From Thermus antranikianii DSM 12462 (GTDB taxonomy: Bacteria > Deinococcota > Deinococci > Deinococcales > Thermaceae), in NCBI RefSeq assembly GCF_000423905.1, contig NZ_AUIW01000011.1, positions 1-64,000 on the forward strand: a DNA stretch of 64,000 nucleotides, read 5' to 3'. Made by a program: the position numbers and the translations under genes. The notes under the pieces are model-generated. The model ran no database searches and was not told where the DNA came from. It worked only from the letters and a program-made list of their open reading frames with translations. Shown here piece after piece: positions 1 through 64,000 of this stretch; position 1 is the stretch's first letter; every line of letters begins with the position of its first letter.

Positions 1-321
1 AAGGGGACGGGGGAGGTACGGCGCGCGGCGAGCTACGCCCTCACCAGCTTGGGAGCCGAGGAGGCGGACGCGAGGCGGCTTGGGGAGCTTCTCCTTTCCC
101 GGTGGGAGGTGGAGAACCGGTCCTTTTGGGTACGGGACGTCCTCCTCCATGAGGACGCCTGCCAGGTGCGGGGCGTGGGGGCGCAAGTCTTGGCGGTCCT
201 CCGGGCCTTTCTGGTGTCCCTGCTGTACCGCAGGGGGGTGCGGAAGAAGAAGGCGGCCCTGGAGACCTTCTCCTTCCATCCCCTCTCCGCCCTCAGGTTC
301 CTGGGGCTCTATGCGGTATAA
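1..321 (+). mobile_element. ISAs1-family transposase, 3' part (cut by window edge)
   Basis: Reading frame 1 is open from the first base to a TAA at 319-321 and gives about 106 residues. The segment RWEVENRSFWVRDVLLHEDA matches the C-terminal part of ISAs1-type (H-repeat) DDE transposases, where the glutamate of WEVEN is the third catalytic acid. The rest is a typical basic C-terminal helix region (LLYRRGVRKKKAAL). The N-terminal two thirds and the left end of the element lie outside the window, so I cannot say whether it is intact. Only 58 bases separate its stop from ftsY, so the right end of the element must lie there; I could not define the terminal inverted repeat or target duplication. 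Confidence 0.8.
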
Positions 322-379
322 CGGTCAAGTCTGTAAAGGCCCTAAGGCGGGGTGCGGGGGCTTGCAAAATAGGGAAACG

Positions 380-1294
380 ATGGGCTTCTTTGACCGATTG
401 AAAGCCGGCCTCGCCAAGACGCGGGAAACCCTCCTCAAGGCCATCCCCTGGGGCGGAAGCCCGGAGGAGGTCCTGGAGGAGCTGGAAATGGCCCTCCTTG
501 CCGCCGACGTGGGCCTCGAGGCCACCGAGGAGCTCCTGGCCGAGGTAAGGGCCTCGGGGCGGAAGGACCTGAAGGAGGCCGTTAAGGAGAAACTTGTCCA
601 GATGCTGGAGCCGGACGAGCGCCGGGCCACCTTGAGGAAGCTTGGCTTCCGCCCGCAAAACCCCAAGCCCATAGAACCCCAGGGCCACGTGGTCCTGGTG
701 GTGGGGGTGAACGGGGTGGGCAAGACCACCACCATCGCCAAGCTGGGCCGCTATTACCGGAACCTGGGCAAGAAGGTGATGTTCTGCGCCGGGGATACCT
801 TCCGCGCCGCCGGGGGAGCCCAGCTTTCCGAGTGGGGGAAACGCCTGGACATCCCCGTGATCCAAGGGCCGGAAGGCGCCGATCCCGCCGCTTTGGCCTT
901 TGATGCGGCAAGCGCCCGGAAAGCCAGGGGTTACGACCTCCTCCTGGTGGACACCGCAGGCCGCCTCCACACCAAGCACAACCTGATGGAGGAGCTGAAG
1001 AAGGTGAAGCGGGCCATCGCCAAGGCCGACCCCGAGGAGCCCAAGGAGGTCTGGCTGGTACTGGATGCCGTCACCGGGCAAAACGGCCTGGAGCAGGCCA
1101 AGCGCTTCCACGAGGCGGTGGGGCTCACCGGGGTCATCGTCACCAAGCTGGACGGCACCGCCAAGGGGGGGGTCCTCATCCCCATCGTGCGCACCCTCAA
1201 GGTGCCCATCAAGTTCATCGGCGTAGGGGAAGGCCCTGACGACCTCCAGCCCTTCGACGCCGAGGCCTTTGTGGAAGCCCTCCTGGAGGGGTAA
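380..1294 (+). CDS. ftsY: Signal recognition particle receptor FtsY
   Basis: SRP-receptor GTPase that docks ribosome-nascent-chain/SRP complexes at the inner membrane. The 304-residue protein has a four-helix N domain (about 1-95) and a G domain. The P-loop GVNGVGKTTT has its lysine at residue 115; later motifs are DTFRAAGGAQ, DTAGRLHTK, TKLDGTAKGG and a C-terminal GVGEGPDDLQPF. The acidic A domain of enterobacterial FtsY is absent, as is usual in Thermus. The frame is open further upstream, but the start at 380 (MGFFDRLKAGL) is the family start and has AGGGA a few bases before it. An IS transposase end lies just upstream, so promoter sequences may have been changed by the insertion. Confidence 0.96.
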   Translation: MGFFDRLKAGLAKTRETLLKAIPWGGSPEEVLEELEMALLAADVGLEATEELLAEVRASGRKDLKEAVKEKLVQMLEPDERRATLRKLGFRPQNPKPIEPQGHVVLVVGVNGVGKTTTIAKLGRYYRNLGKKVMFCAGDTFRAAGGAQLSEWGKRLDIPVIQGPEGADPAALAFDAASARKARGYDLLLVDTAGRLHTKHNLMEELKKVKRAIAKADPEEPKEVWLVLDAVTGQNGLEQAKRFHEAVGLTGVIVTKLDGTAKGGVLIPIVRTLKVPIKFIGVGEGPDDLQPFDAEAFVEALLEG

Positions 1295-1317
1295 TTAACG
1301 GGTCTTCAGGCGCTGGC

Positions 1318-1346
1318 TTGCCCGGTGCCAAGGTCGGGATTAGAAT
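1318..1346 (+). promoter_or_regulatory. Leaderless promoter of the methyltransferase-NurA-HerA cassette
   Basis: TTGCCC at 1318-1323, a 17-base spacer and TAGAAT at 1341-1346. The ATG of the methyltransferase follows 8 bases after the -10 box with no Shine-Dalgarno sequence, so the transcript should begin at or next to the start codon. It makes the three-gene cassette independent of ftsY. Confidence 0.6.
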
Positions 1347-1354
1347 AGTGGCAA

Positions 1355-4300
1355 ATGAGCCCTTCCAGGGAAGAAGTTGTTGCCCACTACGCTGACAGGC
1401 TTCACCAAGTTCTTCAGAAAACCATAGCGCAGAACCCCAACGAGGCTGAGTTCCGAAGAGCGGTAGAGCCTCTATTGGAGGAGTTTTTACGGGAAATGGG
1501 CCTCGAGCCCCTAGCCCGAGCAGAGTACACCTTAGCACAGGGACGGGCCGATGCCATCTTTAATCGCTTGGTCATCGAGTACGAGCGCCCCGGTGTCCTC
1601 AAGCCCAAGCCAGACGCCGCCACACGGCATGCGGTGCAACAGGTTAAGGATTACCTGTCCGGCATCGCCCAGAGGGAGCGGCATGCCAAGGAACGCCTAG
1701 CAGGTGTGGCGTTTGACGGGCGCTATTTGATCTTCGTCCGGCACATGGGGGAAAGGTGGGTGGAGGAACCTCCCGTGGAGGCCAATCCCCACTCGCTCAA
1801 GCGCTTCCTCACCTGGCTTGCGGGCTTGGCTTCGGGGATTGCCCTGACCTCGGAAAACCTCAACCGGGACTTCAGCATAGAGCAATTGCGCACCCAAACC
1901 ATCCTCCGGGGGCTTTACCAAGCTTTGGAAAAGGCCCTGGCGGAAGAGGGTCTGGTCCGCCAGCTCTTTGAGCAATGGCGCATCTTCTTCAGCGAGGCCA
2001 TAGACTACTCCGAAACCTTTGGCGGGCGCAAGTTGGAACCGCTTAAAAAATGGGTGCGCAAAGCAGGTCTCCACATCCAAACCCCAGAAGAAGCCGAGCG
2101 TTTCTTCTTCGTCCTCCACACGTACTTCGCCCTATTGGCCAAGCTGCTCGCCTGGCTGGCCCTTTCCCGCCACATGGGGGTTAGGCTGGGAGCCCCGGTG
2201 TTCTCTGCCCTTGCTGCCGCAGACGGGGAAACCCTGCAGAAGAGGCTTGGGGAGATGGAGTCGGGAGGCATATTCCGGCAGTACGGCATCCTCAACCTTC
2301 TGGAGGGGGATTTCTTCGCCTGGTACCTTCACGCCTGGAGCAGCGAGGTGGAGCGCGCCCTCCGTGCCCTCATCGAACGCCTAGATGAGTACGACCCCAC
2401 CACCCTCTCCCTCTTCCCCGAGGAAACCCGGGACCTTTTCAAAAAGCTCTATCACTACCTCTTACCCCGGGAAATACGCCACAACCTGGGGGAGTACTAC
2501 ACACCGGATTGGCTCGCATGGCGCCTCCTGGTGCAGCTGGACAATACCTTTTTCGCCGGAACCCCCTCGCCCAATGACGAAAAGTTACGCCAGAAGCTCC
2601 TTAGCACCCGATTTTTAGACCCCGCATGCGGATCCGGTACTTTCCCGGTCCTTGTCATCGGAAGGATGCTGGAGTTGGGCAGATTGTTGATGGTTCCGGA
2701 GAGGGACCTCTTAGAAGCCATCCTCAAGAACGTGGTGGGCTTCGACCTCAACCCCCTGGCCGTCCTCACGGCACGGGTGAACTATCTACTGGCCATTTCC
2801 GACCTCCTTCAGTACCGCCAGGGGGATATCACCATACCCATTTACCTGGCCGACTCGGTCCGTACACCCGCCGAGGGGCAGGACCTTTTTAGCCAGGGCA
2901 TCTTCGTCTTCCCTACCGCGGTGGGTGATTTCCAGGTGCCGGCAGCTCTGGTGACTGCCCCTAAACGTTTCGACCGCTTCTGCGAGATCTTGGAAAGCAG
3001 CATCCGGTCCGAGGTAGACCCGCAAGCCTTTTTGGAACGCACCCGCAGGGAGCTGGACCTTAACCCAAGCGAATGGGATGACAATGCCCGTAAGCTGGCT
3101 GAGGAGCTTTATACCAAGCTTCTAGACCTTCACAGAAGAGGTCTCAACGGCCTATGGGCGCGGCTTCTCAAGAACAACTTCGCCCCCCTAACTGTGGGAC
3201 GGTTTGACTACATCGTGGGCAACCCGCCCTGGATTAACTGGGAACACCTGCCCGATGAATACCGTGAAAGCATCAAACACCTCTGGCTCCGTTACCGGAT
3301 AGCTGGCTCCTACACAGGTGGGCGTCCCCGGCTCGGAGCGGTCAAGGTGGACATATCCGCCCTCATGACCTACATCGTGGTTGACAACTTGCTCAAAAAT
3401 GGCGGCAAACTGGGCTTCGTCATCACCCAATCGCTCCTGAAAACTGCAGCGGGGGCTGGATTCCGGCGCTTAAGCATCCCTACGGAAAAGGGCAAGGAAG
3501 TCCCTCTTCGCATTGTGTACGTGGACGACATGGTGGACCTCAACCCCTTTGAAGGTGCTTCTAACCGAACCGCTGTAATCGTGCTAGAAAAAGGTAAGCC
3601 AACCCAGTACCCCGTGCCCTATACCGTGTGGCGCAAGAACAGGGGCGTGCGCTTCACCTACGATAGCACCCTGGAGGACGTACAGGCTGCCACACGCCGG
3701 CTCCAGTTCCAGGCCCAACCCGTGGACCCCGACAACCCCACCTCTCCCTGGCTCACCGCTCGCCCGAAGGCGCTGCGCGCCGTGCGCAAAATCCTAGGCC
3801 AGTCCGACTATGAGGCTCACGCTGGCGTATACACCGGAGGGGCAAATGCCGTTTACTGGGTAGAACCAGTACTGAAACGCCCCGATGGGCTCTGGGTAGT
3901 GCGCAACCTGACCGAAGGGGCCAAGGTGAAGGTAGAGGAGGTAACCGAAACCATTGAGCCTGATCTTCTCTATCCACTCCTTCGTGGCCGCGATGTGCAG
4001 CGCTGGCGGGCTGAACCTTCAGCGTGGATAATCATCCCGCAGGACCCTAACAACCCAAGCCGGGCCTATCCGGAGGCAAAACTCAAAGTTGACTATCCTA
4101 GACTTTATGCCTACCTTAAGCAATTTGAATCCGTACTACGCCGACGGGCTGCTTTTCAGCAGATCCTTTGCAAGCGTGAGCCTGAGTTTTACGGAATCAT
4201 GGACATTGGCCACTACTCCTTCTCCCCCTGGAAGGTGGTGTGGACAAGGCTCGCCAAGATTGAGGCGGCGGTGGTTGGCTTGCATGGGAGAAAACCAGTC

Positions 4301-4693
4301 ATACCACAAGAAACCGTCAGCTTGGTTCAATGTGACACGAAAGAAGAGGCATACTATATCGCCGCGTTAGTCAACTCGACGGCCTTCCAGTTTGCCGCTA
4401 CCTCCTATAGCCAAGAGGGTGGCAAAAGCATGGGATCTATGCACATCCTCGAGCACATCCGCATTCCACGCTACCAACCCACCGACCCCGTACATCGGCG
4501 GCTTGCGGAGCTGTCGCAGGCGGCGCACAAAGCGGCCCAGGCGGGAGATGAAAAGCGCTTAGAGGCCCTGGAGGCAGAAATCGACCGGGAAGCGGCTAAG
4601 CTTTGGGGCCTGACGGAAGCCGAGCTCAGAGAGATTCAAGAGAGCCTACGGGAGCTGGAGGGAGAGGTACCTGCAGCAGAGGAAGAAGCATGA
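1355..4693 (+). CDS. Type IIG/ISP-like restriction-modification protein, N6-adenine methyltransferase
   Basis: Large 1112-residue protein with three parts. The N-terminal 150 residues resemble a PD-(D/E)XK nuclease region: GRADAIFNRLVIEYERPG places D66 eight residues before E75-Y-E77, so the usual lysine is a glutamate and cleavage activity is doubtful. After a helical region comes an amino-methyltransferase domain with motif I DPACGSGTF (422-430) and motif IV NPPW (623-626), the signature of N6-adenine enzymes. The C-terminal 400 residues look like a target-recognition domain (LLRGRDVQRW, then a conserved WTRLAK / VSLVQCDTKEEAYYIAALVN region) ending in a coiled coil. Its stop overlaps the start of the NurA gene (ATGA). 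Codon use is less GC-extreme than in neighbours (more AAA, TTA, ATA), which suggests acquisition. Eco57I/PglX-like solitary methylases are the nearest alternatives. Confidence 0.85.
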   Translation: MSPSREEVVAHYADRLHQVLQKTIAQNPNEAEFRRAVEPLLEEFLREMGLEPLARAEYTLAQGRADAIFNRLVIEYERPGVLKPKPDAATRHAVQQVKDYLSGIAQRERHAKERLAGVAFDGRYLIFVRHMGERWVEEPPVEANPHSLKRFLTWLAGLASGIALTSENLNRDFSIEQLRTQTILRGLYQALEKALAEEGLVRQLFEQWRIFFSEAIDYSETFGGRKLEPLKKWVRKAGLHIQTPEEAERFFFVLHTYFALLAKLLAWLALSRHMGVRLGAPVFSALAAADGETLQKRLGEMESGGIFRQYGILNLLEGDFFAWYLHAWSSEVERALRALIERLDEYDPTTLSLFPEETRDLFKKLYHYLLPREIRHNLGEYYTPDWLAWRLLVQLDNTFFAGTPSPNDEKLRQKLLSTRFLDPACGSGTFPVLVIGRMLELGRLLMVPERDLLEAILKNVVGFDLNPLAVLTARVNYLLAISDLLQYRQGDITIPIYLADSVRTPAEGQDLFSQGIFVFPTAVGDFQVPAALVTAPKRFDRFCEILESSIRSEVDPQAFLERTRRELDLNPSEWDDNARKLAEELYTKLLDLHRRGLNGLWARLLKNNFAPLTVGRFDYIVGNPPWINWEHLPDEYRESIKHLWLRYRIAGSYTGGRPRLGAVKVDISALMTYIVVDNLLKNGGKLGFVITQSLLKTAAGAGFRRLSIPTEKGKEVPLRIVYVDDMVDLNPFEGASNRTAVIVLEKGKPTQYPVPYTVWRKNRGVRFTYDSTLEDVQAATRRLQFQAQPVDPDNPTSPWLTARPKALRAVRKILGQSDYEAHAGVYTGGANAVYWVEPVLKRPDGLWVVRNLTEGAKVKVEEVTETIEPDLLYPLLRGRDVQRWRAEPSAWIIIPQDPNNPSRAYPEAKLKVDYPRLYAYLKQFESVLRRRAAFQQILCKREPEFYGIMDIGHYSFSPWKVVWTRLAKIEAAVVGLHGRKPVIPQETVSLVQCDTKEEAYYIAALVNSTAFQFAATSYSQEGGKSMGSMHILEHIRIPRYQPTDPVHRRLAELSQAAHKAAQAGDEKRLEALEAEIDREAAKLWGLTEAELREIQESLRELEGEVPAAEEEA

Positions 4694-5820
4694 GGGCTCT
4701 TCAAGATTTGCGGCACGTCCTGAAAACCCTTGCCCAGGAAGCAGAGGTGCTCTCTGCTGTGGGTGGCGCGGTGGAGGACCTCGAGCGGCCTGATTTTGAG
4801 GAACGGGAGGACCAGGCCCTCAACGAAGATGAGCGAATCTTCGAAACCATCTTTGAGAAAAGCTTGGATGGAACCAAACCCAGCCTCTATCGGCCTACCC
4901 CGCCCCTAACCCGAAGCAAAAGGCACCTTTTCCGTTACTTTTTGGATGGCTCCTTCCGTTCCTACTTCCTGGGCACTCTCCTCGAACACGAGCGGGAAAC
5001 CCCCGTTCACTTTGCCCAAATCGGGGCCTGTGTGCTTCGCCGCGAGGATAATGGCTCGGTGCGGCGGGAAGTTTTAGAGATACGGAACCTCCTCCTTGCG
5101 GGTAGAAAGCGCCTCTCTCCTGAGCTGTGGAACAAACTGGAAAACGCCACCACCATGGCGGGTATACGGCTTGTGGATCTGGAAGAACGAGACATCGTGT
5201 CCCGCGTACTCTCCGACTTCGACCTGCGCAATAAGGCAGCGGGTAAGGTGCGATTTGAAATGCACAACTTAGAAGCCGAGCTCATCAGGGAAGTTCTACC
5301 CCGACTAGCGATGGACCGTTGGCTGGTAGTAGACGGTTCCCTTCAGTTTCAACCCACCCTCAACGACTTAAGCCAGAAAGACGGAATACAACCCGTGCTG
5401 GGTGTGGCCAAAAACTTCCGTAAGGATCCTCAGTTCATCTTTGGACGAGGGCCCCGGAGCGAGCGCCGCTCCATCTACAAACTCCTTGCTGAGCTGGAAC
5501 CCTATCACCGCACCGCCGCCTATAGCGCCCGGCAGGGCAAACTGGTCTTCTGGTACGTCCGGTTGCGGGAGCAAACCCAAATGGACTACCCCCTTATGGG
5601 GGTGGTTAAGGCTGAGCTGGTCAACCCCTCCCAGGAGCCGGTACCCTCGGAGTTGATTGACCTGTTATCCCGTGCCCTGGTGGCGGAAAGAAGCGTCACC
5701 CCCCACGGCCAAGACCGTCGGTGGCATGCCCATCTGTATCCTATCTTTCTAGCCGAGCGGGCCATCAAGGAAAGCCTGGTGTCCCGGGAAGTAGTGCAAC
5801 AGTTTCTGAAATGGAGGTGA
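4690..5820 (+). CDS. NurA-domain nuclease
   Basis: 376-residue protein with the layout of the NurA family: FLDGS (D86) as the first acidic motif, LVVDGSLQF (D215) as the second, GVAKNF (238-243) as the basic motif, YPLMGVVKAEL (300-310), and the C-terminal HAHLYPIFLAERAIK that carries the conserved histidine. NurA enzymes are Mn-dependent nucleases that sit on the end of a HerA hexamer and digest DNA as it is pumped. The start ATG overlaps the methyltransferase stop (ATGA); the frame is open further upstream but the overlap start is preferred. The HerA gene starts 3 bases after its stop, so the three proteins are translationally linked. The length is normal for bacterial NurA-domain proteins. 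Its role here is inferred from family and context. Confidence 0.85.
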   Translation: MRALQDLRHVLKTLAQEAEVLSAVGGAVEDLERPDFEEREDQALNEDERIFETIFEKSLDGTKPSLYRPTPPLTRSKRHLFRYFLDGSFRSYFLGTLLEHERETPVHFAQIGACVLRREDNGSVRREVLEIRNLLLAGRKRLSPELWNKLENATTMAGIRLVDLEERDIVSRVLSDFDLRNKAAGKVRFEMHNLEAELIREVLPRLAMDRWLVVDGSLQFQPTLNDLSQKDGIQPVLGVAKNFRKDPQFIFGRGPRSERRSIYKLLAELEPYHRTAAYSARQGKLVFWYVRLREQTQMDYPLMGVVKAELVNPSQEPVPSELIDLLSRALVAERSVTPHGQDRRWHAHLYPIFLAERAIKESLVSREVVQQFLKWR

Positions 5821-5823
5821 GCT

Positions 5824-7512
5824 ATGCCTGAACCCACCGAACGCCCAGTAATAGGCCTCTCCTCGGCCACCACCAACCAGCCTAACTCCTCCGACGAGTT
5901 CCACTTCTGGCTGGCACCGGAGGTCATCGTCAACCCCTTCGACATCGTGGAAGCCGAGCAGGTGGCTCCCGGAGGCGAAAAAAGCCGCACCTTTGGCATC
6001 GTGACTACCCTGGAACACACCACCGATGCCCCAAGCCACCTCTCCAACTACATCTCCAACGACTTCGGCCAGGTGTCCACCGAACCCAATACTCTCCGCC
6101 AGGGCACCACTATTGCCCGGGTGGCCGTGCTTTCCAACGACCAGGACATCTACATGCCGGTGATGAACGACCGGCCCGTGCGCTTTGCTGACGAGAGCGG
6201 GATCCATGTTGCCCTGGGCATAGACCAGGTGCCGGAGCGTTACCGGGTTCCCGCCGGACTGATCAGGATGTCCAACGGCACCCAGGCGGTAGTCTATCTA
6301 GATAGCCGCTATATCCTAGGGCCTGAGGGCGCGCACGTGAACATAAGCGGCATCTCGGGCCTGGCCACAAAAACCTCCTACGCCATCTTCCTCATCCAGT
6401 CCATCCTGCAAAAGGTGGAAAACCGAGACCGCATAGGGGTCATCATCCTTAACGTCAAGCACGGCGACCTTCTTTCCATCGACCAGCCGCCCCCCAAGGG
6501 CCTGGAGCCGGAACAGCATGAGCTTTGGGAAAGACTGGGCCTTATCCCCAAGCCCTTCAGCAACGTACGCTACCTTCTTCCCTACGGTAAAGACACCCCC
6601 ACCACAGGCCGGCCCAACAGCTTCCGCCTTCCCGAACGCAACTGGTTCCTGTACGCTTACTCCTTGCAGGATACCTACAACAAGCTGGATCTCCTCCTCT
6701 CCAACATCCCCGACCCCTGGGACACCGTGGGCGCCCTCATCGGGGAGATCACCCAAGGCCTTTCCGACCCCAGAACGGGGCAATGGGGACCGTCGGGAAA
6801 GTGGAAGGGCGTGCAAGACTGGCAAACCCTGCTCAACGGCGAGCCCCTTGTCAAGGATGGGCAAGCCCAGCCGGTAGGGGACGTGCGTGCCCAATCGGTG
6901 GCCCGGTTTAGGCGGCTACTCCGCCGCATCGTCCAGACCCGTCAAACAGGAATCTTCATTCCTCAGCGCCCAAGGCACGTCAAAAACCTAAGCGAGGAAA
7001 TCGCTAAGATCCGGGGTGGGGAAACCATTGTGGTGGACATCGCTCGCCTAGCGGACGACGAGCAGACCCTGGTCTTTGGCGATATCCTGCGCACCATCTA
7101 CAACCTCTATGCGGAGGAAGGTAGCGAGCGCGAAGACTTGCCGGAAAAGGTCATCATCTTCGTAGACGAGCTTAACAAGTACGCTCCTGCACGGGAGAAG
7201 GAATCGCCCATCCTGGAACAGGTCCTGGACATCGCCGAACGGGGCCGGTCCTTGGGGGTGGTCCTGTTTGGAGCAGAGCAGTTCATGAGTGCGGTGCACG
7301 AACGGGTAGCGGGCAACTCCGCCACTTTGGTCCTCGGGCGAAGCGGCTCCGCCGAGCTTTCCTCCTCCGTTTACCGGTTCCTGGACCCCGCCATTAAGGC
7401 CAACATCTCTCGCCTGCAAAAGGGCGAGCTAATCCTAAGCCACGCCACCTTCCGGCAGCCGGTTAAAATCTCCTTCCCCAAGCCCGCCTATTTGCAAGAA
7501 GGTGCCACCTAG
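5824..7512 (+). CDS. HerA/FtsK-type ATPase (DNA translocase)
   Basis: 562-residue protein of the HerA (DUF87) group. The N-terminal part is a HAS-barrel-like domain (residues about 20-110). The RecA-like core has a Walker A equivalent NISGISGLATKTS (173-185), in which the glycine before K183 is a threonine, a clear Walker B VIIFVDELNK (443-452) and the sensor segment LFGAEQ (481-486), followed by an RSGSAELSSSVYRF region where HerA proteins place the arginine finger. Expected to form a hexameric DNA pump with the NurA protein encoded just before it. In Thermus thermophilus a HerA/FtsK-like ATPase (TdtA) has been reported to take part in DNA donation between cells, so a DNA-transfer role is an alternative to defence. 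The unusual P-loop may be a subfamily trait. Confidence 0.83.
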   Translation: MPEPTERPVIGLSSATTNQPNSSDEFHFWLAPEVIVNPFDIVEAEQVAPGGEKSRTFGIVTTLEHTTDAPSHLSNYISNDFGQVSTEPNTLRQGTTIARVAVLSNDQDIYMPVMNDRPVRFADESGIHVALGIDQVPERYRVPAGLIRMSNGTQAVVYLDSRYILGPEGAHVNISGISGLATKTSYAIFLIQSILQKVENRDRIGVIILNVKHGDLLSIDQPPPKGLEPEQHELWERLGLIPKPFSNVRYLLPYGKDTPTTGRPNSFRLPERNWFLYAYSLQDTYNKLDLLLSNIPDPWDTVGALIGEITQGLSDPRTGQWGPSGKWKGVQDWQTLLNGEPLVKDGQAQPVGDVRAQSVARFRRLLRRIVQTRQTGIFIPQRPRHVKNLSEEIAKIRGGETIVVDIARLADDEQTLVFGDILRTIYNLYAEEGSEREDLPEKVIIFVDELNKYAPAREKESPILEQVLDIAERGRSLGVVLFGAEQFMSAVHERVAGNSATLVLGRSGSAELSSSVYRFLDPAIKANISRLQKGELILSHATFRQPVKISFPKPAYLQEGAT

Positions 7513-7551
7513 AAATAGGGCTCTCTCCTAGGCACCAGGGTGGGCAGACGG

Positions 7552-7557
7552 TATGCT
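7552..7557 (+). promoter_or_regulatory. -10 box of leaderless dsbB promoter
   Basis: TATGCT lies 6 bases before the ATG at 7564, the leaderless spacing seen elsewhere in the window. It supports the start at 7564 over an in-frame GTG at 7540. No convincing -35 is visible. Confidence 0.45.
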
Positions 7558-7563
7558 CTCCCC

Positions 7564-7983
7564 ATGAACCGCGCTCCGCTTGCACCCGTCGTACTCGCCT
7601 TCGCCTGGGTGGTGGCCCTGGTGGCCACCTTAGGAAGCCTCTACTACTCCGAGGTGCGGCTTTTCCTTCCCTGTGAACTCTGCTGGTACCAGCGCATCTT
7701 CATGTACCCGCAGGCGGTCCTCTTGGGCCTGGCCCTTTGGCGGCAGGACCTTTCCGTCTGGCCCTACGCCCTCACCCTTTCCCTCATCGGAGGAAGCATC
7801 AGCACCCTGCACCTTATGGAGCAGCGCTTCCCCGACCTCTTCACCCTGGCCTGTAAGCCCCCGGTGCCCTGCTCCGTGGAGTACATCCCCCAGTTCCCCA
7901 TCCCCTTGCAGGCCCTGATCGCCTTCCTCCTCATCGCCCTCAGCATGGGGTTTTTGGCCCGCGAGGCCCGTCAAAGGGGGTAG
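7564..7983 (+). CDS. dsbB: Disulfide bond formation protein DsbB/BdbC
   Basis: Quinone-linked membrane thiol oxidase that re-oxidises periplasmic DsbA-type proteins. The 139-residue protein has four membrane helices, the first catalytic pair in PCELCWYQR and the second in the periplasmic loop ACKPPVPCSVEY. The small size fits the BdbC-like subgroup. The start at 7564 (MNRAPLAPVV) is chosen because a -10 box lies 6 bases upstream. Its 3' end overlaps the end of the opposite-strand gene at 7971 by 13 bases. Confidence 0.92.
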   Translation: MNRAPLAPVVLAFAWVVALVATLGSLYYSEVRLFLPCELCWYQRIFMYPQAVLLGLALWRQDLSVWPYALTLSLIGGSISTLHLMEQRFPDLFTLACKPPVPCSVEYIPQFPIPLQALIAFLLIALSMGFLAREARQRG

Positions 7984-8696
7984 CCGAGGCCCTCGAGGAC
8001 CGCCCGCACCCGGAAGATCAGGAGGTCCTCCGGGGAGTAGACCACCTGCACCCTTTCCCAGACCCCCTTCTCCACCGGGGCCAGGGCCACCAGGGCATGG
8101 AAGGGCTGGAGTACGTCTAGGCTAAGCCGCCCCCCCGCATAGAGGAGGAGGTCCACCTTCAAGGAAAGGGCCCTGGCCTCCTCCGGCCTCAGGGCCACGT
8201 GCCCCCGGGCCCGCTCCGGCAGGCGGGCCAAAAAGCTATCCCCTTCGGCGAAGCTTGAGGCCACCACGGAAACCTGGCCCAGGGGCCTGAGGAAAGGAGC
8301 CAGGGAGGGCCTCAAAGGCCCAAGCCATAGCCCCCTGGCCCCGGGAAAGTGGGCGGAGAGAAACCGCTCCAGGGCCACCCCTTCCGTGTACTGCCCCATA
8401 AGCCCCCCCACCCGGGGGACCACCAGGTCCAAAAGCCCTGCCTCCCGGGCCTCCGCCTCCAGGGAAAGGCTTGGGGCCAGGTCCTTGGGAGGCGGCAGGG
8501 CCTCCGCCAGCACCGCCCCGGCCAGGCCCAAAGGGGCCAGGCAGGGGAAGAGGGCAAAGGGATCCTGAACCTCCACGGGATAAGGGAAAAGGGGAAGCCT
8601 GGCCGTGGCCACCTCGGCCACCAGGCGGTCAAACAGGGGAGAAGGCACCCGGTGGAGAAAGATCAAGGGGCGAACTTTCTGATACTCCGGGCGCAC
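7971..8696 (-). CDS. Degenerate shikimate-dehydrogenase-like protein
   Basis: 241-residue protein encoded 4 bases after uvrD and probably cotranscribed with it; start is GTG. I see no signal peptide or membrane segment. The order of elements recalls AroE: an N-terminal region ending in a strand-loop-strand, a segment VGGLMGQYTEGVALERFL that parallels the AroE motif GYNTDGxGF, then a Rossmann-like half (LWLGPLRPSLAPFLRPLGQVSVVAS). The AroE catalytic lysine and the glycine-rich nucleotide loop are not recognisable, so activity on shikimate is unlikely and the match itself is tentative. A lineage-specific protein of unknown function is the alternative. Confidence 0.4.
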   Translation of the reverse strand: MRPEYQKVRPLIFLHRVPSPLFDRLVAEVATARLPLFPYPVEVQDPFALFPCLAPLGLAGAVLAEALPPPKDLAPSLSLEAEAREAGLLDLVVPRVGGLMGQYTEGVALERFLSAHFPGARGLWLGPLRPSLAPFLRPLGQVSVVASSFAEGDSFLARLPERARGHVALRPEEARALSLKVDLLLYAGGRLSLDVLQPFHALVALAPVEKGVWERVQVVYSPEDLLIFRVRAVLEGLGYPL

Positions 8697-8700
8697 GGCC

Positions 8701-10860
8701 TCACCCCACGGGCCTCAGGTCGGCGTACTTGAGGGAAAGCCGCTTCAGGCCCACCCCTTCGAAGTGCACCGTCACCTCGTCCCCCATGGCCGCCACCACC
8801 GTGCCCTGGCCGAAACGGGGGTGGATCACCTTCTCCCCACCCCTATAGGCCCCGGGCTTGGAGGCCCGGGCTTCACTGGGGGCAGGGGAGGGGGAAACCC
8901 TGGCCGAGGCCCGGTAGGGGTCGTACTCCTCGTAAAGCCCTCCCTCCACCTCCTCCAGGAAACGGCTTGGCCGGGTAGCCTCCGTGCGCCCGTAAACCTC
9001 CCGCTCCTCGGCGTAGGAAAGGTAAAGCCTCTCCTGGGCCCGGGTCACCCCCACGTAGAAGAGGCGGCGCTCCTCCTCGAGGCCCTCCAGGGTGCTCAAG
9101 GAGGAGCGGTGGGGCAAAAGCCCTTCCTCCACCCCCACCACGAAGACCACGGGGAACTCCAGCCCCTTGGCGTTGTGCAGGGTCATCAGGGCCACCTTGC
9201 CCGCGGGCTCCCCCGGCTCCTCCGCCCGGGCGGTGAGGGCCACCTTGTCCAGAAACTCCATAAGACCCTCCGCCTCCTTGGCTGCCCGGAGAAGTTCCTC
9301 CACGTTCTCCAGGCGGTCCTCGTAATCCTCAGGGTAAGCCTCCCGCAGGTAAGCGGGGTAGTCCGTGGCCTCGAGGAGGTGGCGGAAAAATCCCTCCGCC
9401 GGTCCAAAGGCCAGTTCCTGGAGCTCCTCCATCAGAGCCAGGAAGTGGCGCAAGGGGGCAGGGCGGGGCAGAACCTCTGCCGCCACCCTGAGGGCCTCGA
9501 AGAGGGGAAGCCCCTTCTCCCTGGCGAGGGCCTCCACCTTCTCCACCGTAGCCGTGCCGATGCCCCGGGGAGGGGTGTTCAGCACCCGCTTCAGGCTCAC
9601 CCCATCCAGGGGGTTCAGGCTCAGGCGGGCGTAGGCCAAAAGGTCCTTCACCTCCGCCCGTTCAAAGAACCCCACCCCCCCCACCACCCGGGCTGGAACC
9701 CCCCGGGAGGCCAGGGCCTGCTCCAGGAGGCGGCTTTGGGCGTTGGTGCGGTAGAGGACCGCCACCCAGTCGAAGGGAGGCCCCAAACGCAGGATCTCTT
9801 CGGCCACGAAGCGGGCCTCGTCCCGGGCATCCCGGGCCCGGTAGAGGCGCACGGGCTCCCCCCCGGGCTTCACGGGCCTCAAGGTCTTCTCCAGGCGCAG
9901 GGCATTGTTCACGATGAGGGCGTTGGCGAAGCGCAGGATGGCCTCGGTGGAGCGGTAGTTCTCCTCGAGGCGGTACACCTTGGCCCCGGGAAAGTCCCGG
10001 GTGAACTCCAGGATGTTCTTGATGTCCGCGGCGCGGAAGGAGTAGATGCCCTGGTCCGGGTCCCCCACGGCCATGAGGTTGGCCTCCTCCCCCGCCAGGA
10101 GCCGGGTGAAACGGTACTGCACGGGATTGGTGTCCTGGTACTCGTCCACGTGGATGAAGCGGGCCCGCCTCCTGACCCGCTTCAAGACCTCAGGGTCCTC
10201 CTCCAGGAGGCGCAGGGCATAGAGGAGGATGTCCCCGAAGTCCAAGGCCCCTTGGGCCTTAAGGGCCTCCTCGTAGCGCTTCAGCACGTCCAGAAGCCTC
10301 CCCCGGCTGAGCCCGGCGTAGTAGTCGGGAAGCTCCAAAAGCAGGGACTCGGGAGCCTCCCCCCGGTTCTTGGCCCGGTCCAAAAGGGCCTTGATGGGCC
10401 CGGGCCTGGCGGCAAGGCCGAGCTCCTTCAACACCTCTTTGATGAGGGCGGTCTGGTCGTCCTCGTCGTAGACCACGAATCCCGGCTTCAACCCCACCCT
10501 TTCCCCATAGACCCTCAGGATCCGCAAGGCAGCGGAGTGGAAGGTGGAAACCCAAAGCTCCCCCGCACCCTTCACCATGCGCTTAAGGCGCTCCTTCATC
10601 TCCTCGGCGGCCTTGTTGGTGAAGGTGACCGCCAGGATCTCCGAGGGGAAGACGCCCCTCTTGGCGATGAGGTAGGCCACCCGGTGGACCACGGTGCGGG
10701 TCTTGCCGCTTCCCGCCCCCGCCACCACCAGGGCCGGTCCCTCAAAGTGCAAAACCGCCTGGCGCTGGGCCTCGTTCAGGGAGCGAAGGAGCTCGTCTCC
10801 CGGATGGCTGCTTTGGGGCCCCTGCATCCCCGAGGAACCGCGCTGACCCTCGAGCTCCAC
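8701..10860 (-). CDS. uvrD: UvrD/PcrA-family 3'-5' DNA helicase
   Basis: Superfamily 1A helicase of nucleotide excision and mismatch repair, 719 residues. Motifs in order: Q motif LNEAQRQAV, Walker A GAGSGKTRT, VTFTNKAAEEMKERL, Walker B with DEYQDTNPVQY, VGDPDQGIYSFRAAD, ENYRST, VALMTLHNAKGLEFPVVF and GVTRAQERLYL. The C-terminal tail has the Tudor-like segment KVIHPRFGQGTVVAAMGDEVTVHF known from PcrA. Start is a GTG at 10860, supported by a -10 box (TACACT) 7 bases upstream and no Shine-Dalgarno. An internal ATG at residue 12 is the alternative. The divergent partner starts 34 bases away. Confidence 0.95.
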   Translation of the reverse strand: MELEGQRGSSGMQGPQSSHPGDELLRSLNEAQRQAVLHFEGPALVVAGAGSGKTRTVVHRVAYLIAKRGVFPSEILAVTFTNKAAEEMKERLKRMVKGAGELWVSTFHSAALRILRVYGERVGLKPGFVVYDEDDQTALIKEVLKELGLAARPGPIKALLDRAKNRGEAPESLLLELPDYYAGLSRGRLLDVLKRYEEALKAQGALDFGDILLYALRLLEEDPEVLKRVRRRARFIHVDEYQDTNPVQYRFTRLLAGEEANLMAVGDPDQGIYSFRAADIKNILEFTRDFPGAKVYRLEENYRSTEAILRFANALIVNNALRLEKTLRPVKPGGEPVRLYRARDARDEARFVAEEILRLGPPFDWVAVLYRTNAQSRLLEQALASRGVPARVVGGVGFFERAEVKDLLAYARLSLNPLDGVSLKRVLNTPPRGIGTATVEKVEALAREKGLPLFEALRVAAEVLPRPAPLRHFLALMEELQELAFGPAEGFFRHLLEATDYPAYLREAYPEDYEDRLENVEELLRAAKEAEGLMEFLDKVALTARAEEPGEPAGKVALMTLHNAKGLEFPVVFVVGVEEGLLPHRSSLSTLEGLEEERRLFYVGVTRAQERLYLSYAEEREVYGRTEATRPSRFLEEVEGGLYEEYDPYRASARVSPSPAPSEARASKPGAYRGGEKVIHPRFGQGTVVAAMGDEVTVHFEGVGLKRLSLKYADLRPVG

Positions 10861-10867
10861 GGGGGAG

Positions 10868-10887
10868 AGTGTACCACGGGGTAGACT
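10868..10887. promoter_or_regulatory. Back-to-back leaderless promoters of uvrD and the phosphomutase-like gene
   Basis: The whole gap between the two divergent starts is 34 bases (10861-10894). On the minus strand TACACT (10873-10868) is 7 bases from the uvrD GTG; on the plus strand TAGACT (10882-10887) is 7 bases from the ATG at 10895. The -10 boxes are 8 bases apart, so each -35 region lies inside the other gene and the polymerases must compete. Confidence 0.5.
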
Positions 10888-10894
10888 TTAAGGC

Positions 10895-11791
10895 ATGGAG
10901 CTCTACTCCACCCAAGACGGCTTCCTAGGGGAGATCGCCAAGGGGTTCACCTTCGCCCACCTGGCCCGGGTGGCGGCGGGGTTTGGAGCCAGGCTCGAGG
11001 CGGAAGGGATCCGCCGGGTGGTGGTGGCCCACGACACCCGCTTCCTGGCCCAGGAGATGGCGGAGGAGGCGGCGGGGATCCTGGGGGGAATGGGCCTGGA
11101 AACCTTCCTCCTGAAAGGCCCTTCCCCGTTTCCCCTTTTCGGCTTTGCCCTAAAGGAACTGGAAGCGGCCGGGTTTTACCTCACCGCCAGCCGCAAGCCC
11201 GCCCGCTACCAAGGCGTGAAGCTCCGCCTGGGCCCGGGGAAACCCCTTTCCCCGGAAGGGATGGCCCTTCCCCAGGAGGCCCCGCAGAAGCGGGGAAGCT
11301 TCCAGGTCCTGGATCGGAAAAAGGCCTACCTGGAGCACCTGGCCCAAAGCACTGGCCAAGGAGCCCAGGGAAAAAAGGGGGTGGTTTACCTGGACACCCT
11401 GGGAGGAGCAGGGGGAGGGGTGCTGCCCGGGGTTTTCAAGCTCCTGGGCCTCGAGGCGGAACTTAGGGAACTCCACCCCCTCCCCCACCCCCTCTTCTAT
11501 GGAGTGGACCCCGACCCCAAGCCGGAAAACCTCCCCACCCTCCTCGCCCTCATGAGGGCGGTGGAACCCCCGGCGGTGGGCTTCGCCCTGGATGGGGATG
11601 CGGACCGCCTTGCCGTGGTCTTGCCCGGGGGGGAGGTTCTGCCCCAAGACCAGGTCGTAAAGGTCCTCGAGGGGGCCTTGGAGGAAAAGGAGGTCCAGGG
11701 AGATGGCCAGGGCAGCTACCTTTTCCCCTGGCATCTTCCCGAACCCGATCCCTTCCTGGCCGCCCTGCTCCTTTTGGGGAAGCTCCTATGA
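10895..11791 (+). CDS. Short phosphoglucomutase/phosphomannomutase-like protein
   Basis: 298 residues, against about 450-550 for alpha-D-phosphohexomutases. The N-terminal motif DGFLGEIAKGFTFAHLARVA, a serine-loop equivalent TASRKPARYQGVKL (97-110; the usual TASHNP has become TASRKP but the serine at 99 is kept), and the metal loop DGDADR (233-238) are present. The sugar-binding domain 3 and the phosphate-binding domain 4 are missing; the protein ends after an ATGA overlap with the next gene, so the truncation is part of an apparently normal operon rather than a visible frameshift. It may be a non-catalytic or rewired mutase. The substrate cannot be predicted. Confidence 0.7.
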   Translation: MELYSTQDGFLGEIAKGFTFAHLARVAAGFGARLEAEGIRRVVVAHDTRFLAQEMAEEAAGILGGMGLETFLLKGPSPFPLFGFALKELEAAGFYLTASRKPARYQGVKLRLGPGKPLSPEGMALPQEAPQKRGSFQVLDRKKAYLEHLAQSTGQGAQGKKGVVYLDTLGGAGGGVLPGVFKLLGLEAELRELHPLPHPLFYGVDPDPKPENLPTLLALMRAVEPPAVGFALDGDADRLAVVLPGGEVLPQDQVVKVLEGALEEKEVQGDGQGSYLFPWHLPEPDPFLAALLLLGKLL

Positions 11792-12741
11792 AAGAAGTCC
11801 TCCCAGGCCTCTACCAGATTCCCGTGCCCATTCCCTATCCCCTGAAGACGGTAAACCTCTACCTTTTCCGGGGGAACGGGGAGGTGGCCCTTCTGGACAC
11901 CGCCTTGGGTACCAAGACGGCCCGGGGCACCCTGGAGCTCAGCCTGGCGGAGCTTGGTCTTTGCTTTACCGACGTCAAGACCGTCCTTCTCACCCACCAC
12001 CACCCGGACCACTACGGCCTGGCGGGCTTTTTTGAAGGGCTTGGGGCCCGGGTATGGCTGCACGAGGAGGAGGGAGGGCGGGGCCACCTCTTCTGGCTTC
12101 AACCCGAAGCCTTTGAGGAGGCCAGCTGGCGGCTTTTCCTGGACCACGGCACCCCGGAGGAAGCCCTTATGGGCATCCGGGAAACCATGGCCAAAACCCG
12201 GGAGCGGGTCCATCCTCCCCAAAACCCCACGCCCCTGAAGGACGGGGAGGTGCTGGAGGTGGCCGGCAAGAAGCTCCGGGTCATCTGGACCCCCGGCCAT
12301 GCGGACGGGCACGTGGCCTTCTATCTGGAGGAGGAAGGAATCCTCCTGGTAGGGGACGCCCTTTTGGAACGGGTATCCCCCAACGTGGGCCTTTGGGCCT
12401 ACACCCGGGAGAACCCCCTAAAGGACTTTCTGGCGTCCTTAGAGCGCCTTATGGAGCTTCCAGCCAAGGTGGCGTATGCGGGGCATTTCGGCCCCATCCT
12501 CGAGGTGAAGAAGCGGGCCCAAGAGCTCATCGCCCACCACCAGGAGCGCCTGGAGGCCCTGCTCGGCTTTCTTCAAGCCCCCATGACCGCCTGGGAGCTT
12601 TCCCTAAGGCTTTTCCCCCAGGAGCTGGACGCTCCCGGCAGGCGCTTCGCCTTTGCGGAAACCCTGGCCCACCTGGAGTACCTGCGCCTCGAGGGGCACG
12701 TAAAGCGGGAAGGCCCCCCCTACCGGTACTTCCGGGCCTAA
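11788..12741 (+). CDS. Metallo-beta-lactamase-fold hydrolase
   Basis: 317-residue soluble protein. The metal-binding signature THHHPDHYG (H-x-H-x-D-H form) follows a typical beta-strand (VKTVLLTHHH); later ligands are the TPGHADGH histidine and the GDALLE aspartate, with a final histidine in AYAGHFGP. The last 100 residues form a winged-helix-like extension (AWELSLRLFPQ... LAHLEYLRLEGHV), as in hydroxyacylglutathione-hydrolase-like proteins related to LACTB2. It overlaps the preceding mutase-like gene by ATGA, so they are cotranscribed. Substrate unknown; RNase or thioesterase activity are both possible for this subgroup. Confidence 0.85.
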   Translation: MKEVLPGLYQIPVPIPYPLKTVNLYLFRGNGEVALLDTALGTKTARGTLELSLAELGLCFTDVKTVLLTHHHPDHYGLAGFFEGLGARVWLHEEEGGRGHLFWLQPEAFEEASWRLFLDHGTPEEALMGIRETMAKTRERVHPPQNPTPLKDGEVLEVAGKKLRVIWTPGHADGHVAFYLEEEGILLVGDALLERVSPNVGLWAYTRENPLKDFLASLERLMELPAKVAYAGHFGPILEVKKRAQELIAHHQERLEALLGFLQAPMTAWELSLRLFPQELDAPGRRFAFAETLAHLEYLRLEGHVKREGPPYRYFRA

Positions 12742-13613
12742 TCCAGCACGAAGCGGTCCTCGGTTTCGTGGAGCCGCACCCGGTGAACGATGCGCTGGTC
12801 CTGGCCCCCGTTTCCCTCGGTCATGGCCACCACGGTCACGTAGGGCCTTAAAGGGCTACGGAGCACTTTCTTGGTGAGGGTTTCCTCCACCTGGAAGATG
12901 CCGGCGGAGTTGTTCATGGTCACCTGGATCTCCACGGGCACCCTTTCCCCTTTGAGGATGCGCACCTCGTCCACGGCCAGGGCGCTGATGGAGTGGATGT
13001 CGATGCTTCCGAGGGCAAAGGCCTTCCGCCCCCGGCCCTTGGTGATGTCGGTGCCGTCAGCCACAGCGGTGACCCCCGCCTCAATGGTCAAGGGCTCAGG
13101 GGAGAGGTCGTGGCTGTAAATGCCGTGAAGGATGAGGGCCCTAAGGGCGGTGCGTTGCTCGGGGTCGGGGTAGATCTTCTCCAGGATGCGGTTCAGGATG
13201 GGCAGGGCCAAGGTGACGCCAAAGGCCTCGTGGTGGTCCCGGTGCACCTGGTTGCCCAGGTCGTGGAGCATGGTGGAAAGGAGGACCACCACGTAGGCAT
13301 CCTCCAGCTCCCCGGCCCCCGACTCCACCGTATCCAGGCGCACCCCTGCTTCGGCCAAGAGGGCCAGGATGGCCACGCTGGCCGCCCCGGTGAGGAGGGC
13401 GTGGACCCGGCCATGGTCGTTGTAACCCAGCTTACGCATGGTGATGTAATTGGCCATGTTCCACCCAGCCCTGGCCTCGGGGTCTTGGATGAGGAGCTCG
13501 TAGGCCTTAAGGGCCTTGGGAAAGGCCTTTAGACGCTCGCGAATGGACTGGTCGGCCTCGGCGTACAGCTTGGCCTTGGGGCTGGCAACGTGGACGATGC
13601 GCTCTCCCGTCAT
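12738..13613 (-). CDS. HD-domain phosphohydrolase
   Basis: 291 residues from the ATG at 13613 (MTGERIVHVASPKAK); an in-frame TTG two codons earlier is less likely. The HD superfamily metal centre is visible: H in NDHGRVHALLTG, the HD pair in TMLHDLGNQVHRDHHE, and an aspartate in VTAVADGTDITKGRGRKAF. HD-domain proteins of this kind hydrolyse nucleotide or cyclic-nucleotide phosphates; the substrate cannot be read from sequence. It converges on the MBL gene with a 4-base overlap of stop codons. Upstream on its own strand the AT-rich segment 13614-13630 probably holds the promoter. Confidence 0.8.
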   Translation of the reverse strand: MTGERIVHVASPKAKLYAEADQSIRERLKAFPKALKAYELLIQDPEARAGWNMANYITMRKLGYNDHGRVHALLTGAASVAILALLAEAGVRLDTVESGAGELEDAYVVVLLSTMLHDLGNQVHRDHHEAFGVTLALPILNRILEKIYPDPEQRTALRALILHGIYSHDLSPEPLTIEAGVTAVADGTDITKGRGRKAFALGSIDIHSISALAVDEVRILKGERVPVEIQVTMNNSAGIFQVEETLTKKVLRSPLRPYVTVVAMTEGNGGQDQRIVHRVRLHETEDRFVLD

Positions 13614-13728
13614 GGGCAACTTTACATTACACCACCCTCCGAATGGCTATACCCACCCAACACCCTCATGCGCCCAAAAGAAGCCCGAGGGTGAAGCCAA
13701 AACCCCTCCCAAGGGAAAGGGCTTACCC

Positions 13729-14550
13729 TTACTCTCCCTTGAAGTTAGGCGCCCGCTTTTCCAGGAAGGCCCGTACCCCCTCCTTCATGTCCTCCGTGGC
13801 GGAGGCATAGCCGAAAAGGTCGGCCTCGATCTCCAAGGCCTCCGCCAGGTCCAGCCCCTCGCCCCGCACCACGCTCTCCTTGGCCAGGGCCAGGGCGATG
13901 GGAGCATTTTTCATGATCTTCCTTGCCAGCTTCTTAGCCTCCTCCAGGGCATCCTCCCCCACCCGGTTCACCAGGCCCAGGCTTAGGGCTTCCTCAGCGG
14001 ACACATGCCGCCCGGTAAAGATGAGGTCCAAGGCCCGACCCCGCCCGATGAGGCGGGGAAGCCTTTGGGTGCCGCCAAAGCCCGGGATCAAGCCCAGCCC
14101 CACCTCGGGCAGGCCCAGCTTGGCCTCCCTGGAGGCCACCCTCAGGTCGCAGGCCAGGGCCAGCTCCAGCCCTCCCCCCAGGGCATACCCGTTGATGGCG
14201 GCGATGGTGGGAAGGGGCAAGGCGGCGATCTCGGCGAAGACCTGCTGCCCCAAAAGGGCATACTCCCGGGCCATGAAGGGATCCTTCAGGGCGGCGATCT
14301 CCTTGAGGTCCGCCCCAGCGGCGAAGGCCTTCCCCTCCCCGGTGAAGATGGCCACCCGGACCTCGGGATCCTGATGGATGACCTCGGTCACCTCGGCAAG
14401 CTCCTGTAAGAGGTCCTGGGAAAGGGCGTTTAAGGCCTCAGGACGCCTTAAGGTAACCAGGGCGATGCCCTCCTCCACCTCGTAGGAGAGGTGCTCGAAC
14501 TCGGGGATCTCCAGGATGAACTCATGCTCGCCTTCGTGCTCGTGGGCCAT
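13729..14550 (-). CDS. Enoyl-CoA hydratase/isomerase family protein
   Basis: Crotonase-fold enzyme of fatty-acid beta-oxidation, 273 residues. Visible are the first oxyanion segment GKAFAAGADLKEI, the second NGYALGGGLELALACDLRVAS with one catalytic glutamate, and LPEVGLGLIPGFGGTQRLPR with the other, so a true hydratase is likely. The N-terminus has an unusual charged run MAHEHEGEHEF before the family core. A GGAGG site overlaps the end of the purine nucleoside phosphorylase gene, only 1 base separates the two genes, and they form an operon although the pathways differ. Acyl chain preference unknown. Confidence 0.9.
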   Translation of the reverse strand: MAHEHEGEHEFILEIPEFEHLSYEVEEGIALVTLRRPEALNALSQDLLQELAEVTEVIHQDPEVRVAIFTGEGKAFAAGADLKEIAALKDPFMAREYALLGQQVFAEIAALPLPTIAAINGYALGGGLELALACDLRVASREAKLGLPEVGLGLIPGFGGTQRLPRLIGRGRALDLIFTGRHVSAEEALSLGLVNRVGEDALEEAKKLARKIMKNAPIALALAKESVVRGEGLDLAEALEIEADLFGYASATEDMKEGVRAFLEKRAPNFKGE

Positions 14551-14551
14551 G

Positions 14552-15259
14552 CTACACCTCCAAAAGGGCCTCGAGGGCCACCTCCACCATACGCCTTATG
14601 CCCTCTTGCAAGACCTCAGGGGGAGCCAGCTCCGGGTCACCGATGCGGTTGGAAACCGTGAGGATGGCCCCGGCCCGTACCCTTCGCATCTTACCCAGGA
14701 GGAAGAGGGCGCTGGCCTCCATCTCAAAGGCGAGCACACCAAACTGGGCCCAGGCCTTCGCTCCCTCGGGGGTGGTGGCGTAGAAGGCATCCTCGGTGGC
14801 CACCAGGCCCACATGGTGGGGGTAGCCTCTTTGCTCCGCCTGGTTCCAGAGGGCACGGAAGAGCTCGGCGTCGGGCACAGGAGCATAGGGGCGGCCTTCC
14901 AGGTACTGCCGGGTGGCCCCATCCAAGGGTACCGCCCCCTGGACGATCACCAGATCCCCGGGGGAGAGGCCCTCGTCCACCGCCCCACAGGTGCCCACCC
15001 GGAGAAGCACCCTGGCCCCCAGGCTCACCAGCTCCTCGGCCACGATGCTGGCCGAAGGGGCCCCCATGCCCGTGGTCTGCACGGAAACCGGCACCCCCCG
15101 GTACCGGCCGGTGAAGCCCAGGAGGCCCCGGTAGGAGGTGTAGAGCCTGGGTTCCTCGAGGAAGGTGGTGGCGATCCACTCCGCCCGGCCCGGATCCCCC
15201 GGCAGGAGCACCCTCTCCGCCACCTCCCCCTTCCTGCCCCGCACGTGAATGGGACTCAT
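14552..15259 (-). CDS. deoD: Purine nucleoside phosphorylase (PNP/UDP family)
   Basis: Phosphorolysis of purine nucleosides to base and ribose-1-phosphate, in nucleoside salvage. 235 residues, normal for hexameric DeoD. Motifs: LLPGDPGRAEW (phosphate binding), GMGAPSASIVAEEL, RVGTCGAV, and the substrate-binding EMEASALF followed by the base-contacting NRIGD segment. The start is the ATG at 15259 with TAAAAT 8 bases upstream and no Shine-Dalgarno. Uridine phosphorylase has the same fold; the hexameric PNP assignment rests on overall similarity. Confidence 0.87.
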   Translation of the reverse strand: MSPIHVRGRKGEVAERVLLPGDPGRAEWIATTFLEEPRLYTSYRGLLGFTGRYRGVPVSVQTTGMGAPSASIVAEELVSLGARVLLRVGTCGAVDEGLSPGDLVIVQGAVPLDGATRQYLEGRPYAPVPDAELFRALWNQAEQRGYPHHVGLVATEDAFYATTPEGAKAWAQFGVLAFEMEASALFLLGKMRRVRAGAILTVSNRIGDPELAPPEVLQEGIRRMVEVALEALLEV

Positions 15260-15267
15260 ACCGCCCC

Positions 15268-15273
15268 ATTTTA
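15268..15273 (-). promoter_or_regulatory. -10 box of leaderless deoD promoter
   Basis: TAAAAT on the minus strand, 8 bases before the deoD ATG. It overlaps the stop codon of the preceding ABC ATPase gene, so the deoD/enoyl-CoA hydratase pair has its own promoter. Confidence 0.45.
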
Positions 15274-15900
15274 AAGCCGCAAGGCGGGAAGCCCTTCCAC
15301 CAAGGCCTCGTCGTGGGTGGAGAAGAGAAGAGCCGCCCCCACCTCCCTGGCCAACTCCCGCATGAGCCTGAGCACCTCCCTGGCCTGGGTGCGGTCCAGG
15401 CTGGCCGTGGGCTCATCGGCCAAAAGCAGCCTGGGCCGGAGGTACAAGGCCCGGGCCACCGCCACCCGCTGCCGCTCCCCACCCGAAAGCCTCTGGGGCA
15501 GGAAGTCCGCCCTTTCCCTAAGGCCCAGCCGGGAAAGGAGCCAGAGGGCAAAGGCCCGGTCCACCCGGCCCGCCAGGTAGCCGGGGGCCAGGACGTTTTC
15601 CAAGGCGGTGAGCTCCGGGAAAAGAAAGTGGTGCTGGAAAACAAGGCCCATAAAGCGGAGCCGCCTCCTGGCCAAAACCCCCTCGGGAAGGCCCCGGATG
15701 GGGGTTCCCTCCCAGTACACCTCGCCCTCCTGCAAGGAGAGAAGGCCTGCCAGGAGGTGGAGGAGGGTGGTCTTACCGCTTCCCGAGGGCCCCAGGATGG
15801 CCAGGGCCTCCCCAGGGCAGAGCCTTAAGGAAACCCCCCGGAAAAGATAGCCGTTCCCGTAGGAGAATCCCAGGTCTATGGCCTCCAAGACCGGGTTCAC
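15271..15900 (-). CDS. ABC transporter ATP-binding protein, LolD/MacB-like
   Basis: 209-residue ATPase subunit: Walker A GPSGSGKTT, Q-loop LVFQHHFLFPELTALENV, signature LSGGERQRVAVARAL, Walker B LLLADEPTASLD, H-loop STHDEAL. The pattern FPELTALENV and the short length fit the LolD/MacB/FtsE group, which drives lipoprotein release or mechanotransmission. The start chosen is GTG at 15900 (VNPVLEAIDLGFSYG), with a GAGG-rich Shine-Dalgarno just upstream; a longer open frame upstream overlaps the crp gene and is not coding-like. No permease gene is adjacent, so its partner is encoded elsewhere. Confidence 0.85.
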   Translation of the reverse strand: MNPVLEAIDLGFSYGNGYLFRGVSLRLCPGEALAILGPSGSGKTTLLHLLAGLLSLQEGEVYWEGTPIRGLPEGVLARRRLRFMGLVFQHHFLFPELTALENVLAPGYLAGRVDRAFALWLLSRLGLRERADFLPQRLSGGERQRVAVARALYLRPRLLLADEPTASLDRTQAREVLRLMRELAREVGAALLFSTHDEALVEGLPALRL

Positions 15901-15935
15901 CCTCTCATCCTCTAGGCAAAAGATGAAGCCTCGGT

Positions 15936-15941
15936 TAGAGT
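15936..15941 (+). promoter_or_regulatory. -10 box of leaderless crp promoter
   Basis: TAGAGT 7 bases before the ATG at 15949, in the 48-base gap shared with the divergent ABC ATPase gene. No strong -35, as is common for activated promoters. Confidence 0.45.
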
Positions 15942-15948
15942 AAGGCCG

Positions 15949-16599
15949 ATGCCCGCGTCCCCCCTTTTCCAGGATATGGGTCCGGAGGAAGTCCGCCTGG
16001 CCCGCTCCTACTTCCAACCCCTGACCTACCCCAAGGGTAAACCCATCTTTCACCAAGGGGATCTGGGCCAGGCCCTTTACCTGGTGGAGGAGGGTCGGGT
16101 GCGCCTCTACCGCACCCACCTGGGGGGCCAGGAGAAGATCCTGGGGTTCCTGGGGCCCGGGGAGGTCTTCGGGGAGATGAGCCTTTTGGACGGGGGGGAA
16201 CGGAGCGCTAGCGCCCTGGCGGAGGAGGAAACCCTTCTTCTCGCCCTCTATCGGGAAGCCTACCTCGGGCTCATCCGCCGCCTACCCCTCTTCGCCCACA
16301 ACTTAGCCCGCATCCTGGCCCACCGCCTGCGGGAACTCAACCTGGAGCTGGACCTTCTGGCCTTTGAGGAGGCGAGAAGCCGGGTAGCCTATGCCCTCTT
16401 TAAGCTCCTTCGTCAGGGGCACGGACCTCATTTTCAGCTCCGCCACCAGGACCTGGCCGCCCTGGCCGGGGTGAGCCGGGAAACCACCACCCGGGTCCTC
16501 CACGAGCTCAAAGACCAAGGCATCCTGCGGCTTTCCTCAGGGGTGGTGGAGGTGGTGGACCCCGGGCTTTTGGAGGAGGTGGCCTTTGGTCTGGTCTGA
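15949..16599 (+). CDS. CRP/FNR-family transcription regulator (cAMP receptor type)
   Basis: 216 residues: an N-terminal cyclic-nucleotide-binding barrel (1-120), a long dimer helix (about 125-150) and a C-terminal winged helix (HQDLAALAGVSRETTTRVLHELKDQG). The phosphate-binding cassette GEMSLLDGGERSAS keeps the glutamate, arginine and serine that contact cAMP in E. coli CRP, so cAMP is a likely ligand. It closely resembles the CRP homologue of T. thermophilus rather than the ligand-independent SdrP. No cysteine cluster of FNR type is present. Starts with ATG and no Shine-Dalgarno. The following comB-like gene is 24 bases downstream and may be cotranscribed. Confidence 0.87.
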   Translation: MPASPLFQDMGPEEVRLARSYFQPLTYPKGKPIFHQGDLGQALYLVEEGRVRLYRTHLGGQEKILGFLGPGEVFGEMSLLDGGERSASALAEEETLLLALYREAYLGLIRRLPLFAHNLARILAHRLRELNLELDLLAFEEARSRVAYALFKLLRQGHGPHFQLRHQDLAALAGVSRETTTRVLHELKDQGILRLSSGVVEVVDPGLLEEVAFGLV

Positions 16600-16623
16600 A
16601 GAAACCGAGTCGGAGGACCTTCC

Positions 16624-17370
16624 ATGCGCTTGAAGGTGGATGTTCTCCCCACGGAGGAGCTGGTCTACCCCGATGTGGTGCTGGTGGTGGACGTGATCCG
16701 CTCCACCACCACCGCGGTCGCCTTCCTGGAGGCGGGGGCAGAGGCCCTGTACTGGGTCCCAAGCCTCGAGGCCGCCCGGGCCTTCAAGGACCGGGACGTG
16801 CTCCTGGCGGGAGAGGTGGGGGGGTTAAAGCCCCCGGGGTTTGACCTGGGGAACTCCCCCCGGGAGGCCCTCGAAGCCCCCGTGGGAGGCAAGACCGTGG
16901 TGATGAGCACCACCAACGGCACCAAGGCCGCCCACGTGGCCGCCCGGACCGCCAAGCACGTGCTCCTGGCCTCCCTCTTTAACGCCCACGCCGCAGCCCG
17001 CCTGGCCCGGGAACTGGCCACGGAGGAGGTGGCCATTCTGGCCGCCGGCAAGGAGGGGCGGGTGGGCCTGGACGACCTCTACACCGCCGGGGTCCTGGCG
17101 GAGTACCTGGGCCTTCTGGGGGAGGTGGAGCCCGAGGACGGGGCCAGGATTGCTTTGGCGGTGAAGCGAAACTACCAGGACCCCTTGGAAGCCCTCTCCC
17201 TCTCCGCCGCCGCCACCGCCCTGAAGGGCGTGGGCCTCGAGGCCGATGTGCCCTTCTGCGCCCAGGTGGCCAAAAGCGCCGTGGTCCCCATCCTCACGGG
17301 CCGGGTGGGGGAGGCCTTGATCTTCAAGGTAGCCCCTCCAGGACTGACCAAGGTAGCCCCCCGGGACTGA
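16624..17370 (+). CDS. ComB-like 2-phosphosulfolactate phosphatase
   Basis: 248-residue Mg-dependent phosphatase family first known from coenzyme M synthesis in methanogens but widespread in bacteria that lack coenzyme M. Conserved blocks: [49 protein letters not shown], and [27 protein letters not shown] site lies 7 bases before the ATG. The last codons fall in a short tandem duplication (17326-17372), so the C-terminus [14 protein letters not shown] is partly repeated. The biological substrate in Thermus is unknown. Confidence 0.85.
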
Positions 17371-17372
17371 CC
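17326..17372 (+). repeat. Imperfect 24/23-base tandem duplication at the end of comB
   Basis: Units at 17326-17349 and 17350-17372 both begin AAGGTAGCCCC and end GGGACTGACC or AGGACTGACC; the second is one base shorter, and a decayed third start (AAGCGGGCCCCTCCAGG) follows. The one-base loss in unit two puts TGA in frame and sets the present stop codon. Confidence 0.7.
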
Positions 17373-17400
17373 AAGCGGGCCCCTCCAGGCGTAGGGGGAG

Positions 17401-18177
17401 CTAAAGCAGCATGCCGAACCTCTGGTAAAACTCTTCCACCACCGCCCACAGATCCGGGGGCAGCACCCTCTTGACCTTATCCCGGATCAACTCCGGCACG
17501 CCCCCATAGTAGGCCTCCGCAATGCCCCCAGCAATGCTGGCCAGGGTGTCGCTATCCCCTCCAAGGGAAACCGCATTCCGGATGGCGTCCTCATAGGAGG
17601 TGGATTCCAAAAAGGCGCGGATGGCCTGGGGAACCGTGCCCTGGCAGGTCCCGTCGAAGGCGTAGGCGGGGCGGATCTCCTCGAGGGGGAGGCTCAGGTC
17701 ATACCCAAAGAGGGACTGGATGCGCAAGCGGATGGCCTCCTTTTCCCAGCCGGTACGGGCCAGGAAAACGGCCAGGGCCACGGCCTGGGCTCCCTTGATG
17801 CCCTCCGGATGGTTGTGGGTAACCTCAGCCGTGGCCCTCGCCTCCCTCAGGACCTCCTCCTCGGTCTGGAAGGCGAAGCCCACAGGGCTCACCCGCATGG
17901 CCGAACCGTTGCCGAAGCTACCGTAAGGCCTGGGGTCGTGGGAAAAAAGCCAGGCCCGGAAACCTGGGCCATACCCCGCATGGGGATAGCGGCGGCCCCA
18001 GCGCCGCATCTCCTCCCCATATGGGGTTTTCCTCAGGATAGCCTGGGCAATGGCCACGGTGAGCACCGTGTCGTCGGTGTAGCGGCTTCCCGGCTGAAAG
18101 AGAGGGAAGTCTTTGGTCTTGATGGGCTTTTGCTCGTACACCGAGCCGATGATGTCCCCCGCTATGGCCCCCAGCAT
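17401..18177 (-). CDS. ADP-ribosylglycohydrolase (DraG/ARH family)
   Basis: 258-residue dinuclear Mg/Mn enzyme that removes ADP-ribose from proteins or small molecules. The N-terminal motif LGAIAGDIIGSVYE, the metal ligands in RYTDDTVLT, and the C-terminal metal motif LGGDSDTLASIAGGIAEA are all intact; CQGTVPQAIRAFLES is the conserved substrate-side segment. No ADP-ribosyltransferase gene or DraT is nearby, so it is not an obvious nitrogenase regulator; detoxification or a toxin-countering role is possible. The start ATG has TAAGCT 6 bases upstream and no Shine-Dalgarno. Confidence 0.92.
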   Translation of the reverse strand: MLGAIAGDIIGSVYEQKPIKTKDFPLFQPGSRYTDDTVLTVAIAQAILRKTPYGEEMRRWGRRYPHAGYGPGFRAWLFSHDPRPYGSFGNGSAMRVSPVGFAFQTEEEVLREARATAEVTHNHPEGIKGAQAVALAVFLARTGWEKEAIRLRIQSLFGYDLSLPLEEIRPAYAFDGTCQGTVPQAIRAFLESTSYEDAIRNAVSLGGDSDTLASIAGGIAEAYYGGVPELIRDKVKRVLPPDLWAVVEEFYQRFGMLL

Positions 18178-18183
18178 GGAACC

Positions 18184-18189
18184 AGCTTA
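18184..18189 (-). promoter_or_regulatory. -10 box of leaderless ADP-ribosylglycohydrolase promoter
   Basis: TAAGCT on the minus strand, 6 bases before the ATG at 18177. The remaining gap to 18316 holds no gene that I can support. Confidence 0.4.
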
Positions 18190-18316
18190 ACCCTTCCCAA
18201 AGCCCCCGTACGGAGGGCTTCCCTAGCACACCCCAAGGACCCCAAGGCCCCTCCCAAGAGGGCAGCCCCCAGATAGAGGGGGAGTTGATACCGCTCCCAA
18301 AGGCTCCCCACGCCCC

Positions 18317-19630
18317 TTAATCCCCTCGGGCCAGGAGCTCATAGAATCGCTTCAGAACTGCAATGCCCTTTTCCAGGTTGACCAGGTCAAACTTCTCGTT
18401 GGGAGCGTGGAGGTTGTCGTCGGGAAGCCCTAGGCCCAAGAGAACCACGGGCGCATGAAGGGCATCCTGGAGCTCCGCCACCACCGGGATGGTCCCTCCC
18501 TCCCGGGTGTACACGGGGGGCCTGCCCCAAACCTCCTCCAGGGCCCTGGCCATGAGGCGCATGGGGGGGCTGAAGGGATCGGTGAGGACCGGCCTACCCC
18601 CGTGGAGGCGGAGGATCTCCATGGTGTAGCCGGGCGGGCAGATTTCCCGCAGGTAGGCCTCCACCTGGCTGGCCACCTCCTCGGGGTCCTGGTCCGGCAC
18701 CAGGCGCAAGGAAACCTTGAAGCCCGCCTCGGCGGGGATCACCGTCTTAGAGCCCTCCCCCTGGTACCCTCCCCAGATGCCGTTCGGATCCAGGGTGGGC
18801 CGGGTCCAAAGCCTCTCCAAGGGGCTATAGCCCTCCTCCCCGGGCAGCACCTCCACCCCGAGCTCCCGCCTCAAGGCCTCCTCGTCCAAGGAGGGCCAGA
18901 GCCTTTTCTCCTCCTCCGAAACCGGCCGCACCCGGTCGTAAAGGCCGGGAACCAGGATCTTCCCAGTTTTCTCGTCCTTTAGCTTGGAGAGAATCCACCC
19001 CATGGCCTGGATGGGGTTCGGAGCCACGCCGCCAAAGCTTCCGGAGTGGAGGTCCCGCCGGGCCCCCTTCAGGCGCACCTCCAAATAGGCCAGGCCCCTT
19101 AGGCCATAGGTGAGGGTGGGGGTGAAGGGGGCGAACATGGCTCCATCGGAGATGAGAACCACGTCGGCTTGGAGCTTCTCCCGGTGCTCCCGCACGAAGG
19201 GCAGAAGGCTCGGGCTTCCGATCTCCTCTTCCCCCTCCACCAAGAACTTCACGTTCACCCGGGCGGGCAGGCCCTCGAGGGCCGCCACATGGGCCCAAAG
19301 CTGCCCCTTGTCGTCGGAGGCTCCCCGGGCGTAGACCCGTCCCTCCCGCACCGTGGGAACGAAGGGGGGGTTTTCCCAAAGCTCCAAGGGATCCGGGGGC
19401 TGGACGTCGTAGTGCCCGTAGACCAGGACCGTGGGGGCCTTGGGATCCAGGAGGCGCTCCGCGTAGAGGATGGGATGTAGCGGGGTCTCGTGGAGCTCCG
19501 TGCGAAAACCCCTCTCCCTAAGCCTCTCCGCAAGCCAGAGGGCCGCCTTACGAACGTCCTCCTTGTGGGCTGGGTCGGTGGATACGGAGGGGATGGACAG
19601 GAACTCCAAAAGGGGCTCTAGCGCATTCAC
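18317..19630 (-). CDS. M20-family dipeptidase/peptidase
   Basis: 437-residue zinc aminoacyl-peptide hydrolase. The metal ligands are in place: GHYDVQPP (His), ARGASDDKG (bridging Asp), EGEEEIGS (catalytic Glu and ligand Glu), LISDGAMF (Asp) and the final histidine in [12 protein letters not shown]. The dimerisation domain lies roughly at residues 190-350. Start is GTG at 19630, overlapping the stop of the HspR-like gene (GTGA), so the peptidase is made from the regulator's message. Length and motifs fit the cytosolic non-specific dipeptidase group. Confidence 0.92.
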
Positions 19631-19980
19631 GCCCCCATGCTACTCTCTTGGGGAATCTCTTGGGGGAGGGATTTGCCCTCCTCCAGGAGGAGGAGCTTCA
19701 GCCGGGCCACCTCGGCCTCAAAGCGGGCCTGCAGGGCCTCCAGCTCCGCCCGAAGCCGCATGATCTCCTCCACCCCCGCCAGGTTCACCCCAAGCTCCTG
19801 CGTCAGGCGGCGGATCTCCCGGAGCTTCTCAATGTCCCGCTCCGAGTAAAGCCGGGTCTTCCCCCCAGACCGCTTCGGCTTGATCAAACCCTTCCGCTCG
19901 TAAAGCCTCAGGGTCTGCGGGTGCATCTCCAACAGCTCCGCCGCCACCGAGATCACGTACACGGGACGGTCCTTGTCCAT
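19627..19980 (-). CDS. hspR: MerR-family regulator, HspR-like
   Basis: 117 residues. The helix-turn-helix [29 protein letters not shown] and the following wing and helix ([31 protein letters not shown]) match HspR, the repressor of dnaK-type heat-shock operons in actinobacteria and Deinococcus-Thermus. A C-terminal coiled coil ([18 protein letters not shown]) follows. No chaperone gene is adjacent, and no HAIR inverted repeat (CTTGAGT/ACTCAAG) is visible in its own upstream region, so autoregulation through HAIR is not supported. It is the first gene of an operon with the M20 peptidase. A GGAGGGAG site precedes the ATG. Confidence 0.78.
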
Positions 19981-20020
19981 GGCCTTTAGCTCCCTCCGCT
20001 AAACCCTCCTAACCAATGCT

Positions 20021-20026
20021 ATTATA
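20021..20026 (-). promoter_or_regulatory. -10 box of the hspR promoter
   Basis: A perfect TATAAT on the minus strand overlaps the stop codon of the upstream iclR gene. The start codon is about 40 bases downstream with a Shine-Dalgarno, so this transcript has a leader. Confidence 0.5.
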
Positions 20027-20780
20027 AAGCGGGCACAAAACCTAGGCGCAAGGAAGCTTTCCTGGCCGCCTCCACCACCCGTGGGGCCAGGCGGTGGGCC
20101 TCCTCCAGGGAGAGGCGGCTGGCGGGGGCGGAGAGGGACAGGGCGGCCACCACCTCCCCCCCGGGGCCAAAAACGGGAGCGGCCACACAGCGCACCCCCA
20201 GCTCCCTTTCCTCGTTGTCCAGGGCGTAGCCCTTCCGGCGCACGGTTTCCAGCTCCCGCTTCAGGTCCTCGAGGCGGGTCAGGGTAAAGGGAGTATAGGG
20301 CACCAGGGAAAGCCCCTCGGGAATGCCCCGGAAGGCGAGAAGAACCTTCCCCACCCCCGTGGCGTGCAGGGGAGCCCGGGAGCCTGGAGCAGTGAAGAGC
20401 CGAACCAATCTGGCTCCCTCCGCCTGGTCCAAATAGAGGGCCTCTCTCCCCGCTGGCACCGCCAGGTTCACGCTCTCCCCCGTTTCCGCTGCCAGGGCCT
20501 CCATCTCCGGGCGCACCGCAAGAAGCAGGTTCTGCCTGGGATAGACCTGCCCCACGACAAAAGCCTTGGGACCCACCCGGTAAACACCCCTTTCCTCCTC
20601 CACGAAGCCGTGGCGGACCAGGGTCTGGAGGAGGCGGTAAAGGGTGCTCTTGGTAAGCCCCGTCCGCTCTGCCAGAGGGGAAAGCCCGGCCTCCTTAAGC
20701 TCCGCCAGGGCCTGAAGCACGCTCAAGCCTCGCTCCAAGGTTTTCACTTCCTCGGCTCCTTTCCTCCTAGGCCGTGGCAT
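20022..20780 (-). CDS. IclR-family transcription regulator
   Basis: 252 residues: an N-terminal winged helix (LERGLSVLQALAELKEAGLSPLAERTGLTKSTLYRLLQTLVRHGFV) and a C-terminal GAF-like effector domain (about 85-250) with the conserved LYLDQAEGARLVRL, LHATGVGKVLLAF and ELGVRCVAAPVFGPGGEVVAALSLSAP segments. The start MPRPRRKG at 20780 is preferred because a -10 box ends 7 bases before it; an ATG three codons earlier lies inside that box. It is divergent from the malate synthase/glycolate oxidase operon with a palindrome exactly between the promoters, so it very probably controls that operon, with glyoxylate or glycolate as a plausible ligand. Confidence 0.9.
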   Translation of the reverse strand: MPRPRRKGAEEVKTLERGLSVLQALAELKEAGLSPLAERTGLTKSTLYRLLQTLVRHGFVEEERGVYRVGPKAFVVGQVYPRQNLLLAVRPEMEALAAETGESVNLAVPAGREALYLDQAEGARLVRLFTAPGSRAPLHATGVGKVLLAFRGIPEGLSLVPYTPFTLTRLEDLKRELETVRRKGYALDNEERELGVRCVAAPVFGPGGEVVAALSLSAPASRLSLEEAHRLAPRVVEAARKASLRLGFVPAL

Positions 20781-20787
20781 AGGCCCC

Positions 20788-20869
20788 ATGCTAGCACCTA
20801 CCGGATGGTTTTTCAAGGAGCAAAAAATTGTTTTGCTTCTTGACAAATTCCGGCCCCTTCCCTTAGGCT
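20788..20869. promoter_or_regulatory. Divergent iclR/malate synthase promoters with central palindromic operator
   Basis: Minus strand: TTGAAA (20816-20811), 17-base spacer, TAGCAT (20793-20788), then 7 bases to the iclR ATG. Plus strand: TTGACA (20840-20845), 18-base spacer, TAGGCT (20864-20869), then 9 bases to the malate synthase ATG. Between the two -35 boxes lies a palindrome AGCAAAA-N5-TTTTGCT (20819-20837) with a 2-base gap to each -35. Both transcripts look leaderless. The palindrome is the obvious IclR binding site. Confidence 0.72.
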
Positions 20870-20878
20870 CAAACCACC

Positions 20879-22441
20879 ATGAAGGGCGTGGAGATCCTCA
20901 AAGATCACCCCCTCCTCAAGGAGGTGCTCACGGAAGAGGCCTTGAGGTTCGTGGTGGCCCTGCACCGGGAGTTCAACCCCGTGCGCAAGGCGCTTTTGGA
21001 GCGCAGGAAAACCCTCTGGGAAAGGTACAAGGCCGGGGAAAAACCGGACTTTCTCGAGGAAACCGCCTTCGTGCGGGGCGGGTCCTGGCAGGTGGCAGAA
21101 GCCCCACCGGATCTTTTGGACCGCCGGGTGGAGATCACCGGTCCTGTGGACCGCAAGATGATCATCAACGCCCTGAACTCCGGGGCCAAGGTCTTCATGG
21201 CGGATTTCGAAGACGCCCTCTCCCCCACGTGGGACAACGTGATCCAGGGGCAAAAGAACCTCTATGACGCCGTCCGCCGCCAGATTGACTTTGTAAGCCC
21301 CGAGGGGAAGGAGTACAAGCTGAAGGAAAAGGTGGCCACCCTGGTGGTCCGGCCCCGAGGCTGGCACCTGGTGGAAAAGCACGTGCGGGTGGACGGGGAG
21401 CCCATCTCTGCAAGCCTCTTTGACTTTGGCCTTTACTTCTTCCACAACGCCCACGAGCTCCTAAGGCGAGGAAGCGGCCCCTACTTCTACCTGCCCAAGC
21501 TGGAAAGCCACCTCGAGGCCCGGCTTTGGAACCAGGTCTTCAACTTCGCCCAGGACTACCTGGGCATCCCTCGGGGCACCATCCGGGCCACGGTGCTCAT
21601 CGAAACCATCCTGGCGGCCTTCGAAATGGAGGAGATCCTCTACGAGCTTAAAGAGCACGCCGCTGGGCTTAACGCCGGCCGCTGGGACTACATCTTCAGC
21701 TGCATCAAGAAGTTCGCCACCACCGCCCCCATCTTCCCCGACCGGGCCCAGGTCACCATGACCGTGCCCTTCATGAAGGCCTACACCGAGCTTCTGGTGA
21801 AGTCCTGCCATATCCATGGGGCCCATGCCATCGGGGGCATGGCTGCCTTCATCCCCAGCCGCAAGGACCCCCAGGTGAACGAAAGGGCCTTCCAGCAGGT
21901 GCGGGCCGACAAGGAGCGGGAAGCCTCCCAGGGATTTGACGGCACCTGGGTGGCCCACCCCGACCTGGTGCCCGTGGCCCAGGAGGTCTTCGACCGGTAT
22001 CTGGGGGATAGGCCCCACCAGAAGCACGTGAAGCGGGAGGACGTCCAGGTGAGGGCGGAGGATCTTCTGAACTTTGAGGTCCCGGGGGGCAAGGTGACGG
22101 AGGCAGGCCTTCGCAACAACATCTCCGTGGCCCTCCAGTACCTGAACCAGTGGCTCCTCGGCAACGGGGCGGCCGCCATCTTCAACCTCATGGAGGACGC
22201 CGCCACCGCCGAGATCAGCAGGGCACAGCTCTGGCAATGGGTGCACCGGCAGGCCACCTTGGAGGACGGCCGTACGGTCACCCCTGAGCTTTACCAAAAG
22301 ATCAAGGAAGAGGAGCTCGCCAAGCTGGGAGGACGGGAGGTTGGCCGCTATAAGGAGGCCGAGGAGATCCTGGACAAGCTGGTCCTCTCGGAGGAGTTCA
22401 TCGAGTTTCTGACCCTGGTGGCCTACGATTACCTGGACTGA
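20879..22441 (+). CDS. aceB: Malate synthase (A-type)
   Basis: Condenses glyoxylate and acetyl-CoA to malate. 520 residues, normal for A-type enzymes. Conserved blocks: [17 protein letters not shown] (metal/glyoxylate side), [33 protein letters not shown] (catalytic glutamate region), [32 protein letters not shown] and the C-terminal [16 protein letters not shown] with the following helical cap. No isocitrate lyase gene is nearby; the following glycolate oxidase genes supply glyoxylate instead. No Shine-Dalgarno precedes the ATG, consistent with the leaderless promoter. First gene of a five-gene operon. Confidence 0.95.
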
Positions 22442-22517
22442 GACCAAAAGGATCCGGGCTAGGAAGGGGTGGGGCAGGCCATCCGCCCCTTCCGGTAAGG
22501 TGGGATAGGAGGTGGCA

Positions 22518-23921
22518 ATGGGGTTCCTGGAAGAGCTTAGGGCCCTCTTTCCCCCGGGGAGGCTGCTGACCAAGGAGGCGGAGCTTGTCCCTTACGAGTC
22601 CGACGCCCTCACCGCCTACCGCAGGCGTCCCCTGGCCGTGGTGCTTCCCGAGCGGAAGGAAGAGGTGGTGGAAGCGGTGCGCCTCTGCTACCGCCACGGG
22701 GTGCCCTTTGTGGCCCGGGGAAGCGGCACCAGCCTCTCGGGAGGCTCCTTGCCCGTGGAGGGGGGCCTGGTCATCGCCCTCAACCGCATGAACCGCATCC
22801 TACGCCTGGACCCCAAGGCCCGGATCGCGGTGGTGGAGCCCGGAGTGGTGAACCTGGAGGTTTCCCGGCAGGCAGCTCCTTTTGGCCTCTATTACGCCCC
22901 CGATCCCTCCAGCCAGCCCATCTCCACCATCGGTGGGAACGTGGCCTTCAACTCCGGCGGGGCCCACTGCCTGAAGTACGGGATGACGGCGGGCCACGTG
23001 CTGGCCCTCGAGGTGGTCACCCCCCAAGGGGAGGTGGTGCGCCTGGGCGGGGAAGGCCTTGAGACCGTAGGTCCCGACCTCCACGGCTTTTTCGTGGGCA
23101 CCGAGGGGCTTTTGGGAGTAGCCCTGGAGATCACCCTGAGGCTTCTTCCCAAGCCCGAGGCCTACCACACCCTGCTGGCCGCCTACGGGAGCCTCGAGGC
23201 CGCCGGCAACGCCGTGAGCCAGGTGATCCGAAGCGGGCTCCTCCCCGGGGCCATGGAGATCATGGACCGCTTGGCCATAGAGGCCGCCGAGGCAGCGGTG
23301 AAGGCCGGCTATCCCCGGGTGGAGGCCCTCCTCATCGTGGAGCTGGAAGGCCCCAAGGAGGAGGTGGAGGAGGAAGCCAAACTCCTGGCCCAGGTGATTA
23401 AAGAAAGCGGGGCCTTGGAGGTGCGCGTCGCCCAAAGCGAGGCGGAGCGCCAGGCCATCTGGAAGGGGCGCAAGGCTGCCTTCAGCGCCGTGGGAAGGCT
23501 TTCCCCCGATTACATCGTCCAGGACGGGGTAGTGCCCCGAAGCCGCCTGGGGGAAGCCCTGAAGGAGATCGAAAGGCTTTCCCAGGAATACGGCCTTAGG
23601 GTGGCCAACGTCTTCCACGCCGGGGACGGAAACCTTCACCCCCTGGTCCTCTACGACGGCAAAAAACCTGGGGAGCTGGAGCGGGCCGAGGAGCTGGCGG
23701 GAGAAATCCTCAAGCTTTGCGTGCGCCTAGGAGGGTCCTTGACCGGGGAACACGGCATCGGGGTGGAGAAGAAGGAGTACATGCCAAAGATGTTCGCCCC
23801 GGAAGACCTCCTGGCCATGGAACGGGTCAAGGAGGCCCTGGACCCCCAAGGCCTCGCCAACCGGGGCAAGGTGCTACCCGGCCACGGGCAAGGCCCGCAT
23901 CTAGGAGAGGTGTATGCCTGA
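22518..23921 (+). CDS. glcD: Glycolate oxidase FAD-binding subunit GlcD
   Basis: 467-residue FAD-linked oxidase. The N-terminal PCMH-type FAD domain shows [53 protein letters not shown] and [16 protein letters not shown]; the C-terminal cap has [16 protein letters not shown] and [14 protein letters not shown]. The ATG at 22518 has AGGAGGT 4 bases upstream; a GTG two codons earlier overlaps that site and is rejected. Its last 8 bases overlap glcE. Together with GlcE and GlcF it oxidises glycolate to glyoxylate and passes electrons to the membrane quinone pool. Confidence 0.94.
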
Positions 23922-24960
23922 GGTCCGTGCCAACTCTCTGGAAGAAGTACAGGAAGCCGTGCGCACCTATCCCCGCCTGCGCCCCAAGGGGGGTGGGAGC
24001 AAGCCAGCCCTCTCCACCCCCAAGGACGGGGAGACCCTCCTGGATCTTTCGGGCCTCAGGGGCATCCTGGAGTATGCCCCTGAGGAGTTCGTCTTCACCG
24101 CCTATGCCGGCACACCCCTTAAGGAGATAGAGGAAACCCTACGGGCCCACGGCCAGTACCTGCCCTTCCACCCACCCCTGGTGGAGCAGGGGGCCACCCT
24201 TGGGGGTACGGTGGCAGCAGGGCTTTCCGGCCCCATGCGGGAACGGTTTGGGGGCCTGAGGGACTTCATCCTGGGAGTGCGCTTCGTGGACGGGGAAGGA
24301 AGGGTGGTGCGGGGCGGAGGCAAGGTGGTGAAAAATGCCGCTGGCTTCCCTTTCCACCGCCTCATGGTAGGTTCCCTGGGAGCCTTCGGGGTCATGGTGG
24401 AGCTTTCCTTCAAGGTCTTCCCCTCCCCCAGGGCCACCCAGACCCTACGGCTCACCTATGGGAGCCTAGCGGAGGCCCTTGCCGCTATGGAACGCCTCCG
24501 GGTGCTTCCCCTGGATCTTCTGGCCCTGGACCTCATTCCCCCCGCCACCCTGGAGATTCGGCTAGGGGGGTTCCCCGAAAGCCTGGGGAAAAGACTAAAA
24601 CGACTACAGGAAATCCTGCAAAAGGAAGGCGAGGTGCTGGCGGAGGACGAAACCCACTGGGAAGGGGTGCGGAACCTCCGCTTCCTGGAGGAGGCCCCCA
24701 TCTGGGTCAAGGTTCCCTCCACCCCCGCCTGGGTGCCCAAGCTGGAAGACCTGCCCCTAGGGCCCAGGCGGTACCTGGCAGGAGGGGAACTCCTCTACGC
24801 CGGGATGGAGGCCAAGGGACTGGCATCCCTTAGGCAGGCAGGGATTCCCCACCTGGTCCTAAAGGGCGCCGAGGATGCCCTCTTCCCCCACCCGCCCGAG
24901 GCCTTTTTCCGCAAGCTTAAGCTGGCCCTGGACCCCAGGGGCCGTTTTCCCTTAGGGTGA
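23914..24960 (+). CDS. glcE: Glycolate oxidase subunit GlcE
   Basis: 348-residue second FAD-domain subunit. Conserved segments are [81 protein letters not shown]. It lacks the long cap of GlcD, as usual for GlcE. The start overlaps the end of glcD by 8 bases and glcF follows after 4 bases, so the three subunits are produced in a coupled way. Confidence 0.93.
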
Positions 24961-24964
24961 GAGC

Positions 24965-26233
24965 ATGCAGCACCGCATACCCGTGGAAACCCTGGGCAGG
25001 GAAGGGGAGGTGATGGCCCACGCCATCGAGGCCTGCGTCCATTGCGGCTTCTGCCTTCCCACCTGCCCCACCTACCTGGTCCTGCAGGAGGAGATGGACT
25101 CCCCCCGGGGTCGGATCTTCCTGATGAAGGAGGTCCTCGAGGGGAACCTCTCCCTGGAGGAAGCCCTTCCCTATCTGGATCGTTGCCTGGCCTGCCAAGC
25201 CTGCGTTACCGCCTGCCCAAGCGGCGTCCCCTACGGCGAGCTCATCGCCACCTTCCGCCTGCACACCGAGAGCAAGCGCCACCGCTACCCCCTGGAACAG
25301 GTCTTTCGCCGGTCCCTCCTCCGCATCCTCCCCTACCCTGAGCGCTTTCGGCCCCTGGCCGAGCTGGGAAGCCGGCTAAAACCCCTCCTCAAGCCCCTCC
25401 CCCTGCCCAAGGCCCTTAAGGCTCCCATCGCCCTGCTCCCGGACCGCCTACCGGACAGGGAATCCTACCAGGAGGTCTACCCCGCCAAGGGCCCAAGGCG
25501 GGCCAGGGTGGGCATCCTCCTGGGCTGCGCCCAGCAGGTCCTGAGGCCCTCCATCAACCGGGCCACCATCCGGGTCCTCCAGGAAAACGGGGTGGAGGTG
25601 ATAGCCGCCAAGGAACAGGTCTGTTGCGGGGCCCTAAACCTCCACGCCGGGGACAAGGAGGGGGCCAGGGCCTTGGCCCGCACCAACCTGAGGGTTTTCC
25701 GGGAGGTGGACTACGTGGTCACCAACGCCGCCGGTTGCGGCTCGGGGATGAGGGAATACCCCCTTCTCTTCCTGGGGGAACCCGAGGAGGAGGAGGCCAG
25801 GGCCCTGGCCGCCAAGGTGAAGGACCTCACCGTCATCCTGGACGAGCTGGGCTTCATCCCCCCTCCCCCGCCCCCAAGGCCCCTCAGGGTGGCCTACCAC
25901 GACGCCTGCCACCTGGCCCACGCCCAGGGGGTGCGGGAGGCCCCAAGGAGGATCCTTAAGGCCTCTGGGGTGGAGGTGCTGGAGCCCAAGGAGTGGGAGA
26001 TCTGCTGCGGCAGCGCCGGCACCTACAACCTCTTCCAGCCCGAGATCGCCGAGGTTTTGGGCAGGAGAAAGGCGGAAAACCTTCAGGCCACCCAGCCCGA
26101 ACTGGTGGTCACGGGCAACATCGGCTGCCTCACCCAGATCCAGGCCTATTTGGACAAGAGCATCCCCATCCTGCACACGGCGGAGCTTCTGGAGATGCTT
26201 TATGAGGGGAAACCTCCCCTCGTCCAAGGATGA
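24965..26233 (+). CDS. glcF: Glycolate oxidase iron-sulfur subunit GlcF
   Basis: 422 residues. The N-terminus carries two ferredoxin-type 4Fe-4S motifs, CVHCGFCLPTCPTY and CLACQACVTACPSG. The rest contains two cysteine-rich CCG domains (EQVCCGALNLHAGD and WEICCGSAGTYNLFQPEIAEVLG, with DACHLAHAQGVR before the second). These domains occur in heterodisulfide-reductase-like and lactate/glycolate oxidase subunits and pass electrons to the membrane. The stop overlaps the start of the glycerate kinase gene (ATGA). Confidence 0.94.
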   Translation: MQHRIPVETLGREGEVMAHAIEACVHCGFCLPTCPTYLVLQEEMDSPRGRIFLMKEVLEGNLSLEEALPYLDRCLACQACVTACPSGVPYGELIATFRLHTESKRHRYPLEQVFRRSLLRILPYPERFRPLAELGSRLKPLLKPLPLPKALKAPIALLPDRLPDRESYQEVYPAKGPRRARVGILLGCAQQVLRPSINRATIRVLQENGVEVIAAKEQVCCGALNLHAGDKEGARALARTNLRVFREVDYVVTNAAGCGSGMREYPLLFLGEPEEEEARALAAKVKDLTVILDELGFIPPPPPPRPLRVAYHDACHLAHAQGVREAPRRILKASGVEVLEPKEWEICCGSAGTYNLFQPEIAEVLGRRKAENLQATQPELVVTGNIGCLTQIQAYLDKSIPILHTAELLEMLYEGKPPLVQG

Positions 26234-27450
26234 GCCCTCTCCTAGAAGCCACCTTCCGCCAGGCCCTCGAGGAAGCCCACCCCTACCGCCTCACCCTTAG
26301 GGCCCTTCCCAAGGCCAGGCCCCACCTGATCCTGGCAGTGGGCAAGGGAGCCTCTTGGATGCTAAAGGCGGCCTTGGATCGCTATGGGGAGGTACCCTAC
26401 CACCTCACCCTGCCCAAGGGGCAGGATGCCTTGGGGCTACGAGCGGTCTTCGCCGGCCATCCCTTGCCCGATGGGGAAAGCCTAAGGGCGGCCCAGGAGG
26501 TCCTGGAACTCCTCAAGGGGCTTTCCCCCAAGGCGCGGGTTTTAGCCCTGGTTTCGGGCGGGGGAAGCGCCCTTTGGTGCCTGCCCCTGGGGATCTCCTT
26601 GGAGGCGAAGCGGGCCCTCACGGAGGCCCTCCTGAAAAGCGGGGCCAGCATTAGGGAAATCAACGCCGTGCGCAAGCATCTCTCCCAGGTGAAGGGGGGA
26701 AGGCTTCTAAAGGCCACCCAAGCCCGGCTTCACGTGCTTCTCCTCTCCGACGTGCCAGGCGATGACCCCGGGGTTATCGCCTCGGGACCCTTCCATCCCG
26801 ATTCCAGCACCTACCTCGAGGCCCTGGCCGTCCTGGACCGGTATGGCCTGGCCTTTCCCGAAGCCAGGCGGGTGTTGGAAGAAGGACTAAGGGGCCGGTT
26901 CCCCGAAACCCTGAAGCCCCAAGACCCCGCCCTAAAACGGCTGTCCTACCGGATCGTCGGGCGCAACCTGGACCTCCTAAAGGCCGCCCAAGGGTTCTTA
27001 AGGCGGCAAGGCTACCGGGCGGTGATCCTCTCGGACCGCTTCGGCGGCGAGGCCCGGGCCCTGGCCCGCTTCCATGCGGAGCTGGTGGAAACCCTCCGCG
27101 CCCATGGCCTTCCCTTCAAAAAGCCCCTTTTCCTCCTCTCCGGGGGGGAAGCCCAGGTACAGGTGAGGGGGAAGGGTAGGGGGGGCCGGAACCTGGAGTT
27201 CCTCCTCGCCCTCTACGCCCACCTCCAAACCCCCCTTTACGCCTTGGCCGCGGATTCCGACGGGCTGGATGGACCCTCAGAAGCGGCGGGAGCCCTCCTC
27301 ACCCCGGAGGTCTGGAACCTGGGGCTGGACCCAAGGCCCTTCTTGGAAGCCAACGACAGCTACGGCTTCTTTGAACAGGCGGGAACCCTCCTAAAAACCG
27401 GGCCTACCGGCACCAACCTCAACGACTTCCGCCTCCTCTTTGTAGACTGA
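26230..27450 (+). CDS. Glycerate 2-kinase (MOFRL/GckA family)
   Basis: 406 residues of the class II glycerate kinase family (DUF4147 plus MOFRL domain). LALVSGGGSALWCLP, INAVRKHLSQVKGGRL, LLLSDVPGDDPGVIASGPFHPD mark the N-terminal domain; LLSGGEAQVQVRGKGRGGRNLEFLLALYAHL and ALAADSDGLDGPSEAAGALL mark the MOFRL domain. It phosphorylates glycerate to 2-phosphoglycerate. Glycerate can arise from glyoxylate via tartronate semialdehyde or from hydroxypyruvate, so the gene extends the glycolate operon to a second exit into glycolysis. Cotranscribed with glcF. Confidence 0.92.
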   Translation: MSPLLEATFRQALEEAHPYRLTLRALPKARPHLILAVGKGASWMLKAALDRYGEVPYHLTLPKGQDALGLRAVFAGHPLPDGESLRAAQEVLELLKGLSPKARVLALVSGGGSALWCLPLGISLEAKRALTEALLKSGASIREINAVRKHLSQVKGGRLLKATQARLHVLLLSDVPGDDPGVIASGPFHPDSSTYLEALAVLDRYGLAFPEARRVLEEGLRGRFPETLKPQDPALKRLSYRIVGRNLDLLKAAQGFLRRQGYRAVILSDRFGGEARALARFHAELVETLRAHGLPFKKPLFLLSGGEAQVQVRGKGRGGRNLEFLLALYAHLQTPLYALAADSDGLDGPSEAAGALLTPEVWNLGLDPRPFLEANDSYGFFEQAGTLLKTGPTGTNLNDFRLLFVD

Positions 27451-27454
27451 AAAG

Positions 27455-27772
27455 GTGGAGTACCCGGAGCTGGCCCCGGTCCTCGAGGCCATCCTCAAAA
27501 CCGTCCCGGCCCAGAAGATCATCCTCTTCGGCAGCCGGGCCCGGGGAGAGGCCCACCCGGAAAGCGACTACGACCTCCTCATCGTGGTGCCCCCAGAGTA
27601 TAAGACCATGCGGGTGTGGAAAGACCTGTACCTGGCCGCCAGCAAGGCCCAAAAAGGCTTCAGCCTGGACCTGGTCTTGGCCACTGAGGAGGATCTGGCC
27701 AGGTACCGGGACGCCTGGATGACCATCTACCCGGAGGCGCTAAAGGAGGGCCGGGTGCTCTATGCCGCGTGA
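27455..27772 (+). CDS. MNT-type nucleotidyltransferase (antitoxin-like)
   Basis: 105-residue minimal nucleotidyltransferase: GSRARGEAHPESDYDLLIVV carries the GS and D-x-D motifs of the polymerase-beta fold. Such proteins pair with HEPN proteins; in studied pairs the MNT partner AMPylates the HEPN toxin. Start is GTG, 4 bases after the glycerate kinase stop, with TGTAGA 8 bases upstream of it as a possible -10. It overlaps the HEPN gene by 11 bases. The first 21 codons occur again, nearly identical, at 28235-28298. Confidence 0.88.
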   Translation: MEYPELAPVLEAILKTVPAQKIILFGSRARGEAHPESDYDLLIVVPPEYKTMRVWKDLYLAASKAQKGFSLDLVLATEEDLARYRDAWMTIYPEALKEGRVLYAA

Positions 27773-28154
27773 GGCCTCGGACCCCTGGACCTGGCTTACC
27801 CGGGCCAAGAGCAACCTGGCCAGGGCCCGCCTCGGGCGGACCAGCCCGGAGGTGGCCTGGGAAGACCCTTGCTTTGACGCCCAGCAAGCTGCGGAAAAGG
27901 CCCTCAAAGCCCTCCTCATCGCCCTTGGCATCCCTTTTCCCAAAACCCACGACCTGGCACGGCTTTTGGAGCTGATCCGTCCCCATCTCCCCGTGCCCGT
28001 GGAGCTAGAAGCCCTGGCCCGGCTTAACCCCTTCGCCGTGGCGGGCCGCTACCCAGGGGACCTCCCTGAGGCCACGGAAGAGGACTGGAAAGAGGCTCTT
28101 CTTCTAGCCGAGCAGGCCGTGGCCTGGGCAGAAAGGGTCTTGGCTGGCGATTGA
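27762..28154 (+). CDS. HEPN-domain protein (partner of MNT)
   Basis: 130-residue all-helical protein. The core FDAQQAAEKALKALLIALGIPFPKTHDLARLLELI is the HEPN signature, but the R-x4-6-H motif of RNase-active HEPN toxins is not present: the histidine of THDL has no arginine 4-6 residues before it. It is therefore either a non-nucleolytic type (as in Haemophilus HI0074) or an inactive toxin. Start ATG at 27762 overlaps the MNT gene. It follows the glycolate operon directly and could be read through from it. Confidence 0.85.
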   Translation: MPREASDPWTWLTRAKSNLARARLGRTSPEVAWEDPCFDAQQAAEKALKALLIALGIPFPKTHDLARLLELIRPHLPVPVELEALARLNPFAVAGRYPGDLPEATEEDWKEALLLAEQAVAWAERVLAGD

Positions 28155-28219
28155 CGCCCCGCGCCTTGGCACAAAAAAGATGAGCCTTTAGAGCCCATCC
28201 GTTGATCCAAGGGCTTTCC

Positions 28220-28317
28220 TATAGACTAAAGGAATGGAGTACCCGGAGCTGGCCCCGGTCCTCGAGGCCATCCTCAAAACCGTCCCGGCGCAGAAGATTT
28301 CCCTTCACCATGGCTAG
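28220..28317 (+). pseudogene. Duplicated 5' end of the MNT gene, now a 27-codon leader ORF of hemW
   Basis: Bases 28235-28298 repeat 27456-27519 with one mismatch (64 bases). The similarity continues weakly upstream: TATAGACTAAAGGA before the copy against TGTAGACTGAAAAG before the intact gene. After codon 21 the copy diverges and stops at TAG 28315-28317, giving a peptide starting MEYPELAPVLEAILK. TATAGA (28220-28225) lies 8 bases before its ATG at 28234. The stop overlaps the hemW start by 8 bases, and hemW has no clear Shine-Dalgarno, so translation of this remnant may feed hemW. Confidence 0.75.
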
Positions 28318-29413
28318 CCTCTACCTCCACGTTCCCTTCTGCCCCACCCTCTGCCCCTACTGCGACTTCCACGTGGTGCGCCGGGGCCCAGGGTGGGTGG
28401 AAGCCTACCTGAAACGCCTTAAGGAGGAAGCCCAAAGGCTTTACGAGATCCACCCTGAGCCCCTAAAGACCCTCTACCTGGGCGGGGGTACCCCGAGCTT
28501 TCTCCGGGACCGGGAACTCATCGCCCTCTTCCAAGCCCTTCCCTGGAGGCTGGAAGCGGATGCGGAGGTGACCCTCGAGGCCAACCCCGGCACCTTGAAC
28601 CGGGAACGGATGGCCCTTCTCAAGGACCTCGGGGTGAACCGCCTCTCCTTAGGGGTCCAGAGCTTCCAGGAAGCGGTGCTGCGGTTCCTGGGCCGGGCCC
28701 ATGGACGAAGGGGCGCCTTGAAGGCCGTGGAGATGGCCTTGGAAGGGGGCTTCCGGGTTTCCCTGGATCTCATCCTGGGCCTGCCCATGCAGGAGGTGGA
28801 GAAGGACCTAAAGGAGGCCGCCTCCCTAGGAGTGGGGCACGTATCCGCCTACACCCTGCAGGTGGAAAAGGGTACCCCCTTCGCCCTTTCGGGCCTGAAG
28901 GAGGATCCGGAAAGGGAAGCCTGGGCCATGGGGAAGGCGGAGGAGATCCTGGAGGGTGCCGGTCTTGTGCGCTACGAGATATCCAACTTCGCAAGGCCCG
29001 GCGAGGAGGCCCGCCACAACCTGGCCTACTGGCGGAATGGTTTTTGGCTGGCCCTGGGTCCCAGTGCCGCAGGCCAGTACCCGGGCACGGGGCCGGTTTA
29101 CGCCTTCCGCCGTACCAACCCTCCCCTCCCCCGCTGGCTCCTGGGGGAACCCCCTCAGGAGGAGGCCATCTCCCCCTTAGAACACGCCAAGGAAAGCCTG
29201 ATGCTGGGCCTGCGCCTGAAGGAGGGGGTGGATGTGGAGGCCGTGGAGAGGAGAACGGGCCTAAGCCTTTGGCCTAGTCTAAAGCCTGCCGCTATATCCC
29301 TGGCGGAAGCGGGCTTTTTGGAAGTGGAAGGCCTCCGCCTCAAGCCCACCCGCCGGGCTTTTCCCCTCCTCCATCCGGTGGTCCTGAAGTTATGGGAGGC
29401 CCTCGAGGGCTAG
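28310..29413 (+). CDS. hemW: HemW-like radical SAM haem chaperone
   Basis: 367-residue radical SAM protein. YLHVPFCPTLCPYCDFH holds the CX3CX2C cluster; GGGTPSFL, EANPGTL and RLSLGVQSFQ follow in the order of the HemN/HemW family. The segment RHNLAYWRNGFWLALGPSAAG is the HemW-specific H-N-x-x-Y-W motif, and the protein is shorter than coproporphyrinogen dehydrogenase HemN, so haem trafficking is more likely than porphyrin oxidation. The start MASLYLHVPF at 28310 lies inside the end of a short upstream ORF, suggesting translational coupling. It converges on the gene at 29410 with a 4-base overlap. Confidence 0.88.
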   Translation: MASLYLHVPFCPTLCPYCDFHVVRRGPGWVEAYLKRLKEEAQRLYEIHPEPLKTLYLGGGTPSFLRDRELIALFQALPWRLEADAEVTLEANPGTLNRERMALLKDLGVNRLSLGVQSFQEAVLRFLGRAHGRRGALKAVEMALEGGFRVSLDLILGLPMQEVEKDLKEAASLGVGHVSAYTLQVEKGTPFALSGLKEDPEREAWAMGKAEEILEGAGLVRYEISNFARPGEEARHNLAYWRNGFWLALGPSAAGQYPGTGPVYAFRRTNPPLPRWLLGEPPQEEAISPLEHAKESLMLGLRLKEGVDVEAVERRTGLSLWPSLKPAAISLAEAGFLEVEGLRLKPTRRAFPLLHPVVLKLWEALEG

Positions 29414-29799
29414 GCGAAGGCCAAGGCCTCCCGCGCCCGGTCGGCCAGAGCGAAGAAGCGCTCCTTGGTAAGGGGGATTTTCCCCGTCACCAAGCCCTTC
29501 CCTGGCTCGTAGTGGGCGTGCAGATGGATGTGGGCCCGGGGAAGGCGGATGCCGATGCGTTTCAACTTGGCGTGCCGGGGAGAGACGTCCGCAAGAAGGA
29601 AGGGCTCCCCCAAGGCATCGGAAAGGGAAGCGGTCATGATGGTGGTGGGAAGGTCATAAGGGCGCTCCATGCGGTAGATGAAATCGGGGAAGTCCGCCTC
29701 CTTCTCGAACCGGACCCCCTTCTCTCTGGCATATTCCCGCATCCAGGAAAGGAGCTCCACCCAGGCCTCATAGAGTTCCCGTTCATGCGAGGCGCTCAT
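29410..29799 (-). CDS. Conserved protein of unknown function
   Basis: 129 residues, soluble, no signal peptide. I do not recognise the family. The sequence is well formed, with several invariant-looking stretches (WMREYAREKGVRF, FPDFIYRMERPYDLPTTIM, ADVSPRHAKLKRIGIRLPRAHIHLHAHYEPGKG). The HIHLHAHYE run could bind a metal. The start is firm: TATACT is 6 bases upstream of the ATG with no Shine-Dalgarno. It ends in a 4-base overlap with hemW on the other strand. Its compositional match with neighbours suggests a resident Thermus gene. Confidence 0.7.
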   Translation of the reverse strand: MSASHERELYEAWVELLSWMREYAREKGVRFEKEADFPDFIYRMERPYDLPTTIMTASLSDALGEPFLLADVSPRHAKLKRIGIRLPRAHIHLHAHYEPGKGLVTGKIPLTKERFFALADRAREALAFA

Positions 29800-29805
29800 G
29801 GCCCG

Positions 29806-29811
29806 AGTATA
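29806..29811 (-). promoter_or_regulatory. -10 box of the leaderless promoter of the 29410-29799 gene
   Basis: TATACT on the minus strand, 6 bases before the ATG at 29799. It is one of the clearest leaderless examples in the window. Confidence 0.55.
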
Positions 29812-29835
29812 CCAAGAGGCCAGGGTGCGCTGGCC

Positions 29836-30909
29836 CTAATAGAGGAACTCCCGGATGTCGTACCGGGCCACCCGCAGGCCCAAGCGGCGGAGTTCCCTGG
29901 CCCAAGCAGCAAGCTCCGCCTCCACATCGGGAAGAGGCTTTAGGCCCAGGAGGGCGTAGGGGGTACCCGGCTCCTCCTGGAAAGGGGATAGGTAAACCAC
30001 ATCCTCTTTCCCCAAGGGGAGCTCGGCCAAAAGGGCCAGGCTCTCCCGGCGGTGGGCCTCAGCGTAGGCTAGGCCCCCAGCCCCCACCATGAGGATTACC
30101 CCCAAGGAAAGCCCCGCTTCCTTCAAAGCGTTCACCAGGGGTAAGGCCTCCCGGGGGTGCCCGGGCTTGTTTAGGAGGGCAAGCAACGGGGGATGCCCGG
30201 TCTCGAGGCCAATGTAAACCCGTCTAAGCCCCAAGGCCCTAAGCCTTTCCCACCAAGTAGCCTCCTTCTTCAACCCGGTAAAGAGGTCCAAAAAGCCCAG
30301 GATGGGCTCCCCGGGAAAGGCCCGCCGAACCTCTTCCAGTAGGGGAAGAAGGGGCTCGCCCAGGGCCAAGGCGTTGCCATCTCCCAGAAAAACCCCCCTC
30401 CTTAAAAGCCTTCCCCTTCCCAAAAGCTCCAAAACCCGTTCCACATGCTCCCGGAAGGCATCGGGACTGCGCTTCTGAAAGGGGCGGTCCTGGTAGAAGG
30501 AGCAGAAGGCGCACCGGTTCCAGGTGCATCCCGTGGTGGCCTGAAGGACCACGGAAAGGTAGGCATCCGGAGGGAGAATGCTCACGGGCCAGGCGTAGGC
30601 CCGGCGATAAGGGGTGGGGTCGGAAAGGGCCTCCGGGGTCCAGCGAAGCACCTCTTCCCGGCGTCCGGGATCCTTGAGATGGGCCTCCGCTATGCCCAGG
30701 ATCTCGCGGTAGACCTCCAGGGCCTCCGCCTTCTCTAGGCGTCGCCTCCTCCTCTCCCCCTCGCGGTAGCGCAGGTGCAGGCTTCCGTCCAAGGCCCGCT
30801 TGTAGGTGAGCCCCTGGCGGAAGTAGTGGTAAGGCTGTCCCTCCCGGTCGAAGGAGAGGACCCTGTCCCCCAGGGAGAGAACCGTGGTCTCCGGCCGCAA
30901 AAGCTCCAC
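29836..30909 (-). CDS. Radical SAM protein of unknown function
   Basis: 357 residues. The cluster motif GCTWNRCAFCSFYQ has CX4CX2C spacing, as in some uncharacterised radical SAM groups, instead of CX3CX2C. Before it are about 120 residues with SLGDRVLSFDREGQPYHYFR and a basic RERRRRRLEKAEAL stretch; after it GVFLGDGNALALG, FLDLFTGLKKEATW, RVYIGLETGHPPLLALLNKPG and VILMVGAGG follow the TIM-barrel order. No partner substrate protein is adjacent. Start is GTG at 30909, with TAACCT 6 bases upstream. The reaction cannot be assigned. Confidence 0.82.
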   Translation of the reverse strand: MELLRPETTVLSLGDRVLSFDREGQPYHYFRQGLTYKRALDGSLHLRYREGERRRRRLEKAEALEVYREILGIAEAHLKDPGRREEVLRWTPEALSDPTPYRRAYAWPVSILPPDAYLSVVLQATTGCTWNRCAFCSFYQDRPFQKRSPDAFREHVERVLELLGRGRLLRRGVFLGDGNALALGEPLLPLLEEVRRAFPGEPILGFLDLFTGLKKEATWWERLRALGLRRVYIGLETGHPPLLALLNKPGHPREALPLVNALKEAGLSLGVILMVGAGGLAYAEAHRRESLALLAELPLGKEDVVYLSPFQEEPGTPYALLGLKPLPDVEAELAAWARELRRLGLRVARYDIREFLY

Positions 30910-31000
30910 GCCCTTAGGTTACGCGCTGCCGGGGATGGGGTTGAGGACGACCTATACAAAGCCATACTCAACGGGGCATTTCATCCCCCCTCGAGGCCCT

Positions 31001-31006
31001 TAGAAT
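31001..31006 (+). promoter_or_regulatory. -10 box of the leaderless promoter of the APH-upp-wec operon
   Basis: TAGAAT 7 bases before the GTG at 31014, with TTTCAT at 30979-30984 as a weak -35 (16-base spacer). It drives a five-gene run to 35267. Confidence 0.5.
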
Positions 31007-31013
31007 AAGCCCC

Positions 31014-31865
31014 GTGGTGCTCTCGGCCCTGAAGGGCCTCCTCTCCCCCGATACCCTCTCTCGCCTTACCCCCCTGGGCGGCTTTGAAGCCCGGGTGTAC
31101 ACGGATGGGGAAAGGGTCTACAAGGTATACCGGCCTGGCGAGGCCCACCTGGCGGCCCTCGAGGCCGAGAGGATGGCCCGCGCCGGCTTGGGAAGCTTCG
31201 TCCTGGGGGTGGCCGAGGTGGAGGGACAAGGGGTCCTGGTCATCCGCCATTTTCCCGGAAAACCCTTCAGCCCCGAAGCCTTCACCTCCAAGGCCCTCGC
31301 CGCCCTCTCCCACCTCTTCCTCTCCCTCCACCGCCTCCCCGAGCCGGGGTATGTGGAGCGGGAAGAGCTTTCGGAGAGGCTAGAGCGCTTCGCTGAAAGC
31401 CTGGGCTCCGTGCCCGAGGCCTTAAGCCTCATCAAGGCCCTTATGCGGGAGGTCGCCTGGGTGGCGGGGGTGGAGAAGCGCTTCTGCCATCGGGACGCCT
31501 GGGCGGGGAACCTCCTGCTTAAAACCCAGGAAAACCCCTCCCACGACGACCCCGAGGTGCTCCTGGTGGACTGGGTCCGTTCCGGAGGCGACGATCCCGC
31601 CCGGGACCTTGCCCTCCTCAAGACGGGAAGCCTGGACCTCTTGGGGGAAAAAAGGGCCCGGGAGGCCCTTTTCCGCCTGGTGCAGTTCTACCCCAAAGAG
31701 GTGCGGGAGCGCCTGGCCTTTTACGTGCCCCTCACCTATCTCCACGACCTCCACTGGTTCCGCACGAAGAAGCCCGAGGGCTTCCTCGAGGCCCTGGCGG
31801 ACAAGCTCCCCCGAGCTCTGAGCTTCTTCCAAGACTGCTTTCCCCTGAGAAACCGGGCGTGTTAG
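31014..31865 (+). CDS. Aminoglycoside/choline-kinase-like phosphotransferase
   Basis: 283 residues with the APH kinase-like fold. The nucleotide-binding strand-turn ([20 protein letters not shown] with an ATP-contacting lysine), the catalytic loop [12 protein letters not shown] (H-x-D-x4-N) and the metal-binding [18 protein letters not shown] are all present. There is no reason to call it an antibiotic-resistance enzyme; in this family small hydroxylated metabolites, sugars or choline are common substrates. It is the first gene of an operon with upp and the WecA/WecB-like genes, so an amino-sugar or nucleoside substrate is possible. The GTG start is supported by the leaderless -10 box. Confidence 0.78.
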
Positions 31866-31875
31866 GCTTTGGGGG

Positions 31876-32502
31876 ATGAGGATCACCCTGGTGGACCATC
31901 CCTTGGTCCAGCACAAGCTGGCCCACCTCCGGGATAAACGCACGGGCGCCAAGGACTTTCGCGAGCTGGCGGAGGAGGTATCCCTCCTCATGGCTTACGA
32001 AGCCATGAGGGACCTGGAACTTACGGAAACCACCGTGGAAACCCCCGTGGCCCCCGCCCGGGTCAAGGTGCTTTCCGGCAAGAAGCTGGCCCTGGTGGCT
32101 ATCTTGCGGGCTGGATTGGTCATGGTGGAGGGCATCCTCAAGCTGGTGCCCCATGCCCGCGTGGGGCACATCGGCCTCTACCGGGACCCCGAGTCCCTAA
32201 AGCCCGTTCAGTACTACGCCAAGCTACCCCCGGATATCCACGAGCGCCGGGTCTTCCTCCTGGACCCCATGCTGGCCACGGGCGGGAGCGCCAGCCACGC
32301 CCTTACCCTTCTTAAGGAGAAGGGGGCCACGGGGATCAAGCTCATGTGCCTCATCGCCGCCCCCGAGGGCCTGGAGCGCATCGCCCAGGACCATCCCGAC
32401 ACCGAGGTGGTGGTGGCGGCCATCGACGAGCGCCTGAACGACCACGGTTACATCGTTCCCGGCCTGGGGGACGCCGGGGACCGGATCTACGGGACCAAAT
32501 GA
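31876..32502 (+). CDS. upp: Uracil phosphoribosyltransferase
   Basis: 208 residues, the normal length. Converts uracil and PRPP to UMP in pyrimidine salvage. Motifs: VEHPLVQHK-like N-terminus ([15 protein letters not shown]), [38 protein letters not shown] and the PRPP loop [16 protein letters not shown], ending in [13 protein letters not shown]. It starts 10 bases after the phosphotransferase gene and overlaps the next gene by ATGA. Confidence 0.97.
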
Positions 32503-33587
32503 CTGAACTTCTGAAGAAGATAGGCATCGCTGAACCCACGGGCACAGGCTGGCTTACCGTGGCCTTCGCCTTCCTGGTGGCCCTTTTCTTCACCTGGCGC
32601 TTCCTGCCCCATGTGCGCCGCTTCGCCCTCAAGGTGGGCTGGGCGGACATGCCCAACGAAAGGCGCCTCAACCGGGAGCCCCTGCCCAACGCCGGGGGCC
32701 TGGCGGTGTACGCCGGGGTGGTGCTGGCCCTGGTGGTGGCCGCCTTCCTAAGGCCCATCCTGGTGGAACACGTGCTTATCCAAATCCTCGCCATCCTCTT
32801 GGGAGGAGCTTGGCTGGTGCTGGTGGGCTTCATCGACGATCAGTTCGGCCTCCCCCCCCTCTTCCGCCTCTTCGTGCAAACCCTGGCCGCCCTCCTCCTC
32901 ATGGCGGTGGGGGTGCGGTTCGAAGCCGCCTTCGGCACCCCCCTGGATCCCGTCTTGGGGTTTTTCCTCACCTGGCTCTGGGTGGTGGGAATCACCAACG
33001 CCCTGAACCTCATGGACGGCCTGGATGGGCTGGCGGGCGGGGTGGCGTACATCAGCGCCATGAGCCTCCTCTTCGTGAGCGCCCAGTTTCCCTACTGGGC
33101 GGCAGGCACCCTGGTCCTGGCGGCCCTGGCCGGGGCAGCCCTGGGCTTCCTGCGGCACAACCTTCACCCAAGCCGCATCATCCTGGGGGATGCGGGGGCT
33201 TACTTCCTGGGCTTCACCCTGGCGGCCACCTCCCTTCTTGGCAATCTGAAGCTCACCACCTTTTTGGGCCTCCTGCCCCCGGCCCTTTTTCTTCTTCTCC
33301 CCATCCTGGACACCACCCAGGTGGTGGTGCGAAGGCTATTGCGGGGGCAAAACCCCCTTTCCACCCCCGGCAAGGACCACATCCACCACCGCCTTCTCGC
33401 CCGGGGACTTTCCCAAAGGCGGGTGGCCTTCCTCCTGTGGGGGCTCGCCCTCCTCTTCAACCTTCTGGCCATGGCCTACCTGGGCATGCCGAAGGAAGCC
33501 ATCCTGGCAAGCCTTTTCGCCACGGTTTCCGGCCTGGGGTGGGTGACCTACCGCCGCCTCAGGGCCCTTTGGAGGGGGGTAGAATAG
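32499..33587 (+). CDS. WecA-like undecaprenyl-phosphate GlcNAc-1-phosphate transferase
   Basis: 362-residue membrane enzyme of the MraY/WecA superfamily with about 11 membrane helices. It attaches a sugar-1-phosphate to a lipid carrier at the start of polysaccharide or teichoic-acid-like glycan synthesis. The cytoplasmic loops carry [12 protein letters not shown] (metal-binding aspartates), [25 protein letters not shown] and the [11 protein letters not shown] histidine motif typical of the WecA branch. The start ATG overlaps the upp stop (ATGA); an open frame further upstream is antisense-like and not used. With the WecB-type epimerase downstream it suggests a ManNAc-containing cell-envelope glycan. 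Confidence 0.92.
33580..33585 (+). promoter_or_regulatory. Possible internal leaderless -10 box before the Uma2 gene
   Basis: TAGAAT overlaps the wecA stop codon and is 6 bases before the ATG at 33592. No -35 is visible. It would let the Uma2 and epimerase genes be read separately. Confidence 0.35.
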
Positions 33588-33591
33588 CCCT

Positions 33592-34152
33592 ATGGTCAAG
33601 CGGCCTCGCCCCTTTACCGTAGAGGAGTTCCACCGCTTGGCGGAGGCTGGCATCCTCCACGAAGACGACCGGGTGGAGCTGATCCGGGGAGAGATTTTGG
33701 AAATGAGCCCGATTGGAAGCCGTCATGCAGCGGCGGTAAACCGACTGGCCCGCCTTTTCATACAGGCCCTCGGAAACCGGGCCATCGTGAGCATCCAGAA
33801 TCCCGTGCGGTTGGGAAAGGATTCCGAGCCCCAGCCCGACCTGGCTCTGCTCAAGACCCGGGCCGATGATTACGCCCATGACCTACCCCAGGCGGGAGAC
33901 GTTCTCCTACTGGCGGAAGTGGCGGATACCTCGTTGACCTATGACCTCGAGGTCAAGCTTCCCCTCTACGCCCAGCATGGCATCCCCGAGGTCTGGGTGG
34001 TGGACCTCTTGGGGGAAAGGGTCCTGGTTTTCCGCCATCCCCAAGGGGAAAGCTATGGAGAGACCCTGACCGAAGGCCCCGAAGGAAGCCTCACACCCCT
34101 TCTGCTGCCCGAGGTTTCTTTCCCTGCCCGCCTCGTCCTCCTGAAACCATGA
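33592..34152 (+). CDS. Uma2-family (DUF820) putative endonuclease
   Basis: 186 residues of the PD-(D/E)XK Uma2 family, abundant in cyanobacteria and present in Thermus. Conserved features are [28 protein letters not shown], the active-site aspartate in [10 protein letters not shown], the [19 protein letters not shown] segment with glutamate and lysine, and [10 protein letters not shown]. Function in cells is unknown; mobility with transposons has been suggested for the family. It sits between two glycan genes with an ATGA overlap to the epimerase, so it looks like an insertion into a pre-existing operon that kept translation coupled. Confidence 0.88.
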
Positions 34153-35267
34153 AGCGGGTGGTCCTAGCCTTCGGCACCCGGCCTGAGGCCACCAAGATGG
34201 CCCCGGTCTACCTGGCTTTGAAGGAGCACCCCCACATCAAGCCCCTCATCCTCCTCACCGGCCAGCACCGGGAACAACTAAGGCAGGCCCTGGGGCTTTT
34301 CGGCATCCAAGAGGACCGCAACCTGGACGTGATGCAAGAGCGCCAGGCCCTGCCGGACCTGGCGGCCCGCATCCTGCCCCAGGCGGCCAGGGCCCTCGAG
34401 GAGATGCGGGCGGACTACGTGCTGGTCCACGGGGACACCCTCACCACCTTCACCGTGGCCTGGGCGGCCTTTCTGGTGGGGCTTCCCGTGGGGCACGTGG
34501 AGGCAGGCCTAAGAAGCGGCAACCTCAAAGAACCCTTCCCCGAGGAGGCCAACCGCCGTCTCACCGACGTGCTTACCGACCTGGACTTCGCCCCCACCCC
34601 TCTGGCCAAGGAAAACCTCCTAAGGGAGGGCAAGAAGGAGGAGACCATCCTGGTCACCGGCCAGACGGGGGTGGATGCCGTGCTCCTGGCCGCCCGGCTA
34701 GGCCGGCTTCCTGAGGGGCTTCCCCCTGGCCCCTACGTGACCGTTACCATGCACCGGCGGGAAAACTGGCCCATCCTGCCGGAGCTGGCCCGGGCCCTCA
34801 AACGGGTGGCCGAGGCCTTCCCCCACCTCACCTTCGTCTACCCCGTGCACCTGAACCCCGTGGTGCGGGAGGCGGTCTTCCCCGTGCTCAAAGGGATGAA
34901 GAACTTTCTCCTCCTGGACCCCTTGGACTACGGGCCCATGGCCGCCTTGATGCGGGAAAGCCTCCTCCTCGTCACCGATTCCGGGGGGCTCCAGGAGGAA
35001 GGAGCGGCCCTGGGGGTTCCCGTGGTGGTGCTCAGGAACGTTACGGAAAGGCCAGAAGGCCTCGAGGCGGGCATCCTGAGGCTGGCGGGCACCGACCCCG
35101 AAAGGGTGTACCGCACGGTAAAGGAATTGTTGGAAAACCCCCAAGAGCTGGCCCGCATGCGCCAGGCCAAGAACCCCTACGGGGATGGGAAGGCGGGGAT
35201 TCGGGTGGCCCAGGGAGTGGCCTGGCGGCTCGGCCTGGGGCCTAGGCCGGAGGATTGGGTTCCCTAG
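34149..35267 (+). CDS. wecB: UDP-N-acetylglucosamine 2-epimerase (non-hydrolysing)
   Basis: 372 residues. Interconverts UDP-GlcNAc and UDP-ManNAc. [13 protein letters not shown] at the N-terminus, [43 protein letters not shown] and [28 protein letters not shown] are the family motifs, with the conserved catalytic acids and the glutamate that binds UDP. Provides the donor for a lipid-linked glycan started by the WecA-like enzyme. Its last 26 bases overlap the end of the convergent MFS gene. Confidence 0.95.
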
Positions 35268-36429
35268 GCCAGGGCCTGAGCTGGTAGAGGCCCACCAGGA
35301 GGAGGCAGCCCCCCAGGAGGAGGGCGGCAAGCCGTCCCCCGAAGCGTTCAAAGAGGAGGCCGGTGAGGTAGGCCCCAAGGGGCCCGGTGCCCAGCATCAC
35401 CAGGCTGTACACCGCCATCACCCGGCCCCGAATCCGGTCGGGCACGGATAGCTGCACCAGGGTGTTGGCGTTGATGAGCACGGAGATCATCCCGAACCCT
35501 CCCAGGGCCAAAAAGAAGGGGACCAGGAAGGCGTAGGGCAGGAAGAGGCCCAGGTGGGCCAGGGAAAGGGAAAAGACCCCAAGAAGAAGCCTCCCCGGCT
35601 TGGGCCTACCCGTGAAGGCCATGACCAAGGCAGCCCCCAAGGCCCCCAACCCCACGCTGGAAAGGAGGCCACCATAACCCGTGGCGGAAAGCCCCAGCAC
35701 CAGCCGGGCATAGGAGGGCACCAGGGTCTGGAAGTTCATGCCCAAGAGGCTGGCGAAGAGCACCAGTCCCACCACCCGGCGCACCACGGGATGCTCGAGG
35801 ACAAACCGCACCCCCTCCTGGGCCTCCCGCCACCAGCGGCCATCCCCTTCCTCCCCCCTAGGACCCAGGGGAAGCCGGCGCAGGACGAAGAGAAGGGGCA
35901 AAAAGGAAAGGGCGTTGGCCAAATAGGCCACCCCCACGCCAAAGAGGGCGATCAACACCCCGGCTAGGGCCGGCCCCACCAACCTGCTGGTGTTGAAACC
36001 AAAGGAGTTAAGGGCGATGGCCCCCGGGTACCGGTCCCTGCCCGCCAGCTCCACGGTGAAGCTCTGGCGCACCGGGAGGTCCATGGCGTTGAGGGCCCCG
36101 TAGAGAAACGCAAAGAGGAGTACGTGGCCATAGCGCACCTGCCCGGTGAGGATGAGGAAGGCCATGAGGAGGGCCAGAACCATCATGCCCCCCTGGGTAA
36201 AAATAAGAAGGTTCCGCTTGGGGTAACGGTCCGCCAACACCCCGGCGGGAAGGGAGAAGAGCAAGGAGGGCAGGAACTGCAAGGCCACCACCAGCCCAAG
36301 CCTCTCCGCGCTTCCCGTAAGGAGGAGGACCAGCCATCCCTGGGCCGCCGACTGCATCCAGGTGCCCATCTGGGAGGTGAAAAGGGCAAGCCAGTAAGAA
36401 CGATAAAGAGGGTCTTTCAGGAGGGCCAA
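35242..36429 (-). CDS. MFS transporter (likely efflux)
   Basis: About 395 residues with 12 predicted membrane helices. The first cytoplasmic loop contains the MFS motif [14 protein letters not shown], and the second half repeats it more weakly. The family resembles the enterobactin-exporter/DUF-type MFS group, so efflux is more likely than uptake. The longer frame begins with GTG at 36438, but that codon lies inside a strong AAGGAGGT site; TTG at 36429, 8 bases after the site, is the better start. A TetR-type operator sits in the promoter, which fits a substrate-induced exporter. Substrate unknown. Confidence 0.85.
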
Positions 36430-36444
36430 GGCCAGCACCTCCTT

Positions 36445-36475
36445 ATCCTACGGCTGACTGACCGGTCATTACCAA
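36445..36475 (-). promoter_or_regulatory. MFS promoter with TetR-type operator in the spacer
   Basis: On the minus strand TTGGTA (36475-36470) and TAGGAT (36450-36445) are 19 bases apart. The spacer contains the perfect palindrome TGACCGGTCA (36459-36468), of the type bound by many TetR-family repressors. Binding there would block polymerase. No TetR gene is in the window, so the regulator acts in trans. Confidence 0.6.
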
Positions 36476-36495
36476 CTCCACCGCCGGCCTGTGCC

Positions 36496-36501
36496 TATAC
36501 T
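36496..36501 (+). promoter_or_regulatory. -10 box of the leaderless site-2 protease promoter
   Basis: TATACT 5 bases before the ATG at 36507. No Shine-Dalgarno and no clear -35. Confidence 0.5.
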
Positions 36502-36506
36502 GAGGC

Positions 36507-37598
36507 ATGCTCCAGCGCGGCTTTCCCCTGTTCCGCGTTCTGGGGATCCCCCTTTACCTGGATCTCTCCTTCCTCCTGATTCTGCCCCTCTTGGCCTTTC
36601 TCATCGGCAGCAACTTGCCCCTTTATCTGGAGTTATTTGGCCTTCCTCGGGACCCCTCCCTGCTCCAGGGCACCCTGCCCTTCCTCCTGGGACTTTCCGC
36701 GGCCCTAGGGCTTTTCGCCTCCGTGCTTTTACACGAGCTCGGGCACGCCCTGGTAGCCCGCTGCTCCGGTATAGAAACCAAACGCATCACCCTGTGGCTC
36801 CTGGGCGGGGTAGCCCAGATGGAAAGGATCCCCAGGGAACCCAAAAAGGAACTCTGGATTGCCCTGGCGGGCCCAGCGGTGAGCTTTTCCCTGGCTCTCT
36901 TCTTCCGTTTGGTGCAGGCGGAATCCGGGGCCTTGGGGTTTCTCACCCACTATTTGGCCCTGGTCAACCTGATGCTGGGGCTATTCAACCTCCTCCCTGC
37001 CCTGCCCTTGGATGGAGGTCGGGTCTACCGGGCGCTTTTGGCCATGCGCAAGCCCTACCTCCAGGCCACCCGGCAGGCCTTGGCCCTGAGCCAGGCGGTG
37101 GCCTGGGCCTTGGGGCTGTTCGGATTTCTGGCCTTCAATCCCTTCCTGGTCCTCATCGCCTTTTTCGTGTACATGGCCTCGAGGGCCGAGGTGGAGGCCA
37201 CCCTGCTGGCCCAAGCCTTAAGCGGGCTGAAGGCCAAGGACCTCATGACCCCAAACCCCCTGGTCATCCCCCCAGGGCTTACGGTCCAGGAAGTCCTGGA
37301 ACTGGCCCTGGCCCACAAGGTTTCCGGCTTTCCCGTGGTGGAGGAGGGACGGGTCCTGGGGGTGGTGGGCCTCGAGGGGCTGGAGGGCGCCGACCCCCTG
37401 GCCCCGGTGGTCCACTACCTAAAAGAACCCCTGATCCTCTCCCCCGAGGAGGACGCCCTTACCGCCTTGGAGCGCATGGCGGAGCACGGCTATGCCCGGG
37501 CCCTGGTGATGGAAGGGGGCCGCCTGGTGGGCATCCTCAGCAAAACCGACCTCCTAAGGGCCTTCCAGGTGCGGATGCTGGGGCATTCCTCACCTTGA
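36507..37598 (+). CDS. Site-2 protease (M50) with CBS domains
   Basis: 363-residue intramembrane metalloprotease. The zinc motif HELGH (76-80) lies in the second hydrophobic region and the third ligand in LFNLLPALPLDGGR (D169). About six membrane helices are followed by a pair of CBS domains (about 245-360: KAKDLMTPNPLVIPPG... and LKEPLILSPEEDALTALERMAEHG) that usually sense adenosine nucleotides. Such proteases release membrane-bound anti-sigma factors or other regulators. The start at 36507 has a -10 box 5 bases upstream. Confidence 0.92.
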   Translation: MLQRGFPLFRVLGIPLYLDLSFLLILPLLAFLIGSNLPLYLELFGLPRDPSLLQGTLPFLLGLSAALGLFASVLLHELGHALVARCSGIETKRITLWLLGGVAQMERIPREPKKELWIALAGPAVSFSLALFFRLVQAESGALGFLTHYLALVNLMLGLFNLLPALPLDGGRVYRALLAMRKPYLQATRQALALSQAVAWALGLFGFLAFNPFLVLIAFFVYMASRAEVEATLLAQALSGLKAKDLMTPNPLVIPPGLTVQEVLELALAHKVSGFPVVEEGRVLGVVGLEGLEGADPLAPVVHYLKEPLILSPEEDALTALERMAEHGYARALVMEGGRLVGILSKTDLLRAFQVRMLGHSSP

Positions 37599-37623
37599 CA
37601 GGCGGAGGGCGGTGGGGTAGGTT
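37595..37623 (+). promoter_or_regulatory. Promoter of the TRAP-TAXI operon
   Basis: TTGACA (37595-37600), 17-base spacer, TAGGTT (37618-37623); the -35 overlaps the stop of the protease gene. A GGGAGG site lies before the ATG at 37653, so this transcript has a leader of about 20 bases. Confidence 0.65.
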
Positions 37624-37652
37624 AGGGGCGCAAAAGTATACGGGAGGCGACC

Positions 37653-38636
37653 ATGAAGCGAGTCCTTATCCTCATCGGTCTGGTAGCCCTAGGGCTTGGC
37701 CTAGCGCAAAAACCCAAGGTGGTGATCGGCACGGGAAGCACCGGTGGCGTCTTCTTCTACTACGGTACCGCCATGGCCGACATCCTGAATAAGGCCGGGG
37801 CGGTGGAGGCCCAGCCGGTGCAGACCGGTGGCTCCTATGACAACCTGCAGCTCCTGCGGGACCGTACCTCGGGCAACACCTACTACTGCGCCCTCACCAC
37901 CACCGACTCCGCCTACGTGGCCTACACCGGGGAGGAGCCCCGCTTTAAGGACAAGCCGGCCAAAAACCAGCGGGTCCTCTTCTACATGTACCCCTCCTTC
38001 ATCCACCTGGTGACCGCGGAAAAGACCGGCATCAAGGTGGTGCAGGACCTCAAGGGCAAACGGGTTTCCACAGGCCAGCCTGGCTCCAGCACCGAGAACC
38101 TCGCCCTTCTGGTCCTGCAGGGGGCCGGGGTAAAGCCGGAAACCTTCGCCAAGCGGGAGCGCCTGCCGGTGGCAGAAGGAGCCAAGGCCCTGGCTGAGGG
38201 CACCCTGGATGCCTTCTTCTGGGTGGGAGGCGTGCCCACCAGCTCCATCGTGGAGCTCTCCCAGACCCTCGCCCGCAAAGGGGACCGCATCTACCTGGTG
38301 CCCATCGACCCCAAGAGCACCACCGCCCAGGTGGTCATGAAGAGGTTCCCAGGCCTGGTGGATCCCTACAAGGTGCCCAAGAACGTCTACAACACCCGCA
38401 CCGACGTGCCGGGGCTGGCCACCGGCAACATCGTGGTCTGCCCGGACACCCTGCCCGCGGAGGCCGGCTATGCCATCGTGAAGGCCGTCTTCGAGAACCT
38501 GGATACCCTCCGCACCGCTGTGGCCGCCGCCAAGGACACCAGCCTCGAGGCCACCGCCAAGCTTTACGGGAAGCTCCCCATCCCTTTCCACCCGGGAGCC
38601 GAGCGGTACCTGAAGGAGAAAGGCCTCATCAAGTAA
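37653..38636 (+). CDS. TAXI-family TRAP solute receptor (first copy)
   Basis: 327-residue periplasmic binding protein with a signal peptide (ALGLGLAQ, cleavage near residue 19). The TAXI core starts with VVIGTGSTGGVFFYYGTAMADILNKAG; YVAYTGEEPRFKD, VSTGQPGSSTENLALL and DAFFWVGGVPTSSI line the ligand cleft. A Thermus TAXI protein has been crystallised with glutamate or glutamine, so acidic amino acids or dicarboxylates are reasonable ligands. It is about two-thirds identical by eye with the second receptor at 40846, but cleft residues differ (GTGSTGG against ATGGVGG; CALTTTDSAY against CGTVLPDSAY). A terminator-like hairpin follows. Confidence 0.92.
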   Translation: MKRVLILIGLVALGLGLAQKPKVVIGTGSTGGVFFYYGTAMADILNKAGAVEAQPVQTGGSYDNLQLLRDRTSGNTYYCALTTTDSAYVAYTGEEPRFKDKPAKNQRVLFYMYPSFIHLVTAEKTGIKVVQDLKGKRVSTGQPGSSTENLALLVLQGAGVKPETFAKRERLPVAEGAKALAEGTLDAFFWVGGVPTSSIVELSQTLARKGDRIYLVPIDPKSTTAQVVMKRFPGLVDPYKVPKNVYNTRTDVPGLATGNIVVCPDTLPAEAGYAIVKAVFENLDTLRTAVAAAKDTSLEATAKLYGKLPIPFHPGAERYLKEKGLIK

Positions 38637-38646
38637 GCCATGCCTT

Positions 38647-38687
38647 AGCCCGGGCGCCCTGGAACCCTCCAGGCCCCGGGCTTTTTT
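38647..38687 (+). terminator. Hairpin with U-tract between TAXI receptor and permease
   Basis: Outer arms AGCCCGGG / CCCGGGCT (38647-38654 and 38675-38682), inner arms CCTGGA / TCCAGG (38658-38663 and 38668-38673), loop of 4, then TTTTTT to 38687. This is a classic Rho-independent terminator placed inside an operon, so it should act as a partial terminator. The permease Shine-Dalgarno begins at the end of its T-run. Confidence 0.8.
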
Positions 38688-38697
38688 GGAGAAAGCC

Positions 38698-40815
38698 ATG
38701 GAGCTAGAACATCCCAAGACTCCATCCACCCCTCTGGCCCGGCTGACCCACTGGATCCTGATCCTGGGAGCTCTTTACAGCCTGTATCTGGTCCTTCATC
38801 CCTTCACCCCCTTGGCCAAGGCCGAGATCCCCATCCTGGACATCGTCCAGCTTCAGCGAAGCACCCACGTCCTCTTTCTCCTTCTTGGGGGGTATCTCGT
38901 TTCCTTCTACCTCCCAAGGAAGCGCACCCTAGGGGCCTGGGTGTACTTCGCCTTCACCTTGATCCCCCTCTACAACTTCCTCTTTCCCAGCGTGCCCGGG
39001 GTAAACCTGCCGTGGGAGGCCAAGGCGGTGGGCCTCCTGTACTGGGGGGTGGCGGCCCTGCCTGCAATCCTCCCGCGCTTAAAACCGCCCGCCGACCTCT
39101 TGGCGGTTCTCCTGGCCCTTTTCCCTACCCTCTACCAGCTCCGCTTCTTTGAGGAGCTGGTCTACCGGGCGGTGCTTCCTGCGCCTTGGGACATGGCCAT
39201 GTCCTTCGGGCTCATCATGCTGGTCCTGGGCCTGGTCTACCGCCTTCTGGGCCCCGTGATGCCTGTATTGGTCCTCTTCTTCTTCAGCTACAACCTCTAC
39301 GCTGACCTCTTCCCCGGGGCCTTCAGGGGAAGCCGCCAGGGAATAGACCTCCTTCTGGGCAAAACCTTCAACGAAACCGAGGCCGGCATCTACGGGCTCA
39401 TCACCGGGGTCTCCGCCAAGTACCTGGTCTACTTCACCTTGCTTTCCGGCATGATCGGGGCCCTGGGCCTGGGGAAGGTGGTGGCCAACCTGGCCCTGGC
39501 CCTGGTGGGCAAGCATCCCGCCACCCCTGGACGGGTTACCGGCCTGGCCAGCGTGTTCATGGGCATGTTCTCCGGCTCCGGGGCCGCGGACACCCAGTTT
39601 GTGGCCGCCCTCACCAAGCCCCTTTACGAGAGGGCCAACTACGATCGCCTGGTGGCCGCAGGCCTGGTGGCCACCGCGGGCACCATTGCCCTCATCACCC
39701 CCCCGGTCATGGGCTCCATCGCCTTCATCATGGTGGAAATCCTACAGATCTCCTACCTGAAGGTGATCATCATGGCCCTGGGGCCGGCCTTGCTTTACCT
39801 AACCGCCGTTTTGGCCTTCAACGAGTTCTACTCCCGAAAGGCGGGCCTGCCCCCCGTGGGAGCGGAGCTGGGCATGAGCCGAAGGGCCTATATCCTTCGC
39901 TATAGCACCCTCTTTTTGCCGATCCTCCTCATCATCGCCATGCTCTACATGGGCTACGAGGTGCGCACCGCCGCCAGCCTGGCCCTCCTCTTCTTCATCC
40001 TCCTCACTTATCTGGACCCCACCCTGAGGCCTAAGAACCTGGCTCCCATCTTCCAGGGGCTTTCCGAGGGCTTCCGTACCTTGCTCCCCATCGGCACGGC
40101 CGTGACCGCCGCCAACCTCATCTTCGCCATGATGGTGATCAGCGGCCTCCCCTCCAAGTTCAGCCAGCTTCTCCAGCAGGTATCGGGGGAAAGCCTCCTC
40201 CTCGCCACCCTCATCACCGCCATCTTCAGCCTGATCCTGGGCATGGGGGTACCCCCCACCGCCACCTACGTGCTCACCTCGGCCCTCACCGCCCCGGCCA
40301 TCATCGCCCTGGCCAAGCAAAACGGCATCCCCGACTCCGCCGCCATCCTCGCCACCCACATGTTCCTCTTCTACTATGCGGTCCTGGCCGATGTAACCCC
40401 GCCCGTGGCCCTTTCCGCCTACGCCGCAGCCAGCGTCTTCGGCACCAACCCCCTGGTCACCGGGGTCTATGCCGCCCGGGTAGCCCTCGCCAAATACCTG
40501 GTGGGCTTCTTCTTCCTCCTTTCCTACTCGGGCACCGCCCTCCTCATCGTGCCCGTGTTGGAGAACTCCCCTCCCGGCGAGGCCTGGGGCATGATCCTGG
40601 AGCGCTTCCTCTCCGTGGCCATCGGCATCGTCTACCTTTCCGCCTCCGCCGCAGGGTATACCCGCAGGCCCCTGGCGCGCTGGGAAGCTTGGGCTTTGGG
40701 CATCCTGGCGGTTTTCCTCTTCGCGCCCTATGGACCCCTGAACCTGGCGGCCTTCCTGCTCGGCCTTCCCTTCTTCTTCCGCAAAGGGTTGACGGGAACT
40801 CGAGGAAAGGCTTAG
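38698..40815 (+). CDS. TRAP transporter fused 4TM/12TM permease
   Basis: 705 residues from the ATG at 38698, with a GGAGAAAG site upstream; a TTG four codons earlier is in the terminator tail. The N-terminal small (DctQ-like) and C-terminal large (DctM-like) membrane subunits are fused, as is usual for TAXI-TRAP systems. The DctM half shows GLVATAGTIALITPPVMGSIAFIMVE and the repeat LGMGVPPTATYVLTSAL with ADVTPPVALSAYAAASV. It imports the solute of one or both flanking receptors using the sodium or proton gradient. Confidence 0.93.
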   Translation: MELEHPKTPSTPLARLTHWILILGALYSLYLVLHPFTPLAKAEIPILDIVQLQRSTHVLFLLLGGYLVSFYLPRKRTLGAWVYFAFTLIPLYNFLFPSVPGVNLPWEAKAVGLLYWGVAALPAILPRLKPPADLLAVLLALFPTLYQLRFFEELVYRAVLPAPWDMAMSFGLIMLVLGLVYRLLGPVMPVLVLFFFSYNLYADLFPGAFRGSRQGIDLLLGKTFNETEAGIYGLITGVSAKYLVYFTLLSGMIGALGLGKVVANLALALVGKHPATPGRVTGLASVFMGMFSGSGAADTQFVAALTKPLYERANYDRLVAAGLVATAGTIALITPPVMGSIAFIMVEILQISYLKVIIMALGPALLYLTAVLAFNEFYSRKAGLPPVGAELGMSRRAYILRYSTLFLPILLIIAMLYMGYEVRTAASLALLFFILLTYLDPTLRPKNLAPIFQGLSEGFRTLLPIGTAVTAANLIFAMMVISGLPSKFSQLLQQVSGESLLLATLITAIFSLILGMGVPPTATYVLTSALTAPAIIALAKQNGIPDSAAILATHMFLFYYAVLADVTPPVALSAYAAASVFGTNPLVTGVYAARVALAKYLVGFFFLLSYSGTALLIVPVLENSPPGEAWGMILERFLSVAIGIVYLSASAAGYTRRPLARWEAWALGILAVFLFAPYGPLNLAAFLLGLPFFFRKGLTGTRGKA

Positions 40816-40845
40816 GGTAAAAGCCGAAGGAAAGGAGGCAAGGCT

Positions 40846-41823
40846 ATGAAGAGAGCCCTGTTGATCCTCTTGGCCCTGGCGGGGTTGGGTCTTGCCCAGA
40901 AGCCCAGGGTGGTGATCGCCACCGGGGGTGTGGGGGGGGTGTACTTCTACTACGGCACCACCTTGGCGGAAATCTGGAACAAAGCCGGGGTGGCCGAGGC
41001 CCAGGCCATCCAGACCGCGGCTTCCATTGACAACCTGCTCCTTTTGGAAAACCGCACAGGCGGGGGCACCTACTACTGCGGCACCGTGCTGCCCGATTCC
41101 GCCTACCTGGCCTACACCGGCCAGCACGACCGCTTTAAGGACAAACCCGCCAAAAGCGTGCGCATCCTCTTCGCCATGTACCCCAACTTCCTGCACATCG
41201 TCACCCGGGAGGGAACGGGCATCCGGGTGGTGCAGGATCTGAAGGGGAAGCGGGTCTCCACCGGGGCCCCGGGCTCGGGCACCGAGGTGGAGGCCTTGCT
41301 GGTCCTGCAGGCTGCCGGGATCTCCCCCAAGGACTTCGCCAAGCAGGAGCGCCTGGGGGCCCAGGAAAGCGCCAACGCCTTAGCCGAGGGCAACATCGAT
41401 GCCTTCTTCTGGTCGGGGGGCCTCCCCACCGGGGCCATCACCGAGCTTTCCGCCGCCCTGGCCCGGAAGGGGCAGAGGATCCACCTGGTGCCCTTGGATC
41501 CCAAGAGCACCGTGGTGCAGACCTTCCAGAAGCGCTTCCCCGGGCTTGCTGGCCCTGGGGTGATCCCCAAGGCGGTCTACGGAACCCGGAGCGACACCCC
41601 CACCCTCACCTTCTGGAACCTCTTCGTCTGCCCGCAAAGCCTGCCGGAGGAGGCCGCCTACGCCCTCACCAAGGCCACCTTTGAGAACCTGGCCACCCTG
41701 CGCCAGGCCGTGGCCGCCGCCCGGGACACCACCCTGGAGAACGCCGTCCGCTTCGTGGGGGGCACCATCCCCTACCACGAGGGGGCCCTGCGCTACTTCC
41801 GGGAAGCCGGGGTCCTGAAGTAG
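40846..41823 (+). CDS. TAXI-family TRAP solute receptor (second copy)
   Basis: 325-residue paralogue of the receptor at 37653, with signal peptide (LALAGLGLAQ) and the same conserved blocks (VVIATGGVGGVYFYYGTT, YLAYTGQHDRFKDKPAK, VSTGAPGSGTEVEALL, DAFFWSGGLPTGAI). It follows the permease after 30 bases with AAGGAGG before the ATG. The two receptors probably arose by duplication and share the single permease between them, with differing ligand pockets. Confidence 0.92.
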   Translation: MKRALLILLALAGLGLAQKPRVVIATGGVGGVYFYYGTTLAEIWNKAGVAEAQAIQTAASIDNLLLLENRTGGGTYYCGTVLPDSAYLAYTGQHDRFKDKPAKSVRILFAMYPNFLHIVTREGTGIRVVQDLKGKRVSTGAPGSGTEVEALLVLQAAGISPKDFAKQERLGAQESANALAEGNIDAFFWSGGLPTGAITELSAALARKGQRIHLVPLDPKSTVVQTFQKRFPGLAGPGVIPKAVYGTRSDTPTLTFWNLFVCPQSLPEEAAYALTKATFENLATLRQAVAAARDTTLENAVRFVGGTIPYHEGALRYFREAGVLK

Positions 41824-41827
41824 GCCG

Positions 41828-42250
41828 GTGAAACCCGCCATTTTCCGCACCAAGCTGGCCCAGCTCCTAGGGAGCTGGGCCTTTTGGCTGGTCGTGGTCT
41901 TTCTCGGCCTAGTCCGGGTGGTGGTGGTAGAGGACGGACAGCAAAAGCGGTATCTCTTCCTGAACGCCTGGGAGCAAGGACGGGTGGAGTTCGTCAACTC
42001 GGTGACGGGGAAGCCCGTCCTCCTGGAGTTCCGCCTGCCCTGGGCCTTCCAGGGCTTTCGGGCCTTCACCGACCCGGAAACGGAAGCCTATTACACCGCA
42101 GGCGAATACCCCTGGAACCAGGCGCTGGCCAAGGAGAGGCGGAAGAGCCTCACCTATTGCTCCGAGGTGGGCCTGGCCTTAAAGCTGGGAGATACCTGGT
42201 TCCGCGTGGAAAAGGGATGCCTTCGCCTCCGCCTCCTCTGGCCCCCTTAA
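41828..42250 (+). CDS. DUF1850 protein associated with TAXI-TRAP transporters
   Basis: 140 residues, GTG start 4 bases after the second receptor. One N-terminal membrane helix (WAFWLVVVFLGLVRVVVV) followed by an extracytoplasmic beta-rich domain: FVNSVTGKPVLLEFRLPW and the conserved end region. DUF1850 genes are found beside TAXI-TRAP genes in many bacteria and archaea; their function is unknown, though accessory roles in transport have been proposed. Ends with a 4-base overlap to the convergent protease gene. Confidence 0.8.
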   Translation: MKPAIFRTKLAQLLGSWAFWLVVVFLGLVRVVVVEDGQQKRYLFLNAWEQGRVEFVNSVTGKPVLLEFRLPWAFQGFRAFTDPETEAYYTAGEYPWNQALAKERRKSLTYCSEVGLALKLGDTWFRVEKGCLRLRLLWPP

Positions 42251-43464
42251 CGGAGGATCTGGGGGACTACCTTCAGGGTAAGGGTGCGGCCCTGGCGCCA
42301 GACCTCGAGGCTCACGGCCTCCCCGGGCTTCTTGCCGTAGAGCACCTGGCGGAGCTGGGCGATGGAGGAAAGAGGCACCCCGTCGGCCTTGAGGAGCACA
42401 TCCCCATCCACCCCCACCTGCAAGGCCTCCCCCGTGGGAAGCTGGATGTAGGCAAAGCGGCTTGGGGCCCTTAAGCCCGCCCGGGCAGCGGGGCTATTCC
42501 TCTCCACCTCCTGCACCATGAGGCCGGAGGCGGGAAGCCCGTACTGCTGGCGAAGCCTCTCCGGGTAGATGGAAAGGGGGATGAGGGACACGCCAAGCCG
42601 GGGACGGCTCCTGACGATCTCCTCCGCGGTCAGGGTCTTCCCCGCCTTGAGCTCGGGCAGGTACTGCTTCACCAGGTTGATGGGCAGGGCAAACCCCACC
42701 CCGGCGAACTGGGCGGCCCCGAACTGGCCCGTGGGGGTGAAGATGGCGGTGTTGATGCCGATCACCTCCCCGCGGGAGTTGAGGAGGGGTCCGCCGGAGT
42801 TTCCAGGGTTGATGGCGGCATCCGTCTGGATCACCTGGGGCACCAGACCCGACTCATCCCCGATGGCCCCGGGGTTTTCCCGGATGGCGGAGACGATCCC
42901 CTGGGTCACGGTGAACTCCAGCCCGAAGGGGTTTCCCATGGCGATGGCCTTCTGCCCCACCCTTATACGGTCGGAATCCCCCAGGACCAAGGGCACCAGC
43001 TTTTCCTTAGGGGCCTCCACCTTGAGGAGGGCCAGATCCAAAGGCGGGGCCGCCCCCACCAGGCGGGCCTGGTACTCCTTGGGGTCGTTGTGGAACTTCA
43101 CAGTGATGCGGCTGGCTCCCTCCACCACGTGGTAGTTGGTGAGGATGTACCCCTCCTTGTCGATCACGAAGCCCGAGCCCGTGCCCTCCTGTGGGGGCAT
43201 TTGCAAAAAGGGGGCAAAAAACTCAAAGCCCGGGGGAAGCTGGACTCTTTGGGGACGGGTCACCACCCCCACGTAGACCACCCCGTCCCCGTACTTCTCC
43301 ACGATCTCCACGGTGTTGCGCTCGTACTCCAGAAGCCCTGCCTCGGCAGGTGCGGAAACAGGCTGGGAGCGCTGGGTCTGGCCGTTGCTCAACCCCCACC
43401 AGAGCACGGCCCCCGCCATCAGGGCAAGCACCAGAAAACCCACAAAGGAACGGGCTAGGTTCAT
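42247..43464 (-). CDS. HtrA/DegP-type serine protease
   Basis: 405-residue periplasmic protease. An uncleaved-looking N-terminal membrane anchor (SFVGFLVLALMAGAVLWWG) is followed by a trypsin-like domain with triad residues in ILTNYHVVEGA (His), DLALLKVEAP (Asp) and INPGNSGGPLLNSRGEVIGI (Ser). One PDZ domain (about 300-400: GLMVQEVERNSPAARAGLRAP, VDGDVLLKADGVPLSS) ends the protein. Membrane anchoring and a single PDZ fit the DegS/HtrA type acting in envelope protein quality control. GGGAGGTG precedes the ATG. Confidence 0.93.
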   Translation of the reverse strand: MNLARSFVGFLVLALMAGAVLWWGLSNGQTQRSQPVSAPAEAGLLEYERNTVEIVEKYGDGVVYVGVVTRPQRVQLPPGFEFFAPFLQMPPQEGTGSGFVIDKEGYILTNYHVVEGASRITVKFHNDPKEYQARLVGAAPPLDLALLKVEAPKEKLVPLVLGDSDRIRVGQKAIAMGNPFGLEFTVTQGIVSAIRENPGAIGDESGLVPQVIQTDAAINPGNSGGPLLNSRGEVIGINTAIFTPTGQFGAAQFAGVGFALPINLVKQYLPELKAGKTLTAEEIVRSRPRLGVSLIPLSIYPERLRQQYGLPASGLMVQEVERNSPAARAGLRAPSRFAYIQLPTGEALQVGVDGDVLLKADGVPLSSIAQLRQVLYGKKPGEAVSLEVWRQGRTLTLKVVPQILR

Positions 43465-43510
43465 GCGCCACCTCCCGAACTTACCTTACGCTTTCCCGGT
43501 TAGGCACCGA

Positions 43511-44368
43511 TTAGACGAAGACCACGGTCTTGTTGCCGTGGACGAGGATGCGGTCCTCGAGGTGCCAGCGCACCGCCCGGGCCAGGACCGTGCGCTCCAG
43601 CTCCTGCCCAAGCCGCCGCATCTCCGCCACCGTGTGGCGGTGGGATACCCGCACCACGTCCTGCTCGATGATGGGCCCCTGGTCCAGCTCCTCGGTGACG
43701 TAGTGGGCGGTGGCCCCGATGAGCTTCACCCCCCGCTCGTGGGCCTGGCGGTAGGGGTCGGCCCCGGCAAAGGCCGGCAGGAAGGAATGGTGGATGTTGA
43801 TGATGCGCATGGGGTAGCGGGCCACGAAACCGGGGGAGAGGATCTGCATGTAGCGGGCCAGGACCACCAGCTCCACCCCTTCCTCCTCCAGGAGGGCCAG
43901 GATCCTTTCCTCCGCCTCCTCTTTCCTTCCCTTCTCCACCGGCACGTGGTGGTAGGGGATACCGAAGCGCTCCACCTCCTCCTGGTGGTGAGGGTGGTTG
44001 GAGATCACCATCCGGAGGTCCATGGCAAGCTCCCCCACCCTATAGCGCCAGAGGAGTTCCAAAAGGGCATGGGCTGGCTTGGAGACTAAAATGGCCACCC
44101 GCTTTCTTTCCGAGGCATAGGCCAGGCGCCACTCCATCTGGAAGCGGCTTGCCACCACGTCCTGGAAGGCCCTTTCCAGGGCAGGGCGGGAAAGGTCCAG
44201 GTGGGGGGTGGTGAAGGCCAGGCGCATGAAAAAGGTTCCCCCTTCGGGATCGGTGGAATACTGCTGCAAATCGGTGATGTTGGCCCCATGGGCGTACAGG
44301 AACCCGGAAACCGCGGCCACGATCCCAGGCCGGTCCGGGCAGGTGATGAGGAGCCGCGCCTCTTCCAT
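43511..44368 (-). CDS. purU: Formyltetrahydrofolate deformylase
   Basis: 285 residues. Hydrolyses 10-formyl-THF to formate and THF, balancing one-carbon pools for purine and glycine metabolism. An N-terminal ACT domain ([26 protein letters not shown], residues 5-85) precedes a formyltransferase domain with [33 protein letters not shown] and [18 protein letters not shown], including the catalytic Asn-His-Asp set. The ATG has TAGTAG 5 bases upstream and no Shine-Dalgarno; the divergent -10 of the rraA pseudogene overlaps it. Confidence 0.95.
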
Positions 44369-44373
44369 AGGCG

Positions 44374-44380
44374 CTACTAT
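44374..44380. promoter_or_regulatory. Overlapping divergent -10 boxes of purU and the rraA remnant
   Basis: CTACTAT: on the minus strand TAGTAG (44379-44374) is 5 bases from the purU ATG; on the plus strand TACTAT (44375-44380) is 6 bases from the ATG of the rraA remnant. The two boxes share 5 bases, so only one direction can be occupied at a time. Confidence 0.5.
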
Positions 44381-44386
44381 ATCCCC

Positions 44387-44846
44387 ATGGACTGGCGGAC
44401 CACCGACCTATCGGACGCCCATCCCGAGGCGGAAACCCTGCCCATGGTCTATAGGAACCTTGGGCTCCCAAGGGCGGGTGCGCACCCTGAAGGCCTTCCA
44501 GGACAACGCCCCCGTGCGAAGGATATGTGGAGGAGGGGCGAGGCCAGATGCCGGCGGTGGACGGGGGAGGCTCCCTGAAGACCGCCCTTTTGGGGGGCAA
44601 CCTGGCCCGGCTGGCCTGGGAGCGGGGCTGGGCCGGAATGGTGATCCACGGGGCCGTACGGGATACCGAGGAGCTCAAGGAAGTGCCCATCGGCACCCTG
44701 GCCCTGGCGGCCGGAAGGCCAGAGGGGAGAACGTACCCCTTAACCTCCCCTGGGCCAGGGTTCTTCCGGGAAATCCTCTTCTGGCAGACGAGGACGGGAT
44801 TCCTCTCCTGCCCTCGCCCCAGAGCGGCGGCCAAAGCGGCGGATGA
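44387..44846 (+). pseudogene. rraA: rraA pseudogene with three frameshifts
   Basis: RraA-like (ribonuclease E inhibitor/4-hydroxy-4-methyl-2-oxoglutarate aldolase family) sequence spread over three frames. Frame 2 from the [24 protein letters not shown]. Frame 3 from about 44460: GRVRTLKAFQDNAPVR. Frame 1 from about 44525: VDGGGSLKTALLGGNLARLA and WAGMVIHGAVRDTEELKEVPIGT. Frame 3 again from about 44725: PGNPLLADEDGI. The order matches intact RraA (start, core, VDGGGSLR, GxVRD, DxDG end), so it is one decayed gene. The 3' end runs antisense into the end of mutL. The promoter is still recognisable. Confidence 0.85.
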
Positions 44847-46362
44847 GGTCCTCCTCCTTGAGGGCCAGCAGGGTGGGCCGGCCGTGAGGGCAGACCCAGG
44901 GGGTTTGGCACTGGAGGAGGGCATCCAGAAGGGCCTGGCCCTCGCCCCGGGACAGGGGGTGCCCCGCCTTCACCGCCGGCAGGCAGGCCAGGCGGGCCAA
45001 AAGCTCCGCGAGGCTTTTCCCCTCTCCCCTTAGGGCCTCGCGGAAGATCTCCGGAAGGAGGAGGGGATAGGGATGGAGGAAGGAAGGGGCCGCCAGGAGC
45101 CTGACCCTGCCGGGGCCAAAGGCCTCGAGGGCAAAGAGGGAGGCCAAGGCCTCCTGCCTTTCCGGAAAAAGGGCCTCCTCCGCAGGGGAAAGCTCCACCA
45201 GAACGGGATAGGGAAGCTCCTTTAACCCCTCCTCCTTAAGGCGCCTTTGAAACTCCTCGTAGAGCACCCGCTCGTGGGCAGCATGCTGGTCCACCACGTA
45301 GAGGGTATCCCCCGCCTCCGCCAGAAGGTAGCTACCCCGGAACTGCCCCAGGTACCGCAAAGGGGGAAGCCCTGAAGGGGTGGGCAGGCTTAAGGGCATG
45401 AGGGGCCTGGGTTCGGGGAGGCTACGGGCCAGGTTATGCCTTTGGAAGGCCTCCCTCAGACCTTCCTCCACAAAGGCCTCCACCTCCTCCAAGACCGCCA
45501 CCTCCTCCTTCCTGGCATCCAGCCGCAACCGGAAGGCCTCGAGGGGCAGGGTGAGGTTCAGGACACCCACGGGGAAATGCCCCTCGGGAAGAAGCTCCCG
45601 GTAAGCCCGGCGCACGGTTTTCAGCAAACCCTCTGGCCAGGCCACGGGACGACCATTTATGGCCAGGAAGAGAAGGTCGGGCCGGGTGCGGGAAGCCTGG
45701 GGTCCGGAAAGCAAGCCCTGAAGCCGCATGCCCCCGGCCTCCCGCTCCACGGGCAAGAGCCTTTCCATCAGGACCCGGCCAAAGGCCAGCCGGGCTGCTT
45801 CCTTAAGCCCCGCACCCGGGAAGAGGAGCCGGGCCTCCCCCTCTGCGAAAAAGGCCAGGGAAAGCCAGGGATAATGGAGGAGGTAGCGCCTTAAAAGCTC
45901 CGCCACCTCCCGCTCCGAGCCTTCCCCTTCCCACCCCACCACCTCCACCCGGGTCCCCGGGGGGGCGGGCACCTCCCTAACCTCCACCCGCTCCCCCCGG
46001 GCCAGAAGAAGCCCCCCGCCCACCTGAAAGCGAGGCCGGGAGCGGATCCTGAGGAGGGCGGCCTGCCTGAGGGCGTAAAGGGCCTGGCCGCGAAAGCCCA
46101 GGGTGGTGATCCTCCCGGGGTCCAGAAGCTTGCTGGTGGCGAAGGGTTCCACCGCCAAGGGAAGCTCGGCCAAGGGGATTCCCTGGCCATCGTCCTCCAC
46201 CACGATCCTCTCCCGTCCCCCGCCGTAAAGCTCCACCCGCACCCTCTTGGCCCCTGCGTCCAGGGCGTTTTCCAAAAGCTCCCGCACCACGTCTCTGAGG
46301 GAAAAGACCACCTCCCCCCGGGCCAGGAGCCCCCGGAGCTCCTCAGGAAGCGGGCGGATCAC
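44740..46362 (-). CDS. mutL: DNA mismatch repair protein MutL (endonuclease type)
   Basis: 540 residues. The GHKL ATPase domain shows VVRELLENALDAGA (25-37), EDDGQGIP (56-63) and FATSKL...TTLGFRGQALYAL (74-97). The C-terminal domain has the endonuclease motif DQHAAHERVLYEE (358-370), the ACLPAVKAG motif and CPHGRP, so this MutL should nick DNA, as in bacteria without MutH. Start is GTG, overlapping the mutS stop (GTGA). The last 27 or so residues, after LIRRFGRR, are acidic and proline-rich and are encoded antisense to the rraA remnant; they may be a recent extension. Confidence 0.95.
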   Translation of the reverse strand: MIRPLPEELRGLLARGEVVFSLRDVVRELLENALDAGAKRVRVELYGGGRERIVVEDDGQGIPLAELPLAVEPFATSKLLDPGRITTLGFRGQALYALRQAALLRIRSRPRFQVGGGLLLARGERVEVREVPAPPGTRVEVVGWEGEGSEREVAELLRRYLLHYPWLSLAFFAEGEARLLFPGAGLKEAARLAFGRVLMERLLPVEREAGGMRLQGLLSGPQASRTRPDLLFLAINGRPVAWPEGLLKTVRRAYRELLPEGHFPVGVLNLTLPLEAFRLRLDARKEEVAVLEEVEAFVEEGLREAFQRHNLARSLPEPRPLMPLSLPTPSGLPPLRYLGQFRGSYLLAEAGDTLYVVDQHAAHERVLYEEFQRRLKEEGLKELPYPVLVELSPAEEALFPERQEALASLFALEAFGPGRVRLLAAPSFLHPYPLLLPEIFREALRGEGKSLAELLARLACLPAVKAGHPLSRGEGQALLDALLQCQTPWVCPHGRPTLLALKEEDLIRRFGRRSGARAGEESRPRLPEEDFPEEPWPRGG

Positions 46363-48794
46363 CCCTTTATGGTATCCAGGGGAGCCCCCAGGGCCAAGGC
46401 CTTGAGCTCATGCAGAAGGCGGAGGGCCTCGAGGGGGGTCAGGGTGTTGGGATCCAGGGAGATGAGCTTCTCCAGTACTGCCTCCGCCACCCCCTCCCTG
46501 CGGGCGGTGAGGACCTGGAGGAGGGCCTTGGCCCGTTCCACCACCTCCTTAGGAAGCCCCGCCATCCTGGCCACCTCCACCCCGTAGCTCTTGGAGGCCG
46601 GGCCAGGCAGCACCTGGTGGTAGAAGGTCAGCCCTCCTTCCTCCTCCTTGGCGGCCACGTGCAGGTTTTTCAGTCGAGGCAGGGGCAGGGCGGTCAGCTC
46701 AAAGTAGTGGGTGGCGAAAAGGGTGTAGCACCGCCTCTCGTGAAGGGCCTCGGCCACGGCGGTGGCGATGGCCACCCCGTCCAAGGAGCTCGTCCCGCGG
46801 CCCACCTCGTCCAGAAGGACCAGGCTCTTCTCCGTGGCCTCCTTGAGGATCAGGGCCACCTCCTCCATCTCCACCATGAAGGTGCTCCGCCCCCCTGCCA
46901 GGTCATCGGAGGCCCCGATCCGGGTAAGGATCCGGTCGAAGAGGGGAAGGACAGCCTCCTCCGCGGGCACAAAGCTTCCAATCTGGGCCAGAAGGGCGAT
47001 GAGAGCCGTCTGACGCAGGTAGGTGCTCTTCCCCGCCATGTTGGGCCCGGTGACCAAGACGAGCTCGTGGGCCGTCTCCAGGTCGTTGGGGACAAAGCTG
47101 GTGCGCCGCTCCACCACCGGGTGGCGCCCCCCGCGGATGTGAAGCCTATCGCCAAAACGGGGCCTTACGTAGCCATAGCGCACCGCCACCTCCGCCAAGG
47201 CGGCATAGACGTCCAGCTCCGCCAGGACCCTGGCCGCCTCCCTGAGGGCCTCCGCCTCCTTCCTGGCCTTCTCCCTGAGCTCCAGGAAGACTTCCTCCTC
47301 CCGGCGGCGGATCTGGGCCTCGAGGCGGTAGAGCTCCCTTTCCCTCTCCTTGATCTCCGGCAGGGTGTAGCGCTGCCGGTCCTTCAGGGTCTGGATGGCC
47401 TTGTACTCCGAGGGGACCCGTTCGTAGTAGGGTCGGGTCACCTCCAGGTAGTAGCCGAAGACGGCGTTATAGCCCACCTTCAAGGTGGGGATGCCGGTTC
47501 TGGCCTTCTCCCGCTCCTCCAGCTCCAGGAAGTAGGCCACCCCTTCCCGGTAGGCCTGCCGCAGGGCATCCAAATGGGGATCGTAGCCCTCGCGGATCAG
47601 CCCTCCTTCGGAGAGCTTGAGGGGGAGTTCCTCCTCCAAGGCCGCCCTCAACTCCTCCAGAAGGGAACCCAGGTCGGGAAGGACCACCTCCTCCCCCAAG
47701 AGGGCCCGGAGCTCGGGCAGGATCTCCAGGCTCCGGCGCAAGGAGCCCAGGTCCCGCGGGGATGCCCGCCCCATCTCCAGCCGGGTGGCCAGCCTTTCCA
47801 GGTCCGCCAAGCGGAAGAGGAGCCGCCTCACCCCTTCCCGCAGGGCCCCTTCCCTTACAAAGCGCTCCACCCGGTCCAGCCGGGCCTCCAAAGGACCCGC
47901 CTCCAGCAAGGGATGGCGCAGCCAGCTTTGCAACAACCTGCGGCCAAAAGCCGTGCGGGTTTCGTCCAGAACGCCGAAGAGGGTGTCCTGGCCCCGGATG
48001 GGCTCGAAGACCTCGAGGGCCCTTAAGGTGGCCTCGGGCAGGTGCATGAAGGCCCCGGGGTCGTAGGGGCGGAAGGGCCTGGGGCTGAACCCCTCTCCTT
48101 GGGTCCAGCGGGCATACCAAAGGAGCGCCCCCTGGACCCGGCGCAAGGCCAAGGGCCCCTCCCCTACCGGTTCAAAGGGAGCCTCCGAAAGCATAACGGG
48201 GAAGCGCTTCTGGAATTCTTCCACAAACTCTTGGTTTTCCCTGAGCTCCGGGGCCAGAAGCACCTCGGCAGGCCGGTGGCGAAATAGCTCGTCGTAGAGG
48301 GCGCTTTTGCTCTTAAGCAAGGTGCCCTTGAACTCCCCGGTGGACACGTCCAGAAAGGCCACCCCGAAACCATCCCCGGTGGCGATGGCCGCCAGGTAGT
48401 TGGCTTCCTTGGAAAGAAGGGTCTCCTGCACCAGGGTGCCAGGGGTGAGGAGCTGGGTCACCTCCCGCCGCACCAGGCCCTCGGCCTCTTCCGCGGGCTC
48501 CACCTGGTCCGCCACCGCCAACCGGAAACCCATTTTCAAAAGCCTTTCCGCATAGGCGTCAAAGGCCCTAATGGGAATCCCCGCCATGGGGGTGGTGAAG
48601 TCCTTGCTGGACTTGTGGGTAAGCACCAATCCCAAAGCCCGGGCCAGCCTTTCCGCATCCTCCCCGAAGCACTCGTAGAAGTCCCCCACCTGGAAGAGGA
48701 GGAGGTAGTCGGGGTAGCGGTCCCTGAGCTCCACGTACTGCTGCAGGAGGGGGGGAAGGGGACCTGGGCCTTCACCCTTAAGCATGGGATTCAT
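46359..48794 (-). CDS. mutS: DNA mismatch repair protein MutS
   Basis: Mismatch recognition ATPase, 811 residues from the second of two adjacent ATG codons (MNPMLKGEGPG); this places the mismatch-probing Phe-x-Glu motif GDFYECFGE at F39/E41, the same numbers as in the T. aquaticus protein. The clamp and lever domains follow, then the ABC-type ATPase with GPNMAGKSTYLRQ, STFMVEMEEVALIL, LVLLDEVGRGTSSLDG and ATHYFELT. The first ATG at 48797 is 6 bases from a -10 box, so a leaderless message with one extra methionine is possible. Operon mutS-mutL. The frame is open far upstream but that part is not family-like. Confidence 0.97.
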   Translation of the reverse strand: MNPMLKGEGPGPLPPLLQQYVELRDRYPDYLLLFQVGDFYECFGEDAERLARALGLVLTHKSSKDFTTPMAGIPIRAFDAYAERLLKMGFRLAVADQVEPAEEAEGLVRREVTQLLTPGTLVQETLLSKEANYLAAIATGDGFGVAFLDVSTGEFKGTLLKSKSALYDELFRHRPAEVLLAPELRENQEFVEEFQKRFPVMLSEAPFEPVGEGPLALRRVQGALLWYARWTQGEGFSPRPFRPYDPGAFMHLPEATLRALEVFEPIRGQDTLFGVLDETRTAFGRRLLQSWLRHPLLEAGPLEARLDRVERFVREGALREGVRRLLFRLADLERLATRLEMGRASPRDLGSLRRSLEILPELRALLGEEVVLPDLGSLLEELRAALEEELPLKLSEGGLIREGYDPHLDALRQAYREGVAYFLELEEREKARTGIPTLKVGYNAVFGYYLEVTRPYYERVPSEYKAIQTLKDRQRYTLPEIKERERELYRLEAQIRRREEEVFLELREKARKEAEALREAARVLAELDVYAALAEVAVRYGYVRPRFGDRLHIRGGRHPVVERRTSFVPNDLETAHELVLVTGPNMAGKSTYLRQTALIALLAQIGSFVPAEEAVLPLFDRILTRIGASDDLAGGRSTFMVEMEEVALILKEATEKSLVLLDEVGRGTSSLDGVAIATAVAEALHERRCYTLFATHYFELTALPLPRLKNLHVAAKEEEGGLTFYHQVLPGPASKSYGVEVARMAGLPKEVVERAKALLQVLTARREGVAEAVLEKLISLDPNTLTPLEALRLLHELKALALGAPLDTIKG

Positions 48795-48803
48795 CATAAC
48801 CCC

Positions 48804-48809
48804 GATATA
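48804..48809 (-). promoter_or_regulatory. -10 box of the leaderless mutS-mutL promoter
   Basis: TATATC on the minus strand, 6 bases before the ATGATG pair. No good -35. Confidence 0.45.
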
Positions 48810-48872
48810 CCCCTGGATAAGTGCTCTCGCATATACCTGTCCGCATGGAACTAAACGAGAGCTTAGCCGAAC

Positions 48873-48902
48873 TTGACATGGGTAGGGTTTACCCCTTAGC
48901 AT
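48873..48902 (+). promoter_or_regulatory. Promoter of the sulfite dehydrogenase operon
   Basis: TTGACA (48873-48878), 18-base spacer, TAGCAT (48897-48902). AAGGAGGT precedes the ATG at 48946, so this message has a leader. It is divergent from mutS with about 60 bases between the two -10 boxes. Confidence 0.65.
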
Positions 48903-48945
48903 TAAGGCTGACCGGAAGGGACAAACGCCCCTAAGGAGGTTTCCT

Positions 48946-50169
48946 ATGGAAAAGATCGATCGGCGCACTACCCTTAAGCTCATGGGCATGGGTGCGGCCT
49001 TGTTGGCTGCAGGCAGCCGGGGCCTGGCCCAACAAACTCCCACCGCCGACCAGCTGGTTAAGGGGAAGAACCCCAAGCTCATCGTCCTCTCCCAGCGCCC
49101 CATCGTCCTGGAAACTCCCTACGACCTCTTGGCCAGCAATCCCGAGCGCACCCCCAACCCCCTCTTCTTCATCCGTAACAACGTGGATCTGCCAGGGTAC
49201 AACACCCTGGAAGGCGCGAGCCCCCAGGGATGGAAGGTAGAGGTGGGCGGCTTGGTGGACAAACCCTTCACCTTTGAAGCCAGCGAGCTTTTCGCCATGC
49301 CCCAGACGGAGGTCACCATGGTCCTCCAGTGCTCGGGGAACGGGCGTAGCCTCTTCCAACCCCGCCCCTCCGGCAACCCTTGGAAGCGGGGTGGCGTGGG
49401 CAACGTAACCTTCCGCGGGGTACGCCTCAAGGACCTTCTGGCAGCCAAAGGGGTCAAGCTGGGCGAGAAGGCCTTTTTCATCACCGCCCACGCCAGCCGT
49501 CAGGGGAATGCCCCTGAGTTTGTTCGGAGCGTCCCCATCCAAGCCCTGGAGCATGCCCTCTTGGCCCTTTTCATGAACGGGGAACCCCTGCCTGCAGTGC
49601 ACGGCGGTCCTGTGCGCCTGGTCTTCCCTGGCTACTTCGGCGTGAACAACGTGAAGTGGGTGGAGAAGATCGAGTTCACCGAGGCCGAAAACACCACCGC
49701 CGAGCAGATGCCCCGCTACCGGGTTCCCGCCATTCCCAACACCCATCTGCCCTTCCTGCCCCAGGAACCGGGCAAGACCTACCCCTACAACTTCCAGAAC
49801 TCCCGTCCTAACTGGCTGGTGTCCATCAACAGCCTTATCTTTGCTCCCCTGGAGGGCCAGACCGTACAGGGACCCTACGTGCGGGTGGAAGGAGTAGCCT
49901 TTAACGACGGTATCGTCCCCATCGTGAGCGTAGAGGTCTCCACCAACGGAGGCCGCACCTGGCATCAGGCCCAGCTGGCTACCCAGGGGAAGAGCTTCGG
50001 CTGGATCCGCTGGCGGACTACCCTTTACCTGCGCCCCGGAGAGCACGAGGTCATGGCCCGGGCCTGGGATGCCACTGGCCGCAGTCAACCCCTGGATGGC
50101 AACATCGCCTGGAACGAGCGGGGCTATGAGTATAACGGCGTGATGCGGGTGAAGTTCACCGTGGCTTAA
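48946..50169 (+). CDS. Molybdenum sulfite dehydrogenase catalytic subunit (SorA/SoxC-like)
   Basis: 407-residue sulfite-oxidase-family enzyme exported by the Tat path: the N-terminus MEKIDRRTTLKLMGMGAAL has the twin arginines and cleavage is near AQQ. The molybdopterin domain has the Mo-ligating cysteine C129 in LQCSGNGRS and GVRLKDLL; the C-terminal dimerisation domain has VEVSTNGGRTWHQAQL and RAWDATGRSQP. It oxidises sulfite to sulfate and gives electrons to cytochrome c. A sulfite:cytochrome c oxidoreductase with its own cytochrome c has been described in T. thermophilus, and this operon matches that arrangement. Confidence 0.92.
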   Translation: MEKIDRRTTLKLMGMGAALLAAGSRGLAQQTPTADQLVKGKNPKLIVLSQRPIVLETPYDLLASNPERTPNPLFFIRNNVDLPGYNTLEGASPQGWKVEVGGLVDKPFTFEASELFAMPQTEVTMVLQCSGNGRSLFQPRPSGNPWKRGGVGNVTFRGVRLKDLLAAKGVKLGEKAFFITAHASRQGNAPEFVRSVPIQALEHALLALFMNGEPLPAVHGGPVRLVFPGYFGVNNVKWVEKIEFTEAENTTAEQMPRYRVPAIPNTHLPFLPQEPGKTYPYNFQNSRPNWLVSINSLIFAPLEGQTVQGPYVRVEGVAFNDGIVPIVSVEVSTNGGRTWHQAQLATQGKSFGWIRWRTTLYLRPGEHEVMARAWDATGRSQPLDGNIAWNERGYEYNGVMRVKFTVA

Positions 50170-50178
50170 CCCTTCCTC

Positions 50179-50206
50179 GCCCCTGGCCAAAGGCCAGGGG
50201 CTATTT
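50179..50206 (+). terminator. Hairpin between sulfite dehydrogenase and cytochrome genes
   Basis: Perfect 10-base arms GCCCCTGGCC (50179-50188) and GGCCAGGGGC (50192-50201), 3-base loop, followed by TATTT. The tail is short, so partial read-through into the cytochrome gene is likely. Confidence 0.7.
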
Positions 50207-50238
50207 AAGTTGCAATCCATGTACCCATCGGGGGTAAC

Positions 50239-50943
50239 ATGCATAAATTAAGAAAAAGCCTTCTCCCTCTCGGCATCCTTACCCTAGGATTCGCCGGTTA
50301 CCTAGCCCTGGGACAATACACCCTCCCGGAAGGACCGGGGAAGGACCTGGTCCTGGCCAAGTGCCAAACCTGCCACGACATCGGCTTCGTGGCCAGGGAA
50401 AGGCTCTCCCGCGAGCGGTGGAACGCCATCATCGACGAAATGGTCACCCGTGGCTTACAAATAACCCCCGAGGAACGCTCCGCCATCCTGGACTACTTGG
50501 CCACCTACCTGGGTACGGAACCCCCACCCACCCCGCCCCAGGTCCAACCTGCGCCCACCCCCAAGACCGGGGCCCAGGTTTACGCCAACTGCGCAGGGTG
50601 TCACGGGCCCCAAGGAGAAGGCAATCCTCCCACCTTCCCACCCCTCAAAGGGCATGTGGAGAAGCTCCTTAAGGCGGAAGGCGGCCGGACCTACCTGTTG
50701 CTGGTGATACTTTACGGCCTCCAAGGCCCCATAAGAGTTGAGGGAAAGGAGTACGCGGGCATCATGCCCGGATTCGCTTGGCTATCCGACGAAGAGATAG
50801 CCCTGGTCCTGAACCACCTGGCAGGGTGGGGAGCTCCTCAAGGTTTCAAGCCCTACAGCCCCGAGGAGGTCAAGGCTGCACGGGCCAAGACTTTAAGCCC
50901 AGAAGAGGTTCTGAAACACCGGCAAGGACTGAAGCTGCCATGA
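50239..50943 (+). CDS. Dihaem cytochrome c, partner of the sulfite dehydrogenase
   Basis: 234 residues with an N-terminal signal/anchor helix. Two haem sites, CQTCH (42-46) and CAGCH (118-122), sit in two small domains joined by a proline-rich linker (about 95-108: PPPTPPQVQPAPTP). The second domain has the c-type pattern with GIMPGFAWLSDEEIALVLNHL, where M176 is the likely axial ligand. Probable electron acceptor of the sulfite dehydrogenase encoded upstream and donor to the terminal oxidase. Ends with an ATGA overlap to the MOSC gene. Confidence 0.9.
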   Translation: MHKLRKSLLPLGILTLGFAGYLALGQYTLPEGPGKDLVLAKCQTCHDIGFVARERLSRERWNAIIDEMVTRGLQITPEERSAILDYLATYLGTEPPPTPPQVQPAPTPKTGAQVYANCAGCHGPQGEGNPPTFPPLKGHVEKLLKAEGGRTYLLLVILYGLQGPIRVEGKEYAGIMPGFAWLSDEEIALVLNHLAGWGAPQGFKPYSPEEVKAARAKTLSPEEVLKHRQGLKLP

Positions 50944-51383
50944 CGGGTACGGTGATTTCCCTGCACCTGGGACTGGGCTCGGGGCTTCCCAAGCCCCGGG
51001 TGGAAGTCTTGGAACTCCTGGCGGGCTTCGGAGCCAAAGGGGACCGGCATGCGGGTAAGGATCCCGACCGGGCCGTCCTGGTGGCGGGGCTTCCCGCCTA
51101 CGAGAAGGCCAGGAAAGCGGGCATCGACCTCCCCTTCGGGGCCTTGGGGGAAAACCTTCTCCTGGACCTAGACCCCCACGACCTGCCCCCGGGAACCCGG
51201 CTTCGGGTGGGGGAAGCCCTTTTGGAATTCGCCCAGGTGTGCACGGTCTGCTCCAGCCTCTCCCAGTTTGACCTGAGGCTTCCCAAGCTCCTCTACGGGG
51301 GCCGGGGTCTTTACGCCCGGGTGCTGGAAGGCGGCCTGGTGCGGGTGGGGGACCCCGTGCGCATCCTGGTCACCGCCGAATAG
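50940..51383 (+). CDS. MOSC-domain protein (molybdenum cofactor handling)
   Basis: 147 residues forming a single MOSC domain: GFGAKGDRHAG, LPFGALGENLLLDL, GTRLRVGEALLEFAQVCTVCSSL with the conserved cysteine, and a C-terminal GLYARVLEGGLVRVGDPVRIL. MOSC domains of Moco sulfurases, YiiM and mARC bind molybdenum cofactor. Overlap with the cytochrome gene and the presence of a Mo enzyme in the same operon suggest it serves cofactor insertion or protection for the sulfite dehydrogenase. An open frame upstream of 50940 is not used. Confidence 0.85.
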   Translation: MTGTVISLHLGLGSGLPKPRVEVLELLAGFGAKGDRHAGKDPDRAVLVAGLPAYEKARKAGIDLPFGALGENLLLDLDPHDLPPGTRLRVGEALLEFAQVCTVCSSLSQFDLRLPKLLYGGRGLYARVLEGGLVRVGDPVRILVTAE

Positions 51384-51391
51384 GTCTTGGC

Positions 51392-53050
51392 TTAAACCCC
51401 CACCCACTCGGGAACCCGGTAGGCCCAGTAGGCGGGTTTTTCCCCTTTGGGTTCGTTGAGGACTTCTATCCGCCCCTCGAGGCCCGCCTCCACCTCCCTG
51501 AGCTCCTTGAGGTAGTCCATGAAGCTTTCCGCATCGCTGAAGCCGGTATCCACCCGGTATCCTTGGGCCTCCTTGAGCACGGTGAAGCCGTCGCCCCCGT
51601 TGGCGATGAAGTTGTTCACCACCACCCGGTAGGTGGCCTCGAGGTCCAGGGGCACATAGCCCTTCTCCGTCTTCACCTCCACCCGCACCACCCGGTCCCC
51701 TGGAGCCCTGGAGAGGTCAAAGGCGTAGCGCAGGCCGGAAACCTGGAGGAAGCGGCCCGCCGCCTGTTCCCACTGGGAAACCCCATTCTCCAGAGCCGCC
51801 TTGATCTCCCTGCCCTTAAGGTCCATGACCACCAGGGTGTTGCCGAAGGGCAAGACCTCGTAGACCTTGCCCACGGTAATGGGTCCCTTGGGGATGGTGG
51901 TGCGGATCCCCCCGCCGTTTTGCAGGGCGATCCGCACCCCGGCATTCCGGGTCTTCCAGACCATACCGTCGGCGATGAGGTTGCCCAGGTTGCTCTCCCG
52001 CTTGCGCACGATGGCCCTTTCGCCGATGAGGTCCACCTTGGCCTGGGCGATCACCTGCCCCATCAGGGCCATGACCGGCTGGGCGTAGGCCAGAAGGGCC
52101 TCCTTGGCGAAGAAGTCCTCGGGGGAAACCTCGGGGGTCATGAGGATGGGCTCGCCCTTGTAGGCAAGGAGCTCCCCCTTGGCGTCAAAGGTGACCTCCA
52201 AGAGGCCCACCACCTTCCCCCACTCCCAGGCCTGCACCACCAACACGTCCTTGCCCTCCGGGTTCTTCACCACCGTGGGGTAGGGCCCCGCCGGGGCGAG
52301 CTCCTTGTGGGGGAAGCTCCCCAAAAGGGTGTGGGAGTGCCCGCCCACGATCACCTGCACGCCCACGAGCCTCCTGGCCAGCTTCAGGTCCTCCCCGTAG
52401 CCCAGGTGGGAGAGGACCACGATCTTGTTTACCCCCTTTTTCAGCAGCTCGTACACCGCCTTCTGGGCGGTCTCATAGGGATCCAGGAAGTCCACGGTGG
52501 GCCCCGGGTTGGCGATCTCCCGGGTGTCCGGGGTGGTGAGGCCGATCACCCCCACCTTTTCCCCGCCCACCGGCACCACGGCATAGGGGGTAAAGAGCCC
52601 CTTGAGCCTGGGCTCCCGCTCCACCCCCACGTTGGCGGACACCACCTTGAACCGGGCCCCCCTCAAAAACTCCGCCAAAGGACCGGGCCCCAGGTCGAAC
52701 TCGTGGTTGCCCAGGGCCATGACCCGGTAAAGGGCCCGGTGCATGAAATACCGGTCCGCCAGGCCCCGGTACTGGTTGAAGTACAGGGTGCCCTGGAAAA
52801 CATCCCCGGCATCCAGGAAGAGGAGGTTTTTTCGGCTAGCCCTAAGGCGGTCAAAGAAGGCGATCCGCTGGGCCACACCCCCCACCCTCACCCTCTTGCC
52901 GGAAAGGGTGAGCTCCATGGGCTCCAGGTGGGCATGGGTGTCATTGGTGTGCACCAGGGTGAGGGTAAACCCCCCCTGGGCCCGCCCCAAGCCCAGGCCC
53001 GCCAAACCCAAAGCTGCCCCTGCCTTCAATACCTCGCGCCGCTTGTACAT
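51392..53050 (-). CDS. 5'-nucleotidase / cyclic phosphodiesterase (UshA family), Tat-exported
   Basis: 552 residues. MYKRREVLKAGAALGLAGLGLG is a Tat-type signal. The metallophosphatase domain shows LVHTNDTHAHLEP, FLDAGDVFQGT, ALGNHEFDLGPGPL, VVLSHLGYGEDLKLA and VIVGGHSHTLLG, the complete set of dimetal ligands. The C-terminal substrate domain has ESNLGNLIADGMVWK, ALQNGGGIRTTIPKGPITVGKVYEVLPFGNTLV and NFIANGGDGFTVL. Scavenges phosphate or nucleosides from extracellular nucleotides. The sulfur-pathway enzyme SoxB belongs to the same family; the neighbouring sulfite operon makes that worth noting, but the C-terminal domain is nucleotidase-like. Confidence 0.9.
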   Translation of the reverse strand: MYKRREVLKAGAALGLAGLGLGRAQGGFTLTLVHTNDTHAHLEPMELTLSGKRVRVGGVAQRIAFFDRLRASRKNLLFLDAGDVFQGTLYFNQYRGLADRYFMHRALYRVMALGNHEFDLGPGPLAEFLRGARFKVVSANVGVEREPRLKGLFTPYAVVPVGGEKVGVIGLTTPDTREIANPGPTVDFLDPYETAQKAVYELLKKGVNKIVVLSHLGYGEDLKLARRLVGVQVIVGGHSHTLLGSFPHKELAPAGPYPTVVKNPEGKDVLVVQAWEWGKVVGLLEVTFDAKGELLAYKGEPILMTPEVSPEDFFAKEALLAYAQPVMALMGQVIAQAKVDLIGERAIVRKRESNLGNLIADGMVWKTRNAGVRIALQNGGGIRTTIPKGPITVGKVYEVLPFGNTLVVMDLKGREIKAALENGVSQWEQAAGRFLQVSGLRYAFDLSRAPGDRVVRVEVKTEKGYVPLDLEATYRVVVNNFIANGGDGFTVLKEAQGYRVDTGFSDAESFMDYLKELREVEAGLEGRIEVLNEPKGEKPAYWAYRVPEWVGV

Positions 53051-53144
53051 ACCCGACCTCCAGGCTTCAGTCTACCCAAGGCCCGGTCAGCCTAGGGTCA
53101 AGGACCTCGAGCCTGCGCGGGATTGCAAGATGAACCATATCCCC

Positions 53145-53174
53145 TTGACAATGTGCACATCTTTGCCGTACACT
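53145..53174 (+). promoter_or_regulatory. glnA promoter with palindrome in the spacer
   Basis: TTGACA (53145-53150), 18-base spacer, TACACT (53169-53174). The spacer begins with the perfect 10-base palindrome ATGTGCACAT (53151-53160), and another palindrome TTGCGCAA lies just after the -10. The positions suit a repressor controlling glutamine synthetase. Confidence 0.6.
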
Positions 53175-53236
53175 TTGCGCAATCTGCTGGGGGAAATGGG
53201 CAAACGCCTGGCCCCAGCGGGTCAAGGAGGTAAAAA

Positions 53237-54577
53237 ATGGCGTACACCAAGGCGGAAATCCTCAAGGCGCTTAAGGCGGAGAAGGTTAGGTTCCTCAGGC
53301 TTCAGATCACCGATATCCTGGGCGTGGTGAAGAACGTGGAGGTCCCCGAGTCCCAGTTTGAAAAGGCGCTGGACGGGGAAATCATGTTCGACGGCTCCTC
53401 CATCGAGGGCTTCACCCGCATCGAGGAATCGGACATGCTCCTCAAGCCCGACTACAACACCTTCGTGATCCTGCCCGAGGCCCTGGAAGACCCCGGGCGG
53501 GGCCGGGTGGCCCGCCTCATCTGCGATGTCACCTACCCCGATGGCCGCCCCTTCGAGGGGGATCCCCGGTACGTGTTGAAGCGCCAGGTGGAGCGGCTTA
53601 AGAAGCTGGGCTTTGACAACATGTATGCGGGCCCCGAGCCGGAGTTCTTCCTCTTCCTCAGGACTCCCGAGGGCCTCCCCACCGTGGAAACCCACGACCG
53701 GGCGGGCTACTTCGACCTAGCCCCCATCGACAAGGGCGAGGAGGCCCGGCGGGACATGGTGAACGTCCTGGTGGCCATGGGCTTTGAGATCGAGGCCGCC
53801 CACCACGAGGTGGCTCCGGGCCAGCACGAGATCGACTTCAAGTACGCGGACGCCCTCACCACTGCCGACAACATCGCCACCTTTAAGTGGGTGGTGAAGA
53901 AGGTGGCCCTGAACCATGGCCTCCACGCCACCTTCCTGCCCAAGCCCATCCGGGGCATCAACGGCAGCGGCATGCACACCCACCTCTCCCTCTTTAAGAA
54001 CGGGGAAAACGCCTTCTTTGACCCCCAGGCCGAGTACCAGCTTTCCAAGACCGCCCTGCACTTCATCGCCGGCCTTCTGGAGCACGCCGAGGGCATGGTG
54101 GCCATCACCAACCCCTTGGTGAACTCCTACAAGCGCCTCACCCCTGGGTACGAGGCCCCCACCAACATCGCCTGGTCGGCAGCGAACCGCTCGGCCATGA
54201 TCCGCATCCCTGCCCGCCGGGGCGTGGGCACCCGGGCCGAGCTCAGGATGCCTGACCCCTCTTGTAACCCCTACCTGGCCTTAGCGGTCATGGCCGCCGC
54301 GGCCATCGACGGGATCGAGCGCAAGCTCCTGCCCCCGCCCCCCATCCAGCGCAACATCTACCAGATGAGCGTCCGGGAGAGGCGCAAGCACAAGATCCGC
54401 GAGCTTCCGGGAACGCTTCGGGAGGCCCTCGAGGCCCTGCGCAAGGATCCGGTGATCCGGGAAGCCCTGGGCGAACACGTCTATACCCACTTCGTCCAGG
54501 CCAAGCAGATGGAGTGGGACGACTACCGGGTCACGGTCCACCAGTGGGAGCTGGACCGGTACCTGGCCACGTACTGA
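53237..54577 (+). CDS. glnA: Glutamine synthetase, type I
   Basis: 446 residues. Amidates glutamate with ammonia and [82 protein letters not shown] and [23 protein letters not shown] are the family motifs. The NIYQMS sequence in place of the NLYDLP adenylylation site and the short length point to the GSI-alpha group, regulated by feedback rather than by adenylylation. AAGGAGG precedes the ATG, and the gene has its own promoter and a following hairpin. Confidence 0.97.
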
Positions 54578-54589
54578 GGGTGGGTATCT

Positions 54590-54617
54590 AGTCCCTCCTC
54601 CTCCAGGAGGAGGGACT
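54590..54617 (+). terminator. Hairpin after glnA
   Basis: Arms AGTCCCTCCTCCT (54590-54602) and AGGAGGAGGGACT (54605-54617) are perfectly complementary over 13 bases with a 2-base centre (some pairs must open to form a loop). No U-tract follows, so it may work as a Rho-independent terminator only weakly or protect the 3' end. Confidence 0.55.
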
Positions 54618-54652
54618 GACCCATGGGTCGGGCACAAACTTACGAGGGGGCA

Positions 54653-54683
54653 TTGACAAGAACCGGTACCCCCCCCTTAGAAT
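54653..54683 (+). promoter_or_regulatory. Promoter of the branched-chain amino acid ABC operon
   Basis: TTGACA (54653-54658) and TAGAAT (54678-54683), spacer 19. AAGGAGG lies before the ATG at 54723. Confidence 0.6.
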
Positions 54684-54722
54684 GGGGCCGCAACGCGAAC
54701 GCGTGCTCTTAAGGAGGTGCTT

Positions 54723-55895
54723 ATGAGGAAAATCGGCTTGCTGGTAGCAGGTGTAGCCGCCTTGGGCATGGCCCTAGGCCAGGCCAACGTCATCAAGATC
54801 GCCACCCAGTCTCCCCTCTCCGGTCCTCAGGCAGCCTTGGGCGAGCAGATCAAGCTGGGGGCGGAGCTGGCCATCGAGGAGGCCAAGGCCAAGTTCAAGG
54901 CCCTGGGCTTTGACCTGGTCCTGGTGCCCTACGACGACCAGGCCAACCCCGACGTGGGCGTGGCCAACGCCAACCGCATCATCAACGACCCTGACATCCT
55001 GGGCGTGGTGGGCCACTTGAACTCCGGCGTGGCCATCCCCTCCAGCGAGGTCTACGCCCGGGTGAACCTGGTCATGGTCTCCCCTGCCAACACCAACCCT
55101 CGGGTCACCGACCGCAGGCTTCCCAACGTGAACCGCATCTGCGGGCGTGACGACGTCCAGGGGCCGGTGGGGGCGGAGTACGCCTTCAACAACCTGAAGG
55201 TGAAGAACGTCTTCATCATCCACGACAAGACCGCCTACGGCCAGGGCCTGGCGGAGGAGTTCAGGAAGCGCCTCGAGGCTCTGGGGGGCCGGGCAGTGGC
55301 CTTCGTGGGCACCGAGGAGACCTCCAACTTCGTGCCCATTATCAACCAGATCCGCGCGGCCCGGCCCGTGCCCGAGCTCATCTACTTCGGGGGCATCTAC
55401 AGCCAGATCGGTCCCTTCGTGAAGCAGCTTCGCGAGCGGGGGGTCAAGACCCGGCTCATGGGCGGGGACGGGCTGGACTCCAGCGAGTTCGTGCGCCTGG
55501 CGGGTAAGGAGAACGCCGCCGGCACCTTCTACACCACGGTGGCCGGTCCGGTTTCCGCCTTCCCCAAGGCGAGGGCCGTGGCCCAGCGCTTCAAGCAGAA
55601 GTACGGCAAGGACATGGAGGGCTTCGGCATCTACGCCTACGACTCCGCCAACGTGATCCTGGCTGCCCTCGAGGCCGCCATCAAGGCCGCCGGCGGCAAG
55701 AAGCCCACCCGGGAGCAGGTGGCTCAAGCGGTGCGCCAGGTGAAGATGGAAGGCCTCACCGGCACCATCGAGTTTGACGACAAGGGCGACAACAAGAAGG
55801 CCAAGTACTTCGTCATGCAGGTGGCCTCCACCGGCAACTGGGCCGACAACAAGCTGATCCGCGTCATCGAGATGGCCGCTCCAGGGGCCAGGTAA
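54723..55895 (+). CDS. livK: Branched-chain amino acid ABC substrate-binding protein
   Basis: 390 residues: signal peptide (MRKIGLLVAGVAALGMALGQA) and the two-lobe Leu/Ile/Val-type receptor with IATQSPLSGPQAALGEQIKLGAELAIEEA, VVGHLNSGVAIPSS, MVSPANTNP, VFIIHDKTAYGQGLAEEF and GIYAYDSANVILAALEAA. AAGGAGG is 5 bases before the ATG; a GTG two codons earlier lies inside that site. First gene of the livKHMGF operon; a strong hairpin follows it. The ligand is a branched-chain or related hydrophobic amino acid. Confidence 0.93.
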   Translation: MRKIGLLVAGVAALGMALGQANVIKIATQSPLSGPQAALGEQIKLGAELAIEEAKAKFKALGFDLVLVPYDDQANPDVGVANANRIINDPDILGVVGHLNSGVAIPSSEVYARVNLVMVSPANTNPRVTDRRLPNVNRICGRDDVQGPVGAEYAFNNLKVKNVFIIHDKTAYGQGLAEEFRKRLEALGGRAVAFVGTEETSNFVPIINQIRAARPVPELIYFGGIYSQIGPFVKQLRERGVKTRLMGGDGLDSSEFVRLAGKENAAGTFYTTVAGPVSAFPKARAVAQRFKQKYGKDMEGFGIYAYDSANVILAALEAAIKAAGGKKPTREQVAQAVRQVKMEGLTGTIEFDDKGDNKKAKYFVMQVASTGNWADNKLIRVIEMAAPGAR

Positions 55896-55910
55896 ACTGG
55901 GATTCCAACC

Positions 55911-55940
55911 CAAGGGGGTGGCCTAAAGGCCACCCCCTTG
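55911..55940 (+). terminator. Hairpin between livK and livH
   Basis: Perfect 13-base arms CAAGGGGGTGGCC (55911-55923) and GGCCACCCCCTTG (55928-55940), loop TAAA. No long U-tract, so it is more likely a 3' stabiliser or partial terminator than a full stop. Same position as hairpins in the TAXI and Dpp operons. Confidence 0.7.
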
Positions 55941-55960
55941 GCCCGGAGAAAGGAGGCACC

Positions 55961-56929
55961 TTGCTGGAGCAAATCCTAGCCCTATTGCCCCAGGTGATCT
56001 TCGACGGGCTCATCCTGGGTTTCGTCTACGCCATGGTGGCCCTGGGGTACACCATGGTCTATGGCGTCTTGGAGCTCATCAACTTCGCCCACTCCGAGAT
56101 CTTCATGATCGGGGCGGTGGTGGGGGTGGAGGTCTTCCGCTACCTGGCTCCCCAGGTGGAAAGCGGTTTCCTGCTCCTCCTCCTCGCTCTAACCCTGGGC
56201 GGGGTGGTGGCGGGGATCACCGCCATCCTGGTGGAGCGCTTCGCCTACCGCCCCTTGCGGGCCCGGGGCACCACCAACCGCCTGGTGCCCCTCATCACCG
56301 CCATCGGGGTTTCCTTCATCCTCCAGGACCTGGTGCGCCTCATCGAAGGTCTTTGGCACAACGAGTTCTTCCTGCGCATGCGCACGGTGGAGGACCTCGA
56401 GGGCTCCGTGAGCCTCTTCGGGGGAGCCATCTTCGCCCAGACCAAGTCCTTCATCCTCATGGGGGTTTCCATCCTCATGCTGGTGGGCCTCACCTACCTG
56501 GTGAACCGCACCAAGCTAGGAGTGGCCATCCGCGCCGTGGCCCAGGATCTCCACACCGCAAGCCTCATGGGCATAGACCCGGACCGCATCATCTCCCGCA
56601 CCTTCCTCATCGGGGGATCCTTGGGGGGTGTGGCCGGGGTGCTCTTCGCCCTGCAGTACACCACCATCACCCCCTACGTGGGGTTCCTGCCCGGCATCAA
56701 GGCCTTCACCGCGGCGGTGCTGGGGGGTATCGGCAACATCCCGGGGGCCATGCTGGGCGGGCTTGTGCTGGGGCAGCTGGAAAACTTCTTCGGCACCTAC
56801 CTTCCCATCCTCACAAACGGCAACTTCGGCACCGAGTATAAGGACGTGGTGGCCTTCCTCATCCTGATCTTCATCCTCCTGGTCCGGCCCCAAGGCCTTC
56901 TGGGACAGGTGGTCAAGGAGAAAGTATGA
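55961..56929 (+). CDS. livH: Branched-chain amino acid ABC permease LivH
   Basis: 322 residues, about eight membrane helices. Family motifs: FVYAMVALGYTMVYGVLELINFAHSE near the N-terminus and the coupling segment RAVAQDLHTASLMGIDPDRII that contacts the ATPases. Start is TTG at 55961 with AAGGAGG 4-5 bases upstream; no ATG is near. Its stop overlaps livM. Confidence 0.93.
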   Translation: MLEQILALLPQVIFDGLILGFVYAMVALGYTMVYGVLELINFAHSEIFMIGAVVGVEVFRYLAPQVESGFLLLLLALTLGGVVAGITAILVERFAYRPLRARGTTNRLVPLITAIGVSFILQDLVRLIEGLWHNEFFLRMRTVEDLEGSVSLFGGAIFAQTKSFILMGVSILMLVGLTYLVNRTKLGVAIRAVAQDLHTASLMGIDPDRIISRTFLIGGSLGGVAGVLFALQYTTITPYVGFLPGIKAFTAAVLGGIGNIPGAMLGGLVLGQLENFFGTYLPILTNGNFGTEYKDVVAFLILIFILLVRPQGLLGQVVKEKV

Positions 56930-58254
56930 ACGCCCTCTCCTTCCTTCTCAGCCTGGCCTACCTAGGCCTCGCCTTCCTGGCTCCAAGCCCGGTAAGCCAC
57001 CTCTTCGGCCTGGCGGCCTTAGGGGTTACCGCCTTCCTGCGGCTTTCCCCCACCTGGCGGACCCTGAACCTAGCCCTCCTCACCCTAGCCTTCACCGTGG
57101 GCCTCATGCGCTCGGGCAACACCCTGGGCCTCATCGGCCTGGTGGGGATCCTGGTGGCCCTCACCACCCTGCCCCGCATCCCCACGGGAATCCGCGTGCT
57201 CCTGGCCCTGGCCATCCTCCTCCTTTCCGTGCCCCTGGCGGGCTTCGCCAACACCTTTGTCTTCGAGCTCGGCATCCAGATCGGCATCTACGCCGCCATG
57301 GCCTTGGGGCTCAACGTGGTGGTGGGCATGGCGGGGCTTCTGGACCTGGGCTACGCCGCCTTCTTCGCCGTGGGGGCCTACACCTGGGCCATCTTCGGCA
57401 GCGAGCAGGCCAAGAACTTCATGCAGGGCAACTTCCCCCTCCCCGGGGAGTACATGTACCTCTTCATGGGGATCGCCATCGTCACCACCGCCCTAACCGG
57501 CCTGGTCATCGGCCTTCCCGCCCTTAGGCTTCGCGGGGACTACCTGGCCATCGTCACCCTGGGCCTGGGGGAGGTGGTGCGGATCCTGGCCAACAACCTG
57601 GACCACCCCATCAACTTCACCAACGGTCCCCAGGGGATCACCCCCGTGCAACGCCCCCCCATCGACTGGTTCCGGGAGTTGATGGGGACCTTGGGAGTAA
57701 AGCTGGACCAGACCACGGATTACCAGCTTTTCTTCTACTTCCTGGTCCTCCTCATGATCGGGCTGGTGGTGCTGGCGAACGTGAACCTGGCGAACTCCCG
57801 CTTTGGCCGGGCCTGGGTGGCCATCCGGGAGGACGAGGTGGCCGCCCGCTCCATGGGCATCCCCCTCCTGCCCACCAAGCTCCTGGCCTTCATGACCGGG
57901 GCCGCCTTCTCCGGGGTGATGGGGGTGATCTTTGCCGCCCAGCGCACCTTCGTTTCCCCCGAGTCCTTCACCCTCCTGGCCTCCATCACCATCCTGGGCA
58001 TGGTGATCCTGGGAGGGATGGGATCCATCCCCGGGGCCATCCTGGGCGCCGCGGCCCTCACCATCCTCAACCTGGATGTGCTCAAGACCTTCAGCGAGTT
58101 CGTACGCACCAGCCTGCCCCAGATCCCTAGCCAGGTGGATCCTGCCAAGTACGAGCGTCTGGTCTTCGGCCTTATCCTGGTGCTGATGATGATCTTCCGC
58201 CCGGAAGGCCTCATCCCGGAGAAACGCCACAAGGCGGAGATGGAGGAAGCATGA
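56926..58254 (+). CDS. livM: Branched-chain amino acid ABC permease LivM
   Basis: 442 residues. An extended hydrophobic N-terminal part of about 90 residues precedes the family core (IGIYAAMALGLNVVVGMAGLLDLGYAAFFAVGAYT). The coupling segment is WVAIREDEVAARSMGIPLLPTKLLAF. ATGA-type overlaps join it to livH and livG. The cytoplasmic tail RPEGLIPEKRHKAEM is typical. Confidence 0.93.
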   Translation: MNALSFLLSLAYLGLAFLAPSPVSHLFGLAALGVTAFLRLSPTWRTLNLALLTLAFTVGLMRSGNTLGLIGLVGILVALTTLPRIPTGIRVLLALAILLLSVPLAGFANTFVFELGIQIGIYAAMALGLNVVVGMAGLLDLGYAAFFAVGAYTWAIFGSEQAKNFMQGNFPLPGEYMYLFMGIAIVTTALTGLVIGLPALRLRGDYLAIVTLGLGEVVRILANNLDHPINFTNGPQGITPVQRPPIDWFRELMGTLGVKLDQTTDYQLFFYFLVLLMIGLVVLANVNLANSRFGRAWVAIREDEVAARSMGIPLLPTKLLAFMTGAAFSGVMGVIFAAQRTFVSPESFTLLASITILGMVILGGMGSIPGAILGAAALTILNLDVLKTFSEFVRTSLPQIPSQVDPAKYERLVFGLILVLMMIFRPEGLIPEKRHKAEMEEA

Positions 58255-59030
58255 AGGCCCTCGAGGTCACCCAGGCCACCAAGCGCTTCGGCGGTCTGGT
58301 GGCGGTGAACAACGTGAGCCTCAGCGTAAACCAGGGGGAGATCTTCTCCGTCATCGGCCCCAACGGTGCGGGCAAGACCACTTTCTTCAACCTCCTAACG
58401 GGCATCTACCCTCCCGATGAGGGAAGAATCCTCCTATTCGGGAAGGACGTGACCGGCCTACCCCCGGACCGGATCGCCAAGGAAGGGGTAGGGCGCACCT
58501 TCCAGAACATCCGCCTCTTTGGGGCCATGACCGTGCTGGAAAACCTCCTGGTGGGCATGCACATCCACATCCACGTTCCCTACTTCCACGCCCTCTTCCG
58601 CACCCCCCTGGCCCGGAGAGAGGAAAAGCGGGCCGAGGAGGAGGCCAAGAGGCTATTGGAGTACGTGGGCCTCCTCCACCGCAAGGACGAGCTGGCCAAG
58701 AACCTGCCCTATGGGGAGCAACGGAAGCTGGAGATCGCCCGGGCCCTGGCCCTAAAGCCCAGGCTCCTCCTCCTGGACGAGCCCGCGGCGGGCATGAACC
58801 CCCGGGAAACCGAGGAGCTACAGGCCTTCATCCAGCGCCTCAGGGAGGAGCTGGGGATCACCATCGTCCTCATCGAGCACGACATGCGCCTGGTCATGCG
58901 CATCTCTGACCGCATCGCCGTGCTGGAGTACGGCTCCAAGATCGCCGAGGGCACCCCGGAGGAAGTGCGCACGAATCCTAGGGTTATCGAGGCCTACTTG
59001 GGCAGGGGAGCCGCGGGAGGTGCGGCATGA
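58251..59030 (+). CDS. livG: Branched-chain amino acid ABC ATPase LivG
   Basis: 259 residues. Walker A GPNGAGKTTFF, Q-loop VGRTFQNIRLFGAMTVLENL, signature LPYGEQRKLEIARAL (the Liv-type variant of LSGGQ), Walker B LLLLDEPAAGMNP, H-loop VLIEHDMRLVM. Overlaps livM and livF by 4 bases. Confidence 0.95.
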   Translation: MKALEVTQATKRFGGLVAVNNVSLSVNQGEIFSVIGPNGAGKTTFFNLLTGIYPPDEGRILLFGKDVTGLPPDRIAKEGVGRTFQNIRLFGAMTVLENLLVGMHIHIHVPYFHALFRTPLARREEKRAEEEAKRLLEYVGLLHRKDELAKNLPYGEQRKLEIARALALKPRLLLLDEPAAGMNPRETEELQAFIQRLREELGITIVLIEHDMRLVMRISDRIAVLEYGSKIAEGTPEEVRTNPRVIEAYLGRGAAGGAA

Positions 59031-59740
59031 GCCTCCTGGAGCTTAGGAACGTCCACACCTATTACGGCCACATCCACGCCCTCAAGGGCATCTCCTTGAG
59101 GGTGGAGGAGGGGGAGATCGTAACCCTCATCGGCTCCAACGGGGCGGGCAAGAGCACCACCTTGCGCACCATCAGCGGCCTGATCAAGCCCCGACAGGGG
59201 GAGGTCCTCTTCCAAGGAAGACCCATCCACCGCCTCCCTGCCCACCAGATCGTGGCCCTGGGGGTAGGCCATGTACCCGAGGGGCGGAAGATCTTCCCCC
59301 GCCTCACCGTGGAGGAAAACCTGGAGATCGGGGCCTATCTGGAAAACGACCGCAAGGTGGTGCAGAAGCGCAAGGAGGAGGTCTTCGCCCTCTTCCCCCG
59401 GCTCTACGAGCGCCGGGCGCAGAAGGGGGGCACCCTTTCGGGCGGGGAGCAGCAGATGCTGGCCATCGGCCGGGCCCTGATGCAGAACCCCAGGATCCTC
59501 CTCATGGACGAACCCTCCATGGGTCTGGCCCCGGTGCTGGTGGACTTCATCTTTGAAACCATCCAGAAGCTGAACCGGGAGGGCAAGACCATCCTCTTGG
59601 TGGAGCAAAACGCCCGCTTAGCCCTGCAGATCGCCCACCGGGGCTACGTTTTGGCCACGGGGGAGATTACCCTGGAAGGCCCGGCCCGCGAGCTGGCCCA
59701 GAACCCCGAGGTGCAGAAGGCCTACCTGGGAGAGGGCTGA
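59027..59740 (+). CDS. livF: Branched-chain amino acid ABC ATPase LivF
   Basis: 237 residues. Walker A GSNGAGKSTT, GVGHVPEGRKIFPRLTVEENL, signature TLSGGEQQMLAIGRAL, Walker B ILLMDEPSMGLAP, H-loop LLVEQNARLAL. Pairs with LivG to power the permease. Last gene of the operon. Confidence 0.95.
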   Translation: MSLLELRNVHTYYGHIHALKGISLRVEEGEIVTLIGSNGAGKSTTLRTISGLIKPRQGEVLFQGRPIHRLPAHQIVALGVGHVPEGRKIFPRLTVEENLEIGAYLENDRKVVQKRKEEVFALFPRLYERRAQKGGTLSGGEQQMLAIGRALMQNPRILLMDEPSMGLAPVLVDFIFETIQKLNREGKTILLVEQNARLALQIAHRGYVLATGEITLEGPARELAQNPEVQKAYLGEG

Positions 59741-59765
59741 GAAGAGCCTCTGGGCATACCCCGGC

Positions 59766-59794
59766 TTGCACACGCCGGCTTGGGGGAATATACT
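59766..59794 (+). promoter_or_regulatory. Promoter of the dipeptide ABC operon
   Basis: TTGCAC (59766-59771), 17-base spacer, TATACT (59789-59794). GAGAGGAGG precedes the ATG at 59842, so the message has a leader of about 40 bases. Confidence 0.6.
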
Positions 59795-59841
59795 CTCCCC
59801 GTAGCTTCAGGGCAAATAGCCCCTAGAGAGGAGGTTTTTGT

Positions 59842-61347
59842 ATGAGAAAAGGTCTTTTGGTCCTCGCCTTGTTGGCGTTGGCCCCTGCTTCCGCCCAGCG
59901 CTTGGTGGTGGCTCAGGGCACCGACCCCATAACCTTGGACGCCCCTTTGGCCCAGGACTCCCCCTCAGCCACCGTGGTCACCCACATCAGCGAGACCCTG
60001 TTTGAGCTCACCCCTGAGGGCCGGATTGTACCCCTTCTAGCAGAAGGACACAGCTTCGCCGACGGAGGACGCACCTTGGTGATCCGCCTTAAGCGGGGCA
60101 TCACCTTCCACGACGGCACCCCGTTCAACGCCGAGGCGGTGAAGTTCAACCTGGAGCGCTTCGTTTCCCGGGAGCTAGCCAGCCCCTTCGCCTTCCTGCT
60201 CTCCGAGCTGGAACGGGTAGAGGTGGTGGACACCTACACCGTCCGCCTCCGCCTTAAAAACCCCTTTGCCCCCATCCTGGCCCACCTAACCCATAGCTCC
60301 ACTGCCATGCAAAGTCCCGCGGCCATCCAACGCCTAGGGGCCCAGTATCGGGACAACCCCGTGGGTACGGGTCCCTACCGCTTCCAGGCCTGGCAGAAGG
60401 GGCAGTTCGTGGACCTGGTACGTAACGAAAACTACTGGGGAGAAAAGCCTCCCATTCCTCAGGTACGCTTCATCCCCGTACCCGAGGGTACCACCCGGGT
60501 GGCCTTGGTGGAAACGGGCCAAGCCCATGTGGCGGTACGCATTCCGCCCCAGGACATCGCCCGCCTCCAGGCCAACCGGGCCATCGAGGTGGTGCGCACG
60601 CCAAGCCTACGCACCATCTACATCTACTTCAACACCCAGCGTCCCCCCTTCAACGACGCCCGGGTGCGCCAGGCTCTAAACTATGCGGTGAACAAGGAGG
60701 AGATCCTCCAGTTCGTCCTAGGCGGGATTGGCCGGATATCCGACGCCCCCATTGCCCCCGGCATCTTCGGTTATGCCCCTGTGGGCCGCTATGAGTACAA
60801 CCCCCAGCGGGCCCAGGAGCTTCTGCGCCAAGCAGGGATCACCCTGCCCCTCAGGGTCACCCTCCATTGCCCCACGGGGCGCTACTTCCAGGACATCCAG
60901 GTGTGTGAGGCCATCCAAGGACAGCTCAGGCGGGTAGGAGTGGAAGCCTCCATCCAAACCCTGGAGTGGGGAGCCTACCTCCAGGAAACCCAGCGCCCCC
61001 TAAGGGAAAACCGCATCCAGATGGCCATGCTGGGCTGGGGTACGGTAACGGGGGATGCGGATTATGGGCTTTACCCCCTCTTCCACTCTAGTCAATGGGC
61101 CCCCGGTTTCAACCGCGCCTTCTACCGGAACCCAAGGGTGGACCAGCTCCTGGCCCAAGCCCGCATCTCCACCCTTCCCCAGGGAAGGCAACAGCTCTAC
61201 CGGGAAGCCATGACCCAGATCTGGCAGGATGCTCCCTGGCTCTTCCTCCACTCCGAGCTCCAGGTCACGGCCATCCGGCAGGAGGTCCAGGGCTTCATCG
61301 TCCACCCCACGGAGCGTTACCTGGCGTACAAGGCCCGGTTCCGCTGA
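59842..61347 (+). CDS. Peptide/dipeptide ABC substrate-binding protein (family 5)
   Basis: 501-residue receptor with a Sec signal peptide (MRKGLLVLALLALAPASAQ) and no lipobox, so it is soluble in the periplasm unless held otherwise. SBP family 5 motifs: LVVAQGTDPITLDAPLAQD, GRTLVIRLKRGITFHDGTPFNAEAVKFNLERF, NPVGTGPYRFQAWQKGQFVDLVRNENYWG and RVRQALNYAVNKEEI. Family members bind peptides, glutathione, nickel or haem; the ligand is not clear from sequence. A hairpin separates it from the permease gene. Confidence 0.9.
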   Translation: MRKGLLVLALLALAPASAQRLVVAQGTDPITLDAPLAQDSPSATVVTHISETLFELTPEGRIVPLLAEGHSFADGGRTLVIRLKRGITFHDGTPFNAEAVKFNLERFVSRELASPFAFLLSELERVEVVDTYTVRLRLKNPFAPILAHLTHSSTAMQSPAAIQRLGAQYRDNPVGTGPYRFQAWQKGQFVDLVRNENYWGEKPPIPQVRFIPVPEGTTRVALVETGQAHVAVRIPPQDIARLQANRAIEVVRTPSLRTIYIYFNTQRPPFNDARVRQALNYAVNKEEILQFVLGGIGRISDAPIAPGIFGYAPVGRYEYNPQRAQELLRQAGITLPLRVTLHCPTGRYFQDIQVCEAIQGQLRRVGVEASIQTLEWGAYLQETQRPLRENRIQMAMLGWGTVTGDADYGLYPLFHSSQWAPGFNRAFYRNPRVDQLLAQARISTLPQGRQQLYREAMTQIWQDAPWLFLHSELQVTAIRQEVQGFIVHPTERYLAYKARFR

Positions 61348-61365
61348 GGAAACCCCAAGACCCTA

Positions 61366-61394
61366 CCCCGTGGGGCCCTCCCCACGGGGCCTTA
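61366..61394 (+). terminator. Hairpin between binding protein and permease genes of the dipeptide operon
   Basis: Arms CCCCGTGGGG (61366-61375) and CCCCACGGGG (61380-61389), 4-base loop, followed by CCTTATT. Partial terminator or stabiliser, as in the TAXI and Liv operons. Confidence 0.7.
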
Positions 61395-61404
61395 TTGAGG
61401 CGAA

Positions 61405-62325
61405 ATGGTAACCTACGCCCTAAGGCGCCTTCTCATTGCTATCCCTACCCTCTTCGGAGTGGTTCTTCTGGTCTTCCTCATGGTGCGCCTGGCCCCAGGG
61501 GACCCAGCGGTGCTCTTGGCAGGGGAGTTCGCCACCCCTGAAACCCTGGAGGCAATCCGGGCCCGTTATGGCCTGGACCGCCCGCTTCCCGAACAGTTCC
61601 TCATTTACCTGGAAGCCCTCCTCCGAGGGGACCTTGGGGAATCCGCCCGAAGCCGCCGGCCCGTCCTTGAAGAGCTCCAAACCTACTTCCCCAACACGGT
61701 GGAGCTGGCTAGCGCCGCCATCCTGGTGGCCCTTCTCACCGGCATTCCCCTGGGCATCCTGGCTGCCCTCAGACCGGGAAGCGGGTTGGACCTCGGGGTC
61801 ATGATCCTGGCCCTCATCGGGGTCTCCATGCCCGTCTTCTGGTTCGGCCTCCTGGCCATCCTCATCTTCTCCGTGGAGCTGGGCTGGTTTCCCGTGGCGG
61901 GGAAAGGCACCTTGGCCCACCTGGTCCTTCCCGCCATTACCCTGGGAGTGAACGCCACCGCCCTCCTGGCCCGCATGACCCGGGGAGCCCTCCTCGAGGT
62001 CCTCTCCCAGGACTACATCCGCACCGCCCGGGCCAAGGGCCTGGCCGAACGGGTGGTCATCTTTAAGCATGCGCTACGCAACGCCTTAATTCCCGTGGTC
62101 ACCGTGGCCGGGCTAGAGTTCGGAAGCCTCTTGGCAGGAGCGGTGATCACGGAAACCATCTTCGCCTGGCCGGGCCTTGGACAGCTTTTGGTGGGCTCCA
62201 TCCTTGCCCGGGACTACCCTGTGGTGCAGGGAGCCGTGCTTCTCGTGGCCACCACCTTCATCCTGGTAAACCTACTGGTGGACCTGCTTTACGCCTGGAT
62301 CGACCCACGGGTGCGCTATGACTAG
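61405..62325 (+). CDS. Dipeptide ABC permease DppB-like
   Basis: 306 residues, six membrane helices. N-terminal MVTYALRRLLIAIPTLFGVVLLVFLMVRLAPGDPA is the DppB/OppB signature; the ATPase-coupling EAA-like segment is DYIRTARAKGLAERVVIFKHALRNALIPVV. Ends with an 8-base overlap to the next permease gene. Confidence 0.93.
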   Translation: MVTYALRRLLIAIPTLFGVVLLVFLMVRLAPGDPAVLLAGEFATPETLEAIRARYGLDRPLPEQFLIYLEALLRGDLGESARSRRPVLEELQTYFPNTVELASAAILVALLTGIPLGILAALRPGSGLDLGVMILALIGVSMPVFWFGLLAILIFSVELGWFPVAGKGTLAHLVLPAITLGVNATALLARMTRGALLEVLSQDYIRTARAKGLAERVVIFKHALRNALIPVVTVAGLEFGSLLAGAVITETIFAWPGLGQLLVGSILARDYPVVQGAVLLVATTFILVNLLVDLLYAWIDPRVRYD

Positions 62326-63337
62326 ACCCTGGCGACGCTTTAAGAGGAGCCGTCTAGCCCAGGCTGGGCTTCTCCTCCTAAGCCTTTACCTCTTGGGAGC
62401 CCTCCTTGCCCCCTTCCTCGCCCCCTACTCTCCCTACACCCAGGATCTCCGTTCCACCTACGTGCCCCCTCTGGCAGGGATAAGCCTTAGAGGACCCAAG
62501 GGGGAGCTGGGGCTATACGTAAGCCCCGTTTACCGTCACCCCCTAGAAGGAATTCAGGTAAACTGGCAGGAAAAGTACCCCCTGCGCCTTCTGGTCAGGG
62601 GAGAAGAGTGGCGCTGGTTGGGTTTTTCCGGAAACCTCCACCTCTTTGGGGTGGAAGGCCCTGTCCGTTTCTACCTCCTCGGTACCGACGAGCAGGGACG
62701 GGACCTCTTCTCCCGCATCCTCTACGGGATACCCATCTCCCTTACCATCGGCCTGGTGGCCGTAGGGATCGGCCTGCTCCTGGGCGTGCCCCTAGGAGCC
62801 CTCTCCGCCTACCTGGGGGGGCGGGTAGACCTTCTGGTCCAACGGCTGGTAGACGTGATGCTGGCCTTCCCTGGAATTCTCCTGGCCATCGTCCTGGTGG
62901 CCATCCTGGGACCAGGGCTGGGCAACGCCATGATCGCAGTAGGTATCGCCGCGGTTCCTATCTACGCGCGCCTGATCCGGGGAGTGGTTCTCTCCCTCAA
63001 GGCCCTGGACTATGTGGAAGCGGCCAGGGCACTGGGAGCCAGCGACACACGCATCCTCCTCCGCCATATCCTCCCCAACGCCTTAGGCCCCATCCTGATC
63101 CAGTCCAGCCTACAAATGGCCATCGCCATCCTCTTCGCCGCCGGGCTGGGCTTTTTGGGCCTCGGTGCTAGGCCCCCTGAACCCGAGTGGGGACTGATGC
63201 TGGCCCGGGGAAGGGAGTACCTGGCTGTGGCCCCCCATGTGGCCACCTTTCCGGGGTTAGCCATCGTAGGGCTAGTCCTAGCCTTCAACCTGTTAGGGGA
63301 CGCTCTCAGGGACGCCCTGGACCCGAGAAGCCGCTAA
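62318..63337 (+). CDS. Dipeptide ABC permease DppC-like
   Basis: 339 residues. The N-terminal helix is followed by a periplasmic insert of about 100 residues (YTQDLRSTYVPPLAG to GVEGPVRFYLLGTDEQGRDLFSR), longer than in E. coli DppC. The coupling segment is DYVEAARALGASDTRILLRHILPNALGPIL. No DppD/DppF ATPase genes follow, so the permease must use ATPases encoded elsewhere, as often in Thermus. Confidence 0.93.
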   Translation: MTRPWRRFKRSRLAQAGLLLLSLYLLGALLAPFLAPYSPYTQDLRSTYVPPLAGISLRGPKGELGLYVSPVYRHPLEGIQVNWQEKYPLRLLVRGEEWRWLGFSGNLHLFGVEGPVRFYLLGTDEQGRDLFSRILYGIPISLTIGLVAVGIGLLLGVPLGALSAYLGGRVDLLVQRLVDVMLAFPGILLAIVLVAILGPGLGNAMIAVGIAAVPIYARLIRGVVLSLKALDYVEAARALGASDTRILLRHILPNALGPILIQSSLQMAIAILFAAGLGFLGLGARPPEPEWGLMLARGREYLAVAPHVATFPGLAIVGLVLAFNLLGDALRDALDPRSR

Positions 63338-63379
63338 AGGCTAAAGGCGGCCTTAAGAAGGTGGCAAGCCCCAAAGGGG

Positions 63380-63385
63380 TATCAT
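63380..63385 (+). promoter_or_regulatory. -10 box of a leaderless promoter at the right edge
   Basis: TATCAT 6 bases before the ATG at 63392. No clear -35. Confidence 0.4.
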
Positions 63386-63391
63386 GGGACC

Positions 63392-64000
63392 ATGGGGAAA
63401 GGCCTTCTCCTTCTCCTTCTCCTCTTTTTGCCCCTCCTTAGCGCCTGCGAGCTTTTGGAAGGCACGGGCTACCGGGTGGCCGAGGCCCAGCTCCTCTTCC
63501 CCGAGGCCACGGAGCGCTGGACCTACTTCTACGGGGAGCCCCGGGAGGTCCGGCTCGGCACCCAGGTCCTCCGCCTGGAAAAAGGAGGTGGGGAAAGCCT
63601 CTGGGCGGTGCCGGGAGGCCTTTGGGTGGGAGGGAGGCCAGTACTCAGGGAGGTGGGGCCCGCCCTCCGCCCCCTGGCTGAGGCGGTGCGGGGAATCCAG
63701 GGAAGCCTCCTCGAGGTCCGGGCCCAGGCCAACCTCCGCGCCACCTGGTTTTACGACGGGGTGGGCTGGGTCCGGCTTACGGGGAGCCTGAGGGAAGGGG
63801 AAAACCGGAGCCTGATCCAGCCCGCCCAGTACCAGACCCCGGACCTCTACGCCTTTACCGGGGCGGAGACCCAGGTTCTCCTCAGGGAGATCCTGGCCCG
63901 GCGGGGGGGAAGGCAGGTGGTGGTCTTCGAGCTTTCCGAACCCGTCTTAAGGCCCCTGGCCCTTGACCCCATTCCCGATGGTTACCGGGTGGGGGCCCTG
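63392..64000 (+). CDS. Predicted lipoprotein of unknown function, cut by the window edge
   Basis: At least 203 residues; the frame is open to the last base. MGKGLLLLLLLFLPLLSACELLEG is a lipoprotein signal peptide with lipobox LSAC, so the mature protein is attached to a membrane through its cysteine. The following sequence is rich in short beta-prone segments (RLGTQVLRLEKGGGESLWAVPGG, QANLRATWFYDGVGWVRLTGSL). I do not recognise the family. It starts 54 bases after the dppC-like gene and has its own -10 box. Confidence 0.7.
   Translation, partial: MGKGLLLLLLLFLPLLSACELLEGTGYRVAEAQLLFPEATERWTYFYGEPREVRLGTQVLRLEKGGGESLWAVPGGLWVGGRPVLREVGPALRPLAEAVRGIQGSLLEVRAQANLRATWFYDGVGWVRLTGSLREGENRSLIQPAQYQTPDLYAFTGAETQVLLREILARRGGRQVVVFELSEPVLRPLALDPIPDGYRVGAL

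Follow-up and report, generated by a model that had tools for sequence, protein, structure and literature searches.

A conserved symmetric block between the divergent iclR and malate synthase promoters of Thermus is a candidate shared IclR operator

The locus and its divergent promoters

The window is a 64,000-nt stretch of the Thermus antranikianii DSM 12462 genome (contig NZ_AUIW01000011.1) in which a gene for an IclR-type regulator and the gene for malate synthase A are divergently oriented, with 98 bases separating their start codons. The genes, the central palindrome and the promoter elements are listed in Table 1. The relatives are Thermus; among the named records, T. tenuipuniceus and T. 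scotoductus are the closest. Directly 3' of the glycerate kinase gene (27455–28154) are small genes for nucleotidyltransferase-like and HEPN-like proteins that, from inspection of their translations by eye, resemble an MNT/HEPN toxin-antitoxin pair. On its other side iclR adjoins a gene (19627–19980) for an HspR-like MerR regulator that consists of a single 117-aa domain, as apparently is also the case in T. brockianus; at most other Thermus loci this protein is a tandem duplication (fused) of about 231 aa, and the window's version seems to have lost one repeat. The glcD gene of Thermus parvatiensis (2911–4271 of its locus) gives two overlapping matches in different frames, which suggests that it is frameshifted in that species.

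Table 1. Genes and control elements of the iclR–malate synthase locus (window positions).
Feature	Position	Strand	Basis or remark
IclR-type regulator gene iclR, 252 aa, IclR HTH and IclR_C domains	20022–20780	-	start ATG 20780; -10 spacing and conservation
iclR -10 TAGCAT, extended TGC	20788–20793 (20793–20788)	-	spacer 17; ATG 20780 after 7 nt
iclR -35 TTGAAA (20816–20811) and proposed outer IclR box H1 (TTTTTCAA on the + strand)	20809–20816	-	conservation
Central palindrome AGCAAAA-N5-TTTTGCT (AGCAAAA-AATTG-TTTTGCT)	20819–20837		axis 20828; inner boxes H2 20820–20826 and H3 20830–20836
Malate synthase -35 TTGACA (20840–20845) and proposed outer IclR box H4 (TTGACAAA)	20840–20847	+	conservation
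Malate synthase -10 TAGGCT	20864–20869	+	spacer 18; ATG 20879 after 9 nt
Malate synthase A	20879–22441	+	TIGR01344, 790 bits (cut-off 594.5)
Glycolate oxidase subunit, GlcD-like	22512–23921	+	glcD models, score under curated cut-off
Glycolate oxidase subunit, GlcE-like	23914–24960	+	NF008439, score under cut-off
Glycolate oxidase subunit GlcF	24965–26233	+	NF008434, slightly over cut-off
Glycerate 2-kinase (DUF4147/MOFRL)	26230–27450	+	Pfam

The initial annotation had the palindrome centred exactly between two opposed -35 boxes, and the window sequence agrees: the boxes are 23 bp apart, and 2 bp separate each of them from the palindrome. Its spacing of 7–9 bases between the -10 boxes and the start codons also holds, at 7 nt for iclR and 9 nt for malate synthase, provided that iclR starts at 20780. 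An alternative start at the in-frame ATG at 20789 was rejected, as it overlaps the -10 box and is absent in relatives. In an automatic scan, the iclR promoter was the sole promoter-like site in 8.7 kb.

Leaderless expression is common in the Deinococcus-Thermus phylum, with a -10 motif TANNNT about 6–7 bp ahead of the start codon (PMC12340547). The iclR spacing corresponds to this arrangement and its transcript is predicted to be leaderless; that of malate synthase lies slightly outside, and the transcript is predicted to start near 20876 and to be near-leaderless, not strictly so, with a leader of 2–4 nt. The malate synthase gene of the window has no Shine-Dalgarno sequence. Among relatives, TAnnnT recurs about 7–8 nt ahead of the iclR start codon, and TA(A/G)GCT at equal spacing forms the malate synthase -10 box across Thermus. 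The position of TAGGCT is kept in most Meiothermus-type loci as well, although the start codon there is mostly shifted downstream and preceded by a Shine-Dalgarno sequence; because the hexamer stays put, this -10 box is independently supported. Malate synthase has next to no leader in Thermus and in Meiothermus granaticius, and a leader with a Shine-Dalgarno sequence, from the same promoter, at most Meiothermus-type loci.

Conservation and symmetry of the intergenic block

Loci were gathered by way of the IclR protein, taking the upstream region of every iclR relative and not using the motif as a criterion. This gave 47 Thermaceae loci, 28 with an IclR that is 67–100% identical and 19 of the Meiothermus type with an IclR of about 50% identity. 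Malate synthase is the divergent neighbour of iclR at every Thermaceae locus tested for its neighbour, and the upstream block is present in 47/47. All 28 loci with a close IclR carry TTTTTCAA and TTGACA; overall, TTTTTCAA is found in 45/47 and ATTTTCAA in the remaining two, both of the Meiothermus type. The distance between the -35 boxes is exactly 23 bp in 45 of the 47 loci, and 22 and 24 bp in the other two. A pattern search with TTTTTCAA-N23-TTGACA returned one match per genome, at this locus, in 43 Thermaceae genomes and matches were rare elsewhere in the class, while the reversed pattern matched once in 111 genomes and in none of those 43.

Across a set of 40 distinct sequences, TTGACA is invariant and the next AA nearly so (82–100%), and the TT ahead of TTTCAA is invariant or almost so; conservation thus exceeds the -35 hexamers on both sides. 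The unit conserved across the family is a 37-bp block, 20809–20845 (to 20847), that includes both -35 boxes and further conserved A residues. The architecture is conserved upstream of malate synthase in other Thermus, where the initial annotation had proposed to look for the palindrome. Its proposal that the palindrome is the operator stands as far as there is a symmetric element between the promoters; the symmetric block is larger and takes in the -35 boxes themselves.

The 7-bp arm first described was also only partly borne out. In 22 distinct Thermus sequences, the positions at half-distances 3 to 7 from the axis form Watson-Crick pairs in 17 to 22 cases, dropping to 9/22 at half-distance 8 and 7/22 at half-distance 9. 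Conservation in Thermus thus covers the axis and arms of about 5 bp (CRAAA-N5-TTTYG) but not the two bases at the outer end of each 7-bp arm. The 7-bp arm of the window is accordingly the conserved 5-bp arm extended by two bases that are in part fortuitous; in the aligned loci it is the axis that is conserved, not the exact word. On this axis, Meiothermus-type loci retain the palindrome in part, as RYG...CRY. The exact palindrome has a single occurrence in the 2.16-Mb genome of the window, and matches with up to three mismatches (47, against 39 in a reversed control) are near background, giving no sign of a second operator or of a regulon.

The arms co-vary. Some 80.5% of cells are paired at the true register, against 37–51% when the register is slid, and 1 in 500 shuffles attained the covariation score, with relatedness not fully corrected; a strict Watson-Crick shuffle restricted to the four variable pairs, which ignores relatedness, gives a modest p = 0.03. 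On the IclR tree, several Thermus lineages and most of the Meiothermus type have a G-C pair at half-distance 6; three separate Thermus lineages have A-T on both sides, among them the clade of the window, where it has replaced G-C. Given the family-wide conservation of the -35 boxes and their 23-bp spacing, and the covariation of the arms, these features go beyond chance. A shared IclR operator for the glycolate/glyoxylate genes is well supported by these sequence comparisons, and the block looks like a well-preserved example of a familiar type of bacterial switch with a known kind of operator.

The regulator, its boxes and competing readings

The iclR product scores above the Pfam cut-offs for the IclR HTH domain (PF09339, 62.1 bits; cut-off 22) and for IclR_C (PF01614, 146 bits; cut-off 24). 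The top-scoring named family is BhcR (NF045644, 227.6 bits; curated cut-off 350), and the model for the E. coli-type glyoxylate bypass repressor IclR (NF008601) gives 151.2 bits against a curated cut-off of 380; as both NCBIfam scores fall under their cut-offs, we rejected naming the protein BhcR or IclR sensu stricto. The glyoxylate/pyruvate pocket has been described as G160, A161, D212, S239 and S241 in E. coli numbering (PMC11323563). G160, D212, S239 and S241 are retained in the Thermus regulator, as is a further E. coli pocket residue from outside that list, C222, and A161 is replaced by V. Judged by eye in an alignment of relatives, sequence differences in the recognition helix do not clearly track whether the box has A or G. 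We found no paper on an operator for this regulator (TTHA0507 in T. thermophilus HB8, annotated 'acetate operon repressor') or on a glycolate-use switch in Thermus, and no experiment on the regulator itself.

Regulators of the IclR family mostly control themselves and one or two neighbouring operons, and a survey of their operators (Suvorova and Gelfand 2021, PMC8222616) distinguishes group 1 (GKTYCRYW3-4RYGRAMC) and group 2 (TGRAACAN1-2TGTTYCA) motifs, and also describes sites with three alternating boxes, and tandem sites whose centres lie 18–22 bp apart; Deinococcus-Thermus appears in its Table 2 with group 1 motifs only. Measured on these motifs, the G-to-G spacing is 8 for group 1 with W3 and 12 for group 2 with N1. 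The Thermaceae block contains four alternating candidate boxes, in the iclR -35 box, the left arm, the right arm and the malate synthase -35 box, spaced 8-12-8 bp. The two pairs, each with a distance of 8, are centred at 20818 and 20838, 20 bp apart, which is within the range for tandem group 1 sites, an arrangement already known and of the tetramer type. As to sequence, H2 fits RYGRAA in many relatives, the inner boxes of the window read GCAAAA, with A in place of G, and the outer boxes agree with the consensus at 6/7 (H1) and 5/7 (H4) positions. From the 8-12-8 spacing and the conservation past the -35 hexamers, for which a simple -35 box gives no reason, the palindrome is most economically read as the two inner boxes of an operator that has four, is of the tetramer type and includes both -35 boxes. 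Because the outer boxes double as -35 boxes, this reading is unprovable from sequence alone: they are inseparable in that way from ordinary -35 constraint, and the flanks of other Thermus -35 boxes offered too few promoters for comparison.

We infer that the regulator binds here as a tetramer, represses in both directions and is induced by glyoxylate. The 37-bp block would combine two divergent promoters with a single compound IclR operator, and both -35 boxes would be covered by a tetramer with one dimer on H1-H2 and the other on H3-H4. When bound it would obstruct sigma at both promoters, turning off transcription of malate synthase-glcDEF-glycerate kinase and restricting the regulator's own synthesis; oxidation of glycolate would place glyoxylate in the C-terminal pocket and release IclR. 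We give about even chances to this compound operator that represses both promoters until release by glyoxylate. Repression of both is the first choice because IclR bound at this position would obstruct sigma on either side. More tentatively, and with the balance somewhat against it, the -35 hexamers may be both sigma contacts and outer half-sites of the tetramer, which would explain why the spacing is frozen at 23 bp though the IclR proteins are only about 50% identical, and one tetramer would switch both directions. The A for G in the inner boxes, the departures in H1 and H4 and the partial palindrome of the Meiothermus type count against the compound tetramer operator.

The initial annotation had a single IclR dimer touching both polymerases. 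Its divergent promoters, symmetric element, IclR-family gene and malate synthase-glcDEF-glycerate kinase operon stand, but a tetramer is likelier, since the 37-bp block fits four boxes at 8-12-8. A dimer on the 19-bp palindrome only, with the geometry of group 2 as in KdgR and the -35 boxes as plain promoter elements, would suit the inner-box spacing of 12 and a pocket like that of IclR/AllR, which have palindromic, A/T-rich sites (PMC8222616). It leaves the invariant bases outside the hexamers and the fixed outer 8-bp spacing unexplained, and is at odds with the Meiothermus type, where the palindrome is eroded and the outer elements invariant, and with the exclusively group 1 motifs surveyed in this phylum; we consider it unlikely. 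Slightly ahead of it among the alternatives, though itself improbable, is an activator: IclR at the same site, whose centre is at about -48 relative to the start of malate synthase, would bring RNA polymerase to the glc operon while repressing only its own gene, the mode of action proposed for Paracoccus BhcR. A site centred near -48 would suit an activator equally, and BhcR, the closest annotated relative of the regulator, activates a divergent glyoxylate operon that has a predicted palindrome ahead of the -35 box (PMC11323563). The weak malate synthase -10 box (TAGGCT, 18-bp spacer) points the same way. Against this, a symmetric site at equal distance from the two promoters would need an extra asymmetry to have opposite effects on them; the conserved block extends into both -35 boxes, and an activated promoter would have no need of -35 boxes as close to consensus as these.

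Two further readings do without IclR at the site. The stretch is A/T-rich within a G+C-rich genome and lies in polymerase reach of both promoters, as a shared UP-like element kept for polymerase contact and mutual competition would, but such an element needs neither dyad symmetry nor paired G-C position changes nor strict box spacing, and the iclR gene adjoins it at every locus, all of which makes this explanation very improbable. Hardly credible is that the element is conserved as a site of the CRP-family regulator TTHB099. In T. thermophilus HB8, this protein bound TGTTTTTCAAGATACA, which lies between TTHA0506 and TTHA0507 and overlaps boxes H1 and H2, in vitro with a KD of 78 nM, but binding was about 35-fold weaker than to the consensus and neither gene was significantly changed in the mutant (PMC7662524). 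The TGT...ACA ends are unconserved (GGT...GCA in the window; ACG, AAG or GTA in others), and with no conserved TGT-N10-ACA across Thermus we rejected this site as the cause of conservation.

For the preferred reading, a compound tetramer operator, the 37-bp block gives the exact bases to mutate and two predicted transcription starts. It is also a clean natural system in which to ask if IclR tetramers bind through tandem boxes and if one element can act both as -35 box and as half-site, and it could provide thermophile genetics with a compact divergent promoter, possibly responsive to glycolate or glyoxylate.

Comparison with known systems

Isocitrate lyase is located elsewhere in Thermus (contig C7, 26535–27791, in the genome of the window), and its conserved upstream motif in Thermus, GGTGTAG...ACACACC...TTACACCCTACAC, is unlike the IclR block; an IclR operator ahead of this gene was therefore rejected. 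In the HB8 TTHB099 mutant, isocitrate lyase is strongly up (PMC7662524). E. coli IclR, the aceBAK repressor, resembles the Thermus regulator in its family, in malate synthase as the target (the proposed one in Thermus) and in most ligand-pocket residues, but its operator TGGAAATNATTTCCA (PMC8222616, Table 1) differs from the Thermus element, E. coli iclR is not divergent from aceB, and the Thermus operon has glcDEF and is without isocitrate lyase.

BhcR of Paracoccus denitrificans (PMC11323563) likewise belongs to the IclR family, and its gene is divergent to an operon for glyoxylate assimilation, where a palindrome has been predicted on the upstream side of the -35 box. It differs in activating the beta-hydroxyaspartate cycle, and Paracoccus glycolate oxidase is under a GntR repressor, whereas in Thermus malate synthase and glcDEF are in one locus. 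The tandem group 1 and multi-box operators (PMC8222616) share with the Thermus block alternating boxes, of RYGRAA type in the survey and partly so in the Thermus block, spacings of 8 and 12 bp, centres 20 bp apart and, as proposed for Thermus, control of the regulator together with a neighbour. The Thermus block differs from them in that its outer boxes coincide with -35 boxes, its four boxes are symmetric on one axis and, in the clade of the window, its inner boxes carry A in place of their central G.
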